DNA of 64,000 nt from Pseudomonadales bacterium (GTDB lineage: Bacteria > Pseudomonadota > Gammaproteobacteria > Pseudomonadales > Azotimanducaceae). Made by a program: the position numbers and the translations under genes. Positions 1 through 64,000 of this stretch are shown here, in pieces (position 1 is the stretch's first letter; each line of letters opens with the position of its first letter). The stretch covers positions 1,860,001 through 1,924,000 of the forward strand of contig WLWP01000001.1 of the NCBI GenBank assembly GCA_012103505.1, given 5' to 3'. The notes under the pieces are model-generated. The model saw only the letters and a program-made list of their open reading frames with translations, did not search any database and was not told the origin of the DNA.

Positions 1-1118
1 CCACCCTCAATTTCCCAGATCAGCTCTGGCTTCAATTGCGCACGCATGACGGGATCCTTATACATGGCCATCGCTCTTGCTCGATTACCCCAGTGGCGAT
101 ACGTGAGCCATGTTTGCCACAAGTCAGCCATCGAGTAGCTAAGATCGAATGCGTCAACCTGAAAACCAGCGGCTCTAAACCCTTGTAACGCTGTTTCGCA
201 AACATCCATCACACCTGGCTCGGTGGGGAGATAACCATCGAAATCTCCAAGCCAGCCTATACGTCTGCCCTGCCAATCCCTTTTCAGTGAATGGTTAAAT
301 TGGTTTGGATCGATTGGCAGTGCATTCGGCACTCGTTGATCTGGACCCGCTATCGTCGCAAGCAATCGCGCAGTATCAGTTACAGTCCTCGCCATCGGGC
401 CATTACAGGCAAGCGTCTCCGCGAGATCCGCACCTAGCGGTACAACCCCCGGTGTCGGACGGAATCCAATAACATTGTTGAAAGCGCCTGGATTTCGTAA
501 CGAGCCCATCATGTCGCTACCATCCGCCACGGCTAGCATGCGTAAGCCGAGGGCAGAAGCTGCGCCGCCACTACTGCCGCCCGCTGTTTTATTACTGTTA
601 AAGGCTGATTTAGTGGCGCCAAAAACCCGATTGTATGACTGTGAACCGAGCCCAAATTCAGGCACGTTGGTTTTGCCTATGACGATGCCACCGGCGGCTT
701 TCATGCGAGCGACATGCACGGAGTCCGCAGCAGCTACGCTGTTCGCAAAGATCGGAGAGCCGGAGGTGGTAATAAACCCTTTAGCGTTAGCCAGATCTTT
801 AATTGCAATTGGGAATCCGTGCATCCAGCCCCGATCTAACCCGCTTGCCAGATCTTGGTCCGCTTTTTGTGCTGCGGCGAGCAAAACTTCTAGATCCGCC
901 ATTGAAACTATGGCGTTGAACGTCTTGTTGTAAGTAGCAATTTGCTCTAAGTAAGCTGCCATCACTTCAACACAACTTACTTCTCGTGAGTGAATCGCTT
1001 TGCTGAGGCTTATAGCATCCAAGTAGACAATCTGCGCAGGTTGGCTGTGCGCAGTTAACGGCACAGCAGCACCGACACTAGCGACCGCAGCTGACACTAA
1101 AAACTCGCGTCGCCTCAT
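1..1118 (-). CDS. Amidase signature family hydrolase, Tat-exported, 3' end beyond left edge
   Basis: Partial gene: 372 codons are visible and the reading frame stays open to base 3. The N-terminus MRRREFLVSA is a twin-arginine (RRxFL) export signal followed by a hydrophobic stretch, so the enzyme probably acts in the periplasm. The amidase-signature triad is visible: Lys107 in FPIAIKDLA, the cis-Ser in GGSSGGAAS (about 182-183) and the nucleophile Ser206 in DMMGSLRNP. Members hydrolyse amide bonds of diverse substrates, so the substrate here is unknown. It is divergent from the catabolic operon starting at 1251, which makes a linked substrate plausible but unproven. The ATG at 1118 is chosen because it begins the Tat motif. 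Confidence 0.88.
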   Translation of the reverse strand, partial: MRRREFLVSAAVASVGAAVPLTAHSQPAQIVYLDAISLSKAIHSREVSCVEVMAAYLEQIATYNKTFNAIVSMADLEVLLAAAQKADQDLASGLDRGWMHGFPIAIKDLANAKGFITTSGSPIFANSVAAADSVHVARMKAAGGIVIGKTNVPEFGLGSQSYNRVFGATKSAFNSNKTAGGSSGGAASALGLRMLAVADGSDMMGSLRNPGAFNNVIGFRPTPGVVPLGADLAETLACNGPMARTVTDTARLLATIAGPDQRVPNALPIDPNQFNHSLKRDWQGRRIGWLGDFDGYLPTEPGVMDVCETALQGFRAAGFQVDAFDLSYSMADLWQTWLTYRHWGNRARAMAMYKDPVMRAQLKPELIWEIEG

Positions 1119-1250
1119 ATCTGTCCCCTTCTGTCTCGTCACACGTTGTTGGTATTGACCAGTTCCCGGACCAGTTCACTCGCTGTTAGACTTACTGGCT
1201 CGCGTCTAGCCACCGCTGGTTAGGTAATCGCTGACTATGAAGGAATTACT
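1119..1250. promoter_or_regulatory. Divergent intergenic region, amidase / NicX-like operon
   Basis: This 132-base gap separates two divergent genes and should hold both promoters. A 9-base direct repeat GACCAGTTC lies at 1157-1165 and 1169-1177, a 12-base period, and could be a regulator site. No convincing -35/-10 pair was identified. A purine-rich GAAGGA at about 1239-1244 is the ribosome binding site for the GTG at 1251. Confidence 0.3.
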
Positions 1251-2307
1251 GTGCTGCAAGAACGGATCGAAGGCAAATGGATCGCATGTTTCGAGCGTGT
1301 GTTTACACGGTGTAAAGTTGAGGTGGGTGAAGAAGTGGCAATCCTGTCTGAAACCCAATCACGCTCAATCAACCGCGAACTTGCCGAGCTCGCTCTAATC
1401 CGGCTCGGCGCAAAGCCCTACCACGTGATCATTCCAACTCCTGCGCAAACGGCACCCGTCCCCATCCGCTCAACCGGCGCCACCGACGTGATTCAACAGT
1501 CGGCGTCCGTGATTCAGGCATTGTCATCAGCCGGGTTTGTAGTCGATTGTACGGTGGAAGGCATGTTACACGCAGCAGAGCTACCGCAGATCCTTAAAGG
1601 CGGCGCGCGGGTACTCATGGTTTCCAACGAACATCCCGAGGCTCTCGAGCGGGTTGAACCGACTGAAGAGCTAGAAGCCAGGGTCAAAGCTGGTATGAAG
1701 ATGTTTAGGGGCGGCAGTCGGCTGCAGTCGGCTGCAGGTCACATCTTCAGCAGGGACTGACTTAAGCGTAAATCTCGAAGGTGCCGTGGTCGGCGGTGGT
1801 TGGGGATACGTATCTAGACCTGGCTTGATCAGTCATTGGCCGGGAGGGCTGTGTCTTTGTTTCCCTGCTGCAGGAACTGTGAACGGGACGCTTGTGCTCG
1901 ATCGTGGCGATGTAAATCTAACTTTCAAAAGATACGCGGACGCGCCCATTGCCCTGAAAATAGAAAACGACTACGTCGTCAATATCGAAGGCTCTGGTGT
2001 TGATGCAGACCTCATGCGTTCCTATTTCGAAGCTTGGGGTGACAAGGAAGCCTACGCCGCTAGTCATCTCGGCTGGGGAATGAACACTGGCGCCCGCTGG
2101 GACGCCATGACTATGTACGACAAGAACGACTTCAACGGCACTGAGCTACGGGCCTTTGGCGGCAACTTTTTATATTCCACCGGCGCAAATGAAATAGCAG
2201 GGCGACATACGCAGGGTCACTTCGACCTACCTTTACGCGGTTGTTCTATACAACTCGACGAGGAGATGGTCGTCGTCGAAGGTAAATTGCAGGGAGAACT
2301 CGCATAG
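1251..2307 (+). pseudogene. NicX-like (peptidase M29-fold) ring-cleavage dioxygenase, frameshifted by a 10-base tandem duplication
   Basis: Two reading frames (1251-1760 and the frame ending at 2307) are halves of one protein. Removing one copy of a 10-base duplication in 1714-1737 joins them exactly: the protein runs GGSRLQ-VTSSAGTDLSVNLEG and totals 348 residues, like NicX of about 350. NicX, 2,5-dihydroxypyridine 5,6-dioxygenase, has an M29 fold; its Fe ligands are, as I recall, His265, His318 and Asp320. In the repaired frame the equivalents are His269 (SHLGWG) and His320/Asp322 (GHFDLP), so the metal site is intact. Start is GTG 1251 behind GAAGGA. The next gene is a NicD-like hydrolase. 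As written, translation ends at 1760, so the gene is broken unless the duplication is an assembly error. Confidence 0.8.
1714..1737. repeat. 10-base tandem duplication causing a frameshift
   Basis: The unit GCAGTCGGCT occurs at 1714-1723 and again at 1724-1733, with periodicity continuing to 1737 (2.4 copies). Ten extra bases shift the frame by one; deleting one unit restores a single open frame across 1251-2307 with family-typical sequence through the join. Confidence 0.9.
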
Positions 2308-3069
2308 CAGTAGTCTCATACAAATCGGTTGGTACCGGCCCTCTGGTTATATTCCTGCATGGGCTGGGCGGCAATAGACATTCGTTCGACGATCAATTCG
2401 CACAATTATCCAGGCAATTTCATTGCGTTGCTTGGGACGCTCCTGGCTACGGCGACACAGATTCGATAGCAGACCTGACTTTCACAACTCTAGCCAATCA
2501 TGTGGACACTCTTGTTCGTCAAGTCGGCAAAGAGCCCTATGCAAATAGTCGGTCATTCGTTGGGTGGCATGATCGCGCAGTCATGGCTACACCAGGGCGG
2601 TGCCTGCTCGAAAGTGGTGCTCGCACAAACAACTTCAGTTTTTGGCAAACCAGGCAGCCAGTGGAATGAAGACTTTCTCAAGTCTCGTCTCGAACCTCTC
2701 GAACAAGGAAAAACTCCAGCAGATTTCGCTCAATCACTCATCGAATCGATGTTTTTTGATGTCAACAAACGTCCCGCGATTGCAGCAGGCGTTGCAACTA
2801 TGTCACCAATATCCGCCGCCCGATACCGTCAAGTTATCGAGTGTTTGGTAACGTTCAACGAAGCAGACAATCTGACGAGTATTACCCACCCGACGCTTTG
2901 CCTTGCCGCCGAACACGACAGAACAGCGCCACCGAAAGCGATGGAAAAAATGAGTAACGAAATACCCAACGCCCGATTCATCTGCCTACCTAACGCGGGG
3001 CATCTGGCCTACCTCGAAACCCCACCCGCGTTCACGCAAGCAATCGAAGAATTTCTAACTGATGTATAG
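2304..3069 (+). pseudogene. Alpha/beta hydrolase, NicD-like, with one-base frameshift and no canonical start
   Basis: The frame from 2304 encodes the hydrolase N-terminus (VIFLHGLGGNRHSF oxyanion region, then VAWDAPGYGDTD) up to GKEPYA, after which the protein continues one frame over as IVGHSLGGMIAQ. Dropping one A from the AAA at 2543-2545 fuses them into about 254 residues. The triad is complete: Ser in GHSLGG, Asp in AAEHDRTAPP, His in NAGHLAYLE. The upstream frame opens at 2286 and has no ATG, GTG or TTG before about 2499; only ATT 2286 or ATA 2304 precede the conserved region. The pairing with a NicX-like gene resembles nicX-nicD (N-formylmaleamate deformylase), an inference from fold and order. 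The 3' end overlaps the next gene by 8 bases. Confidence 0.72.
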
Positions 3070-4261
3070 CTTGGATGACTTGATAGGGCGTGCCCGGGAA
3101 CTTGGCCGAGACAAATTTTTACCCCGCGCAGCCGAATACGATCGTGAAGGAAAGTTCCCCACCGAAAACTACAACGATCTGCGCGACGCGGGATTTCTGT
3201 CGCTCGTCATACCCGAGCAGTACGGCGGTACTGGATGCAGTTACGCCGACTACATGCGGGTCTCAGCTGAGCTTGGCAAATGGTGTGGTGCAACCGCCCT
3301 CACCTTTAACATGCATACATCGTCCATGCTTTGGAGCGGCCCTTTAGCCGACGACCTACCAATGGATGACGCCCAACGCACTCTTCACCATCAGCGTAGA
3401 GGCGACATCTATGCTGGGGTAATTGATGCTGGACATATATTTGCGCAACCATTTTCCGAACCGAACAGCGCTGCAGCAGCGGGTAAAGCCCCTTTCGGCA
3501 CTGAGGCAGAACCGGTAGACGGTGGCTACCTAGTCAACGGAGCCAAACACTTCGCTTCTCTATCAGGGCATGCCGACTTTTATGGCGTGCTCTGCACTTT
3601 AGCCGGAGAAGACAAACCCACCGTTCGCAATACGGTCTATCTTGGTGTCGATGGGACATCGCCTGGATTTAGCATATCAGGCGACTGGGACGTTCTAGGC
3701 ATGCGCGGCACGGTATCCAATAACTTGGCGTTCAACCAAGTATTCGTGCCAACCGAACGCGAAATGCTTCCTACCGGGATGTATTTCCAGGCTGCGAGAG
3801 ATTGGCCGCATATGTTTATGACGCTGTGCCCAACGTATATGGGGATAGCAGCTGCCGCGTTCGAGTTCACTTGTCAGTACCTACGTGGAGAAGTACCGGG
3901 CGGACCGGCAGCAGGTTCCTCAAAGGACAGCCCAATCAAACAGTTCGCAGTGGCACAGATGCGGATCAAACTCGAGCAGACATTGGCGCTTTTCGAACGA
4001 GCGATCACGGATGCCAAGTATCAGCCGAGTAAGTCTGAACGGCTGCGTGCATATGCTGCGCAATACACGGTGATGGAGAACGCCAATGAAATATGCAGCG
4101 AGGCGATCCGAATCTGTGGCGGACGTTCTATATTCAAACAATTGCGCCTTGAGCGCCTTTACCGCGATTCCAGGTGCGGCTCACTTATGCTGCCTTGGAC
4201 CCCTGACATTTGCGTTGAGCGTCTTGGTAGCGAGAGTCTAAATGACCCGTTCGAATTCTAG
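3062..4261 (+). CDS. Acyl-CoA dehydrogenase family protein
   Basis: 399 residues, the usual length for the family. The N-terminal helical domain carries FLSLVIPEQYGGTG, the middle beta domain FSEPNSAAAAG and the substrate-gate region VNGAKHFASLSG, and the C-terminal helical domain ICGGRSIFKQLRLERLYRD. These are flavoenzymes that oxidise acyl-CoA thioesters at C2-C3. The usual catalytic Glu within a YEGT-like loop is not seen; this region reads SRCGSLMLPWTPD, so the substrate or reaction may differ from beta-oxidation. It overlaps the preceding hydrolase by 8 bases and precedes an acyl-CoA ligase, so it is part of the same operon. Confidence 0.88.
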   Translation: MYSLDDLIGRARELGRDKFLPRAAEYDREGKFPTENYNDLRDAGFLSLVIPEQYGGTGCSYADYMRVSAELGKWCGATALTFNMHTSSMLWSGPLADDLPMDDAQRTLHHQRRGDIYAGVIDAGHIFAQPFSEPNSAAAAGKAPFGTEAEPVDGGYLVNGAKHFASLSGHADFYGVLCTLAGEDKPTVRNTVYLGVDGTSPGFSISGDWDVLGMRGTVSNNLAFNQVFVPTEREMLPTGMYFQAARDWPHMFMTLCPTYMGIAAAAFEFTCQYLRGEVPGGPAAGSSKDSPIKQFAVAQMRIKLEQTLALFERAITDAKYQPSKSERLRAYAAQYTVMENANEICSEAIRICGGRSIFKQLRLERLYRDSRCGSLMLPWTPDICVERLGSESLNDPFEF

Positions 4262-4288
4262 CTGCCTCATTCCGTACCCGCGGCATCT

Positions 4289-5776
4289 ATGAACAGCATC
4301 GGCGATTGGATCACTTACAACGCCAACTGGGCAGGGGATCGACCTGCTCTCCGGTTAGGTAGCGAGTCATACACTTACACTGAGATGGAAGCCGCAGTCA
4401 CCAAACGTTGCCATCTGTTAATTGACCAACTCGGTGCAAAACCAGGTGATCAGATCGCGTACCTCGGCTTCAATTCTTGCGAAATCCTGTTCCTGCTATT
4501 TGCCTGCGCTCGCACCAAGTGCCTGCTAATGCCGCTGAACAATCGGCTCGCCCTTCCCGAGCACTTGTGGATTCTGCGCCATAGCAAGACACGCTTCTTA
4601 ATCTACGACAACGAATTCGCTACAACAGCTGAACACATCGCGGCCGATGTTGATCTACAAACCCTTTCGCTCGATACCGAATACGAGGCAGCGCTCCAAG
4701 CGGCAGTAACCGCACCCTTCCAATCACTGGGCTCTCTCGACGATCCCGTATTGCTCCTCTACACCTCTGGCACAACCGGCCATCCAAAAGGCGTGGTTCA
4801 TCAACAACGAGCGCTTTTCTATAACGCTCTAAACGCCATACACGCGCAAGAGATGCGCGCTTTAGATCATGTACTTTCCGTACTACCTCTATTCCACTCA
4901 GGTGGTATCAACATTCAAACCTCTCCCGCTTTCTACGTTGGGGCGCAGGTAACCTTGATGGATCGGTTCGACCCTGGTGCAACCCTGAACGCGATTCAAG
5001 AAATCAGGCCTACTATGTTCCTCGCCGTTCCGGCGGTAATTCAGGCGCTAGTCAATCACCCATTGTGGAACAACACCGACCTCTCTTGCCTACGAGTAGT
5101 AGGTACCGGATCCTCTACGGTGCCTAACGTGTTACTAAACGCATGGCATGACCGAGGTGTACCTGCGACCCAAATTTATGGCATGACTGAGAGCGCACCA
5201 GCAGCTATATGTCTACCGATCGCTGAGACGCAGACCAAACTTGGTGCTGCTGGTAAGCCCGTCATACACTGTGAAGCCCGCATCGTGGATGAAAGCGGAA
5301 AGCTCGTCGAAGCAAACGAGCGGGGTGAGATCGAGATTCGCGGGCCGAACCTTTTTAGCGAATATCTCAACGAACCAGAGCTCACAGATGCGGCATTCAA
5401 TGGAGATTGGTTTCGAACGGGTGATATCGGACATGTCGATGATCAAGGCTACTACTACATAGATGATCGCAAAAAGGATGTAATCATTTCAGGTGGCGAG
5501 AATATATATCCAGCCGAACTTGAAAACGTGTTAGCCGATATTCCGGAGCTGAGCGAGTACGCCGTCATCGGGCGACCCGATGAAAAGTGGGGTGAAGCAA
5601 CTGTCGCCTGCGTCGTGTTACGAGACGGGCAAAGTTTAAGCAAAGATGAACTGTTAGCAGGTTTTGAAGGTAAGCTGGCACGATACAAACATCCCCAGGA
5701 TGTACTCTATTTTGAATCCCTGCCAAGAAATGCGATGGGTAAGGTCCTTAAATACAAGTTAAGAGAACAGATATGA
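4289..5776 (+). CDS. AMP-forming acyl-CoA synthetase (ANL superfamily)
   Basis: 495 residues. The ATP-binding signature LLYTSGTTGHPKGV, the A5 motif YGMTES, the hinge region FRTGDIGHVD, and the C-terminal catalytic lysine in NAMGKVLKYKLRE are all present, so both half-reactions (acyl-AMP, then acyl-CoA) should be intact. The closest general class is medium-chain or aromatic/long-chain acyl-CoA ligase; the acid cannot be told from sequence. It lies 27 bases after the acyl-CoA dehydrogenase and its last four bases (ATGA) overlap the following SDR. The operon logic is activation of a carboxylic acid, then oxidation. Confidence 0.93.
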   Translation: MNSIGDWITYNANWAGDRPALRLGSESYTYTEMEAAVTKRCHLLIDQLGAKPGDQIAYLGFNSCEILFLLFACARTKCLLMPLNNRLALPEHLWILRHSKTRFLIYDNEFATTAEHIAADVDLQTLSLDTEYEAALQAAVTAPFQSLGSLDDPVLLLYTSGTTGHPKGVVHQQRALFYNALNAIHAQEMRALDHVLSVLPLFHSGGINIQTSPAFYVGAQVTLMDRFDPGATLNAIQEIRPTMFLAVPAVIQALVNHPLWNNTDLSCLRVVGTGSSTVPNVLLNAWHDRGVPATQIYGMTESAPAAICLPIAETQTKLGAAGKPVIHCEARIVDESGKLVEANERGEIEIRGPNLFSEYLNEPELTDAAFNGDWFRTGDIGHVDDQGYYYIDDRKKDVIISGGENIYPAELENVLADIPELSEYAVIGRPDEKWGEATVACVVLRDGQSLSKDELLAGFEGKLARYKHPQDVLYFESLPRNAMGKVLKYKLREQI

Positions 5777-6489
5777 ACAGATGGTTAGTTACAGGTGCAT
5801 CCTCCGGTATTGGTCGAGCGACAGTAGTCCGCGCACGTGACGCCGGTGACGAAGTGATAGCGCTTGATATCGATCAAGAGGCGGGGGCAGCTTTGGCTGC
5901 ACAAACAGGTGCACAGTTTATCGCGTGCGATGTTAGCCGAAGTGAAGACTGGCAAGCGGTGGCTGCACAGATCGAATCACCCACACGTGTCCACCTCAAT
6001 GCAGGCATCCAGATCGCGCCACCGAACGCACCGCTCAGCGACTATCAGTTCGAAGCGATGCAACATGACCGCTATCGACGGATGATGGGGGTAAATGTGG
6101 ACGGCGTGGTTTTCGGGCTCGAAGCGCTACTCCCGCAAATGTCTGCAGGTAGTGCGATCGTCGTCACCGCGTCGCTAGCAGGTATCACGCCCTACGACGT
6201 CGATCCTTTGTATGCCATGAGCAAACATGCCGTGGTCGGACTTGTGCGAAGCCTCGGGCCAACGCTTGCAAAGCGGGATATCCGTATCAACGCCATCTGC
6301 CCGGGTGGGATCGATACAGCGATCATCCCCGAAGCGCAGAGAACTGACAAAGCTCTATTTATGACCCCTGAGTCGATCGCCGCCGAGGTCGATTTCCTAA
6401 TGACCGTCGACGAAACTGGCAAGTCTTGGGCAAAGGTTGCCGAACAGAAACCTGTGTTTATCATCCGAGCACCCGGGGACAAGGGCTAG
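5773..6489 (+). CDS. Short-chain dehydrogenase/reductase
   Basis: 238 residues, classical SDR. The cofactor motif TGASSGIG is at residues 7-14, the structural NAG motif appears in HLNAGIQ, and the catalytic Ser134, Tyr147 and Lys151 lie in VVTASLAG and LYAMSKHA. It reduces or oxidises a hydroxyl/keto group with NAD(P). It overlaps the ligase by ATGA, so translation is probably coupled, and it is the last gene of the operon. It probably handles the hydroxyacyl or alcohol intermediate of the same route; the substrate is not evident. Confidence 0.9.
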   Translation: MNRWLVTGASSGIGRATVVRARDAGDEVIALDIDQEAGAALAAQTGAQFIACDVSRSEDWQAVAAQIESPTRVHLNAGIQIAPPNAPLSDYQFEAMQHDRYRRMMGVNVDGVVFGLEALLPQMSAGSAIVVTASLAGITPYDVDPLYAMSKHAVVGLVRSLGPTLAKRDIRINAICPGGIDTAIIPEAQRTDKALFMTPESIAAEVDFLMTVDETGKSWAKVAEQKPVFIIRAPGDKG

Positions 6490-6509
6490 ACCCTCCCCAA
6501 ATTTTGATT

Positions 6510-8141
6510 TCAAACTTGGACGACCTCCTCGCCTAGAGCTCGAGCACGGTCAAGGCGTGAGGCTTCATCCTTAGGTAGATGCTTCCAGGCAAGAGTCAGG
6601 AAGATCAAGGTCACTCCGAACATGCCTAGAGATGAAGCGATAGCGGTCTGCAACGCTTCGGAAGACTCCATACCGCCAGCCGCATAAACATCGGACAATT
6701 GGCCCATCACAAACGGCCCCATGGCCAGACCAACCATCGTATTGACTAGAATGTAGTAAGCCCCTGCTACGGCGCGCATCCGCGGCAACACTAAATCGGA
6801 TGCTGTACTTGGCGGAATCCCTGGCCAACATGCGCTAAAGAGGTGATGTGCAAAGTTCAAGAAGTACGCCATAGCAAGGCTTGGTGTGAAGGCCATCCAC
6901 AAAACGAGTGGCGCTGTACCCGCAACGGCGATGTAGCCTATTGCCAGACGCCCTGCCGGGTGTTTGCTTTTTAGTTTGTCCCCAAGAATGCCTCCGAGAG
7001 TTACTCCTAACAATCCACCCAACGCGCTACCAAGACCGATGTACATTCCCACCTCGGTTGCAGATACGTCATGCAAACGGAGTAATAAGGGTGCGGTCCA
7101 ATAGCCGACTCCATAGGTCACAAACGAGATCGTCGGAAACGCAATCATCGTGTAGATCATGGCTTTTGATTTAAAGATCATTGAGAACGTAGCGTTGTCT
7201 CGAGCTTTCAACGATTGTGCCCAAGACACAACGACGTAGATCCCAATCCCTAAGGCAATCCACTGAGGAATATTGTCTGTAACCACCATCAATCCATAAC
7301 TAACCAGGGCAATGGCGGCGGCGGCAGACAAGTTTACGGGAATAGAAGCCCCCACTCGGTGGAGTGGGACTAGATTAAAAATTGGAATGACGGACGACAA
7401 TTCCGCACGCAGCACTTTAAACGGCGTCGGATGAGCTTCAGACACGATCCCTTCACTGAGACCTCGTATGGGCTCTCTCAGGGTTCGGACCCACAACGCC
7501 ATCAGTATTCCTGGAAAACCAACGGCAAGAAATGCAGCATGCCAGCCCTTCATATTCAGCGGTGATGTCGCAGGATCCGGATAGGTGGTGTTCCACGTCT
7601 CCATCACGAAACCACCAAGAAAAAGACCAACACCCCCGCCGATGTACACCCCAGACGAGTAGATAGCGAGCACAGTTGAACGCAGCCTTGGCGAATAGTA
7701 GTCCGCAAGCATCGAATAAGCTGCGGGTGAGGCACTTGCTTCACCAATCCCAACCCCAATCCGAAATAGAGCAAGTACCGGGAACGATCGCGCAAAGCCT
7801 GACATCGCGGTCATTGCACTCCAGAAAAGGAGGCCAACTGAGATTAGACTTCGGCGAACCCAGACGTCGGCAAAACGCGCCAACGGAATACCAAACACCG
7901 CATAGAAAACCGCAAACACCGTGCCGTATAGAAAACCCATATCGGCATCGCTGACACCAAGATCGGCTTGTATGTCCTGGCTAAGAATCGACAAGATTTG
8001 GCGGTCGATAAAATTAAAGACATAGACAATAACCAACACGAACAATACGTAGTGAGCGTAAGCCCCACCGGGTTTAAATCGCGTTGGTTTTTCACCAGCT
8101 TCCACGCCCGTGTTTGCCTTATCAGCTTGTTCTTCTGACAT
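6510..8141 (-). CDS. MFS transporter, spinster-like
   Basis: 543 residues with about 12 predicted membrane segments. The early helix contains FNFIDRQILSILSQDIQADL and the loop after it, typical of the spinster/OPA-like branch of the major facilitator superfamily often annotated as organic acid or terpenoid-related carriers. The ATG at 8141 is preferred over the in-frame TTG at 8156 because GGAGGGG at 8148-8154 is then a well-placed ribosome binding site. It converges on the catabolic operon with only 20 bases between the stops, so it may import that operon's substrate, which is inference. Confidence 0.88.
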   Translation of the reverse strand: MSEEQADKANTGVEAGEKPTRFKPGGAYAHYVLFVLVIVYVFNFIDRQILSILSQDIQADLGVSDADMGFLYGTVFAVFYAVFGIPLARFADVWVRRSLISVGLLFWSAMTAMSGFARSFPVLALFRIGVGIGEASASPAAYSMLADYYSPRLRSTVLAIYSSGVYIGGGVGLFLGGFVMETWNTTYPDPATSPLNMKGWHAAFLAVGFPGILMALWVRTLREPIRGLSEGIVSEAHPTPFKVLRAELSSVIPIFNLVPLHRVGASIPVNLSAAAAIALVSYGLMVVTDNIPQWIALGIGIYVVVSWAQSLKARDNATFSMIFKSKAMIYTMIAFPTISFVTYGVGYWTAPLLLRLHDVSATEVGMYIGLGSALGGLLGVTLGGILGDKLKSKHPAGRLAIGYIAVAGTAPLVLWMAFTPSLAMAYFLNFAHHLFSACWPGIPPSTASDLVLPRMRAVAGAYYILVNTMVGLAMGPFVMGQLSDVYAAGGMESSEALQTAIASSLGMFGVTLIFLTLAWKHLPKDEASRLDRARALGEEVVQV

Positions 8142-8302
8142 CGAATTCCCCTCCAATGATCGAGTGAGCTTACCTCAGGGTTGGAGGTTAATCACGGCTT
8201 GCATATTCGATCAACAATCCCCTTCAACTCGTTCAAACAGAAGGATAATCTAGATGCAGCAGAACGCCCTAGACACGATCAAACTTGAGAAGTTGAGCAG
8301 CT

Positions 8303-9598
8303 ATGCGCAGACGAGCCTTTATATCCCACTCGCTAGTGGGTTCCCTTACTATCCCGAGCTTTGCCCGGGCACTTGGCCCCAACGACACACTCAATCTTGG
8401 CGTGATTGGCTGCCGGAGCATGGGCATGTCCGATCTTCGGTCCATGCTAAAGACTCCTGGCACACGTTGTGTGGCGCTGAGCGATATCGATCAGAATGTA
8501 TTGCAGACGAGAGCCGCAGACGTCTTTGAGCTTAGTGGCAACACGCCAACACTTTACGGCGACTATCGAAAACTTCTAGACAATCAAGACATTGACGCTG
8601 TGATTATCGGCACACCCGATCATTGGCACTGTCTGCAGATGGTCGACGCGGTCGACTCAGGCAAACACGTCTATGTGGAAAAACCCTTGGCAAACTCCAT
8701 CGACGAATGTGCGCGCATGATCCGCGCACAGGAAAGAACTGGCCGCCAGGTTCAAGTTGGGCAGTGGCAGCGCTCCGGAAAACACTGGTCTGAGGCCATC
8801 GACTTCGTCCAATCCGGCAAGCTTGGAGAAATAAGGACCGTCAAAACCTGGGCGTATATGAATTGGCTAAAGATGGACAAAGCCGCTGATAGCCCGGTAC
8901 CAGAGGGCGTGAATTACGACATGTGGCTAGGCCCTGCCCCAGTGCACGCCTTCAATCCCAACAGATTCCACTTTCACTTTCGTTGGTTCTGGGACTACAC
9001 CGGTGGGCTCATGACAGATTGGGGTGTGCATCTCATCGATATCGCTCTCTGGGGCATGAACGCAACGGGACCCAATCGAGTGATGTCCAGCGGTGGCCCA
9101 TTCGCATACCCAGACGGCGGCATGGAGACGCCAGATACCCAGCAGGCAATTTATGAATTCGACAACTTCACAATGGTTTGGGAACACGCCGTTGGCATTT
9201 CTCAAGGGCCATTTCAGCGCGCGCACGGGGTCGCCTTTATCGGCAACAACGGCACACTCGTGATCGATCGACAAAAGTGGCAGATCTTCCCCGAGACTGA
9301 ATTGAACAGCTTGGACTTCAAGATGCCCGCCCAAGCAACAAGAACCGCGACACCAAGTGAGCGGGGCTTAGATCAACACACGGCCAACTTTGTCGCCGCA
9401 ATCCGCGATGGCGAGGCTCTGAATTGTGATATTCGAACCGGCAGCCTCGCCGCAGTCAACGCACATCTTGGCAACATAGCGCTGCGGACTGGAGACACCT
9501 TATCTTGGGATCGAGATAAACAAGTCTTTGCCAACAATCGAGCAGCCAATAAGCTGCTCGTGCCTAACTACCGCCCACCTTGGCGGCTACCCGCTTAA
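8303..9598 (+). CDS. Gfo/Idh/MocA family oxidoreductase, Tat-exported
   Basis: 431 residues. MRRRAFISHS followed by a hydrophobic run and FARA is a twin-arginine signal, so the folded, cofactor-loaded enzyme is probably exported. The Rossmann motif LGVIGCRSMG (about 32-41) and the family EKP motif (126-128, VEKPLANS) are present, and DWGVHLIDIALWG fits the substrate-binding domain with its conserved acidic/His pair. Members oxidise or rearrange sugars, inositols or similar polyols using tightly bound NAD(P). A periplasmic location for this family is known in several phyla, but the substrate is not predictable. It is divergent from the MFS gene. Confidence 0.88.
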   Translation: MRRRAFISHSLVGSLTIPSFARALGPNDTLNLGVIGCRSMGMSDLRSMLKTPGTRCVALSDIDQNVLQTRAADVFELSGNTPTLYGDYRKLLDNQDIDAVIIGTPDHWHCLQMVDAVDSGKHVYVEKPLANSIDECARMIRAQERTGRQVQVGQWQRSGKHWSEAIDFVQSGKLGEIRTVKTWAYMNWLKMDKAADSPVPEGVNYDMWLGPAPVHAFNPNRFHFHFRWFWDYTGGLMTDWGVHLIDIALWGMNATGPNRVMSSGGPFAYPDGGMETPDTQQAIYEFDNFTMVWEHAVGISQGPFQRAHGVAFIGNNGTLVIDRQKWQIFPETELNSLDFKMPAQATRTATPSERGLDQHTANFVAAIRDGEALNCDIRTGSLAAVNAHLGNIALRTGDTLSWDRDKQVFANNRAANKLLVPNYRPPWRLPA

Positions 9599-9610
9599 GC
9601 AAAGCAGCTG

Positions 9611-10648
9611 TTAACCGCCTCCAGCTCCTGCAACCGAGTCCTGCTCGAGCAGGCGCGCACCGCGCATGATATTGCCCAGCGCATAGTTTCCTTCGTGGCA
9701 AGCGTACTCGTAGACCCGCTGATCACTGCGACGCCATACGTATTCACCGGTCCAAGGTGTGACCCACTGAGTATCGTCCGTCACAGTAAAGCGATACAGG
9801 ATGTCTCCGTTTTCCTGCAGGGTGAAACGTTCGACCACATGCGTCGTTTCACCACCACTGACGAAGCCTGCGGTTTTGCTACTGAAGTTTTGACTATCGA
9901 CGACCAAGGTATCACCTTCCCACCATCCGACAGAGTCACCCATCCACTTACGCTGATCCTTTGCTGGATGCGTCGCATTCATGCGTACGACGCGAGCATC
10001 GTGAATCATCTCAACCAAGATCATGACGTGATCATCGGTCTGAACGATGCGCTTAAAGTTGTTATACAGACTGGGAAACGACGGTACAGCACCACTAAAA
10101 CTCATCAGGCAGCGCTCCGCGGAATTGCGTTGCTCCATATTGTCATAGGGTCCGGGACCATCACCCCACCATGCGACACCTTCGTTCTTGCGCCCAAACC
10201 CCGCGAACAATTTGGCTCGCGCCGCCTGCGCTGCGGGTGTCATTTTTGGAAATTGACCATTCTCCGGTTCAACAATGATCGAAGTCCTAAACTTACCATC
10301 GACGGACATTGCTTCAGTGCCCCGATCGATCCAGAAAGTGTTATAGCCGCCGACGTTGCCTGCGGCACCTGGCGAGCCATCCCCACCAGCGGGCGGTGCA
10401 GTTCGATTCGGATCACTCTTCGAGTTCCGCTCTGCCGTCAGCTTAGCCTCGGTTTCAGAAAGCGCTTGCGCCTCCTCCGGAGTCAGATAGAGGTTGGTGC
10501 CATATTCTTGTGGCCGAGTTAAAGGTGTTAATGTGGCACTGTCGTAAGTGCCTGAAAAATCAGGTTTTCCATCTGCTGTGCGAGGAATGTCGGCGCTTAC
10601 CGTTGCACTCCAAACAAACCCTACTAGCAACCCAATTGCGATCCGCAT
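9611..10648 (-). CDS. Secreted protein of the DGKPDFSGTY-type family, function unknown
   Basis: 345 residues with a Sec signal peptide (MRIAIGLLVGFVWSATVSA, cleavage after SA). The mature start IPRTADGKPDFSGTY matches a widespread family of secreted proteins in Acidobacteria and Gammaproteobacteria that open with a DGKPDLSGxW-like phrase and have no established function. The body is rich in Trp and contains WWGDGPGPYDN and SVGWWEGDTLVVDSQNF, two blocks characteristic of this family. ATG 10648 is chosen because GGGGAAGG precedes it directly; the longer frame to 10687 would spoil the signal peptide. It converges tail to tail with the oxidoreductase before it. Confidence 0.75.
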   Translation of the reverse strand: MRIAIGLLVGFVWSATVSADIPRTADGKPDFSGTYDSATLTPLTRPQEYGTNLYLTPEEAQALSETEAKLTAERNSKSDPNRTAPPAGGDGSPGAAGNVGGYNTFWIDRGTEAMSVDGKFRTSIIVEPENGQFPKMTPAAQAARAKLFAGFGRKNEGVAWWGDGPGPYDNMEQRNSAERCLMSFSGAVPSFPSLYNNFKRIVQTDDHVMILVEMIHDARVVRMNATHPAKDQRKWMGDSVGWWEGDTLVVDSQNFSSKTAGFVSGGETTHVVERFTLQENGDILYRFTVTDDTQWVTPWTGEYVWRRSDQRVYEYACHEGNYALGNIMRGARLLEQDSVAGAGGG

Positions 10649-10746
10649 AGCCTTCCCCTGAATACTCGATTCGCCCAAATCTAACATGGTGGCGAATTGC
10701 GATCGAGTCCCACGCCCGTTAGTGCTATTTTAGTAGCACTCGACTC

Positions 10747-11682
10747 ATGAGAATTACGATGGCTTGGCGATGGACCCTCGGCTTGGCAACATTGATCGCG
10801 ACAAGTTGGCTTGCGCTCTCTTGGTACGTGGCCGATCAGTTCCTGTCTATTGGCTTGAAGCCTTACAGTGAGACCGAAGAAGTTGAGGTTCTGCAAGCCG
10901 CGAACCTCACACGCATCCCACGAGAAGCCATCACGTTTCAAAATGGGACAGTCTTGCTTGCAGGGTCATTTTTCGAACATCCAAACCCGAACAACTGTGC
11001 AGTCATCCTACTCCCCGGCATCGGCGGTAATCGGACGCAAGTTCTACCCGCACTATCAATTTTCTACTCTCAGGGGTGCCACGTACTTGCATATGATCCC
11101 CGTGGCACCGGTGCCTCGAGTCCCGTCCTTCGAACCTTTGGCGACTTCGAGCGTGACGACAACGTACAAGCGATTGAGTGGCTTGCACAACGCACTAACC
11201 TATCTCTAGATCGCATCGGAATTTGGGGTCCATCTTTTGGTGCTGCTGTTGCGCTACTAACCTTAGAGCGATTACCTAGCATTGGTTTCGTCATAGCAGA
11301 CTCGACATTCTCGGATTTCGAAACGGTCGCACGCGAAACGATCACTCAACTCTCGCACCCACTTTTGTCAGACTTAATCGCGCCATTAGTGTTGCAGATT
11401 TTAGAAATCTGGACCGGTATGAACACAGCTAGTATCCAGCCGCAGCTTTCCATCCAGCGGGCAACGTCACCCGTTCTTCTTATCCATGCCAAGGCAGATC
11501 CGGCCATGGATCTCGCACATTCGATGCGAGTTTTCGAAAACAGAACGTCACCAGACACTTTGCTCGAAATCACAGACTGGGGAGCCGGGCATGCTGACTC
11601 TGCCGTAGTGGACCCCGAAGCTTATGCCGCTTTAATCAAATCGTTCTTCGCAAAGTACGAACTAGCACATGAATCGGCATGA
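10747..11682 (+). CDS. Membrane-anchored alpha/beta hydrolase
   Basis: 311 residues. One N-terminal hydrophobic segment (roughly 6-28) acts as an uncleaved anchor or signal. The hydrolase core shows the oxyanion region LLPGIGGN, the DPRGTGASS turn, the nucleophile elbow IWGPSFGAA, the acid in HAKADPAMD and the His in WGAGHADSA. The elbow GPSFG replaces the usual GxSxG glycine with Pro-Ser-Phe, as in several BAAT/S9-like hydrolases. It probably acts on esters or peptides at the membrane face. ATG 10747 or the ATG four codons later are both possible starts. Convergent with the two-TM protein downstream. Confidence 0.82.
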   Translation: MRITMAWRWTLGLATLIATSWLALSWYVADQFLSIGLKPYSETEEVEVLQAANLTRIPREAITFQNGTVLLAGSFFEHPNPNNCAVILLPGIGGNRTQVLPALSIFYSQGCHVLAYDPRGTGASSPVLRTFGDFERDDNVQAIEWLAQRTNLSLDRIGIWGPSFGAAVALLTLERLPSIGFVIADSTFSDFETVARETITQLSHPLLSDLIAPLVLQILEIWTGMNTASIQPQLSIQRATSPVLLIHAKADPAMDLAHSMRVFENRTSPDTLLEITDWGAGHADSAVVDPEAYAALIKSFFAKYELAHESA

Positions 11683-11686
11683 GGAG

Positions 11687-12181
11687 TTAATCCGCGTCAC
11701 CTTTTCGAGCTTGGAACGCGGCGTACGCTTCTTTGCCCTCGGCTTGCCAGAACTCCGCTAGAAGATCGGCATCCTGGTCCGCGATTCTGTCTTTGGTTTG
11801 CCAAAATTCCGAAACCAGATCGGCATCTTCCCCCGGCTCGTCTGTAATCTCGCTGCTGGTTACGCCCGTCTTTTTGTTGTCATCTTCTTGTTCTTGCTTC
11901 TTCTTGCTCTTTTCGCTCTTCTTGCTCTTACCGCCGGATTGGCTACTGCCACCGCCAAAGCCAAACACGATCTTCGCCAAGATGAACAACCCGACAGCTT
12001 GCCAGAACGAAATCGTCGACACATCAAACAATGGGACAAGCGTTGAGTTCCACAAAAACTGGATCAAAAACCCAAACAGCAAGCCAAAGACCGTTACCCC
12101 AGCCAGGACAATTACAGTCCAAAAAACAACTTTTTGCGCCATTCGCATCTTCGGGTCTTCCGAATACTCAATTGATGTCAT
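11687..12181 (-). CDS. Two-TM membrane protein paired with an ECF sigma factor
   Basis: 164 residues: two membrane helices (about 17-45 and 56-75), a glycine/serine/lysine-rich linker, then an acidic tail. The segment FLWNSTLVPLF..ISFWQAVGL.ILAKIVFG matches a recurring small membrane-protein family found next to ECF sigma factors, whose role is unproven; an anti-sigma or sensor role is inference. The tail holds a duplicated motif, DADLVSEFWQ (119-128) and DADLLAEFWQ (137-146), an exact 18-residue period. It starts 12 bases after the sigma gene, so the two form an operon. Confidence 0.72.
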   Translation of the reverse strand: MTSIEYSEDPKMRMAQKVVFWTVIVLAGVTVFGLLFGFLIQFLWNSTLVPLFDVSTISFWQAVGLFILAKIVFGFGGGSSQSGGKSKKSEKSKKKQEQEDDNKKTGVTSSEITDEPGEDADLVSEFWQTKDRIADQDADLLAEFWQAEGKEAYAAFQARKGDAD

Positions 12182-12193
12182 CTTCTTTCTCCT

Positions 12194-12715
12194 CTAGACA
12201 CCGACAAAGTGCCTTTTCAATTTCTTCATCGCACGCGACTTATGCGACAACAAAGTGTTCTGCGCTATGCCCCACGATTGGGACAAGTCTTTAAAGGAAC
12301 GACCTTCAAACTCGTGACTAATCACCACATTTCTTTCGATCTCACTCAGCTTTTCTAAAGCCTCAAACAACTGCTCGCGTTTCTCCTGCGATCTGAGCGC
12401 ATCTAACGGATTCGGGCTCAAGCTCTGCAAAATCTCGCTCAGCTTCACCGAGTTTTCGTCTTCCGCATCATCAATAGACAGGTTCGGCTTTCGCGTTCTC
12501 GCCCGGTCGATGACACGGTTCTTGAGGGCTCGATAGACATACGCGGTCAAATACTCAGCCGATAACCGGTCGGACCGCTCCAGAATGCTGATGAGGACGT
12601 CATGAACGACATCTTCGGCATCAACCCTTTCCGGACCACCAAGTAGAGAGCCGACGTACGAAACGAGCTTGTTGCGTTCCTCGCGAATAAATACCCAAAC
12701 ATCGCGTTCCTTCAT
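12194..12715 (-). CDS. ECF-type RNA polymerase sigma factor
   Basis: 173 residues. Region 2 is seen in DAEDVVHDVLISILER and the following helix with VYRALKNRVIDRAR; region 4 is seen in LSEIERNVVISHEFEGRSF and the helix-turn-helix SWGIAQNTLLSHKSRAMKKL. It directs core polymerase to stress or envelope promoters. The gene downstream encodes a two-TM membrane protein likely to control it. The upstream gap 12716-12832 contains TGAAAC on the minus strand, resembling an ECF -35, but no matching -10 was convincing, so autoregulation is only suggested. Confidence 0.93.
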   Translation of the reverse strand: MKERDVWVFIREERNKLVSYVGSLLGGPERVDAEDVVHDVLISILERSDRLSAEYLTAYVYRALKNRVIDRARTRKPNLSIDDAEDENSVKLSEILQSLSPNPLDALRSQEKREQLFEALEKLSEIERNVVISHEFEGRSFKDLSQSWGIAQNTLLSHKSRAMKKLKRHFVGV

Positions 12716-12832
12716 ACTGTCCTCATGTACTTAGAACGAAGGGCAGTGAGAAATATTGCAGAAACTTTGGATTTATTTTTCCTCGTTTCAGCTCAACTCG
12801 TCTGGCTGCTGCTTGAGGGTTAAGCGCTGTGT

Positions 12833-13234
12833 TCAATGAGGGGTGAGGAGAACACCAGGTATATGCGCGTACCCTTCCGGGAGCTGGTCACTAATGTCCA
12901 TCCGTTGAACTTTGCCATCGACGAATCGATATGTGTGGAATACCACGCTATCTGACAACTGTTCACCTTCCATATCCTTAATCAGCTGTCGAACTTCAAG
13001 GCAAATGACGTCAGCCGCCATTCGATAACTCAATGGCGTTACCTGTGAACTGATCACTTGAAATTGCTGCGTCCAATACGAGCGGATCGCCTCATGCCCA
13101 ACCTCCCTGCCGCCGGTCATGCCGTTCGGCCAATCCGCATCCGATTGAAAGAAAGTCAGTATCCGATCGATTCTTCGTTGATTGAAGCTGGGGTAAAGCT
13201 GATCGACTAGAAGCGTGAGCACGCCGTCAGCCAT
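12833..13234 (-). CDS. NTF2/SnoaL-fold protein
   Basis: 133 residues from the ATG at 13234 ([21 protein letters not shown]). The length and the pattern FNQRRIDRILTFFQSDADWPNG then GHEAIRSYWTQQF are typical of SnoaL-like members of the NTF2 superfamily, which include ketosteroid isomerase-like enzymes and small-ligand binding proteins. No catalytic Asp pair is obvious, so the function is unassigned. Its start overlaps the stop of the DUF3500-methyltransferase gene by 8 bases, which marks translational coupling. A longer frame to 13327 was rejected because it lies inside the upstream gene. Confidence 0.75.
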   Translation of the reverse strand: MADGVLTLLVDQLYPSFNQRRIDRILTFFQSDADWPNGMTGGREVGHEAIRSYWTQQFQVISSQVTPLSYRMAADVICLEVRQLIKDMEGEQLSDSVVFHTYRFVDGKVQRMDISDQLPEGYAHIPGVLLTPH

Positions 13235-15107
13235 CCAACTTCTTAGCTCGATAAAAGAATCTGTCCGTATTTCGATAAACCGATTCTTCATACACCATTT
13301 TGCTGTGGTCATCTGCGGGATTGGCAAATAGACCTGATTCCGCCTCCACCCTGAACCCGGCGTCTTTTAACAAACGGCGAACAATACGAGGCTCTATCCG
13401 GTGCAGGTTCTTGTTATCAAACGAGGAGTCTCCAATGTGGTCAGTAAGTCCTAGAATTCCGTTCGGCTTGAGCGAATCACCAATGCTCTTGAGGAAAGCA
13501 ACCGCCTTCACCTCACCATCCTGGTAATAAAAGTCATGCAAAAGGTTGCCAAGCCAAACAACGTCGATTTCGGAATCCAAACCTAGATCCTCGTACTCCG
13601 CTACATGCATCTCGACATTCGGCAGTCGACCATCCGCCAAGCGCTCGTTCATGGTCCGCTCGTAGTAACCATCCGCGAACTTTTTCAGCACCCGATCTGT
13701 ATTGTGGCTGTAGACCTTGCCGGTTGGTCCTACGGCAGCAGCAAGCATTTCCGTGGTGTAGCCTGCATAGGCGCCCACATCCAACACTGTCATTCCCTCT
13801 TGCACCGTCAAGAACTGAAAGGTCTCAAACGGTCGGCGGCCTTCATCCCGCGGTTGATCGAAGCGATGTCGATCCGGTTGTTTCTGTTGTGCTTCGATCC
13901 GAGCCCGCATGACTTCTGCAGCATCTGTGGGTGGATGACTGGCAGCGATGTGTTGTCGCAACAGATCCTTGCCGTAATCATTGCCATTGGGGGTACGTAT
14001 CGTCACGTGGACATGTTTGCGTTGCGGCAAACTACTTTCGGTCAAATGACTGAGTCCAACAGGTTGTTGATGATCGAATTCAACAACGATAACCGGACTC
14101 GTGATCCTATAGTAGTAAGCGCCATCATCACGAGTCGAACCCACCCAAGCAAAGTAAGTTTCATCCAAGTGTTGGACGACTTCTGTCATCTTCACTCGCG
14201 CATGTCCTGCCGTTAAATTACCTACATAGAGTCCTACTAAGCTTAAGAATTGTCGTTCTTGTTCGAGCGTGAAGTCGCCAACTCGAACACCTTCAAGTGG
14301 CACTACGGCGTTGTCTGAATAAAACTCACCATAGTTGTTATTGCCTGGCTTGTCGGCTGTCAGTAGCGCATCGGCTTGTTGTGCATCAGACAGCGCCAAC
14401 ATCATCGCTAATCCCTGATCTTGTTCTTCTTGTAGGACCGCAACACCAGCATGTTTGCCACTCTCTGCGATGACAGGTTCGGCCCCAAGGAAAGTCGGCG
14501 ACATGACCACCTGATCACCGAGCACAAAATAGTTGATCACAAGATGATGCCCATCAACTTGCCAGCCCCAGGGCTCGACTGGATCAGGCTGCCCCATCAC
14601 CGTGAACCAAAAGCGTTCTTCGTCATACCATTCGAACTCACCACCTCTGAGCTCGCCGAGTGTGGTATCCAAACGCATGATGTCTCGCGCTTGCAGATAG
14701 CCTCGCTCACTCAGGCTCGCCTCGAGGAGTCCGTAAGCCGCATTCTTCTGCGCTTCAGTCATATCTAAAAGACCAGGACCCTGCCGCGCGTAGATGTGAA
14801 TGTTTGACCACCTCTGCCACTCGTCCGAGTCGATATCGAAACTAGCAGCCGCTCTTTGTTGGGCGTCGAGTGTGTCGAGAAACGTCCGCACCGCCTCGAG
14901 TACAGGTGTGGTCTCAACGCCCGTCTCGCGTATCGGGAAGAGCCCTGTTCTTATCTCGCCCGTAGCTGACAAGCCAACAAATGGTTCGCTCAATCCATAT
15001 TGATCAATCGCAAAACTGATCACCCGGTCACGATAAGCATAGGCCAACAGTACAAGCACACCGATGACAGCGATCACGATTAGTAGCCACTTTAATAACT
15101 TGTTCAT
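13227..15107 (-). CDS. DUF3500 domain fused to a SAM-dependent methyltransferase, membrane anchored
   Basis: 626 residues. A single N-terminal membrane helix (about 5-24) leads into a DUF3500 region (about 50-385) with [18 protein letters not shown] and [16 protein letters not shown], both hallmark blocks. After a Gln/Arg-rich linker (about 400-425) comes a class I methyltransferase with SAM motif [13 protein letters not shown] (441-452), similar to predicted methyltransferases that follow signal peptides. DUF3500 proteins are secreted and uncharacterised; joining one to a methyltransferase is unusual. The frame is continuous with no sign of a sequencing fusion. It overlaps YgiQ by ATGA upstream and the SnoaL gene downstream, so three genes form one unit. 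Confidence 0.82.
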
Positions 15108-17344
15108 TTGGATCGACCATGAGGTTTTCTACCGCCCGCTTTTCGAGGTGTCCGCGTCTTGACGCGTTCACGCACGTGTTGGGTTTTGAACGTCCGATAG
15201 TTTGTTTCGCCGCCCGTTCCTTTTGGCTGATAAGTTGGGATTAGATGTTGTTTGCTATTCCCTATCAGATCCTCGCGCCCCATATCCATTAACGCGTCAC
15301 GCAGTAGCGGCCAGTTGTTGGCATCATGATAGCGCAGAAAGGCCTTGTGCAATCGTCGCTGTCGAGCACCTTTCGGTACATAAACAGTTTCACTATTGCG
15401 CGTCACTTTCCGCAGAGGATCCACCCCGCCGTGGTACATCGCTGTCGCTGTTGCCATCGGTCCAGGCAAGAAAGCCTGTACTTGATCGGCTCTGAAGCCG
15501 TTCTGTTTCAGCCAAATTGCTAGCTCCAGCATGTCCTCGTCGGTCGTCCCAGGATGCGCCGCAATGAAATACGGTATCAGGTACTGCTCCTTTCCCGCCG
15601 CCTTCGAGTAACGGTCAAACAGCTCCTTAAAACGATAATAGCTATCCATCCCAGGCTTCATCATCTTTGACAAAGGCCCTTCGGACAAAGCCTCCGGAGC
15701 GATTTTGAGATACCCACCTGTGTGGTGCTGGGCGAGTTCCTTCACATACTCTGGATCTTCTATCGCCAGGTCATAGCGTACGCCGGAGGCAATCAACACC
15801 TTTTTGATCCCGGGCAGTTCTCGCGCTTTCCGGTAGAGGTTGATCAGCGGCTTATGATTCGTGTTTAGGTTCGGGCAAATTTTTGGATAGACACAACTCG
15901 GGCGACGACAGGCAGCTTCAATTTTCTGACTCTTACAGCGGAGCCGATACATGTTTGCCGTGGGTCCACCAAGGTCAGAAATCACGCCCGTAAATCCTGG
16001 CACGCGGTCCCGAACCTCCTCCACTTCTTTCAAGATGGAATCTTCTGATCGACTTTGGATGATCCTTCCTTCGTGCTCAGTGATCGAGCAGAAAGTGCAG
16101 CCACCAAAACAACCGCGCTGGATCGCCACAGAAAAGCGAATCATCTCGTACGCCGGTATCTGCGCATCACCATAGATTGGGTGTGGCACCCGCGTATAAG
16201 GCAACTCATAGACCGCATCCAACTCCTCGGTCGAAAGCGGGATCGGCGGCGGGTTTATCCAAACCTCGTTGTCGTGGTGCTTCTGCACGAGCGCGCGCGC
16301 ATTGCCTGGGTTGGACTCTACATGTAAGACACGGTTGGCATGGGCGTAGAGAATCGGGTCATCGCGAACCTGTTCAAAGGACGGCAGTCTTATAACGGAT
16401 GTCGCCCGATCTTTAGCGGGTACATCGCGTACGAAACGAACTGTCTGCCATTCGTCACCTCGGGATTGCGCAGGTTTGGCGGGTGGTTCGTGGCGATCTA
16501 CCGGTGTTTCTTTCTTGTTCTCTGTTTGCATCTGGGCATGCTTCTGGGCTTGGTTGTCGGTTATCCCAGGACCCATGGCGTACGGGTCCTCAGCCGGGTT
16601 CAGGCGACCCGGGCTATCCAAGTGCGAGGAATCTATCTCAATCCAACCTGCTGGCATGGTCTTTATCCGGACTGCGGTGCCTCGCACATCCGTGATCTCT
16701 TTGACCGATTCACCAGCAGCTAAACGATGCGCTATTTCCGCCAATTGTCGCTCAGCATTACCGAACATCAGTAGATCAGCCTTAGCATCGAGTAAGACAC
16801 TACGGCGGACTTTCTCAGACCAATAATCAAAGTGTGCTATGCGGCGCAAACTGGCCTCGATGCCACCAACAATCAGTGGGATTCCGCCATAGGCTTCGCG
16901 AATTCGGTTGCTATAGACGATCACACTGCGATCTGGGCGGGAACCTCCTAGTCCACTAGGAGTATAGGCATCATCTGAACGCACCTTACGTTCAGAGGTA
17001 TAGCGATTCACCATCGAATCCATATTGCCACCAGTTACGCCAAAAAAGAGATTAGGCTCTCCCAAGGCCATGAAGTCTTTGGTGTTGCGCCAATCTGGCT
17101 GGGCAATGATGCCAACCCGAAACCCTTGTGCCTCTAAAAATCGACCTACGATGGCCATACCAAAGCTGGGGTGGTCAACATACGCATCCCCCGTCACGAT
17201 GATGATGTCGCAGCTATCCCAACCAAGTAGGTCCATTTCTTCACGGCTCATTGGCAACACTGGTGCTGGCGTCAGCTTATGGGCCCAAAATTTTCGGTAG
17301 CTGGTGATTGATTTAGCGTAGGGTAGTGCTGCAATTTCGTTCAT
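15104..17344 (-). CDS. ygiQ: YgiQ family radical SAM protein
   Basis: 746 residues, full length for YgiQ. The radical-SAM cluster motif CxxxCxxC is [10 protein letters not shown] within [15 protein letters not shown]. The N-terminal cobalamin-like domain begins with [17 protein letters not shown], the family signature, and the C-terminus is a Lys/Arg-rich tail with [10 protein letters not shown]. YgiQ proteins are widespread in Gammaproteobacteria; the substrate is not established. It is the first gene of a minus-strand unit with the DUF3500-methyltransferase gene and is divergent from the NIPSNAP gene. No anomaly in length or motifs. Confidence 0.95.
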
Positions 17345-17455
17345 GCCTCATTGTACCTGGAAAAGGGGGCGCAACCTGCAAGGGATGGATCGGATGACAG
17401 AGCGCCGATCTCCTCGCTATGATGGTTCCATTACCAACATTCCCTAGGGGGAGAC

Positions 17456-17857
17456 ATGAAACGACTGCTACTAATTGCCGTTGGACTAACTATGCTCGGT
17501 GCCGGTCTAGCGCGTGCAGATCACCACGAAGCCGATGAGCATCCGCTCTATGAACTGCGTACCTACTACACTGAAGAAGGTAAAATCGACGACCTACACG
17601 CCCGTTTCCGTGACCACACAATCGGACTTTTTGCCAAGCACGGGATCAAGAACATCGGCTACTGGTCACCGGCTGAGGATCCAAGCACGTTAATCTATCT
17701 AATAGCACACAAGGACGCCGACGCTGCAAAAGCATCTTGGACAGCTTTTGGGCAAGACCCAGAGTGGCAAAAAGTTGCTAAGTCATCACGAGCCAACGGC
17801 CCTATTTTGACCAAGATCGATAGTGTCTACATGACCAAGACGCCTTACTCGCCGTAA
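17456..17857 (+). CDS. Secreted NIPSNAP-family protein
   Basis: 133 residues with a Sec signal peptide (MKRLLLIAVGLTMLGAGLARA, cut before DHHEADEH). The mature part begins LYELRTYYTEEGKIDDLHARFRDHT, the NIPSNAP fold signature, a ferredoxin-like alpha/beta barrel half. NIPSNAP proteins have no settled enzymatic role; bacterial secreted forms are common in oxidative degraders. A strong GGGGGAG ribosome binding site precedes the ATG. It is followed after 22 bases by a GNAT-like gene and then a dioxygenase, likely one operon. Confidence 0.9.
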   Translation: MKRLLLIAVGLTMLGAGLARADHHEADEHPLYELRTYYTEEGKIDDLHARFRDHTIGLFAKHGIKNIGYWSPAEDPSTLIYLIAHKDADAAKASWTAFGQDPEWQKVAKSSRANGPILTKIDSVYMTKTPYSP

Positions 17858-17879
17858 GCAAAGCCAGCGGGGTGCCGCG

Positions 17880-18572
17880 ATGGACGACTGGGTGCAGTTA
17901 GCAATCCAGAACAATCTAGATTGGTACCAAGAGGAGTGTGCTGCGCATGGAGTTAAGAACACACGCAGCACCACGACGTGGCATACGCTTGAGAAGATGC
18001 CACCCTTTCATTCAAATCTGATACACGATGGTGACGAGCTGCCAGCCGATATTGTTGCGGCCCTAGATCGATCGGTCCCACCTGGTTGGGGCATCAAAGA
18101 ACCCAGAGGTGTTCTCGATCTCACCGATCAGGGCTTTGATTTGTTGTTCGAGGCGAAGTGGTTCGTACGTGAACCACATGCTTTGACGAAGCCTGCAGCG
18201 AGCACCCCAGCCGGCGGTGCTCGATGGGTCCAAAGCGACGCAGAATTTGCAGACTGGATCGATAGTTGGGGTGAAACACCAGACGACGAAGTTGTCTTTC
18301 GAACTAGATTTTGGAACGCGCCACGTGTGCACTTTTTACAGACAGCTGAAAACGATGGCGGGCTCGCGTGCAACATAAGCCCTGCCTGCGTGGGGATCAC
18401 CAACCCTTGGGGTGATCCGCTGGCAATCAATCGATGCATACGAGCTATCATCGAACGTTTCCCAACTTATGCCATCGTAGGTTACGACCACATGCCTAAT
18501 ATCGACGCACTTGCGGACCTTAACTTTTACTCAACGGGTCCGCTGGCGATCTGGCTGAGATCTCCGCAATGA
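17880..18572 (+). CDS. GNAT-like protein, atypical N-terminus
   Basis: 230 residues. The C-terminal half resembles the acetyl-CoA fold of an uncharacterised GNAT-like group: FDLLFEAKWFVREP, then LACNISPACVGITNPWG in place of strand beta4-beta5, and FPTYAIVGYDHMPNIDAL..LNFYSTGPLAIW at the end. The N-terminal part (HTLEKMPPFHSNLI) matches the same group. The acceptor is unknown. It is a recognition by pattern, not by a strong motif. The stop overlaps the following dioxygenase start by ATGA, so the two proteins are probably made together. Confidence 0.6.
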   Translation: MDDWVQLAIQNNLDWYQEECAAHGVKNTRSTTTWHTLEKMPPFHSNLIHDGDELPADIVAALDRSVPPGWGIKEPRGVLDLTDQGFDLLFEAKWFVREPHALTKPAASTPAGGARWVQSDAEFADWIDSWGETPDDEVVFRTRFWNAPRVHFLQTAENDGGLACNISPACVGITNPWGDPLAINRCIRAIIERFPTYAIVGYDHMPNIDALADLNFYSTGPLAIWLRSPQ

Positions 18573-19606
18573 CCCGCGAAACTATCTGGGCCGATTCGGA
18601 ACCAGCAGACGGGCGTCTAAGCGGCGACCAAATTCGCAGCTGGCGTGAACGTGGATTTACCCTCGTACACGGCTTGCTCCCGAATAGCCTACTGCAGGAA
18701 GCGACCAGTGACGCCGAAGAGTACTTCCCCGCGCCTGGTAGCGATGAGGCTGAGGCGTTGACGAATTTCGGCTCAAACCAGAAATTTGTTTTCCCCGCAG
18801 ACTCCAGGGCATGCAATGCGATTACCTTGCACCCCCGCCTTTTACAATCAGTCACGGATCTGTTGGGCGTCGAGACTACTTTGCTGCGCCTTACGCAAAG
18901 CGACCTTTGGCCAAAGTATGGTCGCGCGGCCAGCGATAGAGACTACGACAACCATGACCAACGCATTCACTGTGACTACCCAAACCATTCTCTGACCCAT
19001 CCTCCTAGATGGGAGGAGCCGGACGCGGTCGAGATCATCATTTATTTATCGGACTTCGATGCGTGCGCCGGTTCGACTGCTGTAGTACCAAGAGAAGGTC
19101 TTGACGATCCCGCGTACCCCTGGCCGATCGTACAAACCCCGGGGGTGAACGGGCTGCCATATATTAACAACAAAGCAAACGCAGAAGCCTATCTCAAAAC
19201 AAACAAGCCAGAAGACGCACAATTCCGCGAGGAGCATCTCTACGCTAGAGAGGCCGTCGCGCGGTATCAGTTTGGTTCAGTACTGTTTTATCGCCATGAC
19301 ACTTGGCATCGGGGTACGCCGGTCAATCCTGGCACACTCCGCTTCGTGCACAACTTGACGTTTAAAAAAGCAACCAGCGAGCATGTCAACGTCCTACATC
19401 CGGGTTGGTCGTGGAGCATGTATCGAAGAGATCAGCTTTTGGAAAGGTTGATCGCCGAGGCGACCGTGGAGCAAAGGTCGGTGCTTGGCTTCCCTGCGCC
19501 TGGCAGTCCGTATTGGAACGCAGATACGATAGAGGCGGTTGCTAACCGCTATGCGGCCCACGGCATAGATATGAGTCCCTACGAAACTCGACTGATCTCA
19601 GACTGA
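18569..19606 (+). CDS. Phytanoyl-CoA dioxygenase (PhyH) family protein
   Basis: 345 residues. The Fe(II) facial triad is His134-x-Asp136 (IHCDYPNH) with distal His247 (DTWHRGTP); Arg258 in PGTLRF should bind the 2-oxoglutarate carboxylate. These enzymes hydroxylate a substrate with O2 and 2-oxoglutarate. The substrate is unknown; the PhyH family is very diverse. It is translationally coupled to the GNAT-like gene. Its last 9 bases overlap the 3' end of a second PhyH gene on the other strand, so the two dioxygenase genes are tail to tail. Confidence 0.9.
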   Translation: MTRETIWADSEPADGRLSGDQIRSWRERGFTLVHGLLPNSLLQEATSDAEEYFPAPGSDEAEALTNFGSNQKFVFPADSRACNAITLHPRLLQSVTDLLGVETTLLRLTQSDLWPKYGRAASDRDYDNHDQRIHCDYPNHSLTHPPRWEEPDAVEIIIYLSDFDACAGSTAVVPREGLDDPAYPWPIVQTPGVNGLPYINNKANAEAYLKTNKPEDAQFREEHLYAREAVARYQFGSVLFYRHDTWHRGTPVNPGTLRFVHNLTFKKATSEHVNVLHPGWSWSMYRRDQLLERLIAEATVEQRSVLGFPAPGSPYWNADTIEAVANRYAAHGIDMSPYETRLISD

Positions 19607-20554
19607 CAATCGTTGTACCTTAGCGAATTCCTCAGAATAAGCGCGATCCGCCGTATTTTGGAGTTCAGGCGACCAATCTCGCCACATGTCACCGCCTGCA
19701 TCTTGCGTGCGAAATACGTCTAGATCGTCGGTCCAAAAATCTGCTAGCACTGCTTGTCGAATTTGCGGGGAATAATTGTGTCCAGCCATGTGTGCTGTAC
19801 GGTGATGCCAGAAAACGACGTCACCCGCATTGCCATAACATTCAACCGCCTTAGTGTCTTCGTTGAGAGACCCTACTTCCGCCGAGTATTCTTCCGTATG
19901 GACGATGCCTTTATAGGTCGGCAGGTGGTCGTAGTACGGGATCCGAGGCTGGTCGTAGCGTAATTTGTACGTTGGATAGAGGCGCTCGTGAGAACGAGGC
20001 CAAACTTTGAAAGCACCACCGTCTACCGGACAATCTTCAATCAGACCAACTACCCCTAATTGAAACGGATGACCGTCCGTGTGACAGGCATCGGGCTCTC
20101 GCTCCTTGTCCCCATAGGGTAAGGTGTAATAAACGCCGCGAGCGCCCTCCGTGCCTTGGGCTGGATCAGTAGGACCGCCCGGCCAAACAGGTCCTCGACT
20201 CCCCATCGGTGTGCCGTTTACGACAGCCTGTCTAAGGGTACCGCCCACGAGCTGGTGGGCCATGGTACAAATACGCTTGCTATAGATGAGATCGATGACA
20301 GTTTGATCGACACCTAGTTGTCGATTTAGCCAGCGGTAGCCGTCCCGGAAAAAGACGCTATCCTGGCTTGTTTCATCGGTCGGGATGGGACCAACGTGGC
20401 TGGCAGCATCCTCACGCTTCAACGCACTACCTGCCGGTAACGCAGCCCACATCAAATCACGGACTTTGGCGCACAAATCAATATCCATCGCGCCGGGGAC
20501 CAACAAATATCCATTAGTCCGAAAGAACGATATCTGTTCATTGTTGAGAGGCAT
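19598..20554 (-). CDS. Phytanoyl-CoA dioxygenase (PhyH) family protein
   Basis: 318 residues from ATG 20554, which has AGGAGA at a good distance upstream; the longer frame to 20584 lacks support. Iron ligands are His158 and Asp160 (CHTDGHPFQ) and a distal His near residue 251-255 (FWHHRTAHMAGH), with Arg266 in PQIRQAVL. Motif spacing differs from the neighbour at 18569, so this is not a recent duplicate. An MFS gene lies 13 bases upstream on the same strand, and the pair may be transcribed together, which could link uptake with oxidation of one compound. Confidence 0.9.
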   Translation of the reverse strand: MPLNNEQISFFRTNGYLLVPGAMDIDLCAKVRDLMWAALPAGSALKREDAASHVGPIPTDETSQDSVFFRDGYRWLNRQLGVDQTVIDLIYSKRICTMAHQLVGGTLRQAVVNGTPMGSRGPVWPGGPTDPAQGTEGARGVYYTLPYGDKEREPDACHTDGHPFQLGVVGLIEDCPVDGGAFKVWPRSHERLYPTYKLRYDQPRIPYYDHLPTYKGIVHTEEYSAEVGSLNEDTKAVECYGNAGDVVFWHHRTAHMAGHNYSPQIRQAVLADFWTDDLDVFRTQDAGGDMWRDWSPELQNTADRAYSEEFAKVQRLSV

Positions 20555-20567
20555 TCGTCTAGATCTC

Positions 20568-21758
20568 CTAGGTCTGTTGCGCAAGCGTTGGTCGTCTAGT
20601 TAACCAGATCACTGCACCCAGCATCACCAGAAGTCCTGGCATCGCGCTGAGTAACAGCCAACTCCATCCTAGCGCATGCAAAACACTCCCCGCTAACAGC
20701 GAGGCAGTTGCCGAAGTAGAAAACACGGCAAAATCATTGGTCGCCTGAGCGCGAAATCGCTCCTCGGGGGCATAACTCTGGGTGAGCATAGTAGTGCCGG
20801 AAACAAACAAGAAGTTCCAACCGACACCAAGCAGCACCATGGACCCCCAATAGTGCATGTAGTGATGCCCTGCGAGGCCGATTCCGAGCGTGATGCCTAG
20901 ACAAGCCGTGCCTATCAACATCGTCCGTGCTAGTCCTAGCCGCCCAATCAGCCATGGCGTAAAAAGTGACGGCAGGTACATCGCGATTACGTGGGCGCGA
21001 ATCACTTCGGAGGTTTCTGTAATCGAGAATCCCACAGTCACGTTCATACTGATCGGCGTTGCAGTCATCACATAGGTCATGACACCTTGGCCAATCATAC
21101 CAGCGAGAACTGCTGTCAAAAACTTAGGCTGGCTGAGCAATTGGCCAACAGAGCGACCGCCGGTGCTCCCACTCTCGGAGCTGACGACCGAAGACTTGAT
21201 ACCAAGCATGAGAATCGCGGCAACCACATACAGAGCCATAACGATTTGGAAAATCTCCCCATAAGGCGTTTCAACACTCTGGCGAGCTGAGTAGCCGATA
21301 ATTTCGGGTGCGGCAAATGCGCCTAGGATCGAACCGATCAAGATAAAAGATACGGCATAACTGACGGTATCAGCATCGACACTTTCCGCAGCGGCGAAAC
21401 GGAATTGTTGACTAAAACCCAAACTTGATCCCATCAACGTTGTGCCCACGCAAAAAAGCCAAAACGTATTTGCAGCCAAGGCTTGCGATACTAAAAACGC
21501 ACCACAGAACGCGACCCCCGCACCAATCATGAATCCAAAACGACGGCCAATAGCCTGCATCGTTAGTGCAGCGGGTATGGTCGTCAGCGCGGTACCTACG
21601 ACCATCAACGCGACCGGGAGCGTGGCTAGACTAGGGTCGGGCGCGAGCGTGTGACCGATAATTCCACCGATTGTCACGAGCACCACTGTGCCCGATACAA
21701 ACACGGTTTGGCAGCCGAACAGAATCAGCACATTACGTTTGAGGAGCTGGCTGAGCAT
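20568..21758 (-). CDS. MFS transporter
   Basis: 396 residues with about 12 hydrophobic segments; the loop after helix 2 is ALTMQAIGRRFGFMIGAG, close to the MFS GxLxDRxGRR loop. It resembles sugar/drug permeases that are annotated only as MFS. The start is placed at the ATG 21758 (MLSQLLKRNVLILFG), where the first helix begins; the frame upstream to 21899 overlaps the divergent phosphotransferase gene and has low similarity to membrane protein sequence. It is followed by a PhyH dioxygenase in the same orientation. Confidence 0.83.
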   Translation of the reverse strand: MLSQLLKRNVLILFGCQTVFVSGTVVLVTIGGIIGHTLAPDPSLATLPVALMVVGTALTTIPAALTMQAIGRRFGFMIGAGVAFCGAFLVSQALAANTFWLFCVGTTLMGSSLGFSQQFRFAAAESVDADTVSYAVSFILIGSILGAFAAPEIIGYSARQSVETPYGEIFQIVMALYVVAAILMLGIKSSVVSSESGSTGGRSVGQLLSQPKFLTAVLAGMIGQGVMTYVMTATPISMNVTVGFSITETSEVIRAHVIAMYLPSLFTPWLIGRLGLARTMLIGTACLGITLGIGLAGHHYMHYWGSMVLLGVGWNFLFVSGTTMLTQSYAPEERFRAQATNDFAVFSTSATASLLAGSVLHALGWSWLLLSAMPGLLVMLGAVIWLTRRPTLAQQT

Positions 21759-21857
21759 GAATACGGCGCCCTTAAGGTGGGAGAATGCTGAAGAAGTGCA
21801 TTGACAGACTCTAGCGGAAACCGCCAAATTACCCAAAGGGAGTTTTTGAGGAAGATT

Positions 21858-22922
21858 GTGAGTACACATGACGAAAGCCTTGGACCAGAAGGCTATCAAG
21901 TAGATCGAGTTGAACAGTGGATCGACAGCAATGTCCAGAGCCTAACACCGCCATTTAAGTGGACAAGATTGGAAGGTGGTCACTCCAATCTGACTTATCA
22001 GATAGAGGATCAAAATGGCAACCTCGCGGTCATCCGCCGTCCACCACAAGGAGAGCTTTTACCTAAGGCTCACGACATGAGTCGGGAGTGGGCGCTAATT
22101 TCAGCCCTGGGACCGACAAACGTGCCGGTGCCTGCCGCATTAGGCTTCTGCGAAGATCCAGAAGTGACCGGGGCTTGGTTTTACGTGATGGGTCATGTTA
22201 ACGGCCATCCGCTGTATAGCTCAGACGATACGAACCTGTATGTGCCGGAGCCGGAACGTCAGAAAATGGCATTCCACTTCATGGATGTGTTGGCAGCGCT
22301 ACACGAAGTTGATCCTGATGAGGTCGGACTTGGTGAGCTAGGGAAGCGCGACAGCTACGTTGGGCGTCAGCTTAAAACCTGGTATCGAAGTTGGACCTCG
22401 TCTGTGGAACCGGCTGATTTCGATGATCCGCGCGCACACGAGTTGCAGGATTTTTTCCTCAAACACCTACCTGATCAGGGACCTATCAAGGTCGTGCATG
22501 GGGACTACGGACCACACAACATATTGGTAGGACCCGATTGCTACATTCACGCTGTCGTGGATTGGGAAATCTCTACACTCGGCGATCCGCTAGCAGATCT
22601 AGCATACGCCCTGAACCCCTGGCCTGATCCCACCGACCCAGAGCCGCCACTACCAGAAGCAGCGCTTGCACCAAAGGGCTTTCCGACTCGAACCGAACTT
22701 GCGGCAAGGTATGCCGAGAAGTCCGGACGTGATCTGTCCAATCTCGATTATTACATTGGTTTCAATCGCTGGAAGTCAGCAGCGATTATTCATGGCGTCT
22801 ACGCACGTTACTGTGCGGGGGCTAAGAGTACTGATGGCATCGACATGGAAGAAATGCGAGAACGCATTCCTCGAGGATTGGATCTCGCCGAACGTGCTGT
22901 CAGTCGACTGAGTTACAGCTAG
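21858..22922 (+). CDS. Aminoglycoside-phosphotransferase-fold kinase (APH/ACAD10-like)
   Basis: 354 residues from GTG 21858, which has GAGGA just upstream; a TTG at 21801 is an alternative in the same frame. The kinase-like fold shows the catalytic loop VHGDYGPHNILVG (Brenner motif HxDxxxxN) and the metal-binding DWE in VVDWEISTLGDPLADLAY. Members with the phrase LEGGHSNLTY are relatives of the ACAD10/11 kinase domain, implicated in 4-hydroxyacyl-CoA metabolism, which would fit the fatty-acid theme here. A resistance function is unlikely from context. Confidence 0.87.
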   Translation: MSTHDESLGPEGYQVDRVEQWIDSNVQSLTPPFKWTRLEGGHSNLTYQIEDQNGNLAVIRRPPQGELLPKAHDMSREWALISALGPTNVPVPAALGFCEDPEVTGAWFYVMGHVNGHPLYSSDDTNLYVPEPERQKMAFHFMDVLAALHEVDPDEVGLGELGKRDSYVGRQLKTWYRSWTSSVEPADFDDPRAHELQDFFLKHLPDQGPIKVVHGDYGPHNILVGPDCYIHAVVDWEISTLGDPLADLAYALNPWPDPTDPEPPLPEAALAPKGFPTRTELAARYAEKSGRDLSNLDYYIGFNRWKSAAIIHGVYARYCAGAKSTDGIDMEEMRERIPRGLDLAERAVSRLSYS

Positions 22923-22938
22923 CCGGGCATTGAACCTC

Positions 22939-22961
22939 TGCCCACGCAACCTGCGTGGGCA
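22939..22961. terminator. Bidirectional terminator hairpin
   Basis: A perfect 10-base inverted repeat TGCCCACGCA / TGCGTGGGCA with a 3-base loop lies exactly between two convergent genes ending at 22922 and 22969. The stem is GC-rich with 10 pairs. A U-tract is missing on both sides, so it may rely on a strong stem, or act as a transcription barrier or mRNA 3' end protector. Confidence 0.6.
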
Positions 22962-22968
22962 AACCGGC

Positions 22969-23310
22969 TTACGCGAACACCTCGCTATAGGCGTCCTCAT
23001 TGAAGCCAACTAACAGAGTCTTCCCAACCACTGCTGTTGGTGCGCGCAAGTTACCAGTTGTGCCGAGCATTGCAGTGACCGCATCATCACTCGCATTCTT
23101 ACCACCTTTGAACTCCACGACCTTCTTGCCTTTCATGGTCACAACGCGCGTGGCTTTATTAACTAGCTCACGAGCGTCATCCGCCTGCAATTTTTTGCTG
23201 GCTGAAACCTGTTCTTTGATTTCTACTTTGTTGGCTTCCAAAAACTTGGATGCTTTCTTACAGCCAGTTCAGCCACCTCGAAAATAGTACCAGTCAATAG
23301 TCTTAGCCAT
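22969..23310 (-). CDS. ArsC/Spx-like thioredoxin-fold selenoprotein (in-frame UGA at codon 14)
   Basis: 113 residues if the UGA at 23269-23271 is read as selenocysteine. The start is ATG 23310 with AAGGAAG 8-9 bases upstream. The protein begins MAKTIDWYYFRGG, then Sec14-Thr-Gly-Cys17, a UxxC redox site where ArsC/Spx relatives have CxxC or Cys. The rest fits that family: KKASKFLEANKVEI, the cis-Pro loop NLRAPT and the C-terminus LLVGFNEDAYSEVF, close to the VGYNED ending of Spx. A SECIS-like hairpin follows the UGA (separate entry). Without Sec insertion only an N-terminally cut frame of 90 codons from 23241 would be called, losing the active site. It is probably a thiol/selenol oxidoreductase; the partner is unknown. 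NUDIX gene 137 bases upstream on the same strand. Confidence 0.9.
23232..23271 (-). promoter_or_regulatory. UGA selenocysteine codon with bacterial SECIS-like hairpin
   Basis: On the minus strand, UGA is at 23271-23269. The inner stem UCCAA / UUGGA (23250-23246 with 23241-23237) closes a 4-base loop GUUU, and a second stem UGGCU / AGCCA (23266-23262 with 23236-23232) encloses it with an 11-base bulge on one side. The loop starts with GU, and its G lies 23 bases after the UGA, inside the 16-37 base window known for bacterial SECIS elements recognised by SelB. Structure was paired by eye. Confidence 0.75.
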
Positions 23311-23330
23311 CTGGCTTCTTCCTTAATCTT

Positions 23331-23357
23331 TTGTTCCGTTTGTTCCGTTTGTTCCCG
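23331..23357. repeat. Triple 9-base direct repeat upstream of the selenoprotein gene
   Basis: Three tandem units TTGTTCCGT, TTGTTCCGT, TTGTTCCCG (plus strand; ACGGAACAA on the coding strand) lie 21-47 bases upstream of the ATG at 23310. Next to them, 23356-23379 can pair as CGAGC/GCTCG with two further pairs. They sit in the 5' untranslated region or promoter. No function is known to me. Confidence 0.8.
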
Positions 23358-23446
23358 AGCTCCGATGTTCTGGTGCTCGAATACATAAATGATGCCGCAC
23401 TGACGCGAAATTCTGAAGTCTATTGTTGCTACTCGACAGATTTTGT

Positions 23447-24223
23447 TTAGTAGACCTCAATAGAGTTCTGGAATTCAAAACCATCTTTCGCCATAACCAG
23501 TCGATGACGCTCACCGCTAACATCGGCATTCCAGTCTTCGTAACCAGCATCACCGCTCCACATCGCAACGCGATTACCATCTTCTGCCTTAACGACCCGA
23601 GTCGAGTAGATCTTTGCTGCCTGACCTTCGAAGTGTTTAAGCACTTCTGACGCGGGGCTGTATCGCGATAGATGGTAGAGCGTCACCCATGTCGGCGGCA
23701 CGAGATCGATCTCACCCAAACGATGGCGTTCCAGCGCAGCCGCAGGTGTAATCCAAGCATGGTCTTTGATTTCACCATCATCGATGGTGATTTCATCGTG
23801 TGCATCGTTCGCGGGAGCGGCAAAAAACCAAGTAGCAAAGCGCTTTTGCGGACCCGGCGGTGGCGTCCAATGCGCAAACCAAACAAAGTCATTTGCACTA
23901 AGTTTGATCCCTGCCTCTTCCTCTGCCTCACGGGCTGCGGCGCTCCGCGCGGCAGCTTCTAGGGCATTGTCTTCGGTCGGCTCACCTGGACCGCTTGCAT
24001 GATCTCCCGCATCAATCTTACCCCCTGGAAAAACCCACATCCCCCCAAAGGTGATTTTAGAGTTCTTCTTGAGCATTAGAACTTCGACCCCATCATCGCC
24101 ATCCCTAAGGAGTACCACCGTAGCCGACGGGATGGGTGGCAATACCCCAGGCGCACTCTCATCGCGCCCTTCGATATTGCCGTACATATCATTCTTGTGC
24201 TGGTCACCTTCTTTCTGAGTCAT
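23447..24223 (-). CDS. NUDIX hydrolase, NUDT19-like
   Basis: 258 residues. The fold begins ATVVLLRDGDDGVEVLMLKK and FGGMWVFPGGKIDAGD. The Nudix box ends with the canonical REAEEEAGI, but an insertion separates the first glycine from this helix, as in the NUDT19/RP2 group of CoA or nucleotide-diphosphate hydrolases. These enzymes hydrolyse the pyrophosphate of CoA esters or related nucleotides using Mg. Context with thiolase upstream and acyl-CoA genes nearby makes CoA turnover the best guess. It could be co-transcribed with the selenoprotein gene downstream. Confidence 0.87.
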   Translation of the reverse strand: MTQKEGDQHKNDMYGNIEGRDESAPGVLPPIPSATVVLLRDGDDGVEVLMLKKNSKITFGGMWVFPGGKIDAGDHASGPGEPTEDNALEAAARSAAAREAEEEAGIKLSANDFVWFAHWTPPPGPQKRFATWFFAAPANDAHDEITIDDGEIKDHAWITPAAALERHRLGEIDLVPPTWVTLYHLSRYSPASEVLKHFEGQAAKIYSTRVVKAEDGNRVAMWSGDAGYEDWNADVSGERHRLVMAKDGFEFQNSIEVY

Positions 24224-24249
24224 TCCCCATCCTCACTTATATGTAACGC

Positions 24250-25446
24250 TTACAGTACCTCGAAGAGACCGGCAGCACCCATACCACCGCCTATGCACAT
24301 CGTACAAACCACGTACTTTGCCCCACGTCGCTTGCCTTCGATCAAAGCGTGGCCAACCATTCTTGAACCAGACATGCCATATGGGTGGCCAACAGATATC
24401 GCCCCGCCGTTGACATTCAAGAGCTCGTCTGGAATTCCGAGCTGATCACGGCAATACAAAACCTGCACAGCAAAAGCTTCGTTAAGTTCCCACAATCCAA
24501 TGTCATCAACGCTAAGCCCATTCTTTTCCAGAAGTTTCGGCACCGCAAATACCGGGCCAATACCCATTTCGTCCGGATTGGTACCCGCGACAGCGATACC
24601 ACGATAAGCACCCAAGGGCTGCAAGCCTTTCTTCTCAGCGACAGTCGCTTCCATCAAGACACAGGCAGATGCACCGTCCGATAACTGCGAGGCGTTACCT
24701 GCGGTCACATGCTTGCCTTCCTGGATCACCTGGCCACCAGAGAAGACTGGCTGTAAGCCCGCCAGGGACTCCGCTGTTGTACCCGGACGATTACCTTCGT
24801 CTTTATCAAGCGTGATTTCGTCTTCAGTGGTTTCGCCAGTTTCTTTGTTCTGGAATTTCATCACCGTCGTCATTGGCACAATTTCGTCCGCGAATTTGCC
24901 AGAAGCTTGCGCCTCAGCGGTCCGAGCCTGAGAATTCGCTGCTAATTGATCTTGCGCTTCGCGACTAACGTTGTAGCGTTCGCCGACGACTTCCGCGGTT
25001 TCAAGCATGGCCATATACAGTGCTGGCTTTTCTGCCAGAGCCCAGGGGCTTGGGATGCCAAACATATCGCCAGTTTGATTAAGGGAAATCGATTCAACGC
25101 CGCCACCGATGGCGATGTCCTGTCCATCGCTGATGATCTGCTTGGCCGCGATGCTGATCGCCATCATGCCTGAAGAACATTGTCGGTCGATCGTCTGCCC
25201 CGGAACACTGTCGGGAAGACCTGCTTCCAAGAGACTCTGTCGCGCAACATTCATATAGGCCGAACCCATTTGAATGGCAGAGCCCATGACGACATCTTCA
25301 ACCTCACCGGGTTCAATGCCAGCACGTGCAACCGCATGCTTTATGACGTGACCGCCCATCGCCTGGCTGCCCGTGTTGTTAAATGCACCTCTGTAGGCTT
25401 TGCCAATCGGTGTGCGTGCTGTTGATACGATGACCGCTTCTCTCAT
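24250..25446 (-). CDS. Thiolase family acetyl-CoA C-acyltransferase
   Basis: 398 residues, full thiolase length. Active-site Cys90 is in [10 protein letters not shown], the His in [14 protein letters not shown] and the second Cys in [16 protein letters not shown], in the usual order. The start [17 protein letters not shown] is canonical. It performs thiolytic cleavage of 3-ketoacyl-CoA or the reverse condensation; biosynthetic and degradative types cannot be separated here, although the catabolic setting favours beta-oxidation. Followed after 26 bases by the NUDIX gene on the same strand. Divergent from a nitroreductase gene. Confidence 0.93.
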
Positions 25447-25552
25447 TTAGACCTTCCTCGAGTTGAAAATACTGTCAGCTGACTACTCTCAGTGACACAA
25501 AAAACGGCGCGCAGGGTAACATACGCGGTTTGAGTGATCACATAGGCACCCT

Positions 25553-26206
25553 ATGAACGTATCTGACGCAGTTGTTGCGCGAAAATCGATTCGAAGATTT
25601 TTAGACAAACCGGTGAGCGACGATCTAATTCGTGAGTTGTTAACCAAGGCCGCGCGAGCACCATCAGGAGGCAATCTACAACCATGGCGCGTGTATGTTA
25701 TTAACGGTGACACGACCACCCGGTTTCTAGACTTCTTGAAAACTTCTGAGATCCAAGACAGCGCAGAATATGCCGTCTACCCGCCGGATCTAAAATCCCC
25801 TTACCGCGACTCTCGCTTTAAAGTCGGTGAAGACATGTACGAGCTACTCGGCATACCGCGCGATGACAAACCGTCTCGCTACGCCCACCTAGCACGAAAT
25901 TTCGAATTTTTTGGAGCCCCGGCGGGCTTCTTTTGTTTTGTCGACCGCATAATGGGTCCACCACAGTGGTCCGACCTCGGCATGTTTTTGCAAACTTTTA
26001 TGTTGCTAGCCCAAGAGGCTGGGTTAGATACATGCGCCCAGGAAGCTTGGGCAAACAAAGCTCAAAGCACTGCGGCGTTCGTCAACGCACCTGAAGAACT
26101 GATGCTCTTCTGTGGGATGGCAATCGGGTACAAAGACCCCGAACAACCGGTAAACACCCTCGTATCGGATCGAGAACCGCTCGATGCATGGGTTACCTTT
26201 ACTTGA
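25553..26206 (+). CDS. Nitroreductase family FMN enzyme
   Basis: 217 residues. The FMN-binding N-terminus is VVARKSIRRFLDKPVSDD with the second phosphate contact in APSGGNLQPWRVYV, both typical. MFLQTFMLLAQEAGLDTCAQEAW is the dimer helix. Such enzymes reduce nitro groups, quinones or enones with NAD(P)H. Its final 19 bases overlap the start of the next gene, a polysaccharide deacetylase in the same direction. Motif and length are complete, so it is probably functional. Substrate not predictable. Confidence 0.9.
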   Translation: MNVSDAVVARKSIRRFLDKPVSDDLIRELLTKAARAPSGGNLQPWRVYVINGDTTTRFLDFLKTSEIQDSAEYAVYPPDLKSPYRDSRFKVGEDMYELLGIPRDDKPSRYAHLARNFEFFGAPAGFFCFVDRIMGPPQWSDLGMFLQTFMLLAQEAGLDTCAQEAWANKAQSTAAFVNAPEELMLFCGMAIGYKDPEQPVNTLVSDREPLDAWVTFT

Positions 26207-27065
26207 GGAGAATCTTCTTCGGCCGAAATCGCGCCCAGATCCTGCTTTACCATCGTGTCGTCGCCGACGACACGCCGCCCTTTCTGCTTTCGACACTCAG
26301 TGGTGAGCTGGTACGACAGCAGGTTTTTAAGAGCCACCTTGACTGGCTGCGCCGCCGCTACCAAATCTGTTCTTTGGATGACCTGCTCAAAGATCCAAAC
26401 AACAAAAATAAACTCGCGATCACTTTTGATGACGGTTTCGTCGACAACCATACCTACGCGTTGCCGGCTCTCGAAGAAACACCGGCAACGATTTTCATGA
26501 TCCAGGGTTCGGTCGGCGACATGCACGGAATGCGTGAACACCGAATCGCCCGATGGCTTGCCGCGCAAGAATCTCTGCCACCCCAGATTGAACCTAACCT
26601 AAAACCAAAAAAACCTTACAGAAAGCTGTTCAGTGGTTCGCATCCCATTCCGAAGCAGACCAAACAGAGATGCTGTCAGAAACAGACTCGAGCGAAGATC
26701 GATATCTAAACGCGACAGAGATCGAAGCTCTTATCGCAGCGGGGGTTTCAATTCAATCCCATGGCGTCAGCCACACACCGTTGGTTCAATTAAGTGCTTC
26801 AGAAGTAGAGAGCGAACTCAGAGGCTCGAAACAAGGGCTAGAACAACTCACATCCCGCGAAATTCGCCATTACGCATATCCAATCGGCCGAGTGGATGAC
26901 TTCAACCAAACCCACGCGAAATTGGTCGAAACCGTAGGTTACCAAGCAGCATTCACTGCAATTGCCCAACCAATTTCGGACCCGCTAGACCTATTCCAAA
27001 TTCCCCGGCTTGGGACAAGAGAGAGCAATAGACACCTACGCAGGAGACTCGGCGCGCCGTTTTAG
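26188..27065 (+). pseudogene. Polysaccharide deacetylase (NodB-like), interrupted by a -1 frameshift at A_AAA_AAA
   Basis: Frame one (from ATG 26188) carries ILLYHRV and the NodB motif TFDDGFVDNH, and passes through NLKPKKPY before reading into an unrelated end at 26709. Frame two continues the family: LQKAVQWFASHSEADQTEML, then motif SIQSHGVSHTPLV (metal-binding His pair) and IRHYAYPIGRVDDF. The shift point is the run of seven A at 26607-26613, in the phase cc-A_AAA_AAA-cc, which is the classical -1 slippery heptamer. A -1 slip, or one missing A in an original eight-A run, gives a 292-residue enzyme. It would remove N-acetyl groups from a polysaccharide. Indel is the simplest reading; programmed frameshifting is possible. 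The gene overlaps nitroreductase. Confidence 0.75.
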
Positions 27066-27070
27066 GACCT

Positions 27071-27955
27071 CTAGAAGTAGTCGAGGTCGCCACGACAGAA
27101 GAACAGATCTGCTACTTGATCGCTGCTAGCTACCTCACCTTCTGACCCTCCCAGATAGAGATAACCCGCAACGGTCCTAGACTGGACTTGAGCTATGTTC
27201 AAGATCTTACGTAACGGCTCAGAATCTGCGGAGTAGGTAAAACGCATAGTATGTGCGCCACACATTTTCATAATGCGGCGCAGACGCACGGCTAGTTCTT
27301 CTGACGTCATGTCTTGTTCGCCATTCATAGCACCAACATCAATCCGACGACCTGGCTTGAGCCAAACAACAAGTCCTTCTGCCTCGATCACCACACCGTT
27401 CGCTATACGATGCTTGTATTGCAAATAGCCCGCGTCTCGTACGACGCTATTTGCTTCAGAGGACATCGCAGACGTTTGGTCATTCGCCTTAACCGTTTCC
27501 AGGTGCTCAAAAACTCTTTCCTCAGAGCGATGACGAAGTTTTTGATAGCAGTGTGTTAACCAAGAGCCACCACAGCGGAACTCGGTCGTCACCAAGTCTG
27601 GCAAGAACCGCCAGTTGAGGTGATTACGAAAGCCACCAACCGAGTTTTCATTCGGGAAACCGAAGACGAGCACGATGCCTTGTTTGGCTGCCTCTTGGTA
27701 TGTTCGCTCTGCCAGCTGCAAAAACAAACCTCGCTTTCTATGCGCAGGATGCGTCATCGTATCGCCTGACTGAGCCGCGATAACCTCCCGTCCGGATAAA
27801 TTCATCATGACCGGATAGAGTGCATAAAAGGCAGCGATACGGTTATCGCTAGACACAGCAACAAATGCCAAATAGGACACTCCGGTCCACTCAGTAGCAA
27901 ACTTGGCTTCCAGCCAATCGAGTGTCACTGTTCGCTCGAAACTTAGCTCAAACAA
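27071..27955 (-). CDS. GNAT family N-acetyltransferase, start uncertain
   Basis: At least 294 residues. The GNAT core shows the acetyl-CoA-binding motif SGDTMTHPAHRKRGLFLQLA and the following FGFPNENSVGGFRNHLNW, as in acetyltransferases that sit in polysaccharide loci. The TTG at 27955 is the only canonical start, but family-like sequence runs further upstream in the same frame (EYSFRQITREDLPELVALF), back to an ATA at 28024 just after a stop. So the true start lies upstream and is either non-canonical (ATA) or lost through a small indel. It converges on the deacetylase, with 5 bases between. Confidence 0.7.
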   Translation of the reverse strand: MFELSFERTVTLDWLEAKFATEWTGVSYLAFVAVSSDNRIAAFYALYPVMMNLSGREVIAAQSGDTMTHPAHRKRGLFLQLAERTYQEAAKQGIVLVFGFPNENSVGGFRNHLNWRFLPDLVTTEFRCGGSWLTHCYQKLRHRSEERVFEHLETVKANDQTSAMSSEANSVVRDAGYLQYKHRIANGVVIEAEGLVVWLKPGRRIDVGAMNGEQDMTSEELAVRLRRIMKMCGAHTMRFTYSADSEPLRKILNIAQVQSRTVAGYLYLGGSEGEVASSDQVADLFFCRGDLDYF

Positions 27956-28065
27956 AGCAACTAACTCGGGAAGGTCCTCTCGTGTTATCTGGCGAAAGGA
28001 ATATTCGTCACTGGCACTTCGTATTGTTCAAACTTACCGGTAGCTCAGGGGTACCCTCTCAGAGC

Positions 28066-28470
28066 TTAGTCTTTAGCCGCAAGCCTTGCACCGGCGACAT
28101 ATAACAAGCCTGCCATAATTGCGAGATTCTTAATGAAGTTCTGTGTTTCATGCCCTTGTTGGACCGCATCTTCAACATTCCAAAAGTCATGCATAAAAAT
28201 GTTGATCAAAAGCGTCAAGGCGGCGAGAACAATCCCGCAGAGTTGCGTTCGGTAACCTGCCAACAGACTGATTCCGCCGCCAATCTGTAAGACTATAGTG
28301 ATCGCTAATGCCACCGGGATTAACGGCACGCCGTGGGCAGCCATGTACTCAACATTACCTTCCCAGCCGGTAATCTTGCTGATGCCAGGCACTATAAAAT
28401 ATAACCCAAGCAACCCTCTCCCCAGTAGTAAGGCGATGCGTTGTCCGTTGTCGAGTAGACTTTGATTCAT
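28066..28470 (-). CDS. DoxX family membrane protein
   Basis: 134 residues with four membrane helices. The signature LLGRGLLGLYFIVPGISKITGWEG at the start of helix 1-2 and GGISLLAGYRTQLCG match DoxX-like proteins, small inner-membrane proteins linked in some species to quinone or thiosulfate oxidation or stress responses; here no role can be assigned. It lies 95 bases before YaiI in the same strand order and is followed by the GNAT gene. Length is normal for the family. Confidence 0.88.
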   Translation of the reverse strand: MNQSLLDNGQRIALLLGRGLLGLYFIVPGISKITGWEGNVEYMAAHGVPLIPVALAITIVLQIGGGISLLAGYRTQLCGIVLAALTLLINIFMHDFWNVEDAVQQGHETQNFIKNLAIMAGLLYVAGARLAAKD

Positions 28471-28563
28471 ATTGCGCTCCTAGTGTAGGGATCGGAGCAT
28501 AACGGTGCTCGTCCCACCGTGCGAAGGAAATTTTTTGCCTCAGGATTGGATCTGGGTTGGGGC

Positions 28564-29016
28564 TCAGCTTTTCAGCGCTTTAGTTACTTCTCGATCTAAC
28601 GCATTGGCAAACGCTTGCACATCTTTTTTATCAAATGCGCTTGGACCGCCAGAGATGGCACCGTTATCGCGGAGCTGTTCCATCAAGTCCCGACGCGACA
28701 AGTGGTCTTTGATGTTTGCCTCGGTATAGAGCGTACCACGTGGGTTAATTGCAACGGCATCCGCTCTAACGACTTCATCCGCCAAGGGAATATCCTGGGT
28801 GATGACGATGTCACCGGGTTCAAGCCGTCGCACAATCTCGTTGTCTGCGACATCAAACCCTTGAGGCACTTGGACCGCGGAGATGAATTTGGAAGGTGGT
28901 GTGTGCAAATACTGATTGGCGACCAACGTCGTCTCAACTTGACGTCGATCCGCTGCCTTGAACAAGACCTCCTTGATCGGGCGAGGACAAGCGTCCGCAT
29001 CCACCCAAATTCGCAC
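28564..29016 (-). CDS. yaiI: YaiI/YqxD family protein (DUF188)
   Basis: 150 residues. The conserved opening MRIWVDADACPRPIKEVL and the block DIVITQDIPLADEVV are diagnostic of the YaiI/YqxD family, related to PIN-like nuclease folds. The acidic residues of VDADACP and TQDIPLA would bind metal in that comparison. The biological role is unknown. Two bases separate it from the monooxygenase gene upstream, so it is likely in one operon with it, though a functional tie is not evident. Confidence 0.95.
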   Translation of the reverse strand: MRIWVDADACPRPIKEVLFKAADRRQVETTLVANQYLHTPPSKFISAVQVPQGFDVADNEIVRRLEPGDIVITQDIPLADEVVRADAVAINPRGTLYTEANIKDHLSRRDLMEQLRDNGAISGGPSAFDKKDVQAFANALDREVTKALKS

Positions 29017-29018
29017 GG

Positions 29019-30530
29019 CTATGCTGCCGACCTTTTCTCGGCGTTCGCTTTGACATCATCCGGCAATTTGATGACAGACGCAGATTTACCGAACACCAAC
29101 GCGCCGTCTTCAAGTGCGGCTTTGCGAACTATTTTCTTGTCGAGTGCGTAGTTTTGAGTATTACGCCAAGGATCCCGGCTACCCTGTTTCGGGAACAGGT
29201 GCATGACTCGTTGCATGTATCCTGCCGAGAAATTTTCGATCCACGGCCTTGTTTCCATATCACGATCTTCTTCTCGTAGCCGCGGTGCTACGACTTCGAC
29301 GCCCAGCTCATCCATCCGATTGAGCACACGACAGGCATATTCTGAGGTGAGATCAGCGCGTAAGGTCCAAGACGCATTGATGTATCCGAATGTCTGTATC
29401 AAGTTCGGGACATCCGAGTACATCATGCCCTTGTATCCATAGGTGTTCTGCAGCGGTACTGGTTCCCCGTCAATACTAAACTGGCTCCCGCCCAACAATT
29501 GCAATTCAAGACCTGTCGCGGTAACCAAGATGTCGGCTTTAATTTCTTCGCCAGAGGCCATGCGCAGGCCATCGGTGGTTACACAGTCAATTTGTCCCGT
29601 CTCAACCGCCGCCTTGCCTCGCCGGATCGCTTTGTACAAGTCTCCATTCGGGATGAGGCAGAGGCGTTGATCCCAGGGGTTATAACTAGGTGTGAAGTGG
29701 GTATCAACGTCATAGTCCGGGAGCGCATCTCGGACAAATTTCAACAAACGGGCTTTGAGTTTTTCAGGATTCTTACGTGACAGGTTGTAGACATACCCTT
29801 GCAGCGTTACGTTCTTGAAGCGCGTGATCGCATATGCCCATTTCTCTGGTAAGAACTTACGTAACGCGTTGGCAATTGCATCTTGGTCTGGGCGTGAAGC
29901 GACGTAAGTCGGCGAACGCTGCACCATAGTCACTTTATCAGCCGTTTTTGCCATTGAGGGTACAAGCGTCATAGCCGTCGCACCTGAACCGATGACCACA
30001 ACTTTCTTATCCGCATAGTCGAGATCTTCCGGCCAGAATTGCGGATGAACAACCAATCCCTCAAAGTTTTCCATGCCCTCAAACTCTGGCGTATGTGCTC
30101 GGTCATAGTTGTAATAGCCAGCGCACATCATGAGAAAGTTGCAACTGAACTCAACCTTTTCGCCATTGCTTTCAGCGTTAACGATCCATCGGCTTTGGTC
30201 AGTGTCCCAGTTGGCATTTTGTACCCGATGGCCGAAGCGAATGTGCGGGGTGATACCGTGCTCGTCAGCCGTCTCATTCACATACTTTTTAATCGATGGG
30301 CCATCCGCGATGGACTTGGCTTCCCGCCACGGTTTGAAGCTGAACCCGAGCGTGTGCATATCCGAATCCGAGCGTATGCCAGGGTAGCGAAAAAGATCCC
30401 AGGTCCCACCAATCGCGTCGCGACCTTCAAGAATCGCAAACGTTTTGGTCGGACATCGATCGCGTAAGTGCGCCGCGGCGCCGATACCGGATAATCCGGC
30501 TCCCACAATAATGACATCGAATGACTGCAT
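29019..30530 (-). CDS. Flavin monooxygenase, Baeyer-Villiger type
   Basis: 503 residues. FAD Rossmann motif VGAGLSGIGAAAHL is at the N-terminus and the NADPH motif VVIGSGATA in the middle. The sequence FEGLVVHPQFWP fits the Baeyer-Villiger fingerprint FxGxxxHxxxWP exactly. Such enzymes insert oxygen beside a ketone to give esters or lactones; the 500-residue form is common for cyclic ketones, steroids and terpenoids. Neighbouring SnoaL and dioxygenase genes at 30638-31932 are divergent and may serve the same route. Complete and intact. Confidence 0.92.
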   Translation of the reverse strand: MQSFDVIIVGAGLSGIGAAAHLRDRCPTKTFAILEGRDAIGGTWDLFRYPGIRSDSDMHTLGFSFKPWREAKSIADGPSIKKYVNETADEHGITPHIRFGHRVQNANWDTDQSRWIVNAESNGEKVEFSCNFLMMCAGYYNYDRAHTPEFEGMENFEGLVVHPQFWPEDLDYADKKVVVIGSGATAMTLVPSMAKTADKVTMVQRSPTYVASRPDQDAIANALRKFLPEKWAYAITRFKNVTLQGYVYNLSRKNPEKLKARLLKFVRDALPDYDVDTHFTPSYNPWDQRLCLIPNGDLYKAIRRGKAAVETGQIDCVTTDGLRMASGEEIKADILVTATGLELQLLGGSQFSIDGEPVPLQNTYGYKGMMYSDVPNLIQTFGYINASWTLRADLTSEYACRVLNRMDELGVEVVAPRLREEDRDMETRPWIENFSAGYMQRVMHLFPKQGSRDPWRNTQNYALDKKIVRKAALEDGALVFGKSASVIKLPDDVKANAEKRSAA

Positions 30531-30637
30531 AACTATCCACCTGACATAAAACCTAAGCCCGCCATTCTCGCAAAAACAGCGATCATTCGCACCGTTGCGT
30601 GTAAGTCGCTAGAATCCGCCCACTACGGAGGGACAGC

Positions 30638-31096
30638 ATGGATCTTGAAGCTCGCATACAGCGTCTAGAGGACATCGAAGAAATCAAACAGCTCAAAGCA
30701 CTTTACTGTGAGATTTGCGACGATGACCACAATCCAGACCGAATCGTCACGATTTTTACAGTTGATGGCATTTGGGAAGGTAAAGGAATCGGTACTGCAA
30801 CCGGCCATGGGGAGATTCGTGCCCTGTTCGAGAACTTTCAAAAGATGATGAGCTTCTCCCAGCACATGACCATGAACCCACGCATATCGGTCAATGGAGA
30901 TACAGCATCTGGCACTTGGTATTTCTTTGGCCCGTTTCGATTCTACGACGGTAACCAAGCTAAGTGGCAAGCGACTCGATATCACGAAGATTACGCTCGC
31001 GTAGACGGCGAATGGAAAATCAAGCATTTGAAAATTGCCCCACCCGGTATGAGCGTTAAATACGAAACAGGTTGGGGCGAGAAGCTCTACAACTAA
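30638..31096 (+). CDS. SnoaL-like (NTF2-fold) protein
   Basis: 152 residues. The opening DLEARIQRLEDIEEIKQLKALYCE is the signature of SnoaL_4-type proteins, followed by DGIWEGKGIGTATGHGEIRALF. Members include dehydratases, isomerases and ring-hydroxylating enzyme partners in aromatic and steroid degradation. A GGAGGGA ribosome binding site precedes the ATG. Stop at 31096, three bases before the dioxygenase start, so the two genes are co-transcribed. It is divergent from the Baeyer-Villiger gene. Confidence 0.88.
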   Translation: MDLEARIQRLEDIEEIKQLKALYCEICDDDHNPDRIVTIFTVDGIWEGKGIGTATGHGEIRALFENFQKMMSFSQHMTMNPRISVNGDTASGTWYFFGPFRFYDGNQAKWQATRYHEDYARVDGEWKIKHLKIAPPGMSVKYETGWGEKLYN

Positions 31097-31098
31097 CC

Positions 31099-31932
31099 AT
31101 GAGCGAAAGCGACGAAAAAGTAGCCCTAGGCCTAGATATTGCTCATCACGTCCATGAGATCCAAACTCAGGGCTACAGTGTTGTGCCAAATTTCCTGGAT
31201 GCTGAGGAGATCGCCAAGATTCGGTATGCGTTCAACACCGAGGTACCGATAACCGAAATGCGTGCGATTGGCACTGAAAGCGGCAAAACATGGCGCGCGC
31301 ATAACCTGATCGCAAAAACACGCGCCGTTGACCATGTCTACCTAGATCCACGTCTACGCGCGATCGTCGAAGGCGTTATCGGCAAATACACTCAGATTAA
31401 TATCACGACGTTGTTTAATACCCTACCTGGAGAGACGAAACAGCTGCTGCATCAAGACGATGGTCTCTGGCCAATTCCTCGCCCTCATCCTTCGTTCTTG
31501 TGTAACGCACTCATCGCTTTTGATGACTTTCGCATCGACAATGGTGCAACACATATCGTCCCGTATAGCCATACCTGGCACGATTGCAACGTAGATCAGG
31601 ACGTGGATTCTATCCAGGTTGAAATGCCATCCGGGAGCATGCTCCTGTGGGAAGGTGGTATGTGGCACGCAGGCGGCGCCAACAAGAGTACCGATGAGCG
31701 AATGGGATTATTTATCAGCCATCAAGTGAGTTATCTGCGTCCACAAGAGATACAACTACTCTCAGTTCCCCAGGACGTCGTTCGAGAAATGCCTCGCAAA
31801 CTCAAACGGCTACTCGGCTATCACCCCTTCGGTATAGGGGTCGATGGTCGTGACCCGCTAGATGTTCTGGATGACGAAATTGTCGTCAATCCAGACGCAC
31901 ATCTAGCGGATTATTGGCGAGCAAAACTCTAA
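31099..31932 (+). CDS. Phytanoyl-CoA dioxygenase (PhyH) family protein
   Basis: 277 residues. Iron ligands are His118 and Asp120 (LLHQDDGLW) with the distal His190 in GMWHAGGANKS and Arg201 (DERMGL) for 2-oxoglutarate. This is the shortest of the PhyH members here. ATG 31099 is chosen since the frame extension to 31072 lies within the preceding gene. It follows the SnoaL gene at two bases. A role in oxidising a terpenoid or acyl-CoA is inferred only from the family and from the monooxygenase next door. Confidence 0.9.
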   Translation: MSESDEKVALGLDIAHHVHEIQTQGYSVVPNFLDAEEIAKIRYAFNTEVPITEMRAIGTESGKTWRAHNLIAKTRAVDHVYLDPRLRAIVEGVIGKYTQINITTLFNTLPGETKQLLHQDDGLWPIPRPHPSFLCNALIAFDDFRIDNGATHIVPYSHTWHDCNVDQDVDSIQVEMPSGSMLLWEGGMWHAGGANKSTDERMGLFISHQVSYLRPQEIQLLSVPQDVVREMPRKLKRLLGYHPFGIGVDGRDPLDVLDDEIVVNPDAHLADYWRAKL

Positions 31933-31948
31933 AAGATTGTTTAAGAGA

Positions 31949-32779
31949 TTAAGCTCGGGTGAGTGACTGATCTTCTTTTAACGCATCCAACTGTTTTTGC
32001 ACGCCTTTCGCCCACCATGGATGGGTGAGAATCCAAAATTTGTCCTGCTCTATCGCGTTCGCAACAAGCTCACCAACTTCATCCGGCGCCATTCCTTGTT
32101 CTAGCGTTTCCTGAATGCTCTTGGCCATCTTGCCTTGATTGTCGCCATCGGCTTTGGGCTTCGCCTTACCGGGGCGATAACCAACAGAATTTCGAGAAAT
32201 GTTCGTATTGATTGGGCCGGGGCAAAGCACCGACGCGTGTACTGAACTTTGTTTCGCCCGAAGCTCACGTTCAAGCGCGGCCATTAACGCTACCACGCCA
32301 TGCTTCGCAACGTTATATGCGCCCATCATACCGCTCGAAATCAGTCCCGCCATCGATGAGGTAGCGTTTATGTGAGCATCGTCTTGCTCTTCCAACAACG
32401 GTACAAACACATTGACGCCATAGATCGGACCCCATAAATCAACATCTATAATCCACTTCCAATCTTGGAGTTTCATATTTCTTGCCGATGTCGGGATGCC
32501 AACGCCAGCATTCAGGCAGACGACGTTTACGCCACCAAACCGTTCAACCGTGGTGTCGGCGAGCGACTGCATCGCATCTAGACTTGAGACGTCACACTTT
32601 TGCGTGACGATATTTACTCCCTGACCAGTTAGCTCTTCAGCAACACTCGCCATTGCGGCATCATCCAAATCACCGACAACCAGGTTCATGCCTCGCGTCG
32701 CAAGCGCTCTAGTCATCCCGAGCCCTATACCGCTTGCCCCACCAGTTACCACTGCTGTCTTCCCTGCAAAATCCTGCAC
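31949..32779 (-). CDS. Short-chain dehydrogenase/reductase
   Basis: 276 residues, classical SDR. Cofactor motif TGGASGIG (12-19), NAG in CLNAGVG, catalytic Ser142, Tyr155 and Lys159 in NATSSMAG and AYNVAKHG. The C-terminal extension with a Lys-rich stretch (GKAKPKADGDNQGKMAKS) is characteristic of a branch of SDRs seen in marine Gammaproteobacteria. It may act on hydroxysteroid-like or terpene alcohols. Converges with the PhyH gene before it and is divergent from YdjM. Confidence 0.9.
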   Translation of the reverse strand: MQDFAGKTAVVTGGASGIGLGMTRALATRGMNLVVGDLDDAAMASVAEELTGQGVNIVTQKCDVSSLDAMQSLADTTVERFGGVNVVCLNAGVGIPTSARNMKLQDWKWIIDVDLWGPIYGVNVFVPLLEEQDDAHINATSSMAGLISSGMMGAYNVAKHGVVALMAALERELRAKQSSVHASVLCPGPINTNISRNSVGYRPGKAKPKADGDNQGKMAKSIQETLEQGMAPDEVGELVANAIEQDKFWILTHPWWAKGVQKQLDALKEDQSLTRA

Positions 32780-32863
32780 CTAACATTCTCCAGTCAAATA
32801 GACTCTGAAGAGTAAACCGCATACGCTAATCCCTCAACAAACCAACTGTGACATTTCTTCTCA

Positions 32864-33886
32864 ATGGACCCCGTAACCCAGGGCGCCCTCGGCGCCATAT
32901 TTGCTCAGCTACCGCAAACAAAAGAAACGCGGGTTAAGGAAAAGATGGTCACAGCAACGTGGTTAGGCTGCGCGGCCGGTATGGCCCCGGACTTGGACGT
33001 GTTTATCCAGTCGCCAACCGACCCATTGCTGTTTCTAGAATTCCATCGCCACTTCACGCACTCGCTGATCTTCATCCCGATTGGGGCCGCAATCGTCGCA
33101 CTCGTGCTGTATCGACTCGTACAACACAAACTCAACCTGCGCGAAGCCTATTTCGCATCGCTGCTCGGGTACGCGACTCACGGATTGTTGGATGCCTGCA
33201 CAACTTACGGCACACAGCTTTTTTGGCCATTTTCGGATGAGCGTATTGCCTGGAACAACGTTTCCGTCGTTGACCCCATGGTCACACTGCCGTTGTTAGC
33301 GCTTGTCATTCTCGCAGCGAAGTTGAAACGGCCCATTTTCACGATGGCCGGTATCGGCTGGGTTTTTGCATATCTATTGTTCGGCGTTTTTCAGATGCAA
33401 CGCGCAGAAAGCGTCGCGACAGAACTTGCCCTTGGTCGAGGACATGAACCACAACGCCTGACACTAAAAGCGTCTTTCGCAAACCTTATCGTTTGGAAAT
33501 CGATTTATGAACATGACGACACCTACTATGTCGATGGCATCCGGGTCGCTGGCGGCAGCACTCACTGCCAGGGAACAAAGATCGCGAAACTAAAAGTGTC
33601 GCGTGATCTACCGTTTCTACAGCCTGACTCGCAGCAAAATAGAGATGTAGAACGTTTCCGTTGGTTCTCCGATGACTACCTGGCGCCATGGGGAACCAAC
33701 GGTGTCACAGACATCAGGTATTCTCTCGTTCCGAATCAGGTAGAACCCATGTGGGGCATTACACTCGATCCAACGGCACCATCGGATGCTTATGTCGAAT
33801 GGTGGTCTAATCGAGATGCAAGGGCTGCTTCTCTAGGAAAGTTTGCAGCCTTGCTTCGCGGCGAAGGCTGCAAACCGCTGTCATAA
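32864..33886 (+). CDS. YdjM-like metal-dependent hydrolase, membrane bound (DUF457)
   Basis: 340 residues with about four membrane helices in the first half. The N-terminus MDPVTQGALGA, the acidic DLDVFIQSP and the His pair HRHFTHSLIF are the family marks, followed by HGLLDACTTYGTQLFWPFSDERIAWNN. E. coli YdjM is LexA-regulated; no SOS box was found before this gene. The C-terminal soluble part (about 180-340) is longer than in YdjM and is probably outside the membrane. Substrate unknown. Confidence 0.88.
   Translation: MDPVTQGALGAIFAQLPQTKETRVKEKMVTATWLGCAAGMAPDLDVFIQSPTDPLLFLEFHRHFTHSLIFIPIGAAIVALVLYRLVQHKLNLREAYFASLLGYATHGLLDACTTYGTQLFWPFSDERIAWNNVSVVDPMVTLPLLALVILAAKLKRPIFTMAGIGWVFAYLLFGVFQMQRAESVATELALGRGHEPQRLTLKASFANLIVWKSIYEHDDTYYVDGIRVAGGSTHCQGTKIAKLKVSRDLPFLQPDSQQNRDVERFRWFSDDYLAPWGTNGVTDIRYSLVPNQVEPMWGITLDPTAPSDAYVEWWSNRDARAASLGKFAALLRGEGCKPLS
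33841..33875. terminator. Hairpin at the 3' end of the YdjM-like gene, possible shared terminator
   Basis: The inverted repeat GTTTGCAGCCTT / AAGGCTGCAAAC (33841-33852 with 33864-33875) spans the last codons of the gene ending at 33886, which faces the M56 gene ending at 33898. It has 12 pairs and an inner GC-rich loop. Because it lies within coding sequence, a terminator role is a guess; only the dyad is certain. Confidence 0.4.
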
Positions 33887-33897
33887 CTGCAAAGAGC

Positions 33898-35610
33898 TCA
33901 AGCGCCTTCGACTAATTCTTGATGGACCACCTTACGTCGTACAACCTCGCGTTCCACGTACGTGTGCCACCTTGTCGCAAGCTCTTGCTTATCGCCTTCC
34001 TGTCCGGCTAGTTGTCTAAAAGTAGTCAGAGCAGCGTCTAGATCGCCAAGCTTAACGAAAGTCATCCCTGTGACTAATACGAGATCCGCTTTATCAGAAG
34101 CACCATGTTCCCGGGCTCGCAATAACAGGTGGCTTGCCAAGCTCGGGTGGTGCTCGACCGCCATGCGCGCTAATTCTAAGTAGCGATCGCCATCTTCATC
34201 CAACTCTGCCTGCCACGCCGCGGCCTCAATAGCACGCTGAACTTCAAATTGCTGTTTCCCGACCAAGTGCACGCTTTGCACCAATCCATCCTCAGCAACA
34301 TCGCCACCCTCAGAATCATCATTCAGCGCAAACGTAACCTTGTTACGCACTCCTTCAACGAATGTGACTTTTCCATCTACACGCTCTGGCAGGTAGTGGA
34401 ATTTTGCGACTGCATCCACCGCCGCCTGATCAAATACTTGATCACTGCTCTCTACCACTTTGATATTAGTAGTCTGACCTTCTCCGTTAACATCGAATTC
34501 CAACAACACCCACCCCTCAAGCTTGGCATCCTGCGCCTCTCTCGGATACGTAGGCATCGTTTTGTAGACTGGCATATAACGTCGGTCGGGAGCTGGTTCA
34601 GCACGGACCAAAACCGTCGACCCCAGCAGCACAGCCGCCAGTAAAAACACGGACATGACCGTGTACAGATTCGTTTTAGACACAGAATTTCTCCTTTGCT
34701 CATTATCAATTAAGGCACTGATTCTTCGTTTCAGCGCACTAGGAGCGGCCATTTGCACGACAGGGTCGAGGGCAAGTTTTTTCTTATTCGAACTTGCTAT
34801 ATCTATCAAAAATTGGGCATACGTCTTGGCCTGGAAACCGGCACTTAATACCCGGTCATCGCAAGCACGTTCAATGTCTTGTTTGAGAACTCGAAGTGTC
34901 AGCCATGAAAGCGGGTGCCACCAAAGCAACGCGACGATTACGCGGGCGATAGTGAGAACCAAGAAGTCACGTCGTTGAATGTGGGCGATTTCATGGAGCA
35001 GAGTTGCACGACGTTTCTCCTCACCCCAACCAGCAAAACCAACAGGTACTGCAATCAATGGTCGCAACCAGCCAAACGTAAAACTTGATCGAGAAAAATC
35101 CTGCCAAACAAAACGAACCTTCATCGTCGAGCCAATTTGCTCTTGAGCTCGTTGCAGATCGTGCAGCAGACGTTTATCGGTGACGTTTGCAAGATTGGAT
35201 ATCCTACAGTGCGCACGCCAGATCGAACCAAGTATCCAAATGATCAAACCAACGGAGAACAGAAAAAACACATATTCCCAATCAACGCTAAGCGCAGACT
35301 CCGGGGCGACTGCCGCTGCGGCCTCTGATGGATTAAGAGATGGATTAACTGATGGACCAGTTGATGGACTAATGACAGCAAGATTGGAGGGTGACGAAGC
35401 AGCGATTGAGACAACCATCGGTGCGGTCCAGGCTTGTTCATTCGGAAGCAACAATGGGAACAGGCAGACCAAACAACAAGCAACCAATGCAGAGGTGCCA
35501 ACCAGGGAGCGCCAGGCCGAACTGACTCGTTTGGCAAAAACCGTAAACAGCAAAGCTAATGACAGGATGATGGATGTCTTAAGAACAATCCCAAGCAACA
35601 ACTCACCCAT
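33898..35610 (-). CDS. BlaR1/MecR1-like M56 metallopeptidase with C-terminal TonB domain
   Basis: 570 residues. Three to four membrane helices surround a zinc-peptidase HExxH motif at 206-210 (LLHEIAHIQRRD). After a helix near residue 315 comes a TonB C-terminal domain (MPTYPREAQDAKLEGWVLLEF), then helical repeats likely TPR-like. The linker at about 78-98 is Ser/Pro-rich and built from degenerate 12-base DNA repeats. The ATG 35610 is behind AAGGAGG and overlaps the BlaI stop by 8 bases. BlaI/M56 pairs regulate antibiotic and copper responses, with the peptidase cleaving the repressor; here the sensor is TonB-fused, so an envelope signal is likely. Confidence 0.9.
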   Translation of the reverse strand: MGELLLGIVLKTSIILSLALLFTVFAKRVSSAWRSLVGTSALVACCLVCLFPLLLPNEQAWTAPMVVSIAASSPSNLAVISPSTGPSVNPSLNPSEAAAAVAPESALSVDWEYVFFLFSVGLIIWILGSIWRAHCRISNLANVTDKRLLHDLQRAQEQIGSTMKVRFVWQDFSRSSFTFGWLRPLIAVPVGFAGWGEEKRRATLLHEIAHIQRRDFLVLTIARVIVALLWWHPLSWLTLRVLKQDIERACDDRVLSAGFQAKTYAQFLIDIASSNKKKLALDPVVQMAAPSALKRRISALIDNEQRRNSVSKTNLYTVMSVFLLAAVLLGSTVLVRAEPAPDRRYMPVYKTMPTYPREAQDAKLEGWVLLEFDVNGEGQTTNIKVVESSDQVFDQAAVDAVAKFHYLPERVDGKVTFVEGVRNKVTFALNDDSEGGDVAEDGLVQSVHLVGKQQFEVQRAIEAAAWQAELDEDGDRYLELARMAVEHHPSLASHLLLRAREHGASDKADLVLVTGMTFVKLGDLDAALTTFRQLAGQEGDKQELATRWHTYVEREVVRRKVVHQELVEGA

Positions 35611-35974
35611 CTTGACCTCCTTCATCCAACATCCGTTGAATTTCTTTGAGTTCCACCTCTGATATATCTGTATCGCTAAATTGCAAAACGGCACTAATAG
35701 TCGCCTTCGGCGATCCTTGGAAAAAAGTTTGCATCACTCTTTGTAGCGCTTGCTTGCTGGCAGTTGAAGGATCGTCCACTGGTAGATAAAGATGTCTGGC
35801 CCCGTCGCGGGCCGTTTGCAAGTAACCTTTATCGACGAGCCGAGATAAACTGGCGCGAACAGAGGAGTAAGAAGAGCCCTCTGGCAGCCGATCTTGCACG
35901 TCACTAACACTTATGCTCGGCTGGGCATAAAGTATGTCCATGATTTGGCGCTCTTTGGCAGTCAGCCGTTCCAT
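35603..35974 (-). CDS. BlaI/MecI-type transcriptional repressor
   Basis: 123 residues. Winged-helix motifs: LTAKERQIMDILY, SISVSDVQDRLPEGSSYSSVRASLSRLVDKGYLQ (recognition helix) and RHLYLPVDD, as in BlaI. These repressors bind dyads and dissociate after proteolysis by the M56 partner. The overlapping downstream peptidase gene forms the pair. It likely binds its own promoter region, which holds octamer repeats and two palindromes (separate entries). The classical BlaI TACA-N-TGTA operator was not seen. Confidence 0.93.
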   Translation of the reverse strand: MERLTAKERQIMDILYAQPSISVSDVQDRLPEGSSYSSVRASLSRLVDKGYLQTARDGARHLYLPVDDPSTASKQALQRVMQTFFQGSPKATISAVLQFSDTDISEVELKEIQRMLDEGGQDG

Positions 35975-36000
35975 ATCATCCCCCCTCTCAATCCCACTGG

Positions 36001-36064
36001 TTAACCTCTTAACCTCTTAACCTCTTAACCTCTTAACCTCTTAACCTCTTAACCTCTTAACCTA
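36001..36064. repeat. (TTAACCTC)8 octamer tandem repeat upstream of blaI-like gene
   Basis: Seven perfect TTAACCTC copies plus TTAACCTA fill 36001-36064 without interruption. On the coding strand the unit is GAGGTTAA. The array is flanked by CCACTGG (35994-36000) and CTAGTGG (36062-36068), almost an inverted repeat. It lies 27-90 bases upstream of the repressor start, so copy-number change would alter promoter or leader geometry. Confidence 0.95.
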
Positions 36065-36101
36065 GTGGTTATCACTGCGGTTAACCTTTGGCTCCCAGAA
36101 A

Positions 36102-36134
36102 TGCTCATTAATAAGCACTGCTCAATAATGAGCA
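36102..36134. promoter_or_regulatory. Two adjacent 16-base palindromes, probable operator pair
   Basis: TGCTCATTAATAAGCA (36102-36117) and TGCTCAATAATGAGCA (36119-36134) are near-perfect palindromes, one base apart, with consensus TGCTCANTAATNAGCA; their centres are 17 bases apart. This looks like a dimer-dimer operator. It is about 130-160 bases upstream of the BlaI-like gene and 28 bases downstream of the stop of the gene ending at 36162, so it probably serves the repressor operon. The regulator is unknown. Confidence 0.65.
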
Positions 36135-36161
36135 CCTTCTGTTCGAAACGCAAGATTTATT

Positions 36162-36488
36162 TTAAGTCCACCACATGCCCGTATTTACACGGCAATCCAG
36201 ACTGTCTAACGCGAGGTGTATGAGAAGCCCTAGCCCAACAATTCGAGTTCGTTCGTGGGCAAACAAGGCAAGGTAGCACCCGATTGGAATCAACGTGTGC
36301 AGGGGATGAAAACCTACGCTGCAACGACCTGGGTCATAAATCGGCGTTGCTAAAAGATGGTCCACATCGATCAACATGCCAACCATCAAGATTAAGAAAA
36401 CAGCAAACCAGTTCGATTCGGGTCTATGTTTCGCCCAAAAGTAAGAAACACCCGCAGGCACCAACACATGCAAAACAAGATGCAACAC
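36162..36488 (-). CDS. DUF6122-like small membrane protein
   Basis: 108 residues with about three helices. The run LVGMLIDVDHLLATPIYDP has the Asp-His-rich membrane motif shared with metal-dependent YdjM-like hydrolases, and FHPLHTLIPIG follows; it is probably a minimal member of the DUF457/DUF6122 group. Its ATG 36488 is three bases after the TauD-type gene stop. Function is unknown; metal binding is inferred from the conserved Asp/His. Confidence 0.75.
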   Translation of the reverse strand: MLHLVLHVLVPAGVSYFWAKHRPESNWFAVFLILMVGMLIDVDHLLATPIYDPGRCSVGFHPLHTLIPIGCYLALFAHERTRIVGLGLLIHLALDSLDCRVNTGMWWT

Positions 36489-36491
36489 GCG

Positions 36492-37571
36492 CTACTGTGT
36501 CTTGTAAAAGGGTCGATCTCCAGAAACTGTAACTCGGCGTAAAAGACGCTGGTGGGGATAGTAGTCGCTGGCGGCGTAGTGTTGCGCAGCCCGATTGTCC
36601 CAAAATGCGATCGAGCCCGGTTCCCACTTAAACAGACAAATGTATTCTGGTCGAGCATGTTGCTTCAGTAGAAGACTCACCAGTTCACGGCTTGTATCTT
36701 CAGGCAATCGCTCGCCAGAATGTACATCAAACAACGAGTTGTGGCGCAGAAATCCGCCATGAATGTAGAGCGCTGTTTTGCCTGTTTCAGGATGAGTACG
36801 CAGCAGCGGATGCGAGACCCCAAAAGGGATTTCATTTTTCAGATCCGCCACGAGCGAATCCGGCAGCTTCCTCTTACCGGCACCGAGAAAGATCCTGTAG
36901 TCATTAACGCCATGCAGAGTTTGTAATCTTTCTTGGATCGCGACCGGGAGTCCGAGATAGGCCGCATGGCTGTCGGAAAAAAGTGTGTCGCCGCCATACG
37001 GAGGCACTTCGATACACTGTGCGATCGAGCCCAGCGATGGCCTCTCCATCCAGGTCACATCCGTATGCCAGCCATTCTCGGTTCCAGGGTTGTCTGCGCC
37101 GTGACGAATTTCCAAGATAAACGGATTTGACCCACCTTTACCGAACGGGAAAGCATCAAGCTCTCCAAAGCAGCGCGAAAAATCTACCTGCTGATCTTCC
37201 GTTAAGTGTTGGTCGCGAAAGAATACTACTTTTCGCTCCAGCAACGTTTGACGTATAAACGCAACAAAATCTGCGTGCCGACTAGTCTTTAGGTCTATGC
37301 CATGAATCACCGTACCAATGGTCAAACCTAAGTGTTCAAACTCAGCCTCGAAGGCTTCCGCTTGAACCCGAAGCTCGTCCGATATTGGCTGCTCGGACAT
37401 CTGCTCATATTCTAACGCGACACCTAAACCTGTCCGGTCAAATGAAGGGAAAAGCTCTTCTCTGGAACGACCGTTAGCTCCAATGTCTGCAACCATCTGC
37501 GATCGCGCTTGACTTAGGCGTTCGGAAAAGTTGATCGCCGATTCATTATATTGCATCGCGCTTTTTGTCAC
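36492..37571 (-). CDS. TauD/TfdA-type Fe(II)/2-oxoglutarate dioxygenase
   Basis: 359 residues from GTG 37571, which overlaps the upstream stop as GTGA and has AAGGGGA upstream. Iron ligands: His-x-Asp in GWHTDVTWMERPS and the distal His in NRAAQHYAASDYYP; Arg in RLLRRVTVSGD binds 2-oxoglutarate. VVFFRDQHLTEDQQVDFSRCFGE is the entry signature. The 70-residue N-terminal extension is longer than in TauD and holds no known domain. It may release sulfite, or hydroxylate another acid. Coupled to the gene at 37568-38752. Confidence 0.9.
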   Translation of the reverse strand: MTKSAMQYNESAINFSERLSQARSQMVADIGANGRSREELFPSFDRTGLGVALEYEQMSEQPISDELRVQAEAFEAEFEHLGLTIGTVIHGIDLKTSRHADFVAFIRQTLLERKVVFFRDQHLTEDQQVDFSRCFGELDAFPFGKGGSNPFILEIRHGADNPGTENGWHTDVTWMERPSLGSIAQCIEVPPYGGDTLFSDSHAAYLGLPVAIQERLQTLHGVNDYRIFLGAGKRKLPDSLVADLKNEIPFGVSHPLLRTHPETGKTALYIHGGFLRHNSLFDVHSGERLPEDTSRELVSLLLKQHARPEYICLFKWEPGSIAFWDNRAAQHYAASDYYPHQRLLRRVTVSGDRPFYKTQ

Positions 37572-38752
37572 GTTGTGTCCCCTTTGCCGTCTTGTTCTTT
37601 GGCCTGCTGTCGTTTCTGTGTATGCGGGTGCATGATGCCAGCTCCCGGCGGCCAAACATCTGGATCTGACTTTACCCGCTGGCATATGTTCTGAGCATGC
37701 TGCGATAGGCACTGAAATATTTCATCTGGCATAGTTCGCTCAAACCATGAGTCGTCTAGCCACTGGGCGCCGTATTCAACATTCGGCATCGCCCGAACCT
37801 GGCGACCAACATTGGGCGTCGCTCCATGCCAGGCACGACTGTCTCTGAAAACACCTGCCCCGGCAGAAGCGCCAACAAGCGTACTCAACCGCATCCACTC
37901 TGGTTCATCTTCCTGACTCGGCGGTGCAAATGGCATTGCGTGGGATCCTGGGATATGGCGTATCGGGCCGTTCTCCCAGGTTAGATCGCTCATAAAGAAG
38001 TTAATCGTAATAACCGGCGGCGTCCTCACTAGGATCATTTGCTGACTGCGTGGATCCAAAGTTTGGTCAGCTCGCCACCGAGGTTTTATCCCTACGCCCT
38101 CTGCGTGAGCGATACGTTCTTGACTGACCTGATAGTCCTCTTTGAAATCAACGTGCAGGTTCTGGTACTCGATGGATCCCGGTAAGCAGACATCACCCCC
38201 AGCTCCTATCACGTTATATCCGAGCGGACCGAATAGCTTCTGTAAGATGGGCGTCGTTGTATCTAAATCGACAACCGAGCTCCAACGATCATCGTGCAGC
38301 AATTGCCTCGACGCCGAACTGGTTCCATAACTGTATCTGTGCGGAAGCCGAAAAGATTCCGTCAGATATTTCCGATTGCCCTCGCCTGGAATTTCTAGAA
38401 TCTTGCTGAGCTGGTCCACACACCCGTCACGCAAACTTGCTAACTTGTCGGCATCAAGCAGATCTCGAACCACGACAAAACCATCTCGATAGAACACGCG
38501 CGCTATTCGTTCCAAATCAGACGGGGCACAAATCTCCACTTGTGGGAGTCCATTGTGCTGTCGCAGGGCTTCCCGTAACGCCTCAACACCCGGATCATCG
38601 TACCGTCGAAAGGTTGGCGCACGCGGATCTCGTTGTGGAGCCTCAAACAGGGACACAGCGCCTTCGCCATCTGCAGTCTCATTCGGTGCAGTAAACCCGC
38701 ACCAACCTACTGGGCAATCTTCGGTTACGGACAAGTACTCTAGCTCAGACAT
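37568..38752 (-). CDS. PhyH-like Fe(II)/2-oxoglutarate dioxygenase
   Basis: 394 residues from ATG 38752. VFYRDGFVVVRDLLDADKL is the PhyH N-terminal signature. The iron motif is His-x-Asp in YQNLHVDFKED; the distal His is in SRAWHGATPNVGRQVRAMPN with Arg a few residues on. The insertion about 80 residues before the distal half (IAHAEGVGIKPRWRADQ) is unusual for PhyH proteins. It forms an operon with the TauD-type gene, a stack of two oxygenases on one message. The substrate is unknown. Confidence 0.85.
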   Translation of the reverse strand: MSELEYLSVTEDCPVGWCGFTAPNETADGEGAVSLFEAPQRDPRAPTFRRYDDPGVEALREALRQHNGLPQVEICAPSDLERIARVFYRDGFVVVRDLLDADKLASLRDGCVDQLSKILEIPGEGNRKYLTESFRLPHRYSYGTSSASRQLLHDDRWSSVVDLDTTTPILQKLFGPLGYNVIGAGGDVCLPGSIEYQNLHVDFKEDYQVSQERIAHAEGVGIKPRWRADQTLDPRSQQMILVRTPPVITINFFMSDLTWENGPIRHIPGSHAMPFAPPSQEDEPEWMRLSTLVGASAGAGVFRDSRAWHGATPNVGRQVRAMPNVEYGAQWLDDSWFERTMPDEIFQCLSQHAQNICQRVKSDPDVWPPGAGIMHPHTQKRQQAKEQDGKGDTT

Positions 38753-38822
38753 CTTCAGACTTATTTTCGGCAACAAAAATGTTAGGGTGCTTTCGGATCA
38801 ACACTCAGGTCAGGAGAATAAC

Positions 38823-39371
38823 ATGCACACACTCGAATTCGCTGTCGCTTCCAATCAACCGGCCCTATGCGCAGAACTTGCGGCCGATTTGAACGGCCAC
38901 CTATACGTTGACGAGCGTGGCGCCAAGGGTCTCCCTTTCCAAGCTCTGTTAACGGCGACAACGGATACGCTATCCAAGCTTCTACCTGCTGCAGACGTTG
39001 GCCTCTACGTTATTTGTCGGCGCCTCGTTAAACCCGGAACGCCAAAGAAGATCGGTTTGTTTCCAATGATCCATCACCCTGAAAAAACCCATGAAGAATG
39101 CGATGCCCACTGGCGCGACAATCACGCACCGCTGGCATTGGTGCATCACATTCACATGACGCACTACAGCCAATTGAGTGTGGTACATACAGTTCAAGGG
39201 GAAGCCTTCGATGGTTTTGCCCTTTGTGGATTCGAATCAGAAGAGGATATAAGAGAGCGTTTCTTCACCACGAAAGAAAGTGTGCAGGTTATCAATGACG
39301 ACGTGAAGAAGTTCGCTGACGTGACGAAATCACCAAGACGCTTGATCGCGACACCAACCCATATGGCCTGA
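38823..39371 (+). CDS. EthD domain protein
   Basis: 182 residues from ATG 38823, with AGGAG seven bases upstream. The EthD domain is seen in IGLFPMIHHPEKTHEECDAHWRDNHAPLALVHH, the family dimeric alpha/beta barrel found beside oxygenases in degradation of ethers, polyketide oxidation or as small ligand carriers. Divergent from the two dioxygenase genes, so a linked role is likely. Length above the usual 100 residues reflects an N-terminal extra part (about 1-80) resembling a second half-barrel. Confidence 0.8.
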   Translation: MHTLEFAVASNQPALCAELAADLNGHLYVDERGAKGLPFQALLTATTDTLSKLLPAADVGLYVICRRLVKPGTPKKIGLFPMIHHPEKTHEECDAHWRDNHAPLALVHHIHMTHYSQLSVVHTVQGEAFDGFALCGFESEEDIRERFFTTKESVQVINDDVKKFADVTKSPRRLIATPTHMA

Positions 39372-39400
39372 ATCGGTCGTATGCATCAGCGTCGCCACCG

Positions 39401-39940
39401 TCACTCTAATACAAGCTGGCTCGACGTGAAGCCCACAAAAACCGTCAACAAGAGACCGGTAACAACAACAGTGTGGAAGATGCGATTTTTGATAACCGCA
39501 AGAGATAGCAGAAATCCCACTATAAACAATCGGGCTTCGAGCGATTCGAGCCCTGCAGCGAAGCCAAATAGCGAAGCAAACAAGGGACCACACGCCCACG
39601 CAAGAAAGGTTGCAACACGATTTTCGTAGTATTGGTCTTCGGCAGACTTGTCAGAAGACCAATCCACTTTTATAAATTGTGCGCTGAGCGCTAGGGCAAT
39701 CGCTGATGCCACCTGCAGGAGAAACATTGGCAGCGTCCACGTGACCTCAACAGCGCGCCAAAAGGTCCATAGATACATAAGAATAACCGTGAGCAGCAAA
39801 CAACTCGCGATTAATTGCAGCCAGTAGATCTCAAACTCCTGGCGGTGCCGGAATTGCTCACCGAGGTTGCGCAAGAGATCAGTTAAGCCCAAACCCAAAA
39901 TGACCGCGACCGTAACTTGAACAAACTCAAACTGGCTCAA
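39401..39940 (-). CDS. Membrane protein, unknown
   Basis: 179 residues with about five hydrophobic segments (near 5-22, 42-62, 70-92, 110-130, 150-175). Opening SQFEFVQVTVAVILGLGLTDLLRN is typical of an unassigned multi-TM family. No motif for transport or catalysis was recognised. It follows the TonB-domain gene on the same strand after 33 bases, and may share its transcript. Confidence 0.75.
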   Translation of the reverse strand: MSQFEFVQVTVAVILGLGLTDLLRNLGEQFRHRQEFEIYWLQLIASCLLLTVILMYLWTFWRAVEVTWTLPMFLLQVASAIALALSAQFIKVDWSSDKSAEDQYYENRVATFLAWACGPLFASLFGFAAGLESLEARLFIVGFLLSLAVIKNRIFHTVVVTGLLLTVFVGFTSSQLVLE

Positions 39941-39973
39941 GCATTGTCTCCGGCTAAAACTGAGGTTGCCAAG

Positions 39974-41030
39974 TCAGCCTTCAGCGACGTTGAAAGTTGT
40001 GCCAGGGTCTCCGATCACAATTAGCCGACAGGCGTCCCAATCTTCGTGGACAGTATACTCAACCCCTTCTTGATGATTAAAACCAACGTAGCCTTTGTCA
40101 CAATGAAGGCGTATCTCGGCGACGTCTCCCTCCACGCTGGTCAGAGCAAAGGAATTCCTCGACAAAGAATGGTTGTAGTAGTTATCTCGTCGGATCCAAC
40201 CCTTCGCCACCAGTTGCTGATCCCCATCGAGGATCTCTGCCACTTCTGTTTGGACCCTCTCAATTTGCCCTTTGGTTTCTAGCGAAACCTCCCTCTCTAA
40301 AAGGGATTTCGCGGTGGCAAGTGCCGCTGCGAGATTGCCGTGCTTTAGCTCTAAATTCAGTTTCAATTGCAGAACTTGTAGACTGGCAGCCTCGCTGAGA
40401 AAGCTTCGCCCCTTGTCAAAGAAAGCAGCTCGAACCAGCGCATCATATTGTTGCGTCTCATCACCCCATTGCCTGGCGAACCTGAAAAGCCCCATTTGAA
40501 AGTAAGCCTCCTCATAGAGATTTCGATCCATTTTCTCTAACAGCTCCACTCTTTCTTTAGCTACCTCGTGCTCGTTGTCCGAAATAGCCTTTATCAATCG
40601 TCGATAACGGGATACAAATTTTGTACCGGCGCCAACTTCCCCGCCTTGGAGTTCGAACGTAATCCTAAAGCTCGTTCCAGAATCGATGGGAACGCCGTCT
40701 AAGAGCGCGGGCTCGTAGCGCATGAGTTCTGCCGCTTTTACAGCTGCTTCCTCAAAACGTAAATCATCCGAAGAGTTTGTCACAGTGACATCGTAAGGCT
40801 TCCCCTCCGGATCAATCATCATACTCATGGTCACCCACCCCTCACGCCCTTGCACTAGATAGGCGCGGGGATACCGTGGTGTTTTGACCTCCACCCGTTT
40901 AGGAGGCTCAAACGTTCGCACATCGAACGCTTCATTGCTCTCCGAAGGTTCTTCTGCAGTTTGTGCTATGGCTAATGACGGTAAAAAAACCGAATACAAC
41001 AACTGCGGCAAACTTAGCCAAACTATTCAC
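39974..41030 (-). pseudogene. TonB C-terminal domain protein, signal peptide broken by extra base in T7 run
   Basis: The body frame reads IAQTAEEPSESNEAF, then a TonB C-terminal domain (TPRYPRAYLVQGREGWVTMSM, MRYEPALLDG) similar to the end of the M56 protein, then helical repeats. Its only in-frame start is a TTG (41011) giving a poor, uncharged N-terminus. In another frame, GTG 41030 overlaps the upstream stop and encodes MNSLAKFAAVVVFGF, a good signal peptide start. Removing one T from the seven at 40983-40989 (minus strand) joins MNSLAKFAAVVVFGF to LPSLAIAQTAEE, with an AIA-Q cleavage site, total 351 residues. It is either a real lesion or an assembly error. Confidence 0.68.
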
Positions 41031-43272
41031 TGTCTATCTCCGTGATCTCCCTAATCCGTTGCGCGAGCCCATCAAGAACAATAACAAGCTGCTGGACCTC
41101 GTCTGCTACCTTGTCATACTCGCGCTGCTCGATCGCTTCACGCACCCCCGGCAGCGTTTTCACACCATAGCCCGTGTAAAAACCCGGCGCATAGATGTGG
41201 TGTTTGTACCAAGGTCGATTCGGCAACCCATCCTGCAACGTAAGTAACCTTTCGGTCGTGAATAGTTTTTGGTTCAACGTAGCAGAACCCTTGAGCTGGA
41301 CGCGCTTCAACTCCGTAACTGCTCGCTTCAAGCTCGCTAACGAGTTCTGTAGCGGCGCAAAATTGAAGTATGGTACAGGCTCATGCTCCTTCGGCGGTCC
41401 GAGGCTCTTAGTTGGATCGAGCGCTAGGCCATAAACACCGTCCCCGATTAGCTCGTTGGCCTTGTCGGTGTCCTTTCGCATCTTCTCTGCGAGGACTTCA
41501 AGTTCTTGAATGTACAACTCAATGTTGTCGGTTAGACCTCCAAATTCAAATGGCAACACGGGTGCGTTTGCGAGCCGTAGCGTTACCCGACCAGCAAGCT
41601 GAGCAAGCGTTATACCGTAAGTAAGACCTGGATCGCGCCACGTGGTGTAGTGTTCATAAGTATCGTACAGCGTGTGATAACTCCCACCAGACCCTTCGCC
41701 ATAGAACCCCAGATTCGCGGACGCTATCCCTAAGTGCTGTAGGAAGGGCGTGTAGTCAGAACCCGACCCCAGGGGCGAAATGCGTAGCCGCTGTCGCTCA
41801 AGGTCTTTCTTTTGTTGCTCATTACCGGAGAGCTTGAGCCTGGCAAAAAGTCTTTCTTTAACGCTGACGTCTAACACTGGGTCCCGCACTTTGTCCGTAA
41901 TCTCGTTAAACATCGTCTCCAAACTATGGCTACCACCAACGCCGACAAAGCCACGACTATTGCCATCGGTATTGATGTAGGCAACCGCCTTCTGCTTGAG
42001 CTCCTGAGCATGGTGCTCAGCCCACTCCGTTGAGCCGATAAGCCCTTGCTCCTCTGCATCCCAGGCTGCATAAATGATCGTTCGCTTAGGCGGCGAACCC
42101 GATCGTGCCAGTGCAGCAACAGATTTAGCCTCTGCGAGCATCGCGACTAATCCTGATATCGGGTCAGCTGCGCCGTGATTCCAGCCATCATGGTGATTTC
42201 CACGAATAACCCATTGGTCCGGATATTCACTCCCTGGCAGGCGTGCGATCACATTGCGCGCTGTCACCATATCCCAGTTGAACTCAACCTTCAGACGTAC
42301 ACGCGCAGGACCAGGCCCGAAGTGATATGTAATCGGCAATGCCCCGCGCCAATCTTTTGGTACGGCTTCACCACCGAGCGCAGTTAGCAGCGGCTCAGCA
42401 TCTCGCCAAGAGATGGGTAGCACTGGGATTTTTGTAATGACTTCAACTTTAGTACGGGCGAGTCGCTTGGCCCTTTTAGTCGCACCGCGACCGGGCGTAA
42501 GAACATCACCAGGATAAGTCGGCATGTCCATCACCGAACCACGCTGGACGCCGCTCGCATGCTTGAACGGACCCTCGGGATAGGTATCCCCTGCCCCATA
42601 GCCATCATCGCCAGGATCAGAGTAGATCAGCGCACCAATCGCGCCTTTTTCGGCTGCTAGTTTAGGTTTGATACCGCGCCAGGAGCGACCGTACTTTGCG
42701 ATAACTATCTTGCCAGCAACGCTGATGCCATATCGCTCGAGCAGTTCGTAGTCCTCGGGAATACCGTAGTTTACGAAAACGAGTTCAGCCTCGACCTCGC
42801 CATCTATCGAAAAGGCGTTATAAGGTGGAAGGAGGTTGTCACGGACTGAGGTACTTGGGTCTTGTGTAACTGAGTCTTCACGCAAAGCGGCGGTAAACTG
42901 CTGGGGTGCAATCAGCTCCAACTCACGGACCTTCGGTGTTGGGAGGAGCACCTCGTAATCCGCAAATTCGGTTTCATAGCCCCAGGATTGCAACAAGTCA
43001 TGTACGCGTTTGGCAACTTCATAACCCGCCGCAGAGCCAACATGATGCGGTCGTGAAGAGAGTTCCCGCAACCACGCATCTAGCTCAGCCGCTTCTAGAT
43101 CTGAATCGTAACGAGATTCTAGTTCGAGCTGGGTTTCACTCGTTACGTCATCAAAGCCACTGATGACGTCCGCGAGCGTTACCGGTGGAATCAGCGTCAT
43201 TGCAATCAGAGAAATGACAACACGGCACTTACGGAGTCTACTTGTATTTAGCTGCTCAGTACTCAAACCCAT
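41023..43272 (-). CDS. Secreted M28 zinc peptidase, PSMA/glutamate carboxypeptidase II-like
   Basis: 749 residues from ATG 43272 (GGGAG upstream). Signal: LRKCRVVISLIAMTLIPPVTLA. Domains: protease-associated (PA) domain (IVIAKYGRSWRGIKPKLAAEKGAIGALIY), M28 catalytic domain and a C-terminal dimerisation helical domain. Zinc ligands: His/Asp in HHDGWNHGAADPISG, Glu pair in WDAEEQGLIGS, Asp in YINTDGNSRG and His in GGSYHTLYDTYEHY. It is a co-catalytic di-zinc aminopeptidase/carboxypeptidase type, acting on peptides outside the cytoplasm. It lies directly upstream of the TonB-domain gene, with an 8-base overlap. Confidence 0.94.
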   Translation of the reverse strand: MGLSTEQLNTSRLRKCRVVISLIAMTLIPPVTLADVISGFDDVTSETQLELESRYDSDLEAAELDAWLRELSSRPHHVGSAAGYEVAKRVHDLLQSWGYETEFADYEVLLPTPKVRELELIAPQQFTAALREDSVTQDPSTSVRDNLLPPYNAFSIDGEVEAELVFVNYGIPEDYELLERYGISVAGKIVIAKYGRSWRGIKPKLAAEKGAIGALIYSDPGDDGYGAGDTYPEGPFKHASGVQRGSVMDMPTYPGDVLTPGRGATKRAKRLARTKVEVITKIPVLPISWRDAEPLLTALGGEAVPKDWRGALPITYHFGPGPARVRLKVEFNWDMVTARNVIARLPGSEYPDQWVIRGNHHDGWNHGAADPISGLVAMLAEAKSVAALARSGSPPKRTIIYAAWDAEEQGLIGSTEWAEHHAQELKQKAVAYINTDGNSRGFVGVGGSHSLETMFNEITDKVRDPVLDVSVKERLFARLKLSGNEQQKKDLERQRLRISPLGSGSDYTPFLQHLGIASANLGFYGEGSGGSYHTLYDTYEHYTTWRDPGLTYGITLAQLAGRVTLRLANAPVLPFEFGGLTDNIELYIQELEVLAEKMRKDTDKANELIGDGVYGLALDPTKSLGPPKEHEPVPYFNFAPLQNSLASLKRAVTELKRVQLKGSATLNQKLFTTERLLTLQDGLPNRPWYKHHIYAPGFYTGYGVKTLPGVREAIEQREYDKVADEVQQLVIVLDGLAQRIREITEIDSE

Positions 43273-43342
43273 TACCACTCCCTTCGTCCTCACCTTTGTT
43301 AACGAGAGAGTACCAAATGCACTCTGATAGAAAAGTCACGAA

Positions 43343-43819
43343 TTACTTAATACGTAACGGCTCACCACCTGGACGGTTTATGCAGACGATCTCACAGCGC
43401 GCAGATTGGGCATGGGATTCCAGCAGCCAACTGCCTGGGACGGGCTGATCGAGGCTCAATCCGCAGGCGCCATCTGTATCAGTCAATGCACAAAAAGTGG
43501 CGTTTTCGATCACATTGGATTGCTTCCCAACAGTTAATGAATAGGTCTTAACTTCCGCCGTGGAAATCGATCGTACCCGTGCCGTTATGCTCGCAATACC
43601 ACCCTCCTGCAGACTATCAATCCGCTCCTCGATCTCATCACCGAAATACTCATTGGCAATCTCTATCGCTGCGAAAAAACCAAGTGCGGCTAGGCCGAAT
43701 CCAACTGCCCACTTGATCCATCGAAACAACGCGTCAAGCAACTCTCTCCGCCCGCTATTTTCTTGTAGGATCTGAGCAGTTTCCGCACGCACAAGTTCAC
43801 GAATTTCGTCCTCACGCAT
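43343..43819 (-). CDS. Single-TM hypothetical protein with secreted C-terminus
   Basis: 158 residues from ATG 43819 (GAGG upstream). A charged coiled region (REDEIRELVRAETAQILQ) is followed by one membrane helix (about 35-55, WAVGFGLAALGFFAAIEIA) and a soluble C-terminal domain holding CALTDTDGACG and CEIVCINRPGG, four Cys that could form disulfides. No family was recognised. Not clearly part of a larger operon; the M28 gene is downstream. Confidence 0.6.
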   Translation of the reverse strand: MREDEIRELVRAETAQILQENSGRRELLDALFRWIKWAVGFGLAALGFFAAIEIANEYFGDEIEERIDSLQEGGIASITARVRSISTAEVKTYSLTVGKQSNVIENATFCALTDTDGACGLSLDQPVPGSWLLESHAQSARCEIVCINRPGGEPLRIK

Positions 43820-43936
43820 TGCAACGTCCTCATTTGAGATTCCACTGTCTATGCAACCATACACCGTTATTAATTCGCTGACTGACCGATGAGCAAGCAG
43901 GTAGTATGCTCAATCGCCGAATGACACGATGGGTTA

Positions 43937-45304
43937 ATGGCATCAACAAGTCCTAATACTAATGTTACGCATCCAGTTCAAATGTTCTCATCTCTTCGTC
44001 TGGTAAGAATTTCTAGACTGGCAGTACCCATTGTCGCTGGTGCCCTGGCGACAAACTTGATGGGCTTTATCGACACCATCATGGTCGGTCAGTTAGGTGA
44101 TTCAGCATTAGCCGGTGTCGGGATTGGCGGACAATTGTTCTTCCTACTACTGGCCATACTCCTGGGCTTAGCAGCTGGAGTACAAGCACTTGTTGCTAGA
44201 CGGGTTGGAGAAGATCGCATTCATGAAACCGGTGTGATCCTAAACGGTGGCATTTTCCTTGCCGCTTTGATCAGCCTACCTCTCGTGGTTGTCGGTTACC
44301 TACTCACACCGGCACTGTTCGCGCTGTTAAACAACGACCCAAACGTTATCAAAGATGGTGTGACCTATCTGAGTACCCGAATGCCGTCACTGCTCATCAT
44401 CGGGATTAACATCGCGTTCCGCTCATATTGGGTGGGTGTCAGTCTAGCGAAGTGGTCCATGGTGTCGATCATCGCGCTGTCACTCGCAAATGTTCTCTTT
44501 AACTACGCACTGATCTTCGGCAATCTTGGCGCCCCTCAATTAGGCATCGCTGGAGCAGGACTCGGCTCTACTCTCGCAACGGCTGTTGGCTTGTTAGTCA
44601 ATATTGCATTCGCGTTTAGACTCGCTCGACCAAACGGCTTTGTACAAGGGCTCCCTGACAAAGAGCAGATTTGGAGCATCGTTAAACTCTCCTACCCAGA
44701 GAGCTTAAGACAGGCATTCTTCACTGTGGGTGTGTTAACAATGTATGTGCTCGTTGGTTATATTGGGACCAACGAGCTTGCTGCATTTCATGTCGTAATC
44801 AACATTTGTTTACTTGCGTACATGCTGCATATCGGCGTTGGTGGTGCCGCGACCACCCTGGTCGGAGAGGCTGTTGGTAGAAGAGATCTTCAGGAAGCGT
44901 CCGGGTGGGGCTGGCAGGTTTCGAACGTTGGGCTGATTGCACTCGCGATACCAGGACTAATCGTCTTATCGTTCCCAGAAAAATTGCTCAGCCTGTTCTT
45001 AACAGATTCATCGACGCTGCTACTTGCAGTGATCCCATTGCAACTCGCAGTGGTCGCCCATGTGCTGGACGGGTATAGCAGAGTGTTGGGTAGCAGTTTG
45101 ATCGGCGCGGGCGCGACGAGCTCCGCCATGAAGCTTACGCTCCTTCCACAGTGGATCTTTCTGTTACCGCTGTTAAGCATTGCAGTATTGCTTGGTTACT
45201 CACTGACTGTCGCTATGGCCCTCTTGCTAGTCTCCACTTCGATCTCAGCTGTTTGTTCAATGTACGTCTGGCGGAGGGGTCGTTGGCAAAGCATCGGGTT
45301 TTAG
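43937..45304 (+). CDS. MATE family efflux transporter
   Basis: 455 residues with 12 membrane helices. Opening SRLAVPIVAGALATNLMGFIDTIMVGQLGDSALAGVGIGGQ is the MATE signature; the conserved Asp in FIDTIMVGQ and Lys/Asp pair in helix 1-2 suggest cation-coupled export of drugs or metabolites. Its stop shares a TTAG with the TyrA-like gene on the other strand. A second MATE gene is at 61978; the two differ in sequence, so they are not a duplication within the window. Confidence 0.92.
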   Translation: MASTSPNTNVTHPVQMFSSLRLVRISRLAVPIVAGALATNLMGFIDTIMVGQLGDSALAGVGIGGQLFFLLLAILLGLAAGVQALVARRVGEDRIHETGVILNGGIFLAALISLPLVVVGYLLTPALFALLNNDPNVIKDGVTYLSTRMPSLLIIGINIAFRSYWVGVSLAKWSMVSIIALSLANVLFNYALIFGNLGAPQLGIAGAGLGSTLATAVGLLVNIAFAFRLARPNGFVQGLPDKEQIWSIVKLSYPESLRQAFFTVGVLTMYVLVGYIGTNELAAFHVVINICLLAYMLHIGVGGAATTLVGEAVGRRDLQEASGWGWQVSNVGLIALAIPGLIVLSFPEKLLSLFLTDSSTLLLAVIPLQLAVVAHVLDGYSRVLGSSLIGAGATSSAMKLTLLPQWIFLLPLLSIAVLLGYSLTVAMALLLVSTSISAVCSMYVWRRGRWQSIGF

Positions 45305-46122
45305 TTTGACTGGTTTCTAACTCGACTAAACAACGACCGGACACCCTCCGCATCTGGCTCACTAAGAATTGATAGGGTCTCACTGACGGCTTGAGTCAAC
45401 ATTGCCCTGGTTTCATCGCCCCATGGATTAGCCGTCTGAATGTTGTGATAGAGCTCGGGGTTCTCCCGAACCATACCTTGAGATACACGTTCTAGTTCCG
45501 CAAATACCGGCGTCGCAAAGGCATCGACGATATCTTCAGGTATGTCACCAGCTTCGCGAATATTAGCTCGTAGATTCGCAAACGAAGCGAGCACGGCATG
45601 CGTGACTACTTGGACCAAACTGGTCACGCGGTCGTGGGTCGCGACATCTGTATCGATCACCCGCACGTGCCATTCGATCAACAACGACTTAAATTCTTCC
45701 GCTCGCTGCCCTCCCCGGATAGGGATGACAACTCCGTTGCTGTCTTTAAAGCCACGATCGGGACCGAACATGGGGTGAAAACTGACATATTCAGATTCCA
45801 GGCAAACCGATTCAGCAACTTTGGCTATTTCGCTTTTAACCGAACAGATATCGACAACCAAGCCTTCTTCGAACCGACCGTCAAGACCTTGCAACACCGA
45901 CACGCTGGCTGCCTGCGGCATGCACAGCAAAACAAGGTCTACCTTGGCCAAAGCCTCAGCAAGTGCACTAGGCTCAACGTCCTGAACTAAGATATCTGGC
46001 TCACCTTCTCGATCTACTGTGATAACCGAGATTCCCGAGGCAGTTAACTGCTCGGTGAACGCGACGCCAAAACCGCCACAGCCGCCAAAGACTAGCGCGC
46101 TAGAAATTAGCTTTGTCCGCAT
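45301..46122 (-). CDS. Prephenate dehydrogenase-like (TyrA) protein
   Basis: 273 residues. The NAD(P) motif is VFGGCGGFG and the catalytic His-containing FHPMFGPDRGF matches TyrA. CSVKSEIAKVAE is the serine of prephenate binding. The C-terminal helical dimer domain reads DIPEDIVDAFATPVFAELERVSQG. Length is near the monofunctional cyclohexadienyl dehydrogenase group. It would convert prephenate or arogenate to 4-hydroxyphenylpyruvate or tyrosine. The genes around are not aromatic biosynthesis genes, so a relative with another substrate is possible. Confidence 0.82.
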   Translation of the reverse strand: MRTKLISSALVFGGCGGFGVAFTEQLTASGISVITVDREGEPDILVQDVEPSALAEALAKVDLVLLCMPQAASVSVLQGLDGRFEEGLVVDICSVKSEIAKVAESVCLESEYVSFHPMFGPDRGFKDSNGVVIPIRGGQRAEEFKSLLIEWHVRVIDTDVATHDRVTSLVQVVTHAVLASFANLRANIREAGDIPEDIVDAFATPVFAELERVSQGMVRENPELYHNIQTANPWGDETRAMLTQAVSETLSILSEPDAEGVRSLFSRVRNQSN

Positions 46123-46193
46123 TTGCTCAATCCAATACTACACATCTGTCGATTCGTAGCAGATGATACACGCATCAAGTCTGAGTACATGCT

Positions 46194-46679
46194 ATGCCTG
46201 AACTAACTCCGTTAGCCCAATCTGTCGCTGAAAAACTTAAGCGCAGAGAAGAAACAATTTCGATCACAGAGTCATCGACTGGTGGATTGATATCGGCCGC
46301 GTTGCTTGCGATCCCTGGTGCCTCCGCATACTTTATGGGTGGTTCAGTTGTCTACACACTCCCATCTCGCAAAAAGATCCTCGGCATCACAAGAGCCGAC
46401 GTCGAAGGTATGGAACCACTCACGTCAGAAATGGTGAGCGCATTCGCACAAAAGGCACGCGCGCAACTAGAGACCGCATGGGCGATCGCAGAGCTTGGTG
46501 TCGCAGGACCAACTGGAGCGCGCTATGGCCACCCGCCAGGTCTGAGCGTGCTTGCGATCGACGGACCCGTGCAATTAACCAAGCTGGTCGAGACGGGTAG
46601 CGCGGATCGGGAAGAAAATATGTGGGCGTTCACCCAAGCTGCTCTCGAGTTGTTGGACGAGGCTCTTAGCCAAGCCTAA
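46194..46679 (+). CDS. pncC: CinA family nicotinamide-nucleotide amidohydrolase
   Basis: 161 residues, the size of the stand-alone CinA C-terminal domain. ESSTGGLISAALLAIPGAS and GVAGPTGARYGHPPG match the signature; the catalytic Ser is in ESSTGG and a Thr lies in AGPTG. It deamidates NMN to NaMN in the NAD recycling pathway. The ATG has a weak ribosome site. It precedes the carboxylase gene by 102 bases. Confidence in function is moderate because divergent CinA domains exist. Confidence 0.87.
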   Translation: MPELTPLAQSVAEKLKRREETISITESSTGGLISAALLAIPGASAYFMGGSVVYTLPSRKKILGITRADVEGMEPLTSEMVSAFAQKARAQLETAWAIAELGVAGPTGARYGHPPGLSVLAIDGPVQLTKLVETGSADREENMWAFTQAALELLDEALSQA

Positions 46680-46781
46680 CGCTTGAAACCAGGACTTATC
46701 TCTAGCAGGCTTGCCAGCTTGGGGAGAATTCATTGATTGTCGTTTTGTTGAGCTTCCGCTAGTCGGAAGGGGGGAAGGTAA

Positions 46782-49700
46782 TTGACCACGCTTAAAAGAG
46801 TGCTTATCGCTAATCGCGGTGAGATCGCTATCCGCATTGCACGTGCTGCCGCCAGTCTTGGTATGGAGTCAGTCGCGGTCTATTCGAAACCCGACGCACA
46901 AGCGCTGCATACCCGACAAGCCACCGTGTCATTGCCACTCACAGGCAATGACCCGATCGGGGCTTACCTCAACATCGATGAGTTAGTTCAACTCGCCGTC
47001 GATAACGGCTGTGATTGCGTCCACCCGGGATACGGTTTTTTGTCAGAAAACGCTGCCTTTGCTGAGGCACTCAAGGATCGCGGTGTTGTTTTTATTGGTC
47101 CAAGCCCAGCAACGCTCTCGTTGTTCGGGGACAAGGTTTCTGCCAAAGCGTTGGCGACCGAACTGGGTATCCCAGTGATAACAGGACAGGCACTCTCTTC
47201 GGCTAAGGATGCAGAGTCTGCAGCACAAGAGATCGGCTATCCGGTGATGCTAAAGGCAGCGGCCGGAGGCGGCGGTCGAGGTATGCGCGCTGTCCTAGAC
47301 CCAAACGAGATTCAGGAAGCCTATGCACGTTGCGCCAGCGAAGCGGAGAAAGCTTTCGGCGATGGTGCGGTATTTGTTGAGAAGCTCATCCAGCGCCCTC
47401 GACATATTGAGGTACAAGTCCTCGCCGACTCAGCGGGTCACGCTATCCACCTGCGCGAGCGCGATTGCTCGATTCAACAGCGAAATCAAAAAGTTGTCGA
47501 AATCGCACCTGCGCCAAACCTGGATGAAGCATTGCGCGACAAAATGCTTGCCGATGCACTCAAGCTCACGGAGGCAGCCAAATATGTGAACGCCGGAACC
47601 GTCGAGTTCTTGGTTGAGCCTGAAACCGGCGACTATTACTTCATCGAATGTAATCCCAGAATCCAAGTGGAACACACCATCACAGAGCAGGTGATGGGCA
47701 TCGATCTTGTCGCGAGCCAGTTTCAAATTGCAGCCGGTGCTACGCTGGCAGAACTCGGTCTGGACCAAACCATCACGCCACGGGGATACGCTATCCAAGC
47801 ACGTGTAGTGGCTCAAGGTATCGGTACGCTCACAGCCTACAAAGAACCAAGTGGTATCGGTATTCGAGTCGATGCACACGGCTACGCGGGTTACGCACCC
47901 CCGCCGCAGTTCGACCCCTTACTGGCTAAACTGATTTGCCATGTGCCAACCGGTTCTTATTCAAGCGCGGTAGATGCTACCCGTCGAGCGATCGCGGAAT
48001 TTCACATTGCAGGCTTGTCCACTAACCTCGGACAATTGCACGGGATTTTGGGCCACGCGGTGGTACGTGATGGTGATGCACGGACAAGCTTTTTGGCTGA
48101 AGTCACCGACTTAGATTCAGGGAAGGTATCGAGTAATGCGCTGCATCTCCTTGAACAACAAGCAAAAACTATCACCGGAACTGCCAATGTAGCGACACCT
48201 GGCGCGGGCAGCGTGGTCAAGGGCTTAGACGTTACCGAAGGCGATCAGGGCATGGAATGTCCTATGGCAGGAACTGTTGTTGCGTTGAATGTCGGCGAAG
48301 GTGATACCGTTTCTGTGGGCGATCCATTGGTCATCATTAGTGCCATGAAAATGGAGACTGCGGTCACGGCATCCTGCACGGGTAAGATCAGCTCGGTGCA
48401 ACCTTTGAACGAGGGGGATGCAGTCAGTCCTGGAGAAGTTCTGGTCACCATTACGCCTTCCCAAGACGCTTCAGAACAAGATGCCCTCGATCCAGAAAAC
48501 TCCTGGGTCCCTACCCTCAATGAAGTTGCCACATTACAGAGACTTGCGGCTGAGCGCCTTGCTCCGGATTCTGAAGAACCCGGTGTAGTCCGCCAGAGAA
48601 GTCGCGGCAAGCTCACCTGTCGGGAACGCATTGACCTCGTACTCGATAACGACACTTTCCGTGAAATCGGCAGTATCGCTGGATTCGCCTCGTACGATTG
48701 GGAAGGCAATATCGATGCCTTTACACCCGCAAACCATGTTGGTGGCTGGGGCGAGATCGAAGCTCGCACCACCATTGTCTGTGCGGATGACTTCACCTCT
48801 AGAGGCGGACATGCAGATGGTGCCATCGGCGCCAAGAGCCTCTACCTCGACCGTTTGGCAACAGAGATGCGCATCCCTTCAGTGCGCTTGCTCGACGGTT
48901 CATCCGGCGGCGGTTCTGTCGCTGCGATGGTGCCGCAGCAAAAAGCGGATGGGGAAAGTGGCGCCAAAGAAAGTTCCGGTGCCATCAAAGCAGGTCGGCC
49001 TCGGGTTTCCGGATCCGGTGGATCGTTCCTACCCGGTCATCTTGGCTCTGGCCAATATACGCAACAGCTGAATACTGTACCGGTGGTTAACATGCTCCTC
49101 GGCAGCGTCGTCGGTATCGGCGCAGCCAAAGCTGTACTCGGCCACTTCTCAGTGATGGTGCGAGAGATATCTCAACTCTTCGTTGCCGGACCACCAGTTG
49201 TGTCGCACGCCATGGGTTATGACATCACGAAGGAAGACCTCGGCGGCTGGCACATCCACTGCACTAACGGCTCGGTGGACAATCTCGCGGAGACTGAGCA
49301 GGACGCTATTGCAATGACCCGCCAATTTCTCTCCTATCTACCGTCCAGTGTTTATGACACGCCACCAGTGGTCTCATGCTCTGATCCGACGGATCGGTCT
49401 GAGGAGGAGCTGCTGACCATCATCCCGAGAAAACGAACATCCACGTTTGATGTACGCAAGACACTCCGATTGATGGCAGACAAAGATTCATTCTTTGAAA
49501 TAGGCTCGCTTTGGGGTACAGACCAGGTGACGGGGTTTGTCCGCTTCAATGGTCACCCCCTGGGCATCATTGCTTCCGACAGCCGCCACGCCAACGGCGG
49601 CGCGCTCACAGCCGACGGCTGTGACAAGCTCAAACGACATATCGACCTCTGCGATGTCTTTCATATACCGATCCTGAACCTTGTGGACAACCCAGGCTTT

Positions 49701-50156
49701 GCTGTGGGCTTAGAACATGAGATCGCCAGCACTATCCGCAAAGGTGGTGAATGGATGGTGGCTTTCGCCCAAATCAAAGTACCTATCTTTACTGTGATCA
49801 TGCGGCGCAGTTTCGGTGTTGCGGATAACAACTACGCAACACCACTATCTCGTCCTGCGATGCGCGTAGTGTGGCCCGCTGCTGATGTCGGCGGCATTCC
49901 TCCGGAAGGTGGTATCGAGGCTGCTTACAAGCGCCAATTGGCTGAAGCAGAGGATCCAGTTGCTCTGCGCGCTGAACTTGACGCACGCATAGAGAGCGCA
50001 CGTGGCCCCGTCGGACCGCTGAACAAGTTTCAAATGGAAGAGATGATCGATCCACGTCATACGAGGCAAATGATTTGCGACTGGGCAACAACCGCCTACA
50101 AGATCATCGCACAGCCGGGTCGCCTCGGTCCTCGTGCGTTGGAGTTTCGCCCCTAA
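46782..50156 (+). CDS. Single-chain acyl-CoA carboxylase (biotin carboxylase, BCCP and carboxyltransferase fused)
   Basis: 1124 residues. Residues 1-450 are a biotin carboxylase with IANRGEIAIRIARA, the Gly-rich AAAGGGGRGMR loop, and ECNPRIQVEH. The biotin carrier domain has Lys523 in ISAMKMETA. From about 590 comes the carboxyltransferase pair, N-half (RGKLTCRERIDLVLD, GHLGSGQYTQQ) and C-half (DNPGFAVGLEHEIAS, FGVADNNYATP). The layout matches long-chain or propionyl-CoA-type single-chain carboxylases (LCC). It would make malonyl- or methylmalonyl-type CoA esters. Starts with TTG behind GGGGAAGGTAA. Confidence 0.92.
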   Translation: MTTLKRVLIANRGEIAIRIARAAASLGMESVAVYSKPDAQALHTRQATVSLPLTGNDPIGAYLNIDELVQLAVDNGCDCVHPGYGFLSENAAFAEALKDRGVVFIGPSPATLSLFGDKVSAKALATELGIPVITGQALSSAKDAESAAQEIGYPVMLKAAAGGGGRGMRAVLDPNEIQEAYARCASEAEKAFGDGAVFVEKLIQRPRHIEVQVLADSAGHAIHLRERDCSIQQRNQKVVEIAPAPNLDEALRDKMLADALKLTEAAKYVNAGTVEFLVEPETGDYYFIECNPRIQVEHTITEQVMGIDLVASQFQIAAGATLAELGLDQTITPRGYAIQARVVAQGIGTLTAYKEPSGIGIRVDAHGYAGYAPPPQFDPLLAKLICHVPTGSYSSAVDATRRAIAEFHIAGLSTNLGQLHGILGHAVVRDGDARTSFLAEVTDLDSGKVSSNALHLLEQQAKTITGTANVATPGAGSVVKGLDVTEGDQGMECPMAGTVVALNVGEGDTVSVGDPLVIISAMKMETAVTASCTGKISSVQPLNEGDAVSPGEVLVTITPSQDASEQDALDPENSWVPTLNEVATLQRLAAERLAPDSEEPGVVRQRSRGKLTCRERIDLVLDNDTFREIGSIAGFASYDWEGNIDAFTPANHVGGWGEIEARTTIVCADDFTSRGGHADGAIGAKSLYLDRLATEMRIPSVRLLDGSSGGGSVAAMVPQQKADGESGAKESSGAIKAGRPRVSGSGGSFLPGHLGSGQYTQQLNTVPVVNMLLGSVVGIGAAKAVLGHFSVMVREISQLFVAGPPVVSHAMGYDITKEDLGGWHIHCTNGSVDNLAETEQDAIAMTRQFLSYLPSSVYDTPPVVSCSDPTDRSEEELLTIIPRKRTSTFDVRKTLRLMADKDSFFEIGSLWGTDQVTGFVRFNGHPLGIIASDSRHANGGALTADGCDKLKRHIDLCDVFHIPILNLVDNPGFAVGLEHEIASTIRKGGEWMVAFAQIKVPIFTVIMRRSFGVADNNYATPLSRPAMRVVWPAADVGGIPPEGGIEAAYKRQLAEAEDPVALRAELDARIESARGPVGPLNKFQMEEMIDPRHTRQMICDWATTAYKIIAQPGRLGPRALEFRP

Positions 50157-50166
50157 TCGAAGGGGA

Positions 50167-50931
50167 CTATTCAGCCAACGGATTTACTATGCTGCGCTCT
50201 ACCGGGCCTTCAAGGTGAGCCCGCAGGAAGTCAAAACTATGCGCGACCTCCTCCGCAGGAACTTCTGGATGCAATCCTGGGTTTGCGTGTATGCGCTTGT
50301 CTTCGGATTTCAGCGCATCGAATAACTCCAAATAGCCATCGCGCGGAAAGAGTTCATCCTCAAGCTGCATGAGGAACAGTACAGGATGGGTTACTTCGGC
50401 TGCGGCACGCAGAAGTTCGGCGGCAATGGGTTTACCCGCTTTGCTTGTGCCCGCCAAACCTATCACTGCAGTTGAAAATTCGAGCCGGGAAGCGAGCAAT
50501 GGCAGCCCAAAGAAGGTACCCATGGATAGACCAAAGTAACCTAGCCGCCCCTTGCCGATGTTCGCTTGTGTACATACTGTCTGAAACGCATCCAACCAAT
50601 CAGCAACCATGTCTTGCACAAAACCTGATCTGCGCATCTCCACGGCCACGGCTTCTCTGCCACCGGGTGCAACTGACCTTAGCCCATGCACTGGGCCATC
50701 GATCGCTAAGACTGAAATGCCTGCTTCCGCAACAAAACGCTGGGCTAGGTGTGGAATCGGTGCCTGATATCGATCGCCGGAAGCGCCATGCCCCATTAGC
50801 ATCATTGGTGTAGTTGCGTCGCATTGTTGAGGCAGCCAAAGAGCTCCCGTCACCCGACGACGCGAACCGTCAAGCTCGAAGTCCCGCCCACCTCGTTCAC
50901 CCGAGTCGAGCCACTTAAACCCCTCACTCAA
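50167..50931 (-). CDS. Alpha/beta hydrolase, dienelactone/prolyl-oligopeptidase-like
   Basis: 254 residues. The core shows GHGASGDRYQAPIPHLA, the nucleophile elbow GLSMGTFFG, the acid in MQLEDELFPR and His in HANPGLHPEVP. Such proteins act on esters or peptides. It overlaps the 3' end of the gene for a peptide-binding protein by ATGA, so they may be part of one uptake-and-hydrolysis unit. The catalytic set is complete and length normal. It converges with the carboxylase gene 10 bases away. Confidence 0.85.
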   Translation of the reverse strand: MSEGFKWLDSGERGGRDFELDGSRRRVTGALWLPQQCDATTPMMLMGHGASGDRYQAPIPHLAQRFVAEAGISVLAIDGPVHGLRSVAPGGREAVAVEMRRSGFVQDMVADWLDAFQTVCTQANIGKGRLGYFGLSMGTFFGLPLLASRLEFSTAVIGLAGTSKAGKPIAAELLRAAAEVTHPVLFLMQLEDELFPRDGYLELFDALKSEDKRIHANPGLHPEVPAEEVAHSFDFLRAHLEGPVERSIVNPLAE

Positions 50932-52682
50932 AACCCAATCTCCTTCTTAAGTTCCTGATCGATCCAGATGCGGCTATAGATGGGACCTGGGCGCACAGCC
51001 CCTGCCCGAAGTTCACCGGCATAATTCTTCACCCAGGGCCACCAACCTGTGTACAAATATTGGATGGGCAACCAGATGTAAGGCGTCTCCTCTAGTAGAT
51101 GCTGGGTCAACTCACGCGCGAGCGCTATGCGCTTATCTTCATCCGGCTCGGCAGCCAGAGAGTGTAGAGCCTCATCGAATTCCAAATCCTGAAAGAGCGC
51201 CGGATTCCAAGTGTGCGTACTGCCGAACTTGCGCAACGTCGCGATAGGGTTGGTGTGACCATTGTTCATTAGATAGCCGGGCGCGTGATTTTGGGTCGTC
51301 ATCGCCGAGAGGTAGGAGGCATATTCCATCGGTTGGATATCGATGTGCACGCCAACATCGGCTAAATACTTCGTGAGTAACGGCAGGAGGTCCATGTTTG
51401 TCGGACTACAAGTACAGACTTGTATTGTGAACGAGAGGCCGTCTTGGTAACCCGCCTCGGCAAGCAATTTTTTGGCTTTTTCCGGATTGAATGAAAATAG
51501 CTCTTGGATGGATTCCGGCATTTCCTCCAACGGCTGAAAGTATTCGCCAAATTCAGGATGCTGAGGATAAGCCATGAGTTCCGCATGCCCACCATAAAAC
51601 AGGTCAACGATCTCCTGCTGGTTGACCGCCAAGTTCAATGCACGGCGTACGCGAATGTCTTTGAACGGTTCATGATCCAGGCGCAGCGAGACAAAATTAC
51701 CAGACTGGCTAAGCCACCTCGCCCACTTCAACTCAGGCGTCGACTTCTGCATGTGCTCAACAGCGATCCAGCGCATAGACTCCAAAATATCGACCTTGGC
51801 TGTGCGCAAGGCAGTTAGATAGGTCGCTTCATCTTTAATTATGCGGTACTTAACCTTGTCCACGAAGGGCAGCTGATACTCCTTGTCACCAAGATTGATA
51901 TGGTCCCAATAGTCGGCTCGACGCGAGAACTCTTGCACATTGCCTTGAATATAATTAGTGATTTCAAAAGGTCCGGTACCAACGATGTTCCGCCAATCCT
52001 TGGGGTCCGTGTTAACGATCTCCTTTGGCACTATCGACGACTGATATCCATATCCAAATCGATACATCCACTCCGCATTGTATTCGTTCGTATGGAATAC
52101 CAGCGTATGCGGATCCCGGATCACGATCTCATCGATATAGTCGTAGTAGTTGCCGACTGACTTTTTGGGGCTCGCATCTATTAAACGAAAGGTGAATAGA
52201 ACGTCTTCTGCGGTCAGCTCGCGCGGCTCCATCACTCCGGGTTTGCCATGCCACATCACACCCTTGCGTAACTTAATGACTAACGTGCGAGGCGTTTCCC
52301 AATGCCAACTCTCGGCGAGCTCGCCTCGAATCGCGTCTTCTGGAAGGTGGGCTTCATTGACAAAACGGTACGGACCGCCCTGACCTACACTCTTTGTTAA
52401 GTCCGCGGCAAAGAGATGTTCACGCACAGCACCAAAGTCGTGGTTGGACTTCCAGGTCCAATCGGCTGGATCCCACGACAACGCAGACAACGTGACATAC
52501 ACCGTGCCTACATTGAGCGTACCCCCATACTGTGGCCCTTGTTTTAGCTCTTGCTCTCGCTCTTGCCCTAGCTTTTGTCTTAGCTCTTCCGCCACCGCAG
52601 TGGCACCTAAGGTCGCCAGCAAAGCCCAAAGGATTAACGCAAAACGTATAAGCACCAAGCTCATATGCTGATTAGCTCGCAT
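50928..52682 (-). CDS. ABC transporter solute-binding protein, peptide/nickel type (SBP_bac_5)
   Basis: 584 residues. Signal: IRFALILWALLATLGATAVAEE. The mature protein carries YGGTLNVG, LTAEDVLFTFRL, VGTGPFEITNY and FVSLRLDHEPFKDIRVRRALNLA, the hallmark of the SBP_bac_5 family. It binds oligopeptides or sugar-like ligands in the periplasm for an ABC importer, but no permease gene is adjacent. The mature N-terminus has a low-complexity Gln/Glu/Arg run (REQELKQG) encoded by degenerate GCTCTT-type repeats at 52541-52590. Start ATG 52682 with GGAAA upstream is preferred over 52709. Confidence 0.86.
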   Translation of the reverse strand: MRANQHMSLVLIRFALILWALLATLGATAVAEELRQKLGQEREQELKQGPQYGGTLNVGTVYVTLSALSWDPADWTWKSNHDFGAVREHLFAADLTKSVGQGGPYRFVNEAHLPEDAIRGELAESWHWETPRTLVIKLRKGVMWHGKPGVMEPRELTAEDVLFTFRLIDASPKKSVGNYYDYIDEIVIRDPHTLVFHTNEYNAEWMYRFGYGYQSSIVPKEIVNTDPKDWRNIVGTGPFEITNYIQGNVQEFSRRADYWDHINLGDKEYQLPFVDKVKYRIIKDEATYLTALRTAKVDILESMRWIAVEHMQKSTPELKWARWLSQSGNFVSLRLDHEPFKDIRVRRALNLAVNQQEIVDLFYGGHAELMAYPQHPEFGEYFQPLEEMPESIQELFSFNPEKAKKLLAEAGYQDGLSFTIQVCTCSPTNMDLLPLLTKYLADVGVHIDIQPMEYASYLSAMTTQNHAPGYLMNNGHTNPIATLRKFGSTHTWNPALFQDLEFDEALHSLAAEPDEDKRIALARELTQHLLEETPYIWLPIQYLYTGWWPWVKNYAGELRAGAVRPGPIYSRIWIDQELKKEIGF

Positions 52683-52773
52683 GACGTTTCCGACACAACT
52701 GCCTCCCACAATCTAAGACTTGAGAATACCGCGCTTGACAGCGCCCCGCTACGCGGTAGCGTCAGGATCCAAA

Positions 52774-52833
52774 GAAAAAGTAACAATTAAACAAGTAACA
52801 ACTAAAAAAGTAACAATGAAAAAAGTAACAATG
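52774..52833. repeat. 15-base tandem repeat carrying the start codon of the LLM oxidoreductase
   Basis: Four units: GAAAAAGTAACAATT, AAACAAGTAACAACT, AAAAAAGTAACAATG and AAAAAAGTAACAATG. The period is 15 and keeps the frame. The last two units each end with an ATG (52816-52818 and 52831-52833), so the array itself supplies start codons; the first two have ATT and ACT at the same place. Encoded repeat: K-K-V-T-M. Confidence 0.9.
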
Positions 52834-53832
52834 AAAGTAGACGCTCCCCTGACGGCAGATTTAACCCGCGTCGCCAATCAGGCGACCAAACTAGAAGCGC
52901 TCGGCTATGACGGACTACGGTTAGCCGAGTTGAACCACGATCCGTTTCTGCCACTGACCATCGCCGCAGAACATACCGAGCGCACGGAGCTAGTGACTTC
53001 CGTGGCTGTTGCGTTCGCACGTAATCCAATGTCGATGGCTGTTCTTGCGCACGATCTCAACGCATTTAGCCAGGGCCGCTTGGTGCTGGGCATCGGTTCG
53101 CAGGTGAAACCTCACATCGAACGCCGTTTTAGTATGCCTTGGCATAAGGCTGCCGCGCAGATGAGGGAGTTCATCGAGTCCATGAACGCAATCTTCGATT
53201 GTTGGTATGAAGGAAGTCGCCTTGAGTATGTGGGTGAGTATTACCAGCACACGCTCATGCCATCGACTTTCACCCCTGACAATACAGATGTGCCTCGGCC
53301 ACGCATCGCGCTGTCCGCTACTGGCCCGTTAATGACAAAAGTTGCCGCTGAAACTGCCGACGGCATGATCATGCATCCGTTCTCGTCAGAGAAGTACATG
53401 CGGGAAGTTACTATCCCAGCTATAGAAACCGGACTTACGAGTCGTGGCCGAAGTTTGGATGATTTTCAACTAGATTACGCACCAATGATCGCAACAGCCC
53501 GGAACGATGAAGCGCTGCAACAGGCGACCGACGTTCTACGCGACCGTATTGCATTTTATGGCTGCACGGTTGCCTACAAACCAGTCCTAGATATCCACGG
53601 ATGGGGTGATATGCAAGAGGAGCTGATTGCACTTAACCGCGCACACGACAAGAAAGGCATGGCCGCGCTAATCACTGATGAGATGGTTGAGACTATTGGG
53701 ATTGTCGGCACCCCGGAAGATGTCATAGACAAAATGAAGGCTCGGTTTGGGGGTCTCATTCACCGCACAGGCTTTGGTGCCGAACTCGATCAAGATGATT
53801 TGACCGAGATGCTTAGGCGTTTGCGCGCCTAA
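52831..53832 (+). CDS. LLM class F420/flavin-dependent oxidoreductase
   Basis: 333 residues from ATG 52831 (MKVDAPLTADL), the usual N-terminus for the TIGR03617-like branch; an in-frame ATG 52816 and extension to a TTG at 52720 through the repeats are alternatives. The luciferase-like barrel shows EALGYDGLRLAELNHDPFLPL, GIGSQVKPHIERRF and PRIALSATGPLMTKVAAETADGMIMH. It uses reduced F420 or FMN for an unknown substrate. It is divergent from the solute-binding protein gene. No Shine-Dalgarno sequence precedes the ATG. Confidence 0.87.
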   Translation: MKVDAPLTADLTRVANQATKLEALGYDGLRLAELNHDPFLPLTIAAEHTERTELVTSVAVAFARNPMSMAVLAHDLNAFSQGRLVLGIGSQVKPHIERRFSMPWHKAAAQMREFIESMNAIFDCWYEGSRLEYVGEYYQHTLMPSTFTPDNTDVPRPRIALSATGPLMTKVAAETADGMIMHPFSSEKYMREVTIPAIETGLTSRGRSLDDFQLDYAPMIATARNDEALQQATDVLRDRIAFYGCTVAYKPVLDIHGWGDMQEELIALNRAHDKKGMAALITDEMVETIGIVGTPEDVIDKMKARFGGLIHRTGFGAELDQDDLTEMLRRLRA

Positions 53833-54782
53833 ATTTCGTTACGTACGCGTCGTAGGTAAACGGCACCAGCAAGGAAACAGAGACCTATCACCAAGCCCAG
53901 CCAAAACTGGGCTTGGCCAAGAACCGTGAGCTGTTCCGCAAATGATGTGACTGAAACATTGATGAACGGCTCTTCTCCATCTGAACTCGTGCCCGGCAAT
54001 GACGGCATCGACAAGTGATAGGCAACGAAGGACGCAATCCTATCACTATCGATAACAATGCTTTCTAGGACGATAAGCCAGAACGGCACGGCAAACGCCC
54101 AGACCATCGGCATACTTTTGGCCCATCCAGAGACTAGGATAAACCACGCAAAAACTGGCAATACCACGAACCCATTAACGATAAAGCCGACAAAAATTTG
54201 CAAGAAGCTCATAACAATGCCGCTATGCATGAGAAGTCGCATGCCCATGCCATCCTCGACCAGCCCGACAAGCAGGAAGGTCACAAATAACTGTGCGACG
54301 AGTATCACGCTAAGCGTCAACATGGGCGCCACCCACGCCAGAAAAGCATACTTACTCGCGACAGTTTGCATGTCTCCGACGGGCATGGATTTCCAAAACA
54401 GAACCGACCGATCTTTACGTTCATCATGCAAACAAGCTATCAAACCAAACAACGACACAATCACCCACACCCAATAGAACGGGATAGGTATCAAGTTCAT
54501 CAATCCGGCCATACGCTCAGAAAGCTCAGCATCAGTCGTACCCGCCACATCAAAGACGAGTGCTGTTAGAGCGCGCCCAAGTGCGTCGTCGTCTCCCTCG
54601 GCTTCAATCTGTATTGAGCTTGAGTTCTCGCCATCAGCCATCTCAAAATCCAGAGAACCACTACCACCAGCAAACATGAGACCAAAGATAACTATCAGTG
54701 CGAGGACAACAACTGGACTCCACAAAAATGCACCGTAGTGTTCAAGATATTCTCGCTTCAACAAGTTAACAAACGTATTCAT
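53829..54782 (-). CDS. ABC transporter permease
   Basis: 317 residues with about six membrane helices. Opening NTFVNLLKREYLEHYGAFLWSPVVVLALIVIFGL is typical of ABC-2 permeases that accompany YtrA-type GntR regulators. A large soluble loop (residues about 45-110) follows helix 1 and the middle contains LIACLHDERKDRSVLFWKSMPVGD, a conserved family block. It pairs with the ATPase immediately upstream, overlapping by ATGA. It likely exports lipids, peptides or drugs under envelope stress. Its stop shares a 4-base CTAA with the LLM gene. Confidence 0.88.
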   Translation of the reverse strand: MNTFVNLLKREYLEHYGAFLWSPVVVLALIVIFGLMFAGGSGSLDFEMADGENSSSIQIEAEGDDDALGRALTALVFDVAGTTDAELSERMAGLMNLIPIPFYWVWVIVSLFGLIACLHDERKDRSVLFWKSMPVGDMQTVASKYAFLAWVAPMLTLSVILVAQLFVTFLLVGLVEDGMGMRLLMHSGIVMSFLQIFVGFIVNGFVVLPVFAWFILVSGWAKSMPMVWAFAVPFWLIVLESIVIDSDRIASFVAYHLSMPSLPGTSSDGEEPFINVSVTSFAEQLTVLGQAQFWLGLVIGLCFLAGAVYLRRVRNEI

Positions 54783-55648
54783 TGGTTACCTCCTTGCTTT
54801 GGTTCCACCACCGCGACAAAGAGTTCAGCCAGATTAGGGGTAGATAGTGCACCGCTGCCAGCAAAGTGTTCAGCCAAAGCCTCGCGACTGACACCATCAA
54901 AAATGTATTCAGTTCCGGCCAAAGACTTGCGGACCGTCAGTGGCTCGGCCGGTAATGACACGGTCTCATTTGCGGTTAGCTTGACAAAGTTTTTCGCAAT
55001 ATCAGACATGCTTGTCGTGAGCACAGCTCGGCCTCGATGGATGAATACGACATCGGTCAGAATGTTTTCTATTTCGCGAACTTCGTGGGTCGTCACCAAA
55101 ATACTGCGCTCCTCGTTGAAATAATCATTGAGGACCGCGTCATAAAACTGCTGACGATAAAGGATGTCCAATCCGAGCGTCGGTTCATCCAGCACCAAAA
55201 GCGGTGCATCGATCGCTAGAACGATTGCGAGGTGCAATTGCACGTGCATACCCTTGGACAAAACACGCACTCGCTTGTTTTGGCGTATCTCTGTATGACT
55301 TAAACGCTCTTGCGCACGGTCGATATCGAACTTTGGATGGATGGCCGCGACGTAGTTCAGTAGATCAGATACCTTCATCCAGCTCGGCAAGATACCGGTA
55401 TCAGCTATGTAGGCGACGTCCTGCATCATTTCTGCGCGTTGCGACATGGGCTCACGACCAAGCACAGAAAGGCTACCGCTATCGACGTGGTTCAGTCCCA
55501 ACATCGCATTGAGCGCTGTTGTCTTACCTGATCCATTTGGCCCAATGAGGCCAACGATTTGACCGGGTTTCACTTCTAGATCGAAGCCATCCAACGCTCG
55601 AACGTCGCCATACTGCTTCACCAACCCACCGGCTTCGATGATGCTCAC
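54779..55648 (-). CDS. ABC transporter ATP-binding protein
   Basis: 289 residues. Walker A GPNGSGKTTALNAMLG, Q-loop near VAYIADTGILPS, a degenerate signature LSKGMHVQLHLAI, Walker B LLVLDEPTLGLD, and the switch His in LVTTHEVREIENI are all present. The signature LSKGM is common in YtrB-type subfamilies. It energises the permease downstream. Start overlaps the GntR stop by ATGA, so translation is coupled. Confidence 0.94.
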   Translation of the reverse strand: MSIIEAGGLVKQYGDVRALDGFDLEVKPGQIVGLIGPNGSGKTTALNAMLGLNHVDSGSLSVLGREPMSQRAEMMQDVAYIADTGILPSWMKVSDLLNYVAAIHPKFDIDRAQERLSHTEIRQNKRVRVLSKGMHVQLHLAIVLAIDAPLLVLDEPTLGLDILYRQQFYDAVLNDYFNEERSILVTTHEVREIENILTDVVFIHRGRAVLTTSMSDIAKNFVKLTANETVSLPAEPLTVRKSLAGTEYIFDGVSREALAEHFAGSGALSTPNLAELFVAVVEPKQGGNQ

Positions 55649-56001
55649 GCGCGCCCCCCTAGACCTGGTAGTTCAGAAGCGCTGATCTCCAAACTCTGCA
55701 GTCGATCTAGCACTTTCGGCCACTCTTCATTGAGAAACTGCTCTCGCTCTTGGGCCAGTGCGAGCGCGCGAGCCCCTTCTCGCACATACATTCCGACGCC
55801 CCTTTTTTTCTCAACGAGGTTTTCATCAACTAACATTTGATACGCCTTGGATACCGTTATCGGATTAATTTTCTCTTCTGCGGCAACCTGTCTCACCGAA
55901 GGAATAGCTTCTCCTTCGCTAAACACGCCGCGCAAAATTTGTTCCAAAACCATCCTTCTGAGTTGCAGATAGATGGGTGTTGCTTCGTCCCATTGATTCA
56001 T
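55645..56001 (-). CDS. GntR family (YtrA-type) transcriptional regulator
   Basis: 118 residues, the small size of the YtrA subfamily. The wHTH reads QILRGVFSEGEAIPSVRQVAAE, then INPITVSKAYQMLVDENLVEKKRGVGMYV. The C-terminal part (EQFLNEEWPKVLDRLQSLEI) gives the dimer helix. YtrA regulators repress an ABC operon that they head, here 54779-54782 down to 53829. Upstream lie a 16-base-period repeat and a dyad that may be its operator. Confidence 0.93.
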   Translation of the reverse strand: MNQWDEATPIYLQLRRMVLEQILRGVFSEGEAIPSVRQVAAEEKINPITVSKAYQMLVDENLVEKKRGVGMYVREGARALALAQEREQFLNEEWPKVLDRLQSLEISASELPGLGGRA

Positions 56002-56030
56002 TTGACCAATGACGCCTCTCTAGTTTTTTC

Positions 56031-56102
56031 AGTCTTCAATTTCTTGACTCATCAACTTCTTCAGTCTTCAATTTTTTAGTCTTCAATTTCTTTAGTCTTC
56101 AA
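56031..56102. repeat. Tandem AGTCTTCAA repeats upstream of the GntR operon
   Basis: AGTCTTCAA occurs at 56031, 56063, 56078 and 56094, with a degenerate copy (GACTCATCAA) at about 56046. Spacings are 15-16 bases throughout, about 1.5 helical turns, giving five units. On the coding strand the unit is TTGAAGACT. The array lies 30-101 bases upstream of the GntR start. It may be a regulator array or slippage remnant. Confidence 0.8.
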
Positions 56103-56127
56103 ATCGTCTTTGTGATGTACTGACATG

Positions 56128-56149
56128 GTGTAGTATCTATGTATAACAC
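56128..56149. promoter_or_regulatory. 22-base dyad, candidate GntR/YtrA operator
   Basis: GTGTAGTATCTATGTATAACAC is symmetric in the pattern GTGTnnTAnnTAnnTAnnACAC. YtrA-type operators are described, as I recall, as AGTGTA-n13-TACACT; here AGTGT and ACAC(C) on the coding strand come close, one base shorter. It lies about 127 bases upstream of the GntR start; the far side faces the thioesterase gene at 56284. Confidence 0.5.
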
Positions 56150-56283
56150 TAAACCACCTGATTGGAATCTGTCAACCACGATTTGGCAAGAAATTGTTCC
56201 CCAGGTATCCTCGCCCGCGATAACCCAATTCGCCCAGCCAACACAACGCATTCAACCTACATCACCACCAAATAGGCTCATAC

Positions 56284-56727
56284 GTGCCCCATATCGAACC
56301 TCACGAACAATTCGCAGACTACAAAACTGAATTCGATGCGAACCCCTATCATCAAAGCCTCGGCATCACTGTCGTAGAAAGACGCCCTGGTTACGGTCGT
56401 ATAGTGCTAAAGAAAGACGAAAACACCCCCGGTGGTATTGGCGGTAGTGTGCATGGTGGGGTCCTGGCAGCCATGGTCGACATCGTCATGTTGGTTGCGA
56501 TCTTCGCCGAGCACAGAGAAGGAGAAGTACCGGCAGGTACTGCAGAACTTTCAATCACCTACCTCCGTCAAGCCCATGGCGACAACATCTATGCCAGCGC
56601 CAACGTGATCAAACGCGGCAGACAACTTTCGTTAGTTGAAGTTGACATAACTGACGATGACGATCGTCTTTGCGCTAGGGGGCGAACGCTCTATAGTTTT
56701 AGAGCATCAGCAACCAACGCGAGCTAG
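56284..56727 (+). CDS. PaaI-type hotdog thioesterase
   Basis: 147 residues. The hotdog fold has GGIGGSVHGGVLAAMVD (the HGG motif and catalytic Asp/Asn region) and GTAELSITYLRQAHGDNIYASANVIKRGRQLSLVEVDI, a PaaI-like core. It cleaves an acyl-CoA thioester, typically aromatic or short-chain. It stands as a single gene between the GntR operon and two CoA-transferases, so a CoA-ester hydrolysis role fits. A start at 56284 lies after a short leader with no ribosome site. Confidence 0.88.
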   Translation: MPHIEPHEQFADYKTEFDANPYHQSLGITVVERRPGYGRIVLKKDENTPGGIGGSVHGGVLAAMVDIVMLVAIFAEHREGEVPAGTAELSITYLRQAHGDNIYASANVIKRGRQLSLVEVDITDDDDRLCARGRTLYSFRASATNAS

Positions 56728-56729
56728 CA

Positions 56730-57962
56730 CTACATTGGTGGCTTGTCGTGCAAGACTCCGGCTGTGGTTATCGCCGCAACCGCCTCTTCTGACATACCTA
56801 GCCAGTCTTCGAGGACCGACACATTGTCTTCGCCCAATCCAGGGCACGGCGTCCACGTATCGGGGTCCACACCCTGCATTTTAATTGGTGTACCCGGCAT
56901 TGGCGTCGCAAAACGCTCATAAGGTACAAAGAAGCCTCTGCTCACAACCTGGGGATCAGAAACCATATCAGGCACGGTATTGATAGGTCCGGCAGCGACC
57001 CCGAGGGCTTGCAACTTTTCTGCCGCATCTTGCTTGTTGAGGGGAGCGAGCCATTTCCCAATGGCCTCATCGATTCGCTCGGAATTATCTTCGCGCAGAT
57101 CGCGCGACCAGGTTGAGTCGAGCTCTAACAGACCAGCAAGCGCACGCCATTGATCATCGTCAACACAAGCCAGCGCCAACCATTCGTCATCACCAGCACA
57201 TCGGTACACGCCATGCGGCACTAGCTCCGGATGGGCGTTACCAATCGATTGAACGGTTCGGCCTAATTGTCGATCGATCAGCCAGGGCCCACTGTACGCG
57301 ACTCCGCCCTCATGCAATGACATTTCAATCCGTACACCCTCGCCGGTTTCTTGGCGTTCCTGTAGCGCTGTCACGACGCTCGCGACTGAATTCATGGCAG
57401 TGATTGGATCCATCAACGCCATTGCTGTATTGCGCGGCTCTTCCGGTCCATAGCCTAAGATTTCGGTGAGACCCGACATTGCTTCCACCGTGGGTCCGAA
57501 GGCGACTCGCTCTTTTAACGCGCCTGCGTGTCCAAAACCAGGCATCGTGACATAGATGAGACGCTCATTTCGGGCCCGCAGCTCGTCGTAGCCGAGGCCC
57601 AAACTCGGCATCGCGCGCGCCGAAAAGTTCTCCATAAGTACGTCTGCCTCAGCAACCAAATCGAGGAACGTGTGTCGCCCTGTTTCGGTCTTAAGATCCA
57701 TACATAAAGAGCGTCGATTACGCATCAATTTCGCGAATATTGCGTTCCGATTCCAAGGGTCATCCCCGGCATCACCACCAAGCCAGCCTCCTAGCGGCGC
57801 ATATGGAAACTCCTGGGGACCTCGCCCCATGGGTGCCTCGACTTTTACTACTTCAGCGCCTAAGTCGGATAAGTATCGGACGGCTAACGGTCCCGCCCAA
57901 ACGTGAGTTAGATCCAATATCTTGACCCCTTTGAGAGGTCCTTCCTGTTGCGCTTGATTCAT
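56730..57962 (-). CDS. CaiB/BaiF CoA-transferase (catalytic subunit)
   Basis: 410 residues. LTHVWAGPLAVRYLSDLGAEVVKVE is the CoA-binding start; the catalytic Asp lies in NTAMALMDPITAMNSV and the Gly-rich GEGVRIEMSLHEGG follows. Class III CoA-transferases move CoA between carboxylic acids. It overlaps a second, shorter family member by ATGA, suggesting a hetero-oligomer. It converges on the thioesterase gene. A succinyl- or carnitine-type donor is possible. Confidence 0.9.
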   Translation of the reverse strand: MNQAQQEGPLKGVKILDLTHVWAGPLAVRYLSDLGAEVVKVEAPMGRGPQEFPYAPLGGWLGGDAGDDPWNRNAIFAKLMRNRRSLCMDLKTETGRHTFLDLVAEADVLMENFSARAMPSLGLGYDELRARNERLIYVTMPGFGHAGALKERVAFGPTVEAMSGLTEILGYGPEEPRNTAMALMDPITAMNSVASVVTALQERQETGEGVRIEMSLHEGGVAYSGPWLIDRQLGRTVQSIGNAHPELVPHGVYRCAGDDEWLALACVDDDQWRALAGLLELDSTWSRDLREDNSERIDEAIGKWLAPLNKQDAAEKLQALGVAAGPINTVPDMVSDPQVVSRGFFVPYERFATPMPGTPIKMQGVDPDTWTPCPGLGEDNVSVLEDWLGMSEEAVAAITTAGVLHDKPPM

Positions 57963-58966
57963 TGCACAGCCTCTGTCCGGTATACCGGTCGCGGTCGACT
58001 AGCAATGTTGAAAGGCAAACCAGGCGACTTAACGGTCTCGCCGGATTCTGTTTCAACAGTTTCCCAGAAACCGCGCTCCTCTAGATGGGCTTCGGCTAGA
58101 ACATGATCCATAGTTCGCACAACGCCCAACGGTACCCGATAGGTTTTCGCCCGTTCGTCGATATCGTCCCGAGTTAGATCGATGAAGGCTCGGGCGATAA
58201 GCTCACGCAAATCGTCACGATACTCGCGCCGCCCGTCATTTGTTTCAAAGCGCGGATCCAAGACAAGATCAGGCAGGCCAACCAAGGCTAAAAACTGATC
58301 CCAAAACGTCGGTACGATATTGATGTAGACCCAGCCATCCGCACACCGAAAAAGATCGCTAGGTGACACTGACCAAAAGTCGCTGCCATGGCGACTGCGG
58401 ATCTCCCCAGAGCAGTGCCACAGCACGGTCGTGAACTGCGACAACGACATGAGTGTCTCGAGCATCCCGATGTCTGCAACCGCGGTGCGTTGTGCGTATT
58501 GTGCAGCCATAGCCGCGCTATATCCCACCGCACCAGTCTGAAACTCGACATAGTGTCCGGGTAACGTCAGTGGCTCCCGGCCCTCATCGCCCATCAGATT
58601 TGTATAACCACCCATTGCCAGAATGGTGTTGGGGCTTGCACGCCAGTTCGCATGAGGTCCGGTTCGGCCGAATGGCGTCAGTGCGACTTTAACTGGCGCC
58701 GACCAAGCATCGAACCCTAGCTCAGCAAGATCGTCAGCTCTATCCGCTTCGCAGATGACAATATCGGCAGCATTTGCCAGATCAGTCAATTGCTCACTTA
58801 GGTTTATGCGTCTTTTGCCAACATGCAAGTATGCATTCATCGCTTCTTGGCTAGCCCACGCAGGTTTCGTGCCTTGTTCGACCCGAACGACGTCAAATCC
58901 CGCTCGAACAAAAAGACGCCCGGCATAACCAGCCGCATACCCGCCAAGTTCTAGAACTTTAGTCAT
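57959..58966 (-). CDS. CaiB/BaiF CoA-transferase-like protein, catalytic Asp absent
   Basis: 335 residues, short for the family (about 400). The body is related (KVLELGGYAAGYAGRLFVRAGFDVVRVEQGTKPAW at the start), but the position of the catalytic Asp reads LPGHYVEFQTGAVGYSA with no Asp in that loop. Its close companion at 56730 has the Asp. Two-component CoA-transferases such as BbsEF are known in which one subunit carries the Asp, so this may be the non-catalytic partner. It follows an SDR gene by 3 bases. Confidence 0.75.
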   Translation of the reverse strand: MTKVLELGGYAAGYAGRLFVRAGFDVVRVEQGTKPAWASQEAMNAYLHVGKRRINLSEQLTDLANAADIVICEADRADDLAELGFDAWSAPVKVALTPFGRTGPHANWRASPNTILAMGGYTNLMGDEGREPLTLPGHYVEFQTGAVGYSAAMAAQYAQRTAVADIGMLETLMSLSQFTTVLWHCSGEIRSRHGSDFWSVSPSDLFRCADGWVYINIVPTFWDQFLALVGLPDLVLDPRFETNDGRREYRDDLRELIARAFIDLTRDDIDERAKTYRVPLGVVRTMDHVLAEAHLEERGFWETVETESGETVKSPGLPFNIASRPRPVYRTEAVQ

Positions 58967-58969
58967 CAG

Positions 58970-59755
58970 TTATTTCTTATTGGCATACTCGTCCATCTTC
59001 ACTTGCAATCGCCGCATCCCGCCAAACCAGCGCTCCAGATCGGTGTTCTTGCGATCCATCCAAGTTTGCGCGATTTCATCAGTTAGAATTAGAAACCGTT
59101 CTTCAGCGATCGCATCGACCACCATCTGCGCAACATCTTCCGGCTCTTTGATCGGTCCCGCAGCCTGACTGGCAAATGCGGAATCAGTGTCTCCTAGCAT
59201 GGGAGTACGAACGCCCAATGGTGCCAAACAGCTAACCCTTATCCCTTTGTCGTGGTAGGTAATCGACAGCCACTCAGCGATCCCTACGACGGCGTGCTTG
59301 GTCGCCGCGTAGGTGAGATTGCCATGTGTCGTAAGTATCCCTGCCATCGATGCTGTGTGCAAAATGTAACCCGATTCTCGTTCTAACATGGAGGGCAACA
59401 CAGCTCGTACGGCATAGACATGGGCCATAACGTTGATTTCCCACTGTGATTGCCAGACATCAATGGGCGTGTTTAGCGGTCCGCCGCCAGTCGCAACACC
59501 AGCGTTGTTGAACAACACATCGACCGGACCGAGCTTGCCTTCAACTTCGGCAACCATCGCATTGACCGATTCTTCATTGCCTACATCGCAGCCAATCGCG
59601 AGACCACCGATTTCTTCTGCGACGGTTTGCGCGCCACTCTCATTCAAATCAACAACGACAACTTGAGCGCCAAGTCTTGCCATCGCTTGAGCCGTGGCTT
59701 TGCCGATACCGCTGGCGGCACCCGTTATCACTGCAACTTTATCTTTAAGTTCCAC
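58970..59755 (-). CDS. Short-chain dehydrogenase/reductase
   Basis: 261 residues, classical SDR: TGAASGIG (11-18), NNAG in VLFNNAGVA, catalytic Ser136, Tyr149 and Lys153 in HTASMAG and TYAATKHAV. Family features such as LAPLGVRTPMLGD suggest a 3-oxoacyl or hydroxysteroid-type oxidoreductase. Its stop lies just before the CoA-transferase start, so three genes probably form one operon: SDR, Asp-less CoA-transferase, CoA-transferase. The start is the ATG 59755, in a short divergent space with the TauD gene. Confidence 0.9.
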   Translation of the reverse strand: MELKDKVAVITGAASGIGKATAQAMARLGAQVVVVDLNESGAQTVAEEIGGLAIGCDVGNEESVNAMVAEVEGKLGPVDVLFNNAGVATGGGPLNTPIDVWQSQWEINVMAHVYAVRAVLPSMLERESGYILHTASMAGILTTHGNLTYAATKHAVVGIAEWLSITYHDKGIRVSCLAPLGVRTPMLGDTDSAFASQAAGPIKEPEDVAQMVVDAIAEERFLILTDEIAQTWMDRKNTDLERWFGGMRRLQVKMDEYANKK

Positions 59756-59845
59756 TATCTCCCCCTTCCTGCTAACTTTTATCAGAGCCTAGAGGCGAAC
59801 GACTTTTTTGGCAATGGAGAAGGTAGGTATGAGAGCAACGCGAAG

Positions 59846-60712
59846 ATGAAGATCGAACCCCTAACCCCGATCATTGGTGCCGAGATCCAAGGCCTCGATG
59901 CAGCCGCGCTTTCCAGTGCAGAATTCGACGCCCTGTTCCAAGCTTTTACGGACCACTCAGTTATCTTCTTAAAAGGACAACGAGCCCTAACCGCTGAAGA
60001 GCATAGTGCCTTTGCCCAGAGATTTGGTCCAATACATGTGCACCCAGCCTCCCGCGGGCGTCCGGCTGATATACCGGGAGCGATGACAATGCGAACGCAC
60101 GAAGAGTCCGAAGTAGCAGCAGGAAATCGGTGGCACTCTGACGTTTCGTGCGATGAGCTGCCGCCCCAGGCGAGTATTCTCCAGCTACACGACTTGCCAG
60201 ACAACGGCGGCGACACATTATTTTCGAGCATGTACGCCGCCTATGACACGCTTTCGGAGCGCATGAAGCGCTACCTCGATGGCATGACGGCCTTTCATTC
60301 TGGTGAGGAGCCTTTTTCTCACTTGTTTAAGTTCCAGCGTCAGGACGGCTCGCAACCTTGGCCCGAAAGCCATCACCCCATTGTGCGTAAACACGCTGAC
60401 AGCGGCAGACCCGCGCTCTTTGTTGACCGTGAATTTACTAAGAGCATCGATGATTTGCCTAAAGATGAGGGCCGTGCACTCCTGCAGTTTCTCTTTAGTC
60501 ACCTAGAACGAGTCGATTTTCAGTGTCGCTTTCGATGGCAGGAGAACGATATTGCGATTTGGGACAACCGATGTGTCCTGCACCACGCTATCTGGGACTA
60601 CTGGCCGCAAGAAAGATCTGGTAGGCGTATGTCCGTCGTTGGTGAACAGCCAGCAGCGTGGAGCTTAGTCGCGGACTGTCACCAACCTGTACCAACCCGG
60701 CTAACGCGATAG
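59846..60712 (+). CDS. TauD/TfdA-type Fe(II)/2-oxoglutarate dioxygenase
   Basis: 288 residues from ATG 59846 (MKIEPLTPIIGAEIQGLD), the standard N-terminus of this family; the frame runs further upstream to 59627 inside the SDR promoter region and is discarded. Iron motif His-x-Asp is WHSDVSCDELPP, the distal His is in DNRCVLHHAIWDYWP and Arg is in GRRMSVVG. HSVIFLKGQRALTAEEHSAFAQRFG is the alpha-helical signature. It likely hydroxylates a small acid. Divergent from the SDR/CoA-transferase operon, and tail to tail with the quinone oxidoreductase. Confidence 0.9.
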   Translation: MKIEPLTPIIGAEIQGLDAAALSSAEFDALFQAFTDHSVIFLKGQRALTAEEHSAFAQRFGPIHVHPASRGRPADIPGAMTMRTHEESEVAAGNRWHSDVSCDELPPQASILQLHDLPDNGGDTLFSSMYAAYDTLSERMKRYLDGMTAFHSGEEPFSHLFKFQRQDGSQPWPESHHPIVRKHADSGRPALFVDREFTKSIDDLPKDEGRALLQFLFSHLERVDFQCRFRWQENDIAIWDNRCVLHHAIWDYWPQERSGRRMSVVGEQPAAWSLVADCHQPVPTRLTR

Positions 60713-60713
60713 A

Positions 60714-61715
60714 TCAGGTCGGAACGAAGACGATTCGGCCTTTGGAGCGTCGCTCCGAAAGGTCAAGTAACGCTTGTGGTAGGTCGCCGAACCCAACCAA
60801 CCGATCCACCAATGGGTTGATCTGACCTGTCGTTAACATGTCATACAACGTGTTGTAACAAGTCCTAAATGGTGTTGGGTCTTTTTGCCGATAGCCACCC
60901 ATGTGAACACCAATGATGCTGTAATTCTTGACCAGCGCATGATTCATTGGGGCGGAAGGTATCGTGCCACTGGCAAATCCTATTATTAGAATTCGACCTT
61001 CCCAAGCAACCAGGCGCCGGGCAACCTCAAAATACTCTCCACCGACCGGGTCATAGATCACGTCCACGCCTCTACCTTCAGTGAGCGCCATCACGCGCTC
61101 ATAAAGGTCCTCACTGGCATAGTCGACGACCTCATCAGCACCCAAAGCAGTGCACGCGGCAGTCTTGTCTGGCCCTCCAGCTGCTGCGATCACCCAACAG
61201 CCATGAACCTTAGCGAGCTCAACTGCCGCAGCACCCACACCACCTGCAGCTGCGAGAACGAGCATGGTCTCGCCAGGCTGCAGATTGCCTCTCAGGTGCA
61301 GGCCAAACCAGGCAGTCCCGTAGGTCACATGCATTGCAACAGCTTTTACAGGGTCAACTTCATCTTGAATTGGGGTGGCTTGCTCAGCCAACAATAACGC
61401 TTCTTCTGCATAACCACCCGCCGACCCAACGGTCGGACCAACCACGCGCTGACCTATCTCGAAACCGCTACCAGTGTCCAAATCAAGGCCGGCCGGGACT
61501 TCGAGCACGCGCCCGACAGACCCCATGCCCGGTGTGAAAGGTGGATCAAGCTTGACTTGATAGCTACCCTGGCATTGCAGGATGTCTGCAAAATTGAGAT
61601 CGGTTGCTTCAACCTCAATTTTGATCATCCCATCTCGCACCGATGGCGAGTCTACCTCCTCAACCTGAAGCTGATCCCATGGATCTCCTAATTTCGGCAT
61701 CCGCCACGCCTTCAT
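60714..61715 (-). CDS. Quinone oxidoreductase/zinc-free MDR family protein
   Basis: 333 residues. Rossmann motif LVLAAAGGVGAAAVELAKVHG and AALGADEVVDYASEDLYERV, as in NADPH:quinone oxidoreductase and enoyl reductases of the MDR superfamily; no structural zinc cluster is seen. The initial part (KAWRMPKLGDPWDQLQVEEVD) matches the family start. It reduces enones or quinones with NADPH. No operon partner; SlyX is divergent by 54 bases. Confidence 0.92.
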   Translation of the reverse strand: MKAWRMPKLGDPWDQLQVEEVDSPSVRDGMIKIEVEATDLNFADILQCQGSYQVKLDPPFTPGMGSVGRVLEVPAGLDLDTGSGFEIGQRVVGPTVGSAGGYAEEALLLAEQATPIQDEVDPVKAVAMHVTYGTAWFGLHLRGNLQPGETMLVLAAAGGVGAAAVELAKVHGCWVIAAAGGPDKTAACTALGADEVVDYASEDLYERVMALTEGRGVDVIYDPVGGEYFEVARRLVAWEGRILIIGFASGTIPSAPMNHALVKNYSIIGVHMGGYRQKDPTPFRTCYNTLYDMLTTGQINPLVDRLVGFGDLPQALLDLSERRSKGRIVFVPT

Positions 61716-61769
61716 CCCTCTCCCTCCATTCGAATTTGGTAAATAGTCACCCCTGGGTTATAAGATGGC

Positions 61770-61976
61770 ATGACTCAGACAGATCAGCAACGCATCGACG
61801 AACTCGAAATCAAAACTTCCTTTCAGGAACAATTGATCGCGGATTTGAATGACGAGCTGATCGCGCATGGAAAGCGTCTTACGGATTTGGAGCAACAGTT
61901 ACAGCAGTTCATAGACCACATGAACTCGCTGCAAGACAAAGCACCTGATACCGACGAGAAGCCGCCACACTATTAG
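61770..61976 (+). CDS. slyX: SlyX family protein
   Basis: 68 residues, the size of SlyX. TDQQRIDELEIKTSFQEQLIADLND and KRLTDLEQQLQQFIDHM form an almost continuous coiled coil, with a Pro-rich end (KPPHY), typical of SlyX, whose role is unknown though widely conserved in Gammaproteobacteria. Small ORF, one base before the GTG of the MATE gene, probably co-transcribed. A good marker for taxonomic class. Confidence 0.93.
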   Translation: MTQTDQQRIDELEIKTSFQEQLIADLNDELIAHGKRLTDLEQQLQQFIDHMNSLQDKAPDTDEKPPHY

Positions 61977-61977
61977 C

Positions 61978-63372
61978 GTGGCGGATGCTCTAAGCCATAC
62001 CTCACCCACTAAACGTGAGGAGACAGCAACTCTCTGGCGCCTCGCGCTACCCCTAATTTTTGCTCAGCTCGCCCAGATGGGAATGGGTGTGGTCGATGCT
62101 GTCATGGCGGGTAACTACAGCTCGACAGATCTCGCCGGTGTAGCACTCGGAGGCAGTGTTTTCTGGCCTGTGATGATGCTCATGATGGGCATGCTCCAAG
62201 CCCTCACCCCAACAATCTCTCAGCTAAATGGCGCTGGACGGGTAAAAGAGATTGGCGAAGTGGTGAGGCAAGGAATTTGGCTCGCGCTCTTTGGCGGCAT
62301 TTGCGCGGCCTTCCTACTCAACAATATTGGCATCGTGTATAGCTGGATGTCTGTCGCGGCTGAACCAGCCGCGATCTCAATCCCCTACTTGCGTATGTGC
62401 AGTTACGGCGTACCAGCACTATTGATCTTCTTTAGTCTCCGTTTCTTAGCGGACGGTACTGGCTTCACCAAACCGGCCCTATATATCAGCGTCAGTGCAC
62501 TGCTCCTCAAAATCCCGCTTAACTACGTATTAATCTATGGAGAATTTGGGTTACCCGAACTTGGCGGCGTGGGCTGTGGGCTCGCACAAGCCATCATCAT
62601 GTGGTGGCAGCTCGCTATGATCACCATCGTTGTGACCCGAAAACGGTTTCGTGCCACCACCTGGATGAGCAAATTTACTTTGCCACAGTGGCGGCATATC
62701 AAACCGCTTTTAGTACTCGGAATTCCGATCGGCGCGACCATTTTTGCGGAGATGGGATTGTTCTCGCTAACAACACTCCTCCTCGGTCGCTTTGGCTCAG
62801 AAGTCGTGTCGTCACACAACATCGCTATGAATCTGAATGGCGTGCTGTTTATGCCAGCCCTCGCGCTCGGCATGGCATCAACGATACGCATTGGCTTCAG
62901 AGTTGGTGCAGGCGAAGTTCTCGAGGCGAGATCAACGGCACTGATTGCGATGCTCTCAACGGTTGCCGTGGGTTTTGCGGGCTCGATCGCCATCTTCTTT
63001 TTCCGCGAGGACATGGTCAGTCTGTACACCGAGGAAGCGTCAGTCATGTCGCTGTCAGCGACCCTTCTCTTGTTTGTCGTTGTCTTCTTGATGTTCGATG
63101 CAGCACAAGCCACAGCAGCTGGTGCATTGCGAGGTTATAAAGATACGAAGACACCGATGTGGATAGCGATATTCAGCTACTGGGGCGTTGGCTTGCCTCT
63201 TGAGTGCATCCTTGGTTTCGGCTGGATCGGTGAGCCTATGGGAGTTTATGGATTTTGGATTGGCTTAGCGAGCGGTGTGGGTACGGCCGCATTGCTGCTG
63301 TCTACCCGTCTATGGCTAACCAGCAACAACACAACGCGCATTACACGCTTGTCACACCTCGCTCCGAACTAG
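61978..63372 (+). CDS. MATE family efflux transporter, NorM-like
   Basis: 464 residues, 12 membrane helices. WRLALPLIFAQLAQMGMGVVDAVMAGNYSSTDLAGVALGG is the MATE start; Asp in VVDAVMAG and NADGT-like RFLADGTGFTKPALYISV follow the NorM pattern for Na+ or H+ coupled multidrug export. Start is GTG 61978, directly after the SlyX stop. Its last base of the stop TAG falls in a CTAG shared with the facing gene. Length is standard. Confidence 0.92.
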   Translation: MADALSHTSPTKREETATLWRLALPLIFAQLAQMGMGVVDAVMAGNYSSTDLAGVALGGSVFWPVMMLMMGMLQALTPTISQLNGAGRVKEIGEVVRQGIWLALFGGICAAFLLNNIGIVYSWMSVAAEPAAISIPYLRMCSYGVPALLIFFSLRFLADGTGFTKPALYISVSALLLKIPLNYVLIYGEFGLPELGGVGCGLAQAIIMWWQLAMITIVVTRKRFRATTWMSKFTLPQWRHIKPLLVLGIPIGATIFAEMGLFSLTTLLLGRFGSEVVSSHNIAMNLNGVLFMPALALGMASTIRIGFRVGAGEVLEARSTALIAMLSTVAVGFAGSIAIFFFREDMVSLYTEEASVMSLSATLLLFVVVFLMFDAAQATAAGALRGYKDTKTPMWIAIFSYWGVGLPLECILGFGWIGEPMGVYGFWIGLASGVGTAALLLSTRLWLTSNNTTRITRLSHLAPN

Positions 63373-64000
63373 GCTTGCTTATCTTCAAACCCTTCGCGCA
63401 ATACGGCGGGAACTTTTCCGACACTCAACAACGACTCGACACAGTCTCGAATCGAGACATCAAGGGCTCGAAACTCAATCGGAACCACAGATTTCATACG
63501 ATCGTTGCGGAGCTCGACATGAGCCCAATAACCTCGCAGCTCCTCTTCGCGGGCTTGTATACGTTCCGGAAAGGGATCTGTCACACCCGGGGTCGCGTGA
63601 CCCAGTTCAGGCAATAACCGATCAATGTCGGCGCAGATATCTTCAACCTTGCGCATGTCGGTTGACCACGCGATATATCGCTCTCCATTCTGAACCGCAA
63701 CACTTTCTAACAAACCAACGTGACAAAACGCATCATCACGCACATCGACCGTCATCCACGGTCGGTACGCACCATTCTGATAGTATTTACCCAACAACAT
63801 CGTTTCGATGTTGTGTTGCCATGGTCCTTTTTCCTTTTGATGGGCACTCTGTATCGGCCCCACGTTATCAGCCGGGCAACAGGTAATCGCATCCCAACCA
63901 CCATGAACTTCAGCCGCATCTGAAAAGACACGCTGCGCAATAACTTTACCCATGGAATAGCCCTGACCGCGCGCAGGGGTTCTCTTTGGATTGGACTCAT
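63369..64000 (-). CDS. Extended SDR (NAD-dependent epimerase-like), 5' end beyond right edge
   Basis: Partial: about 210 residues are visible. The frame runs off the right edge; it reads RGQGYSMGKVIAQRVF in which Tyr-Ser-Met-Gly-Lys is the catalytic YxxxK of extended SDRs. GGWDAITCCPADNVGPIQS is the family's cis-Pro/active pocket, and the C-terminal substrate domain follows (CADIDRLLPELGH). The N-terminal Rossmann domain is outside the window. ATG 63953 is internal, not the start. It probably reduces or epimerises a sugar or flavonoid-like substrate. Its stop shares CTAG with the MATE gene. Confidence 0.75.
   Translation of the reverse strand, partial: ESNPKRTPARGQGYSMGKVIAQRVFSDAAEVHGGWDAITCCPADNVGPIQSAHQKEKGPWQHNIETMLLGKYYQNGAYRPWMTVDVRDDAFCHVGLLESVAVQNGERYIAWSTDMRKVEDICADIDRLLPELGHATPGVTDPFPERIQAREEELRGYWAHVELRNDRMKSVVPIEFRALDVSIRDCVESLLSVGKVPAVLREGFEDKQA

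Follow-up and report, generated by a model that had tools for sequence, protein, structure and literature searches.

ArsC-like proteins containing selenocysteine (Sec) are already on record in the accessible parts of the literature. UxxS arsenate reductases are among the new selenoproteins of PMC1088965, and ArsC-like selenoproteins, together with a distant ArsC homologue, are described from deltaproteobacteria in PMC1794560. In the 2008 ocean survey PMC2398784, an 'Arsenate reductase 1' with a UxxS motif is kept separate from an 'Arsenate reductase 2' (cd03032) with a UxxC motif, the latter comprising 42 selenoprotein sequences and 238 Cys homologues. A literature search on the names of the NF041106 family led to a single paper, a 2026 review (PMC13188914), the accessible text of which tabulates an 'Arsenate reductase-like protein, NF041106, UxxC' with reference 61. 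Since the reference just ahead of number 62 in that review carries the identifier PMC2398784, NF041106 and the 'Arsenate reductase 2' of the ocean survey are likely one family, a match made via the citation and not via sequence. The gene analyzed here lies in a 64-kb stretch of bacterial DNA (the window, meaning the whole stretch) and is most likely real and of this already described kind, an ArsC-like UxxC selenoprotein.

We consider it highly probable, at roughly 95%, that the gene at 22969-23310 (minus strand) encodes a thioredoxin-fold selenoprotein of the NF041106 family, that its in-frame UGA is read as Sec via SelB, tRNA-Sec and a hairpin, and that its UxxC motif has a redox role. When the TGA at 23271-23269 is translated as Sec, the frame yields 113 residues followed by TAA, with the motif U14-T-G-C17 in which the UGA supplies the first UxxC residue. 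The 113-codon frame from ATG 23310 to TAA 22969 proposed in a first-pass annotation of the same DNA is thereby reproduced. Two of its further claims held as well: a Shine-Dalgarno-like AAGGAAG, recognized by eye, precedes the ATG at 23324-23318 (minus strand) with a spacing of seven bases, and ordinary gene calling reduces the gene to a fragment, the table-11 listing of open reading frames (ORFs) containing solely a 90-codon ORF from TTG 23241. A TAAGGAA is present at a comparable position in L050, one of the relatives described below. An in-frame TGA accompanied by UxxC or CxxU is, on its own, within chance expectation: a mechanical scan of the window for such frames with a start codon, at least 8 codons ahead of the TGA and at least 60 beyond it returned eight, the selenoprotein frame among them. 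The case for the gene therefore depends on comparison with relatives, and the TGA frame is significant because of homology.

By profile, the read-through protein falls within NCBIfam NF041106, 'ArsC family (seleno)protein' (ArsC_rel_Se_1), where its match spans the whole model (positions 1-107 of 107) and, at 115.7 bits, clears the cut-off of 85; the 90-codon fragment by itself stays under that cut-off, at 76.6 bits. The match to Pfam ArsC (PF03960) is distant, at 21.0 bits against a gathering score of 24, and that to Spx/MgsR (TIGR01617), at 39.5 bits, also falls short of its curated cut-off of 75.05. Among solved structures, the best match by sequence is 2m46, a putative arsenate reductase (E 4.4e-6), with Spx chains next. 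The ArsC/Spx relationship claimed at first pass is thus borne out by sequence and, moderately, by fold (Foldseek), and the suggestion of a known rather than a new family is right by the NF041106 score.

Scanning genome contigs with the window protein yielded 20 related loci. Seventeen of them (L050-L066) carry TGA at the same codon, followed by xxC, and with scores of 106.9 to 138.4 bits all 17 exceed the NF041106 cut-off; by record title they come from Gammaproteobacteria or its subgroups, Alphaproteobacteria, Myxococcota and delta lineages, and Planctomycetota. The remaining loci, L067, L068 and L069, match weakly (28-32% identity) and have Cys in place of Sec. L067, the one locus of these three that was scored against the profiles, reaches 38.7 bits with NF041106 and 87.6 bits with TIGR01617, above the latter's cut-off, and its scores place it in TIGR01617. 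In a sample of the window's order, 84 of 194 genomes gave a match at E 0.001 or better and four of 194 a match above the NF041106 cut-off, these four being the window's own genome, two others from its genus and another from its family. Each of the four matches, the window's counted, contains one TGA, and translations of the other three (L070-L072) place it at the first position of UxxC. The class and phylum sets are drawn and incomplete samples; in them, one of 274 genomes and, at E 1e-12, one of 398 genomes, respectively, exceeded the cut-off, in both cases the window's own with its TGA. Other matches listed in the class, order and phylum samples lie far under the cut-off. No Cys version above the NF041106 cut-off was found among the 274 class, 194 order and 398 phylum genomes sampled, and a search of phage records for the family gave no match.

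Conservation extends to both sides of the UGA. A protein alignment of 21 rows, comprising 20 family members and the outgroup L067 and excluding L068, L069 and L056 (which is nearly identical to L055), has nine invariant columns, namely Y9, residue 14, C17 and six others, with W7 and R11 nearly invariant. The segment ahead of the UGA is therefore a conserved protein segment; poor conservation there had been named at first pass as a point that would speak against a selenoprotein, and conservation is not poor. Relative to L050 (91% identity), codon differences number 45 synonymous to 8 nonsynonymous over the 99 codons that follow the UGA, and 4 to 2 over the 13 codons ahead of it. From these sequence comparisons, the UGA has very probably been retained as a selenocysteine codon. 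The L050 contig (NHEC01000067.1) is titled Planctomycetes bacterium TMED75 and has several neighboring genes in common with the window; given these genes and the 91% protein identity, it has probably been placed in the wrong bin.

The machinery for Sec insertion, proposed at first pass as a check on the genome and its absence as a point against a selenoprotein, is present with all four genes on the window's own contig, each matched above cut-off. selB lies at 913803-915629, tRNA-Sec (selC) at 913659-913747, selD at 905616-906518 within a longer frame, and selA is represented by a match to its N-terminal-domain model at 916859-916969, inside an open frame of 467 codons. Because the tRNA-Sec family model also gives above-cut-off matches in 5 of 14 control genomes, the independent ARAGORN call with anticodon UCA matters. 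SelB and tRNA-Sec are above cut-off in all seven tested genomes of the window's bacterial family, four of which have the selenoprotein gene; the remaining three gave no NF041106-family match at E 0.001, so the presence of the gene is not exactly tied to that of the machinery. The selD gene itself occupies one long frame with, by eye, an oxidoreductase-like domain in front, and it reads RCGGCGAKI, hence Cys and not Sec, in what we take to be the active-site region.

Bacterial SECIS elements have, according to the accessible text of the review, a loop of 3-9 nt with G in its first two positions, located 16-37 nt from the UGA, and a stem of at least 4 bp (PMC13188914). The hairpin 3' of the UGA at 23234-23253 (minus strand), TCCAA[GTTT]TTGGA, with a 5-bp stem and its loop 23 nt past the UGA, fits this geometry; beyond the stem, outer G-C and C-G pairs follow across a mismatch. 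Taken alone, the window sequence gives p 0.038 for the fixed hairpin, and a 57-base stretch starting at the UGA has a minimum free energy (MFE) fold with different pairing (z -1.61), equaled or bettered by 15 of 200 shuffles, so that the hairpin evidence is weak for the window by itself. The family comparison covers 21 sequences (the window, L050-L066 and L070-L072), each cut from its TGA and all above the family cut-off. Bases G27 and T28 are invariant in all 21, and a stem of at least five contiguous pairs with a loop of 3 or 4 from base 27 forms in 17, compared with a mean of 2.07 and a maximum of 6 sequences in 1000 synonymous-codon shuffles, kinship being uncorrected. The other four do not reach 5 bp at this position: L057 has 4 bp there, and L052, L060 and L066 form 8, 7 and 4 bp, respectively, around a loop that begins one base sooner, the shuffle null applying to the fixed position. 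As judged by eye, stem sequences vary by group (TCCAA/TTGGA vs CGCAGGG/CCTTGCG), meaning that both arms change together. A SECIS-like hairpin is thus present across the NF041106 family beyond synonymous-shuffle expectation.

An AlphaFold2 model computed with the family alignment (mean pLDDT 88.2, pTM 0.79) displays a thioredoxin-like order of strands and helices, with residue 14 just ahead of the first helix (15-26) and a middle part in which one helix is accompanied by two strands (55-60 and 63-68). The best nine Foldseek matches, at probability 1.00, comprise eight Spx or Spx-named chains (3l78 among the Spx-named) and one ArsC-related chain; TM-scores by query are moderate (0.53-0.57 overall and 0.53-0.56 to Spx), rmsd values range from 4.5 to 7.3, and E is at most 0.001 for four of them. 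The top matches include complexes of Spx with the RNA polymerase alpha C-terminal domain. Sec insertion, chemistry and substrate in the window protein, as we infer them, would take the following course. The ribosome would decode the UGA as Sec through SelB, tRNA-Sec and the hairpin just downstream; Sec14 would then act as the attacking residue on an oxidized substrate such as a disulfide, leaving Cys17 to resolve the intermediate in the manner of UxxC redoxins.

Several other explanations of the locus can be weighed against this evidence. It might be a pseudogene or truncated gene in which the UGA is a true stop and a shorter product, or none, is made. Such an account could point to the TTG start of the downstream 90-codon ORF and to the fact that similar TGA frames are not rare in the mechanical scan, but it is extremely improbable in light of a TGA shared at this codon by the window and 20 relatives above the family cut-off, a protein conserved on both sides of it, codon change that is mostly synonymous, and Sec machinery on the gene's own contig. 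If the gene is accepted as encoding a selenoprotein, its family name and the distant Pfam ArsC match would suggest a selenium-dependent arsenate reductase that detoxifies arsenate. ArsC uses the Arg preceding its conserved proline. All 20 family rows instead read RAP, with Ala ahead of that proline, vs KRP with Arg in the outgroup L067, and this makes arsenate reduction doubtful. The nearest folds, moreover, are Spx and an uncharacterized ArsC-related protein, and no ars gene was found among the six window neighbors scanned, so that we judge a role in arsenate detoxification unlikely.

The fold matches raise a further alternative, namely that the protein is a transcription regulator which, like Spx, senses oxidation via a Sec-Cys bond and binds RNA polymerase. 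This would be in keeping with best PDB fold matches that are Spx, some of them with the RNA polymerase alpha C-terminal domain, and with the TIGR01617 match. That match is, however, far below its cut-off and may come from the common fold alone, and the middle part of Spx differs from the one helix and two strands of the model; a regulatory function of this type is therefore improbable. A role as a thiol-selenol oxidoreductase, glutaredoxin/Spx-like in character, is more likely than one in arsenate reduction.

The accessible literature on the NF041106 family names no redox partner, and the gene neighborhood provides one possible lead inside a single lineage. Judging from L051-L053, this lineage would be a marine gammaproteobacterium with ties to the K189A clade. 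A NUDIX gene and a thiolase precede the selenoprotein gene on its own strand, and a convergent phosphotransferase-family gene lies downstream; the latter group recurs in five loci (window, L050, L053, L054 and L056) at varying distance. A nitroreductase-family gene (PF00881 by profile match), a possible functional partner only, is located at 25553-26206 (plus strand). In the window and in L050 it sits on the strand opposite the selenoprotein gene, about 2.2 kb upstream (2242 and 2194 bases, respectively), and a nitroreductase-family gene is found directly downstream on the same strand in L051 (12 bases), L071 (173) and L072 (59). The window, L051 and L071 copies match PF00881, those of L050 and L072 were joined by BLAST, and the window and L071 copies are 71% identical. 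In the other loci, no nitroreductase was found within the stretches examined, which for L070-L072 covered 1.5 kb on each side. Clustering of neighboring ORFs of at least 80 aa over 21 sequences, in which antisense ORFs over the selenoprotein gene also cluster and were ignored, revealed no neighbor group forming a common operon across phyla. That the ArsC-like selenoprotein and the neighboring flavoprotein of the nitroreductase family form a selenium-dependent redox pair in the window's lineage is a tentative and unlikely proposition. Separately, a polysaccharide-deacetylase-like protein appears to be split over two overlapping plus-strand frames, 26188-26709 (a weak PgaB match) and 26670-27065 (assigned by eye); the split at 26188-27065 would be either a frameshift or a sequencing error.

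Existing knowledge of selenoproteins is not altered by the window gene. The analysis confirms a further case of a gene cut short by an ordinary table-11 ORF listing, and codon-level controls back the Sec reading. With Arsenate reductase 1 of the Sargasso Sea and GOS sets, the window protein shares an ArsC-type sequence and Sec at the active site (PMC1088965, PMC2398784), but the motif there is UxxS and not UxxC, as far as the accessible text of PMC2398784 goes. With the Spx/MgsR and ArsC-related proteins (TIGR01617, PF03960), it has in common a thioredoxin-like fold, a redox motif that starts the first helix, and GNL...P and VGFNED-type ends; it differs from them in scoring under both curated cut-offs and in the family's Ala vs Arg ahead of the conserved proline, the Arg being represented by a single outgroup row. 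From the members of NF041106 no substantial difference was found, and the window protein resembles them in its full-length match, in a UxxC motif with Sec, and in a size equal to that of the other members fetched.
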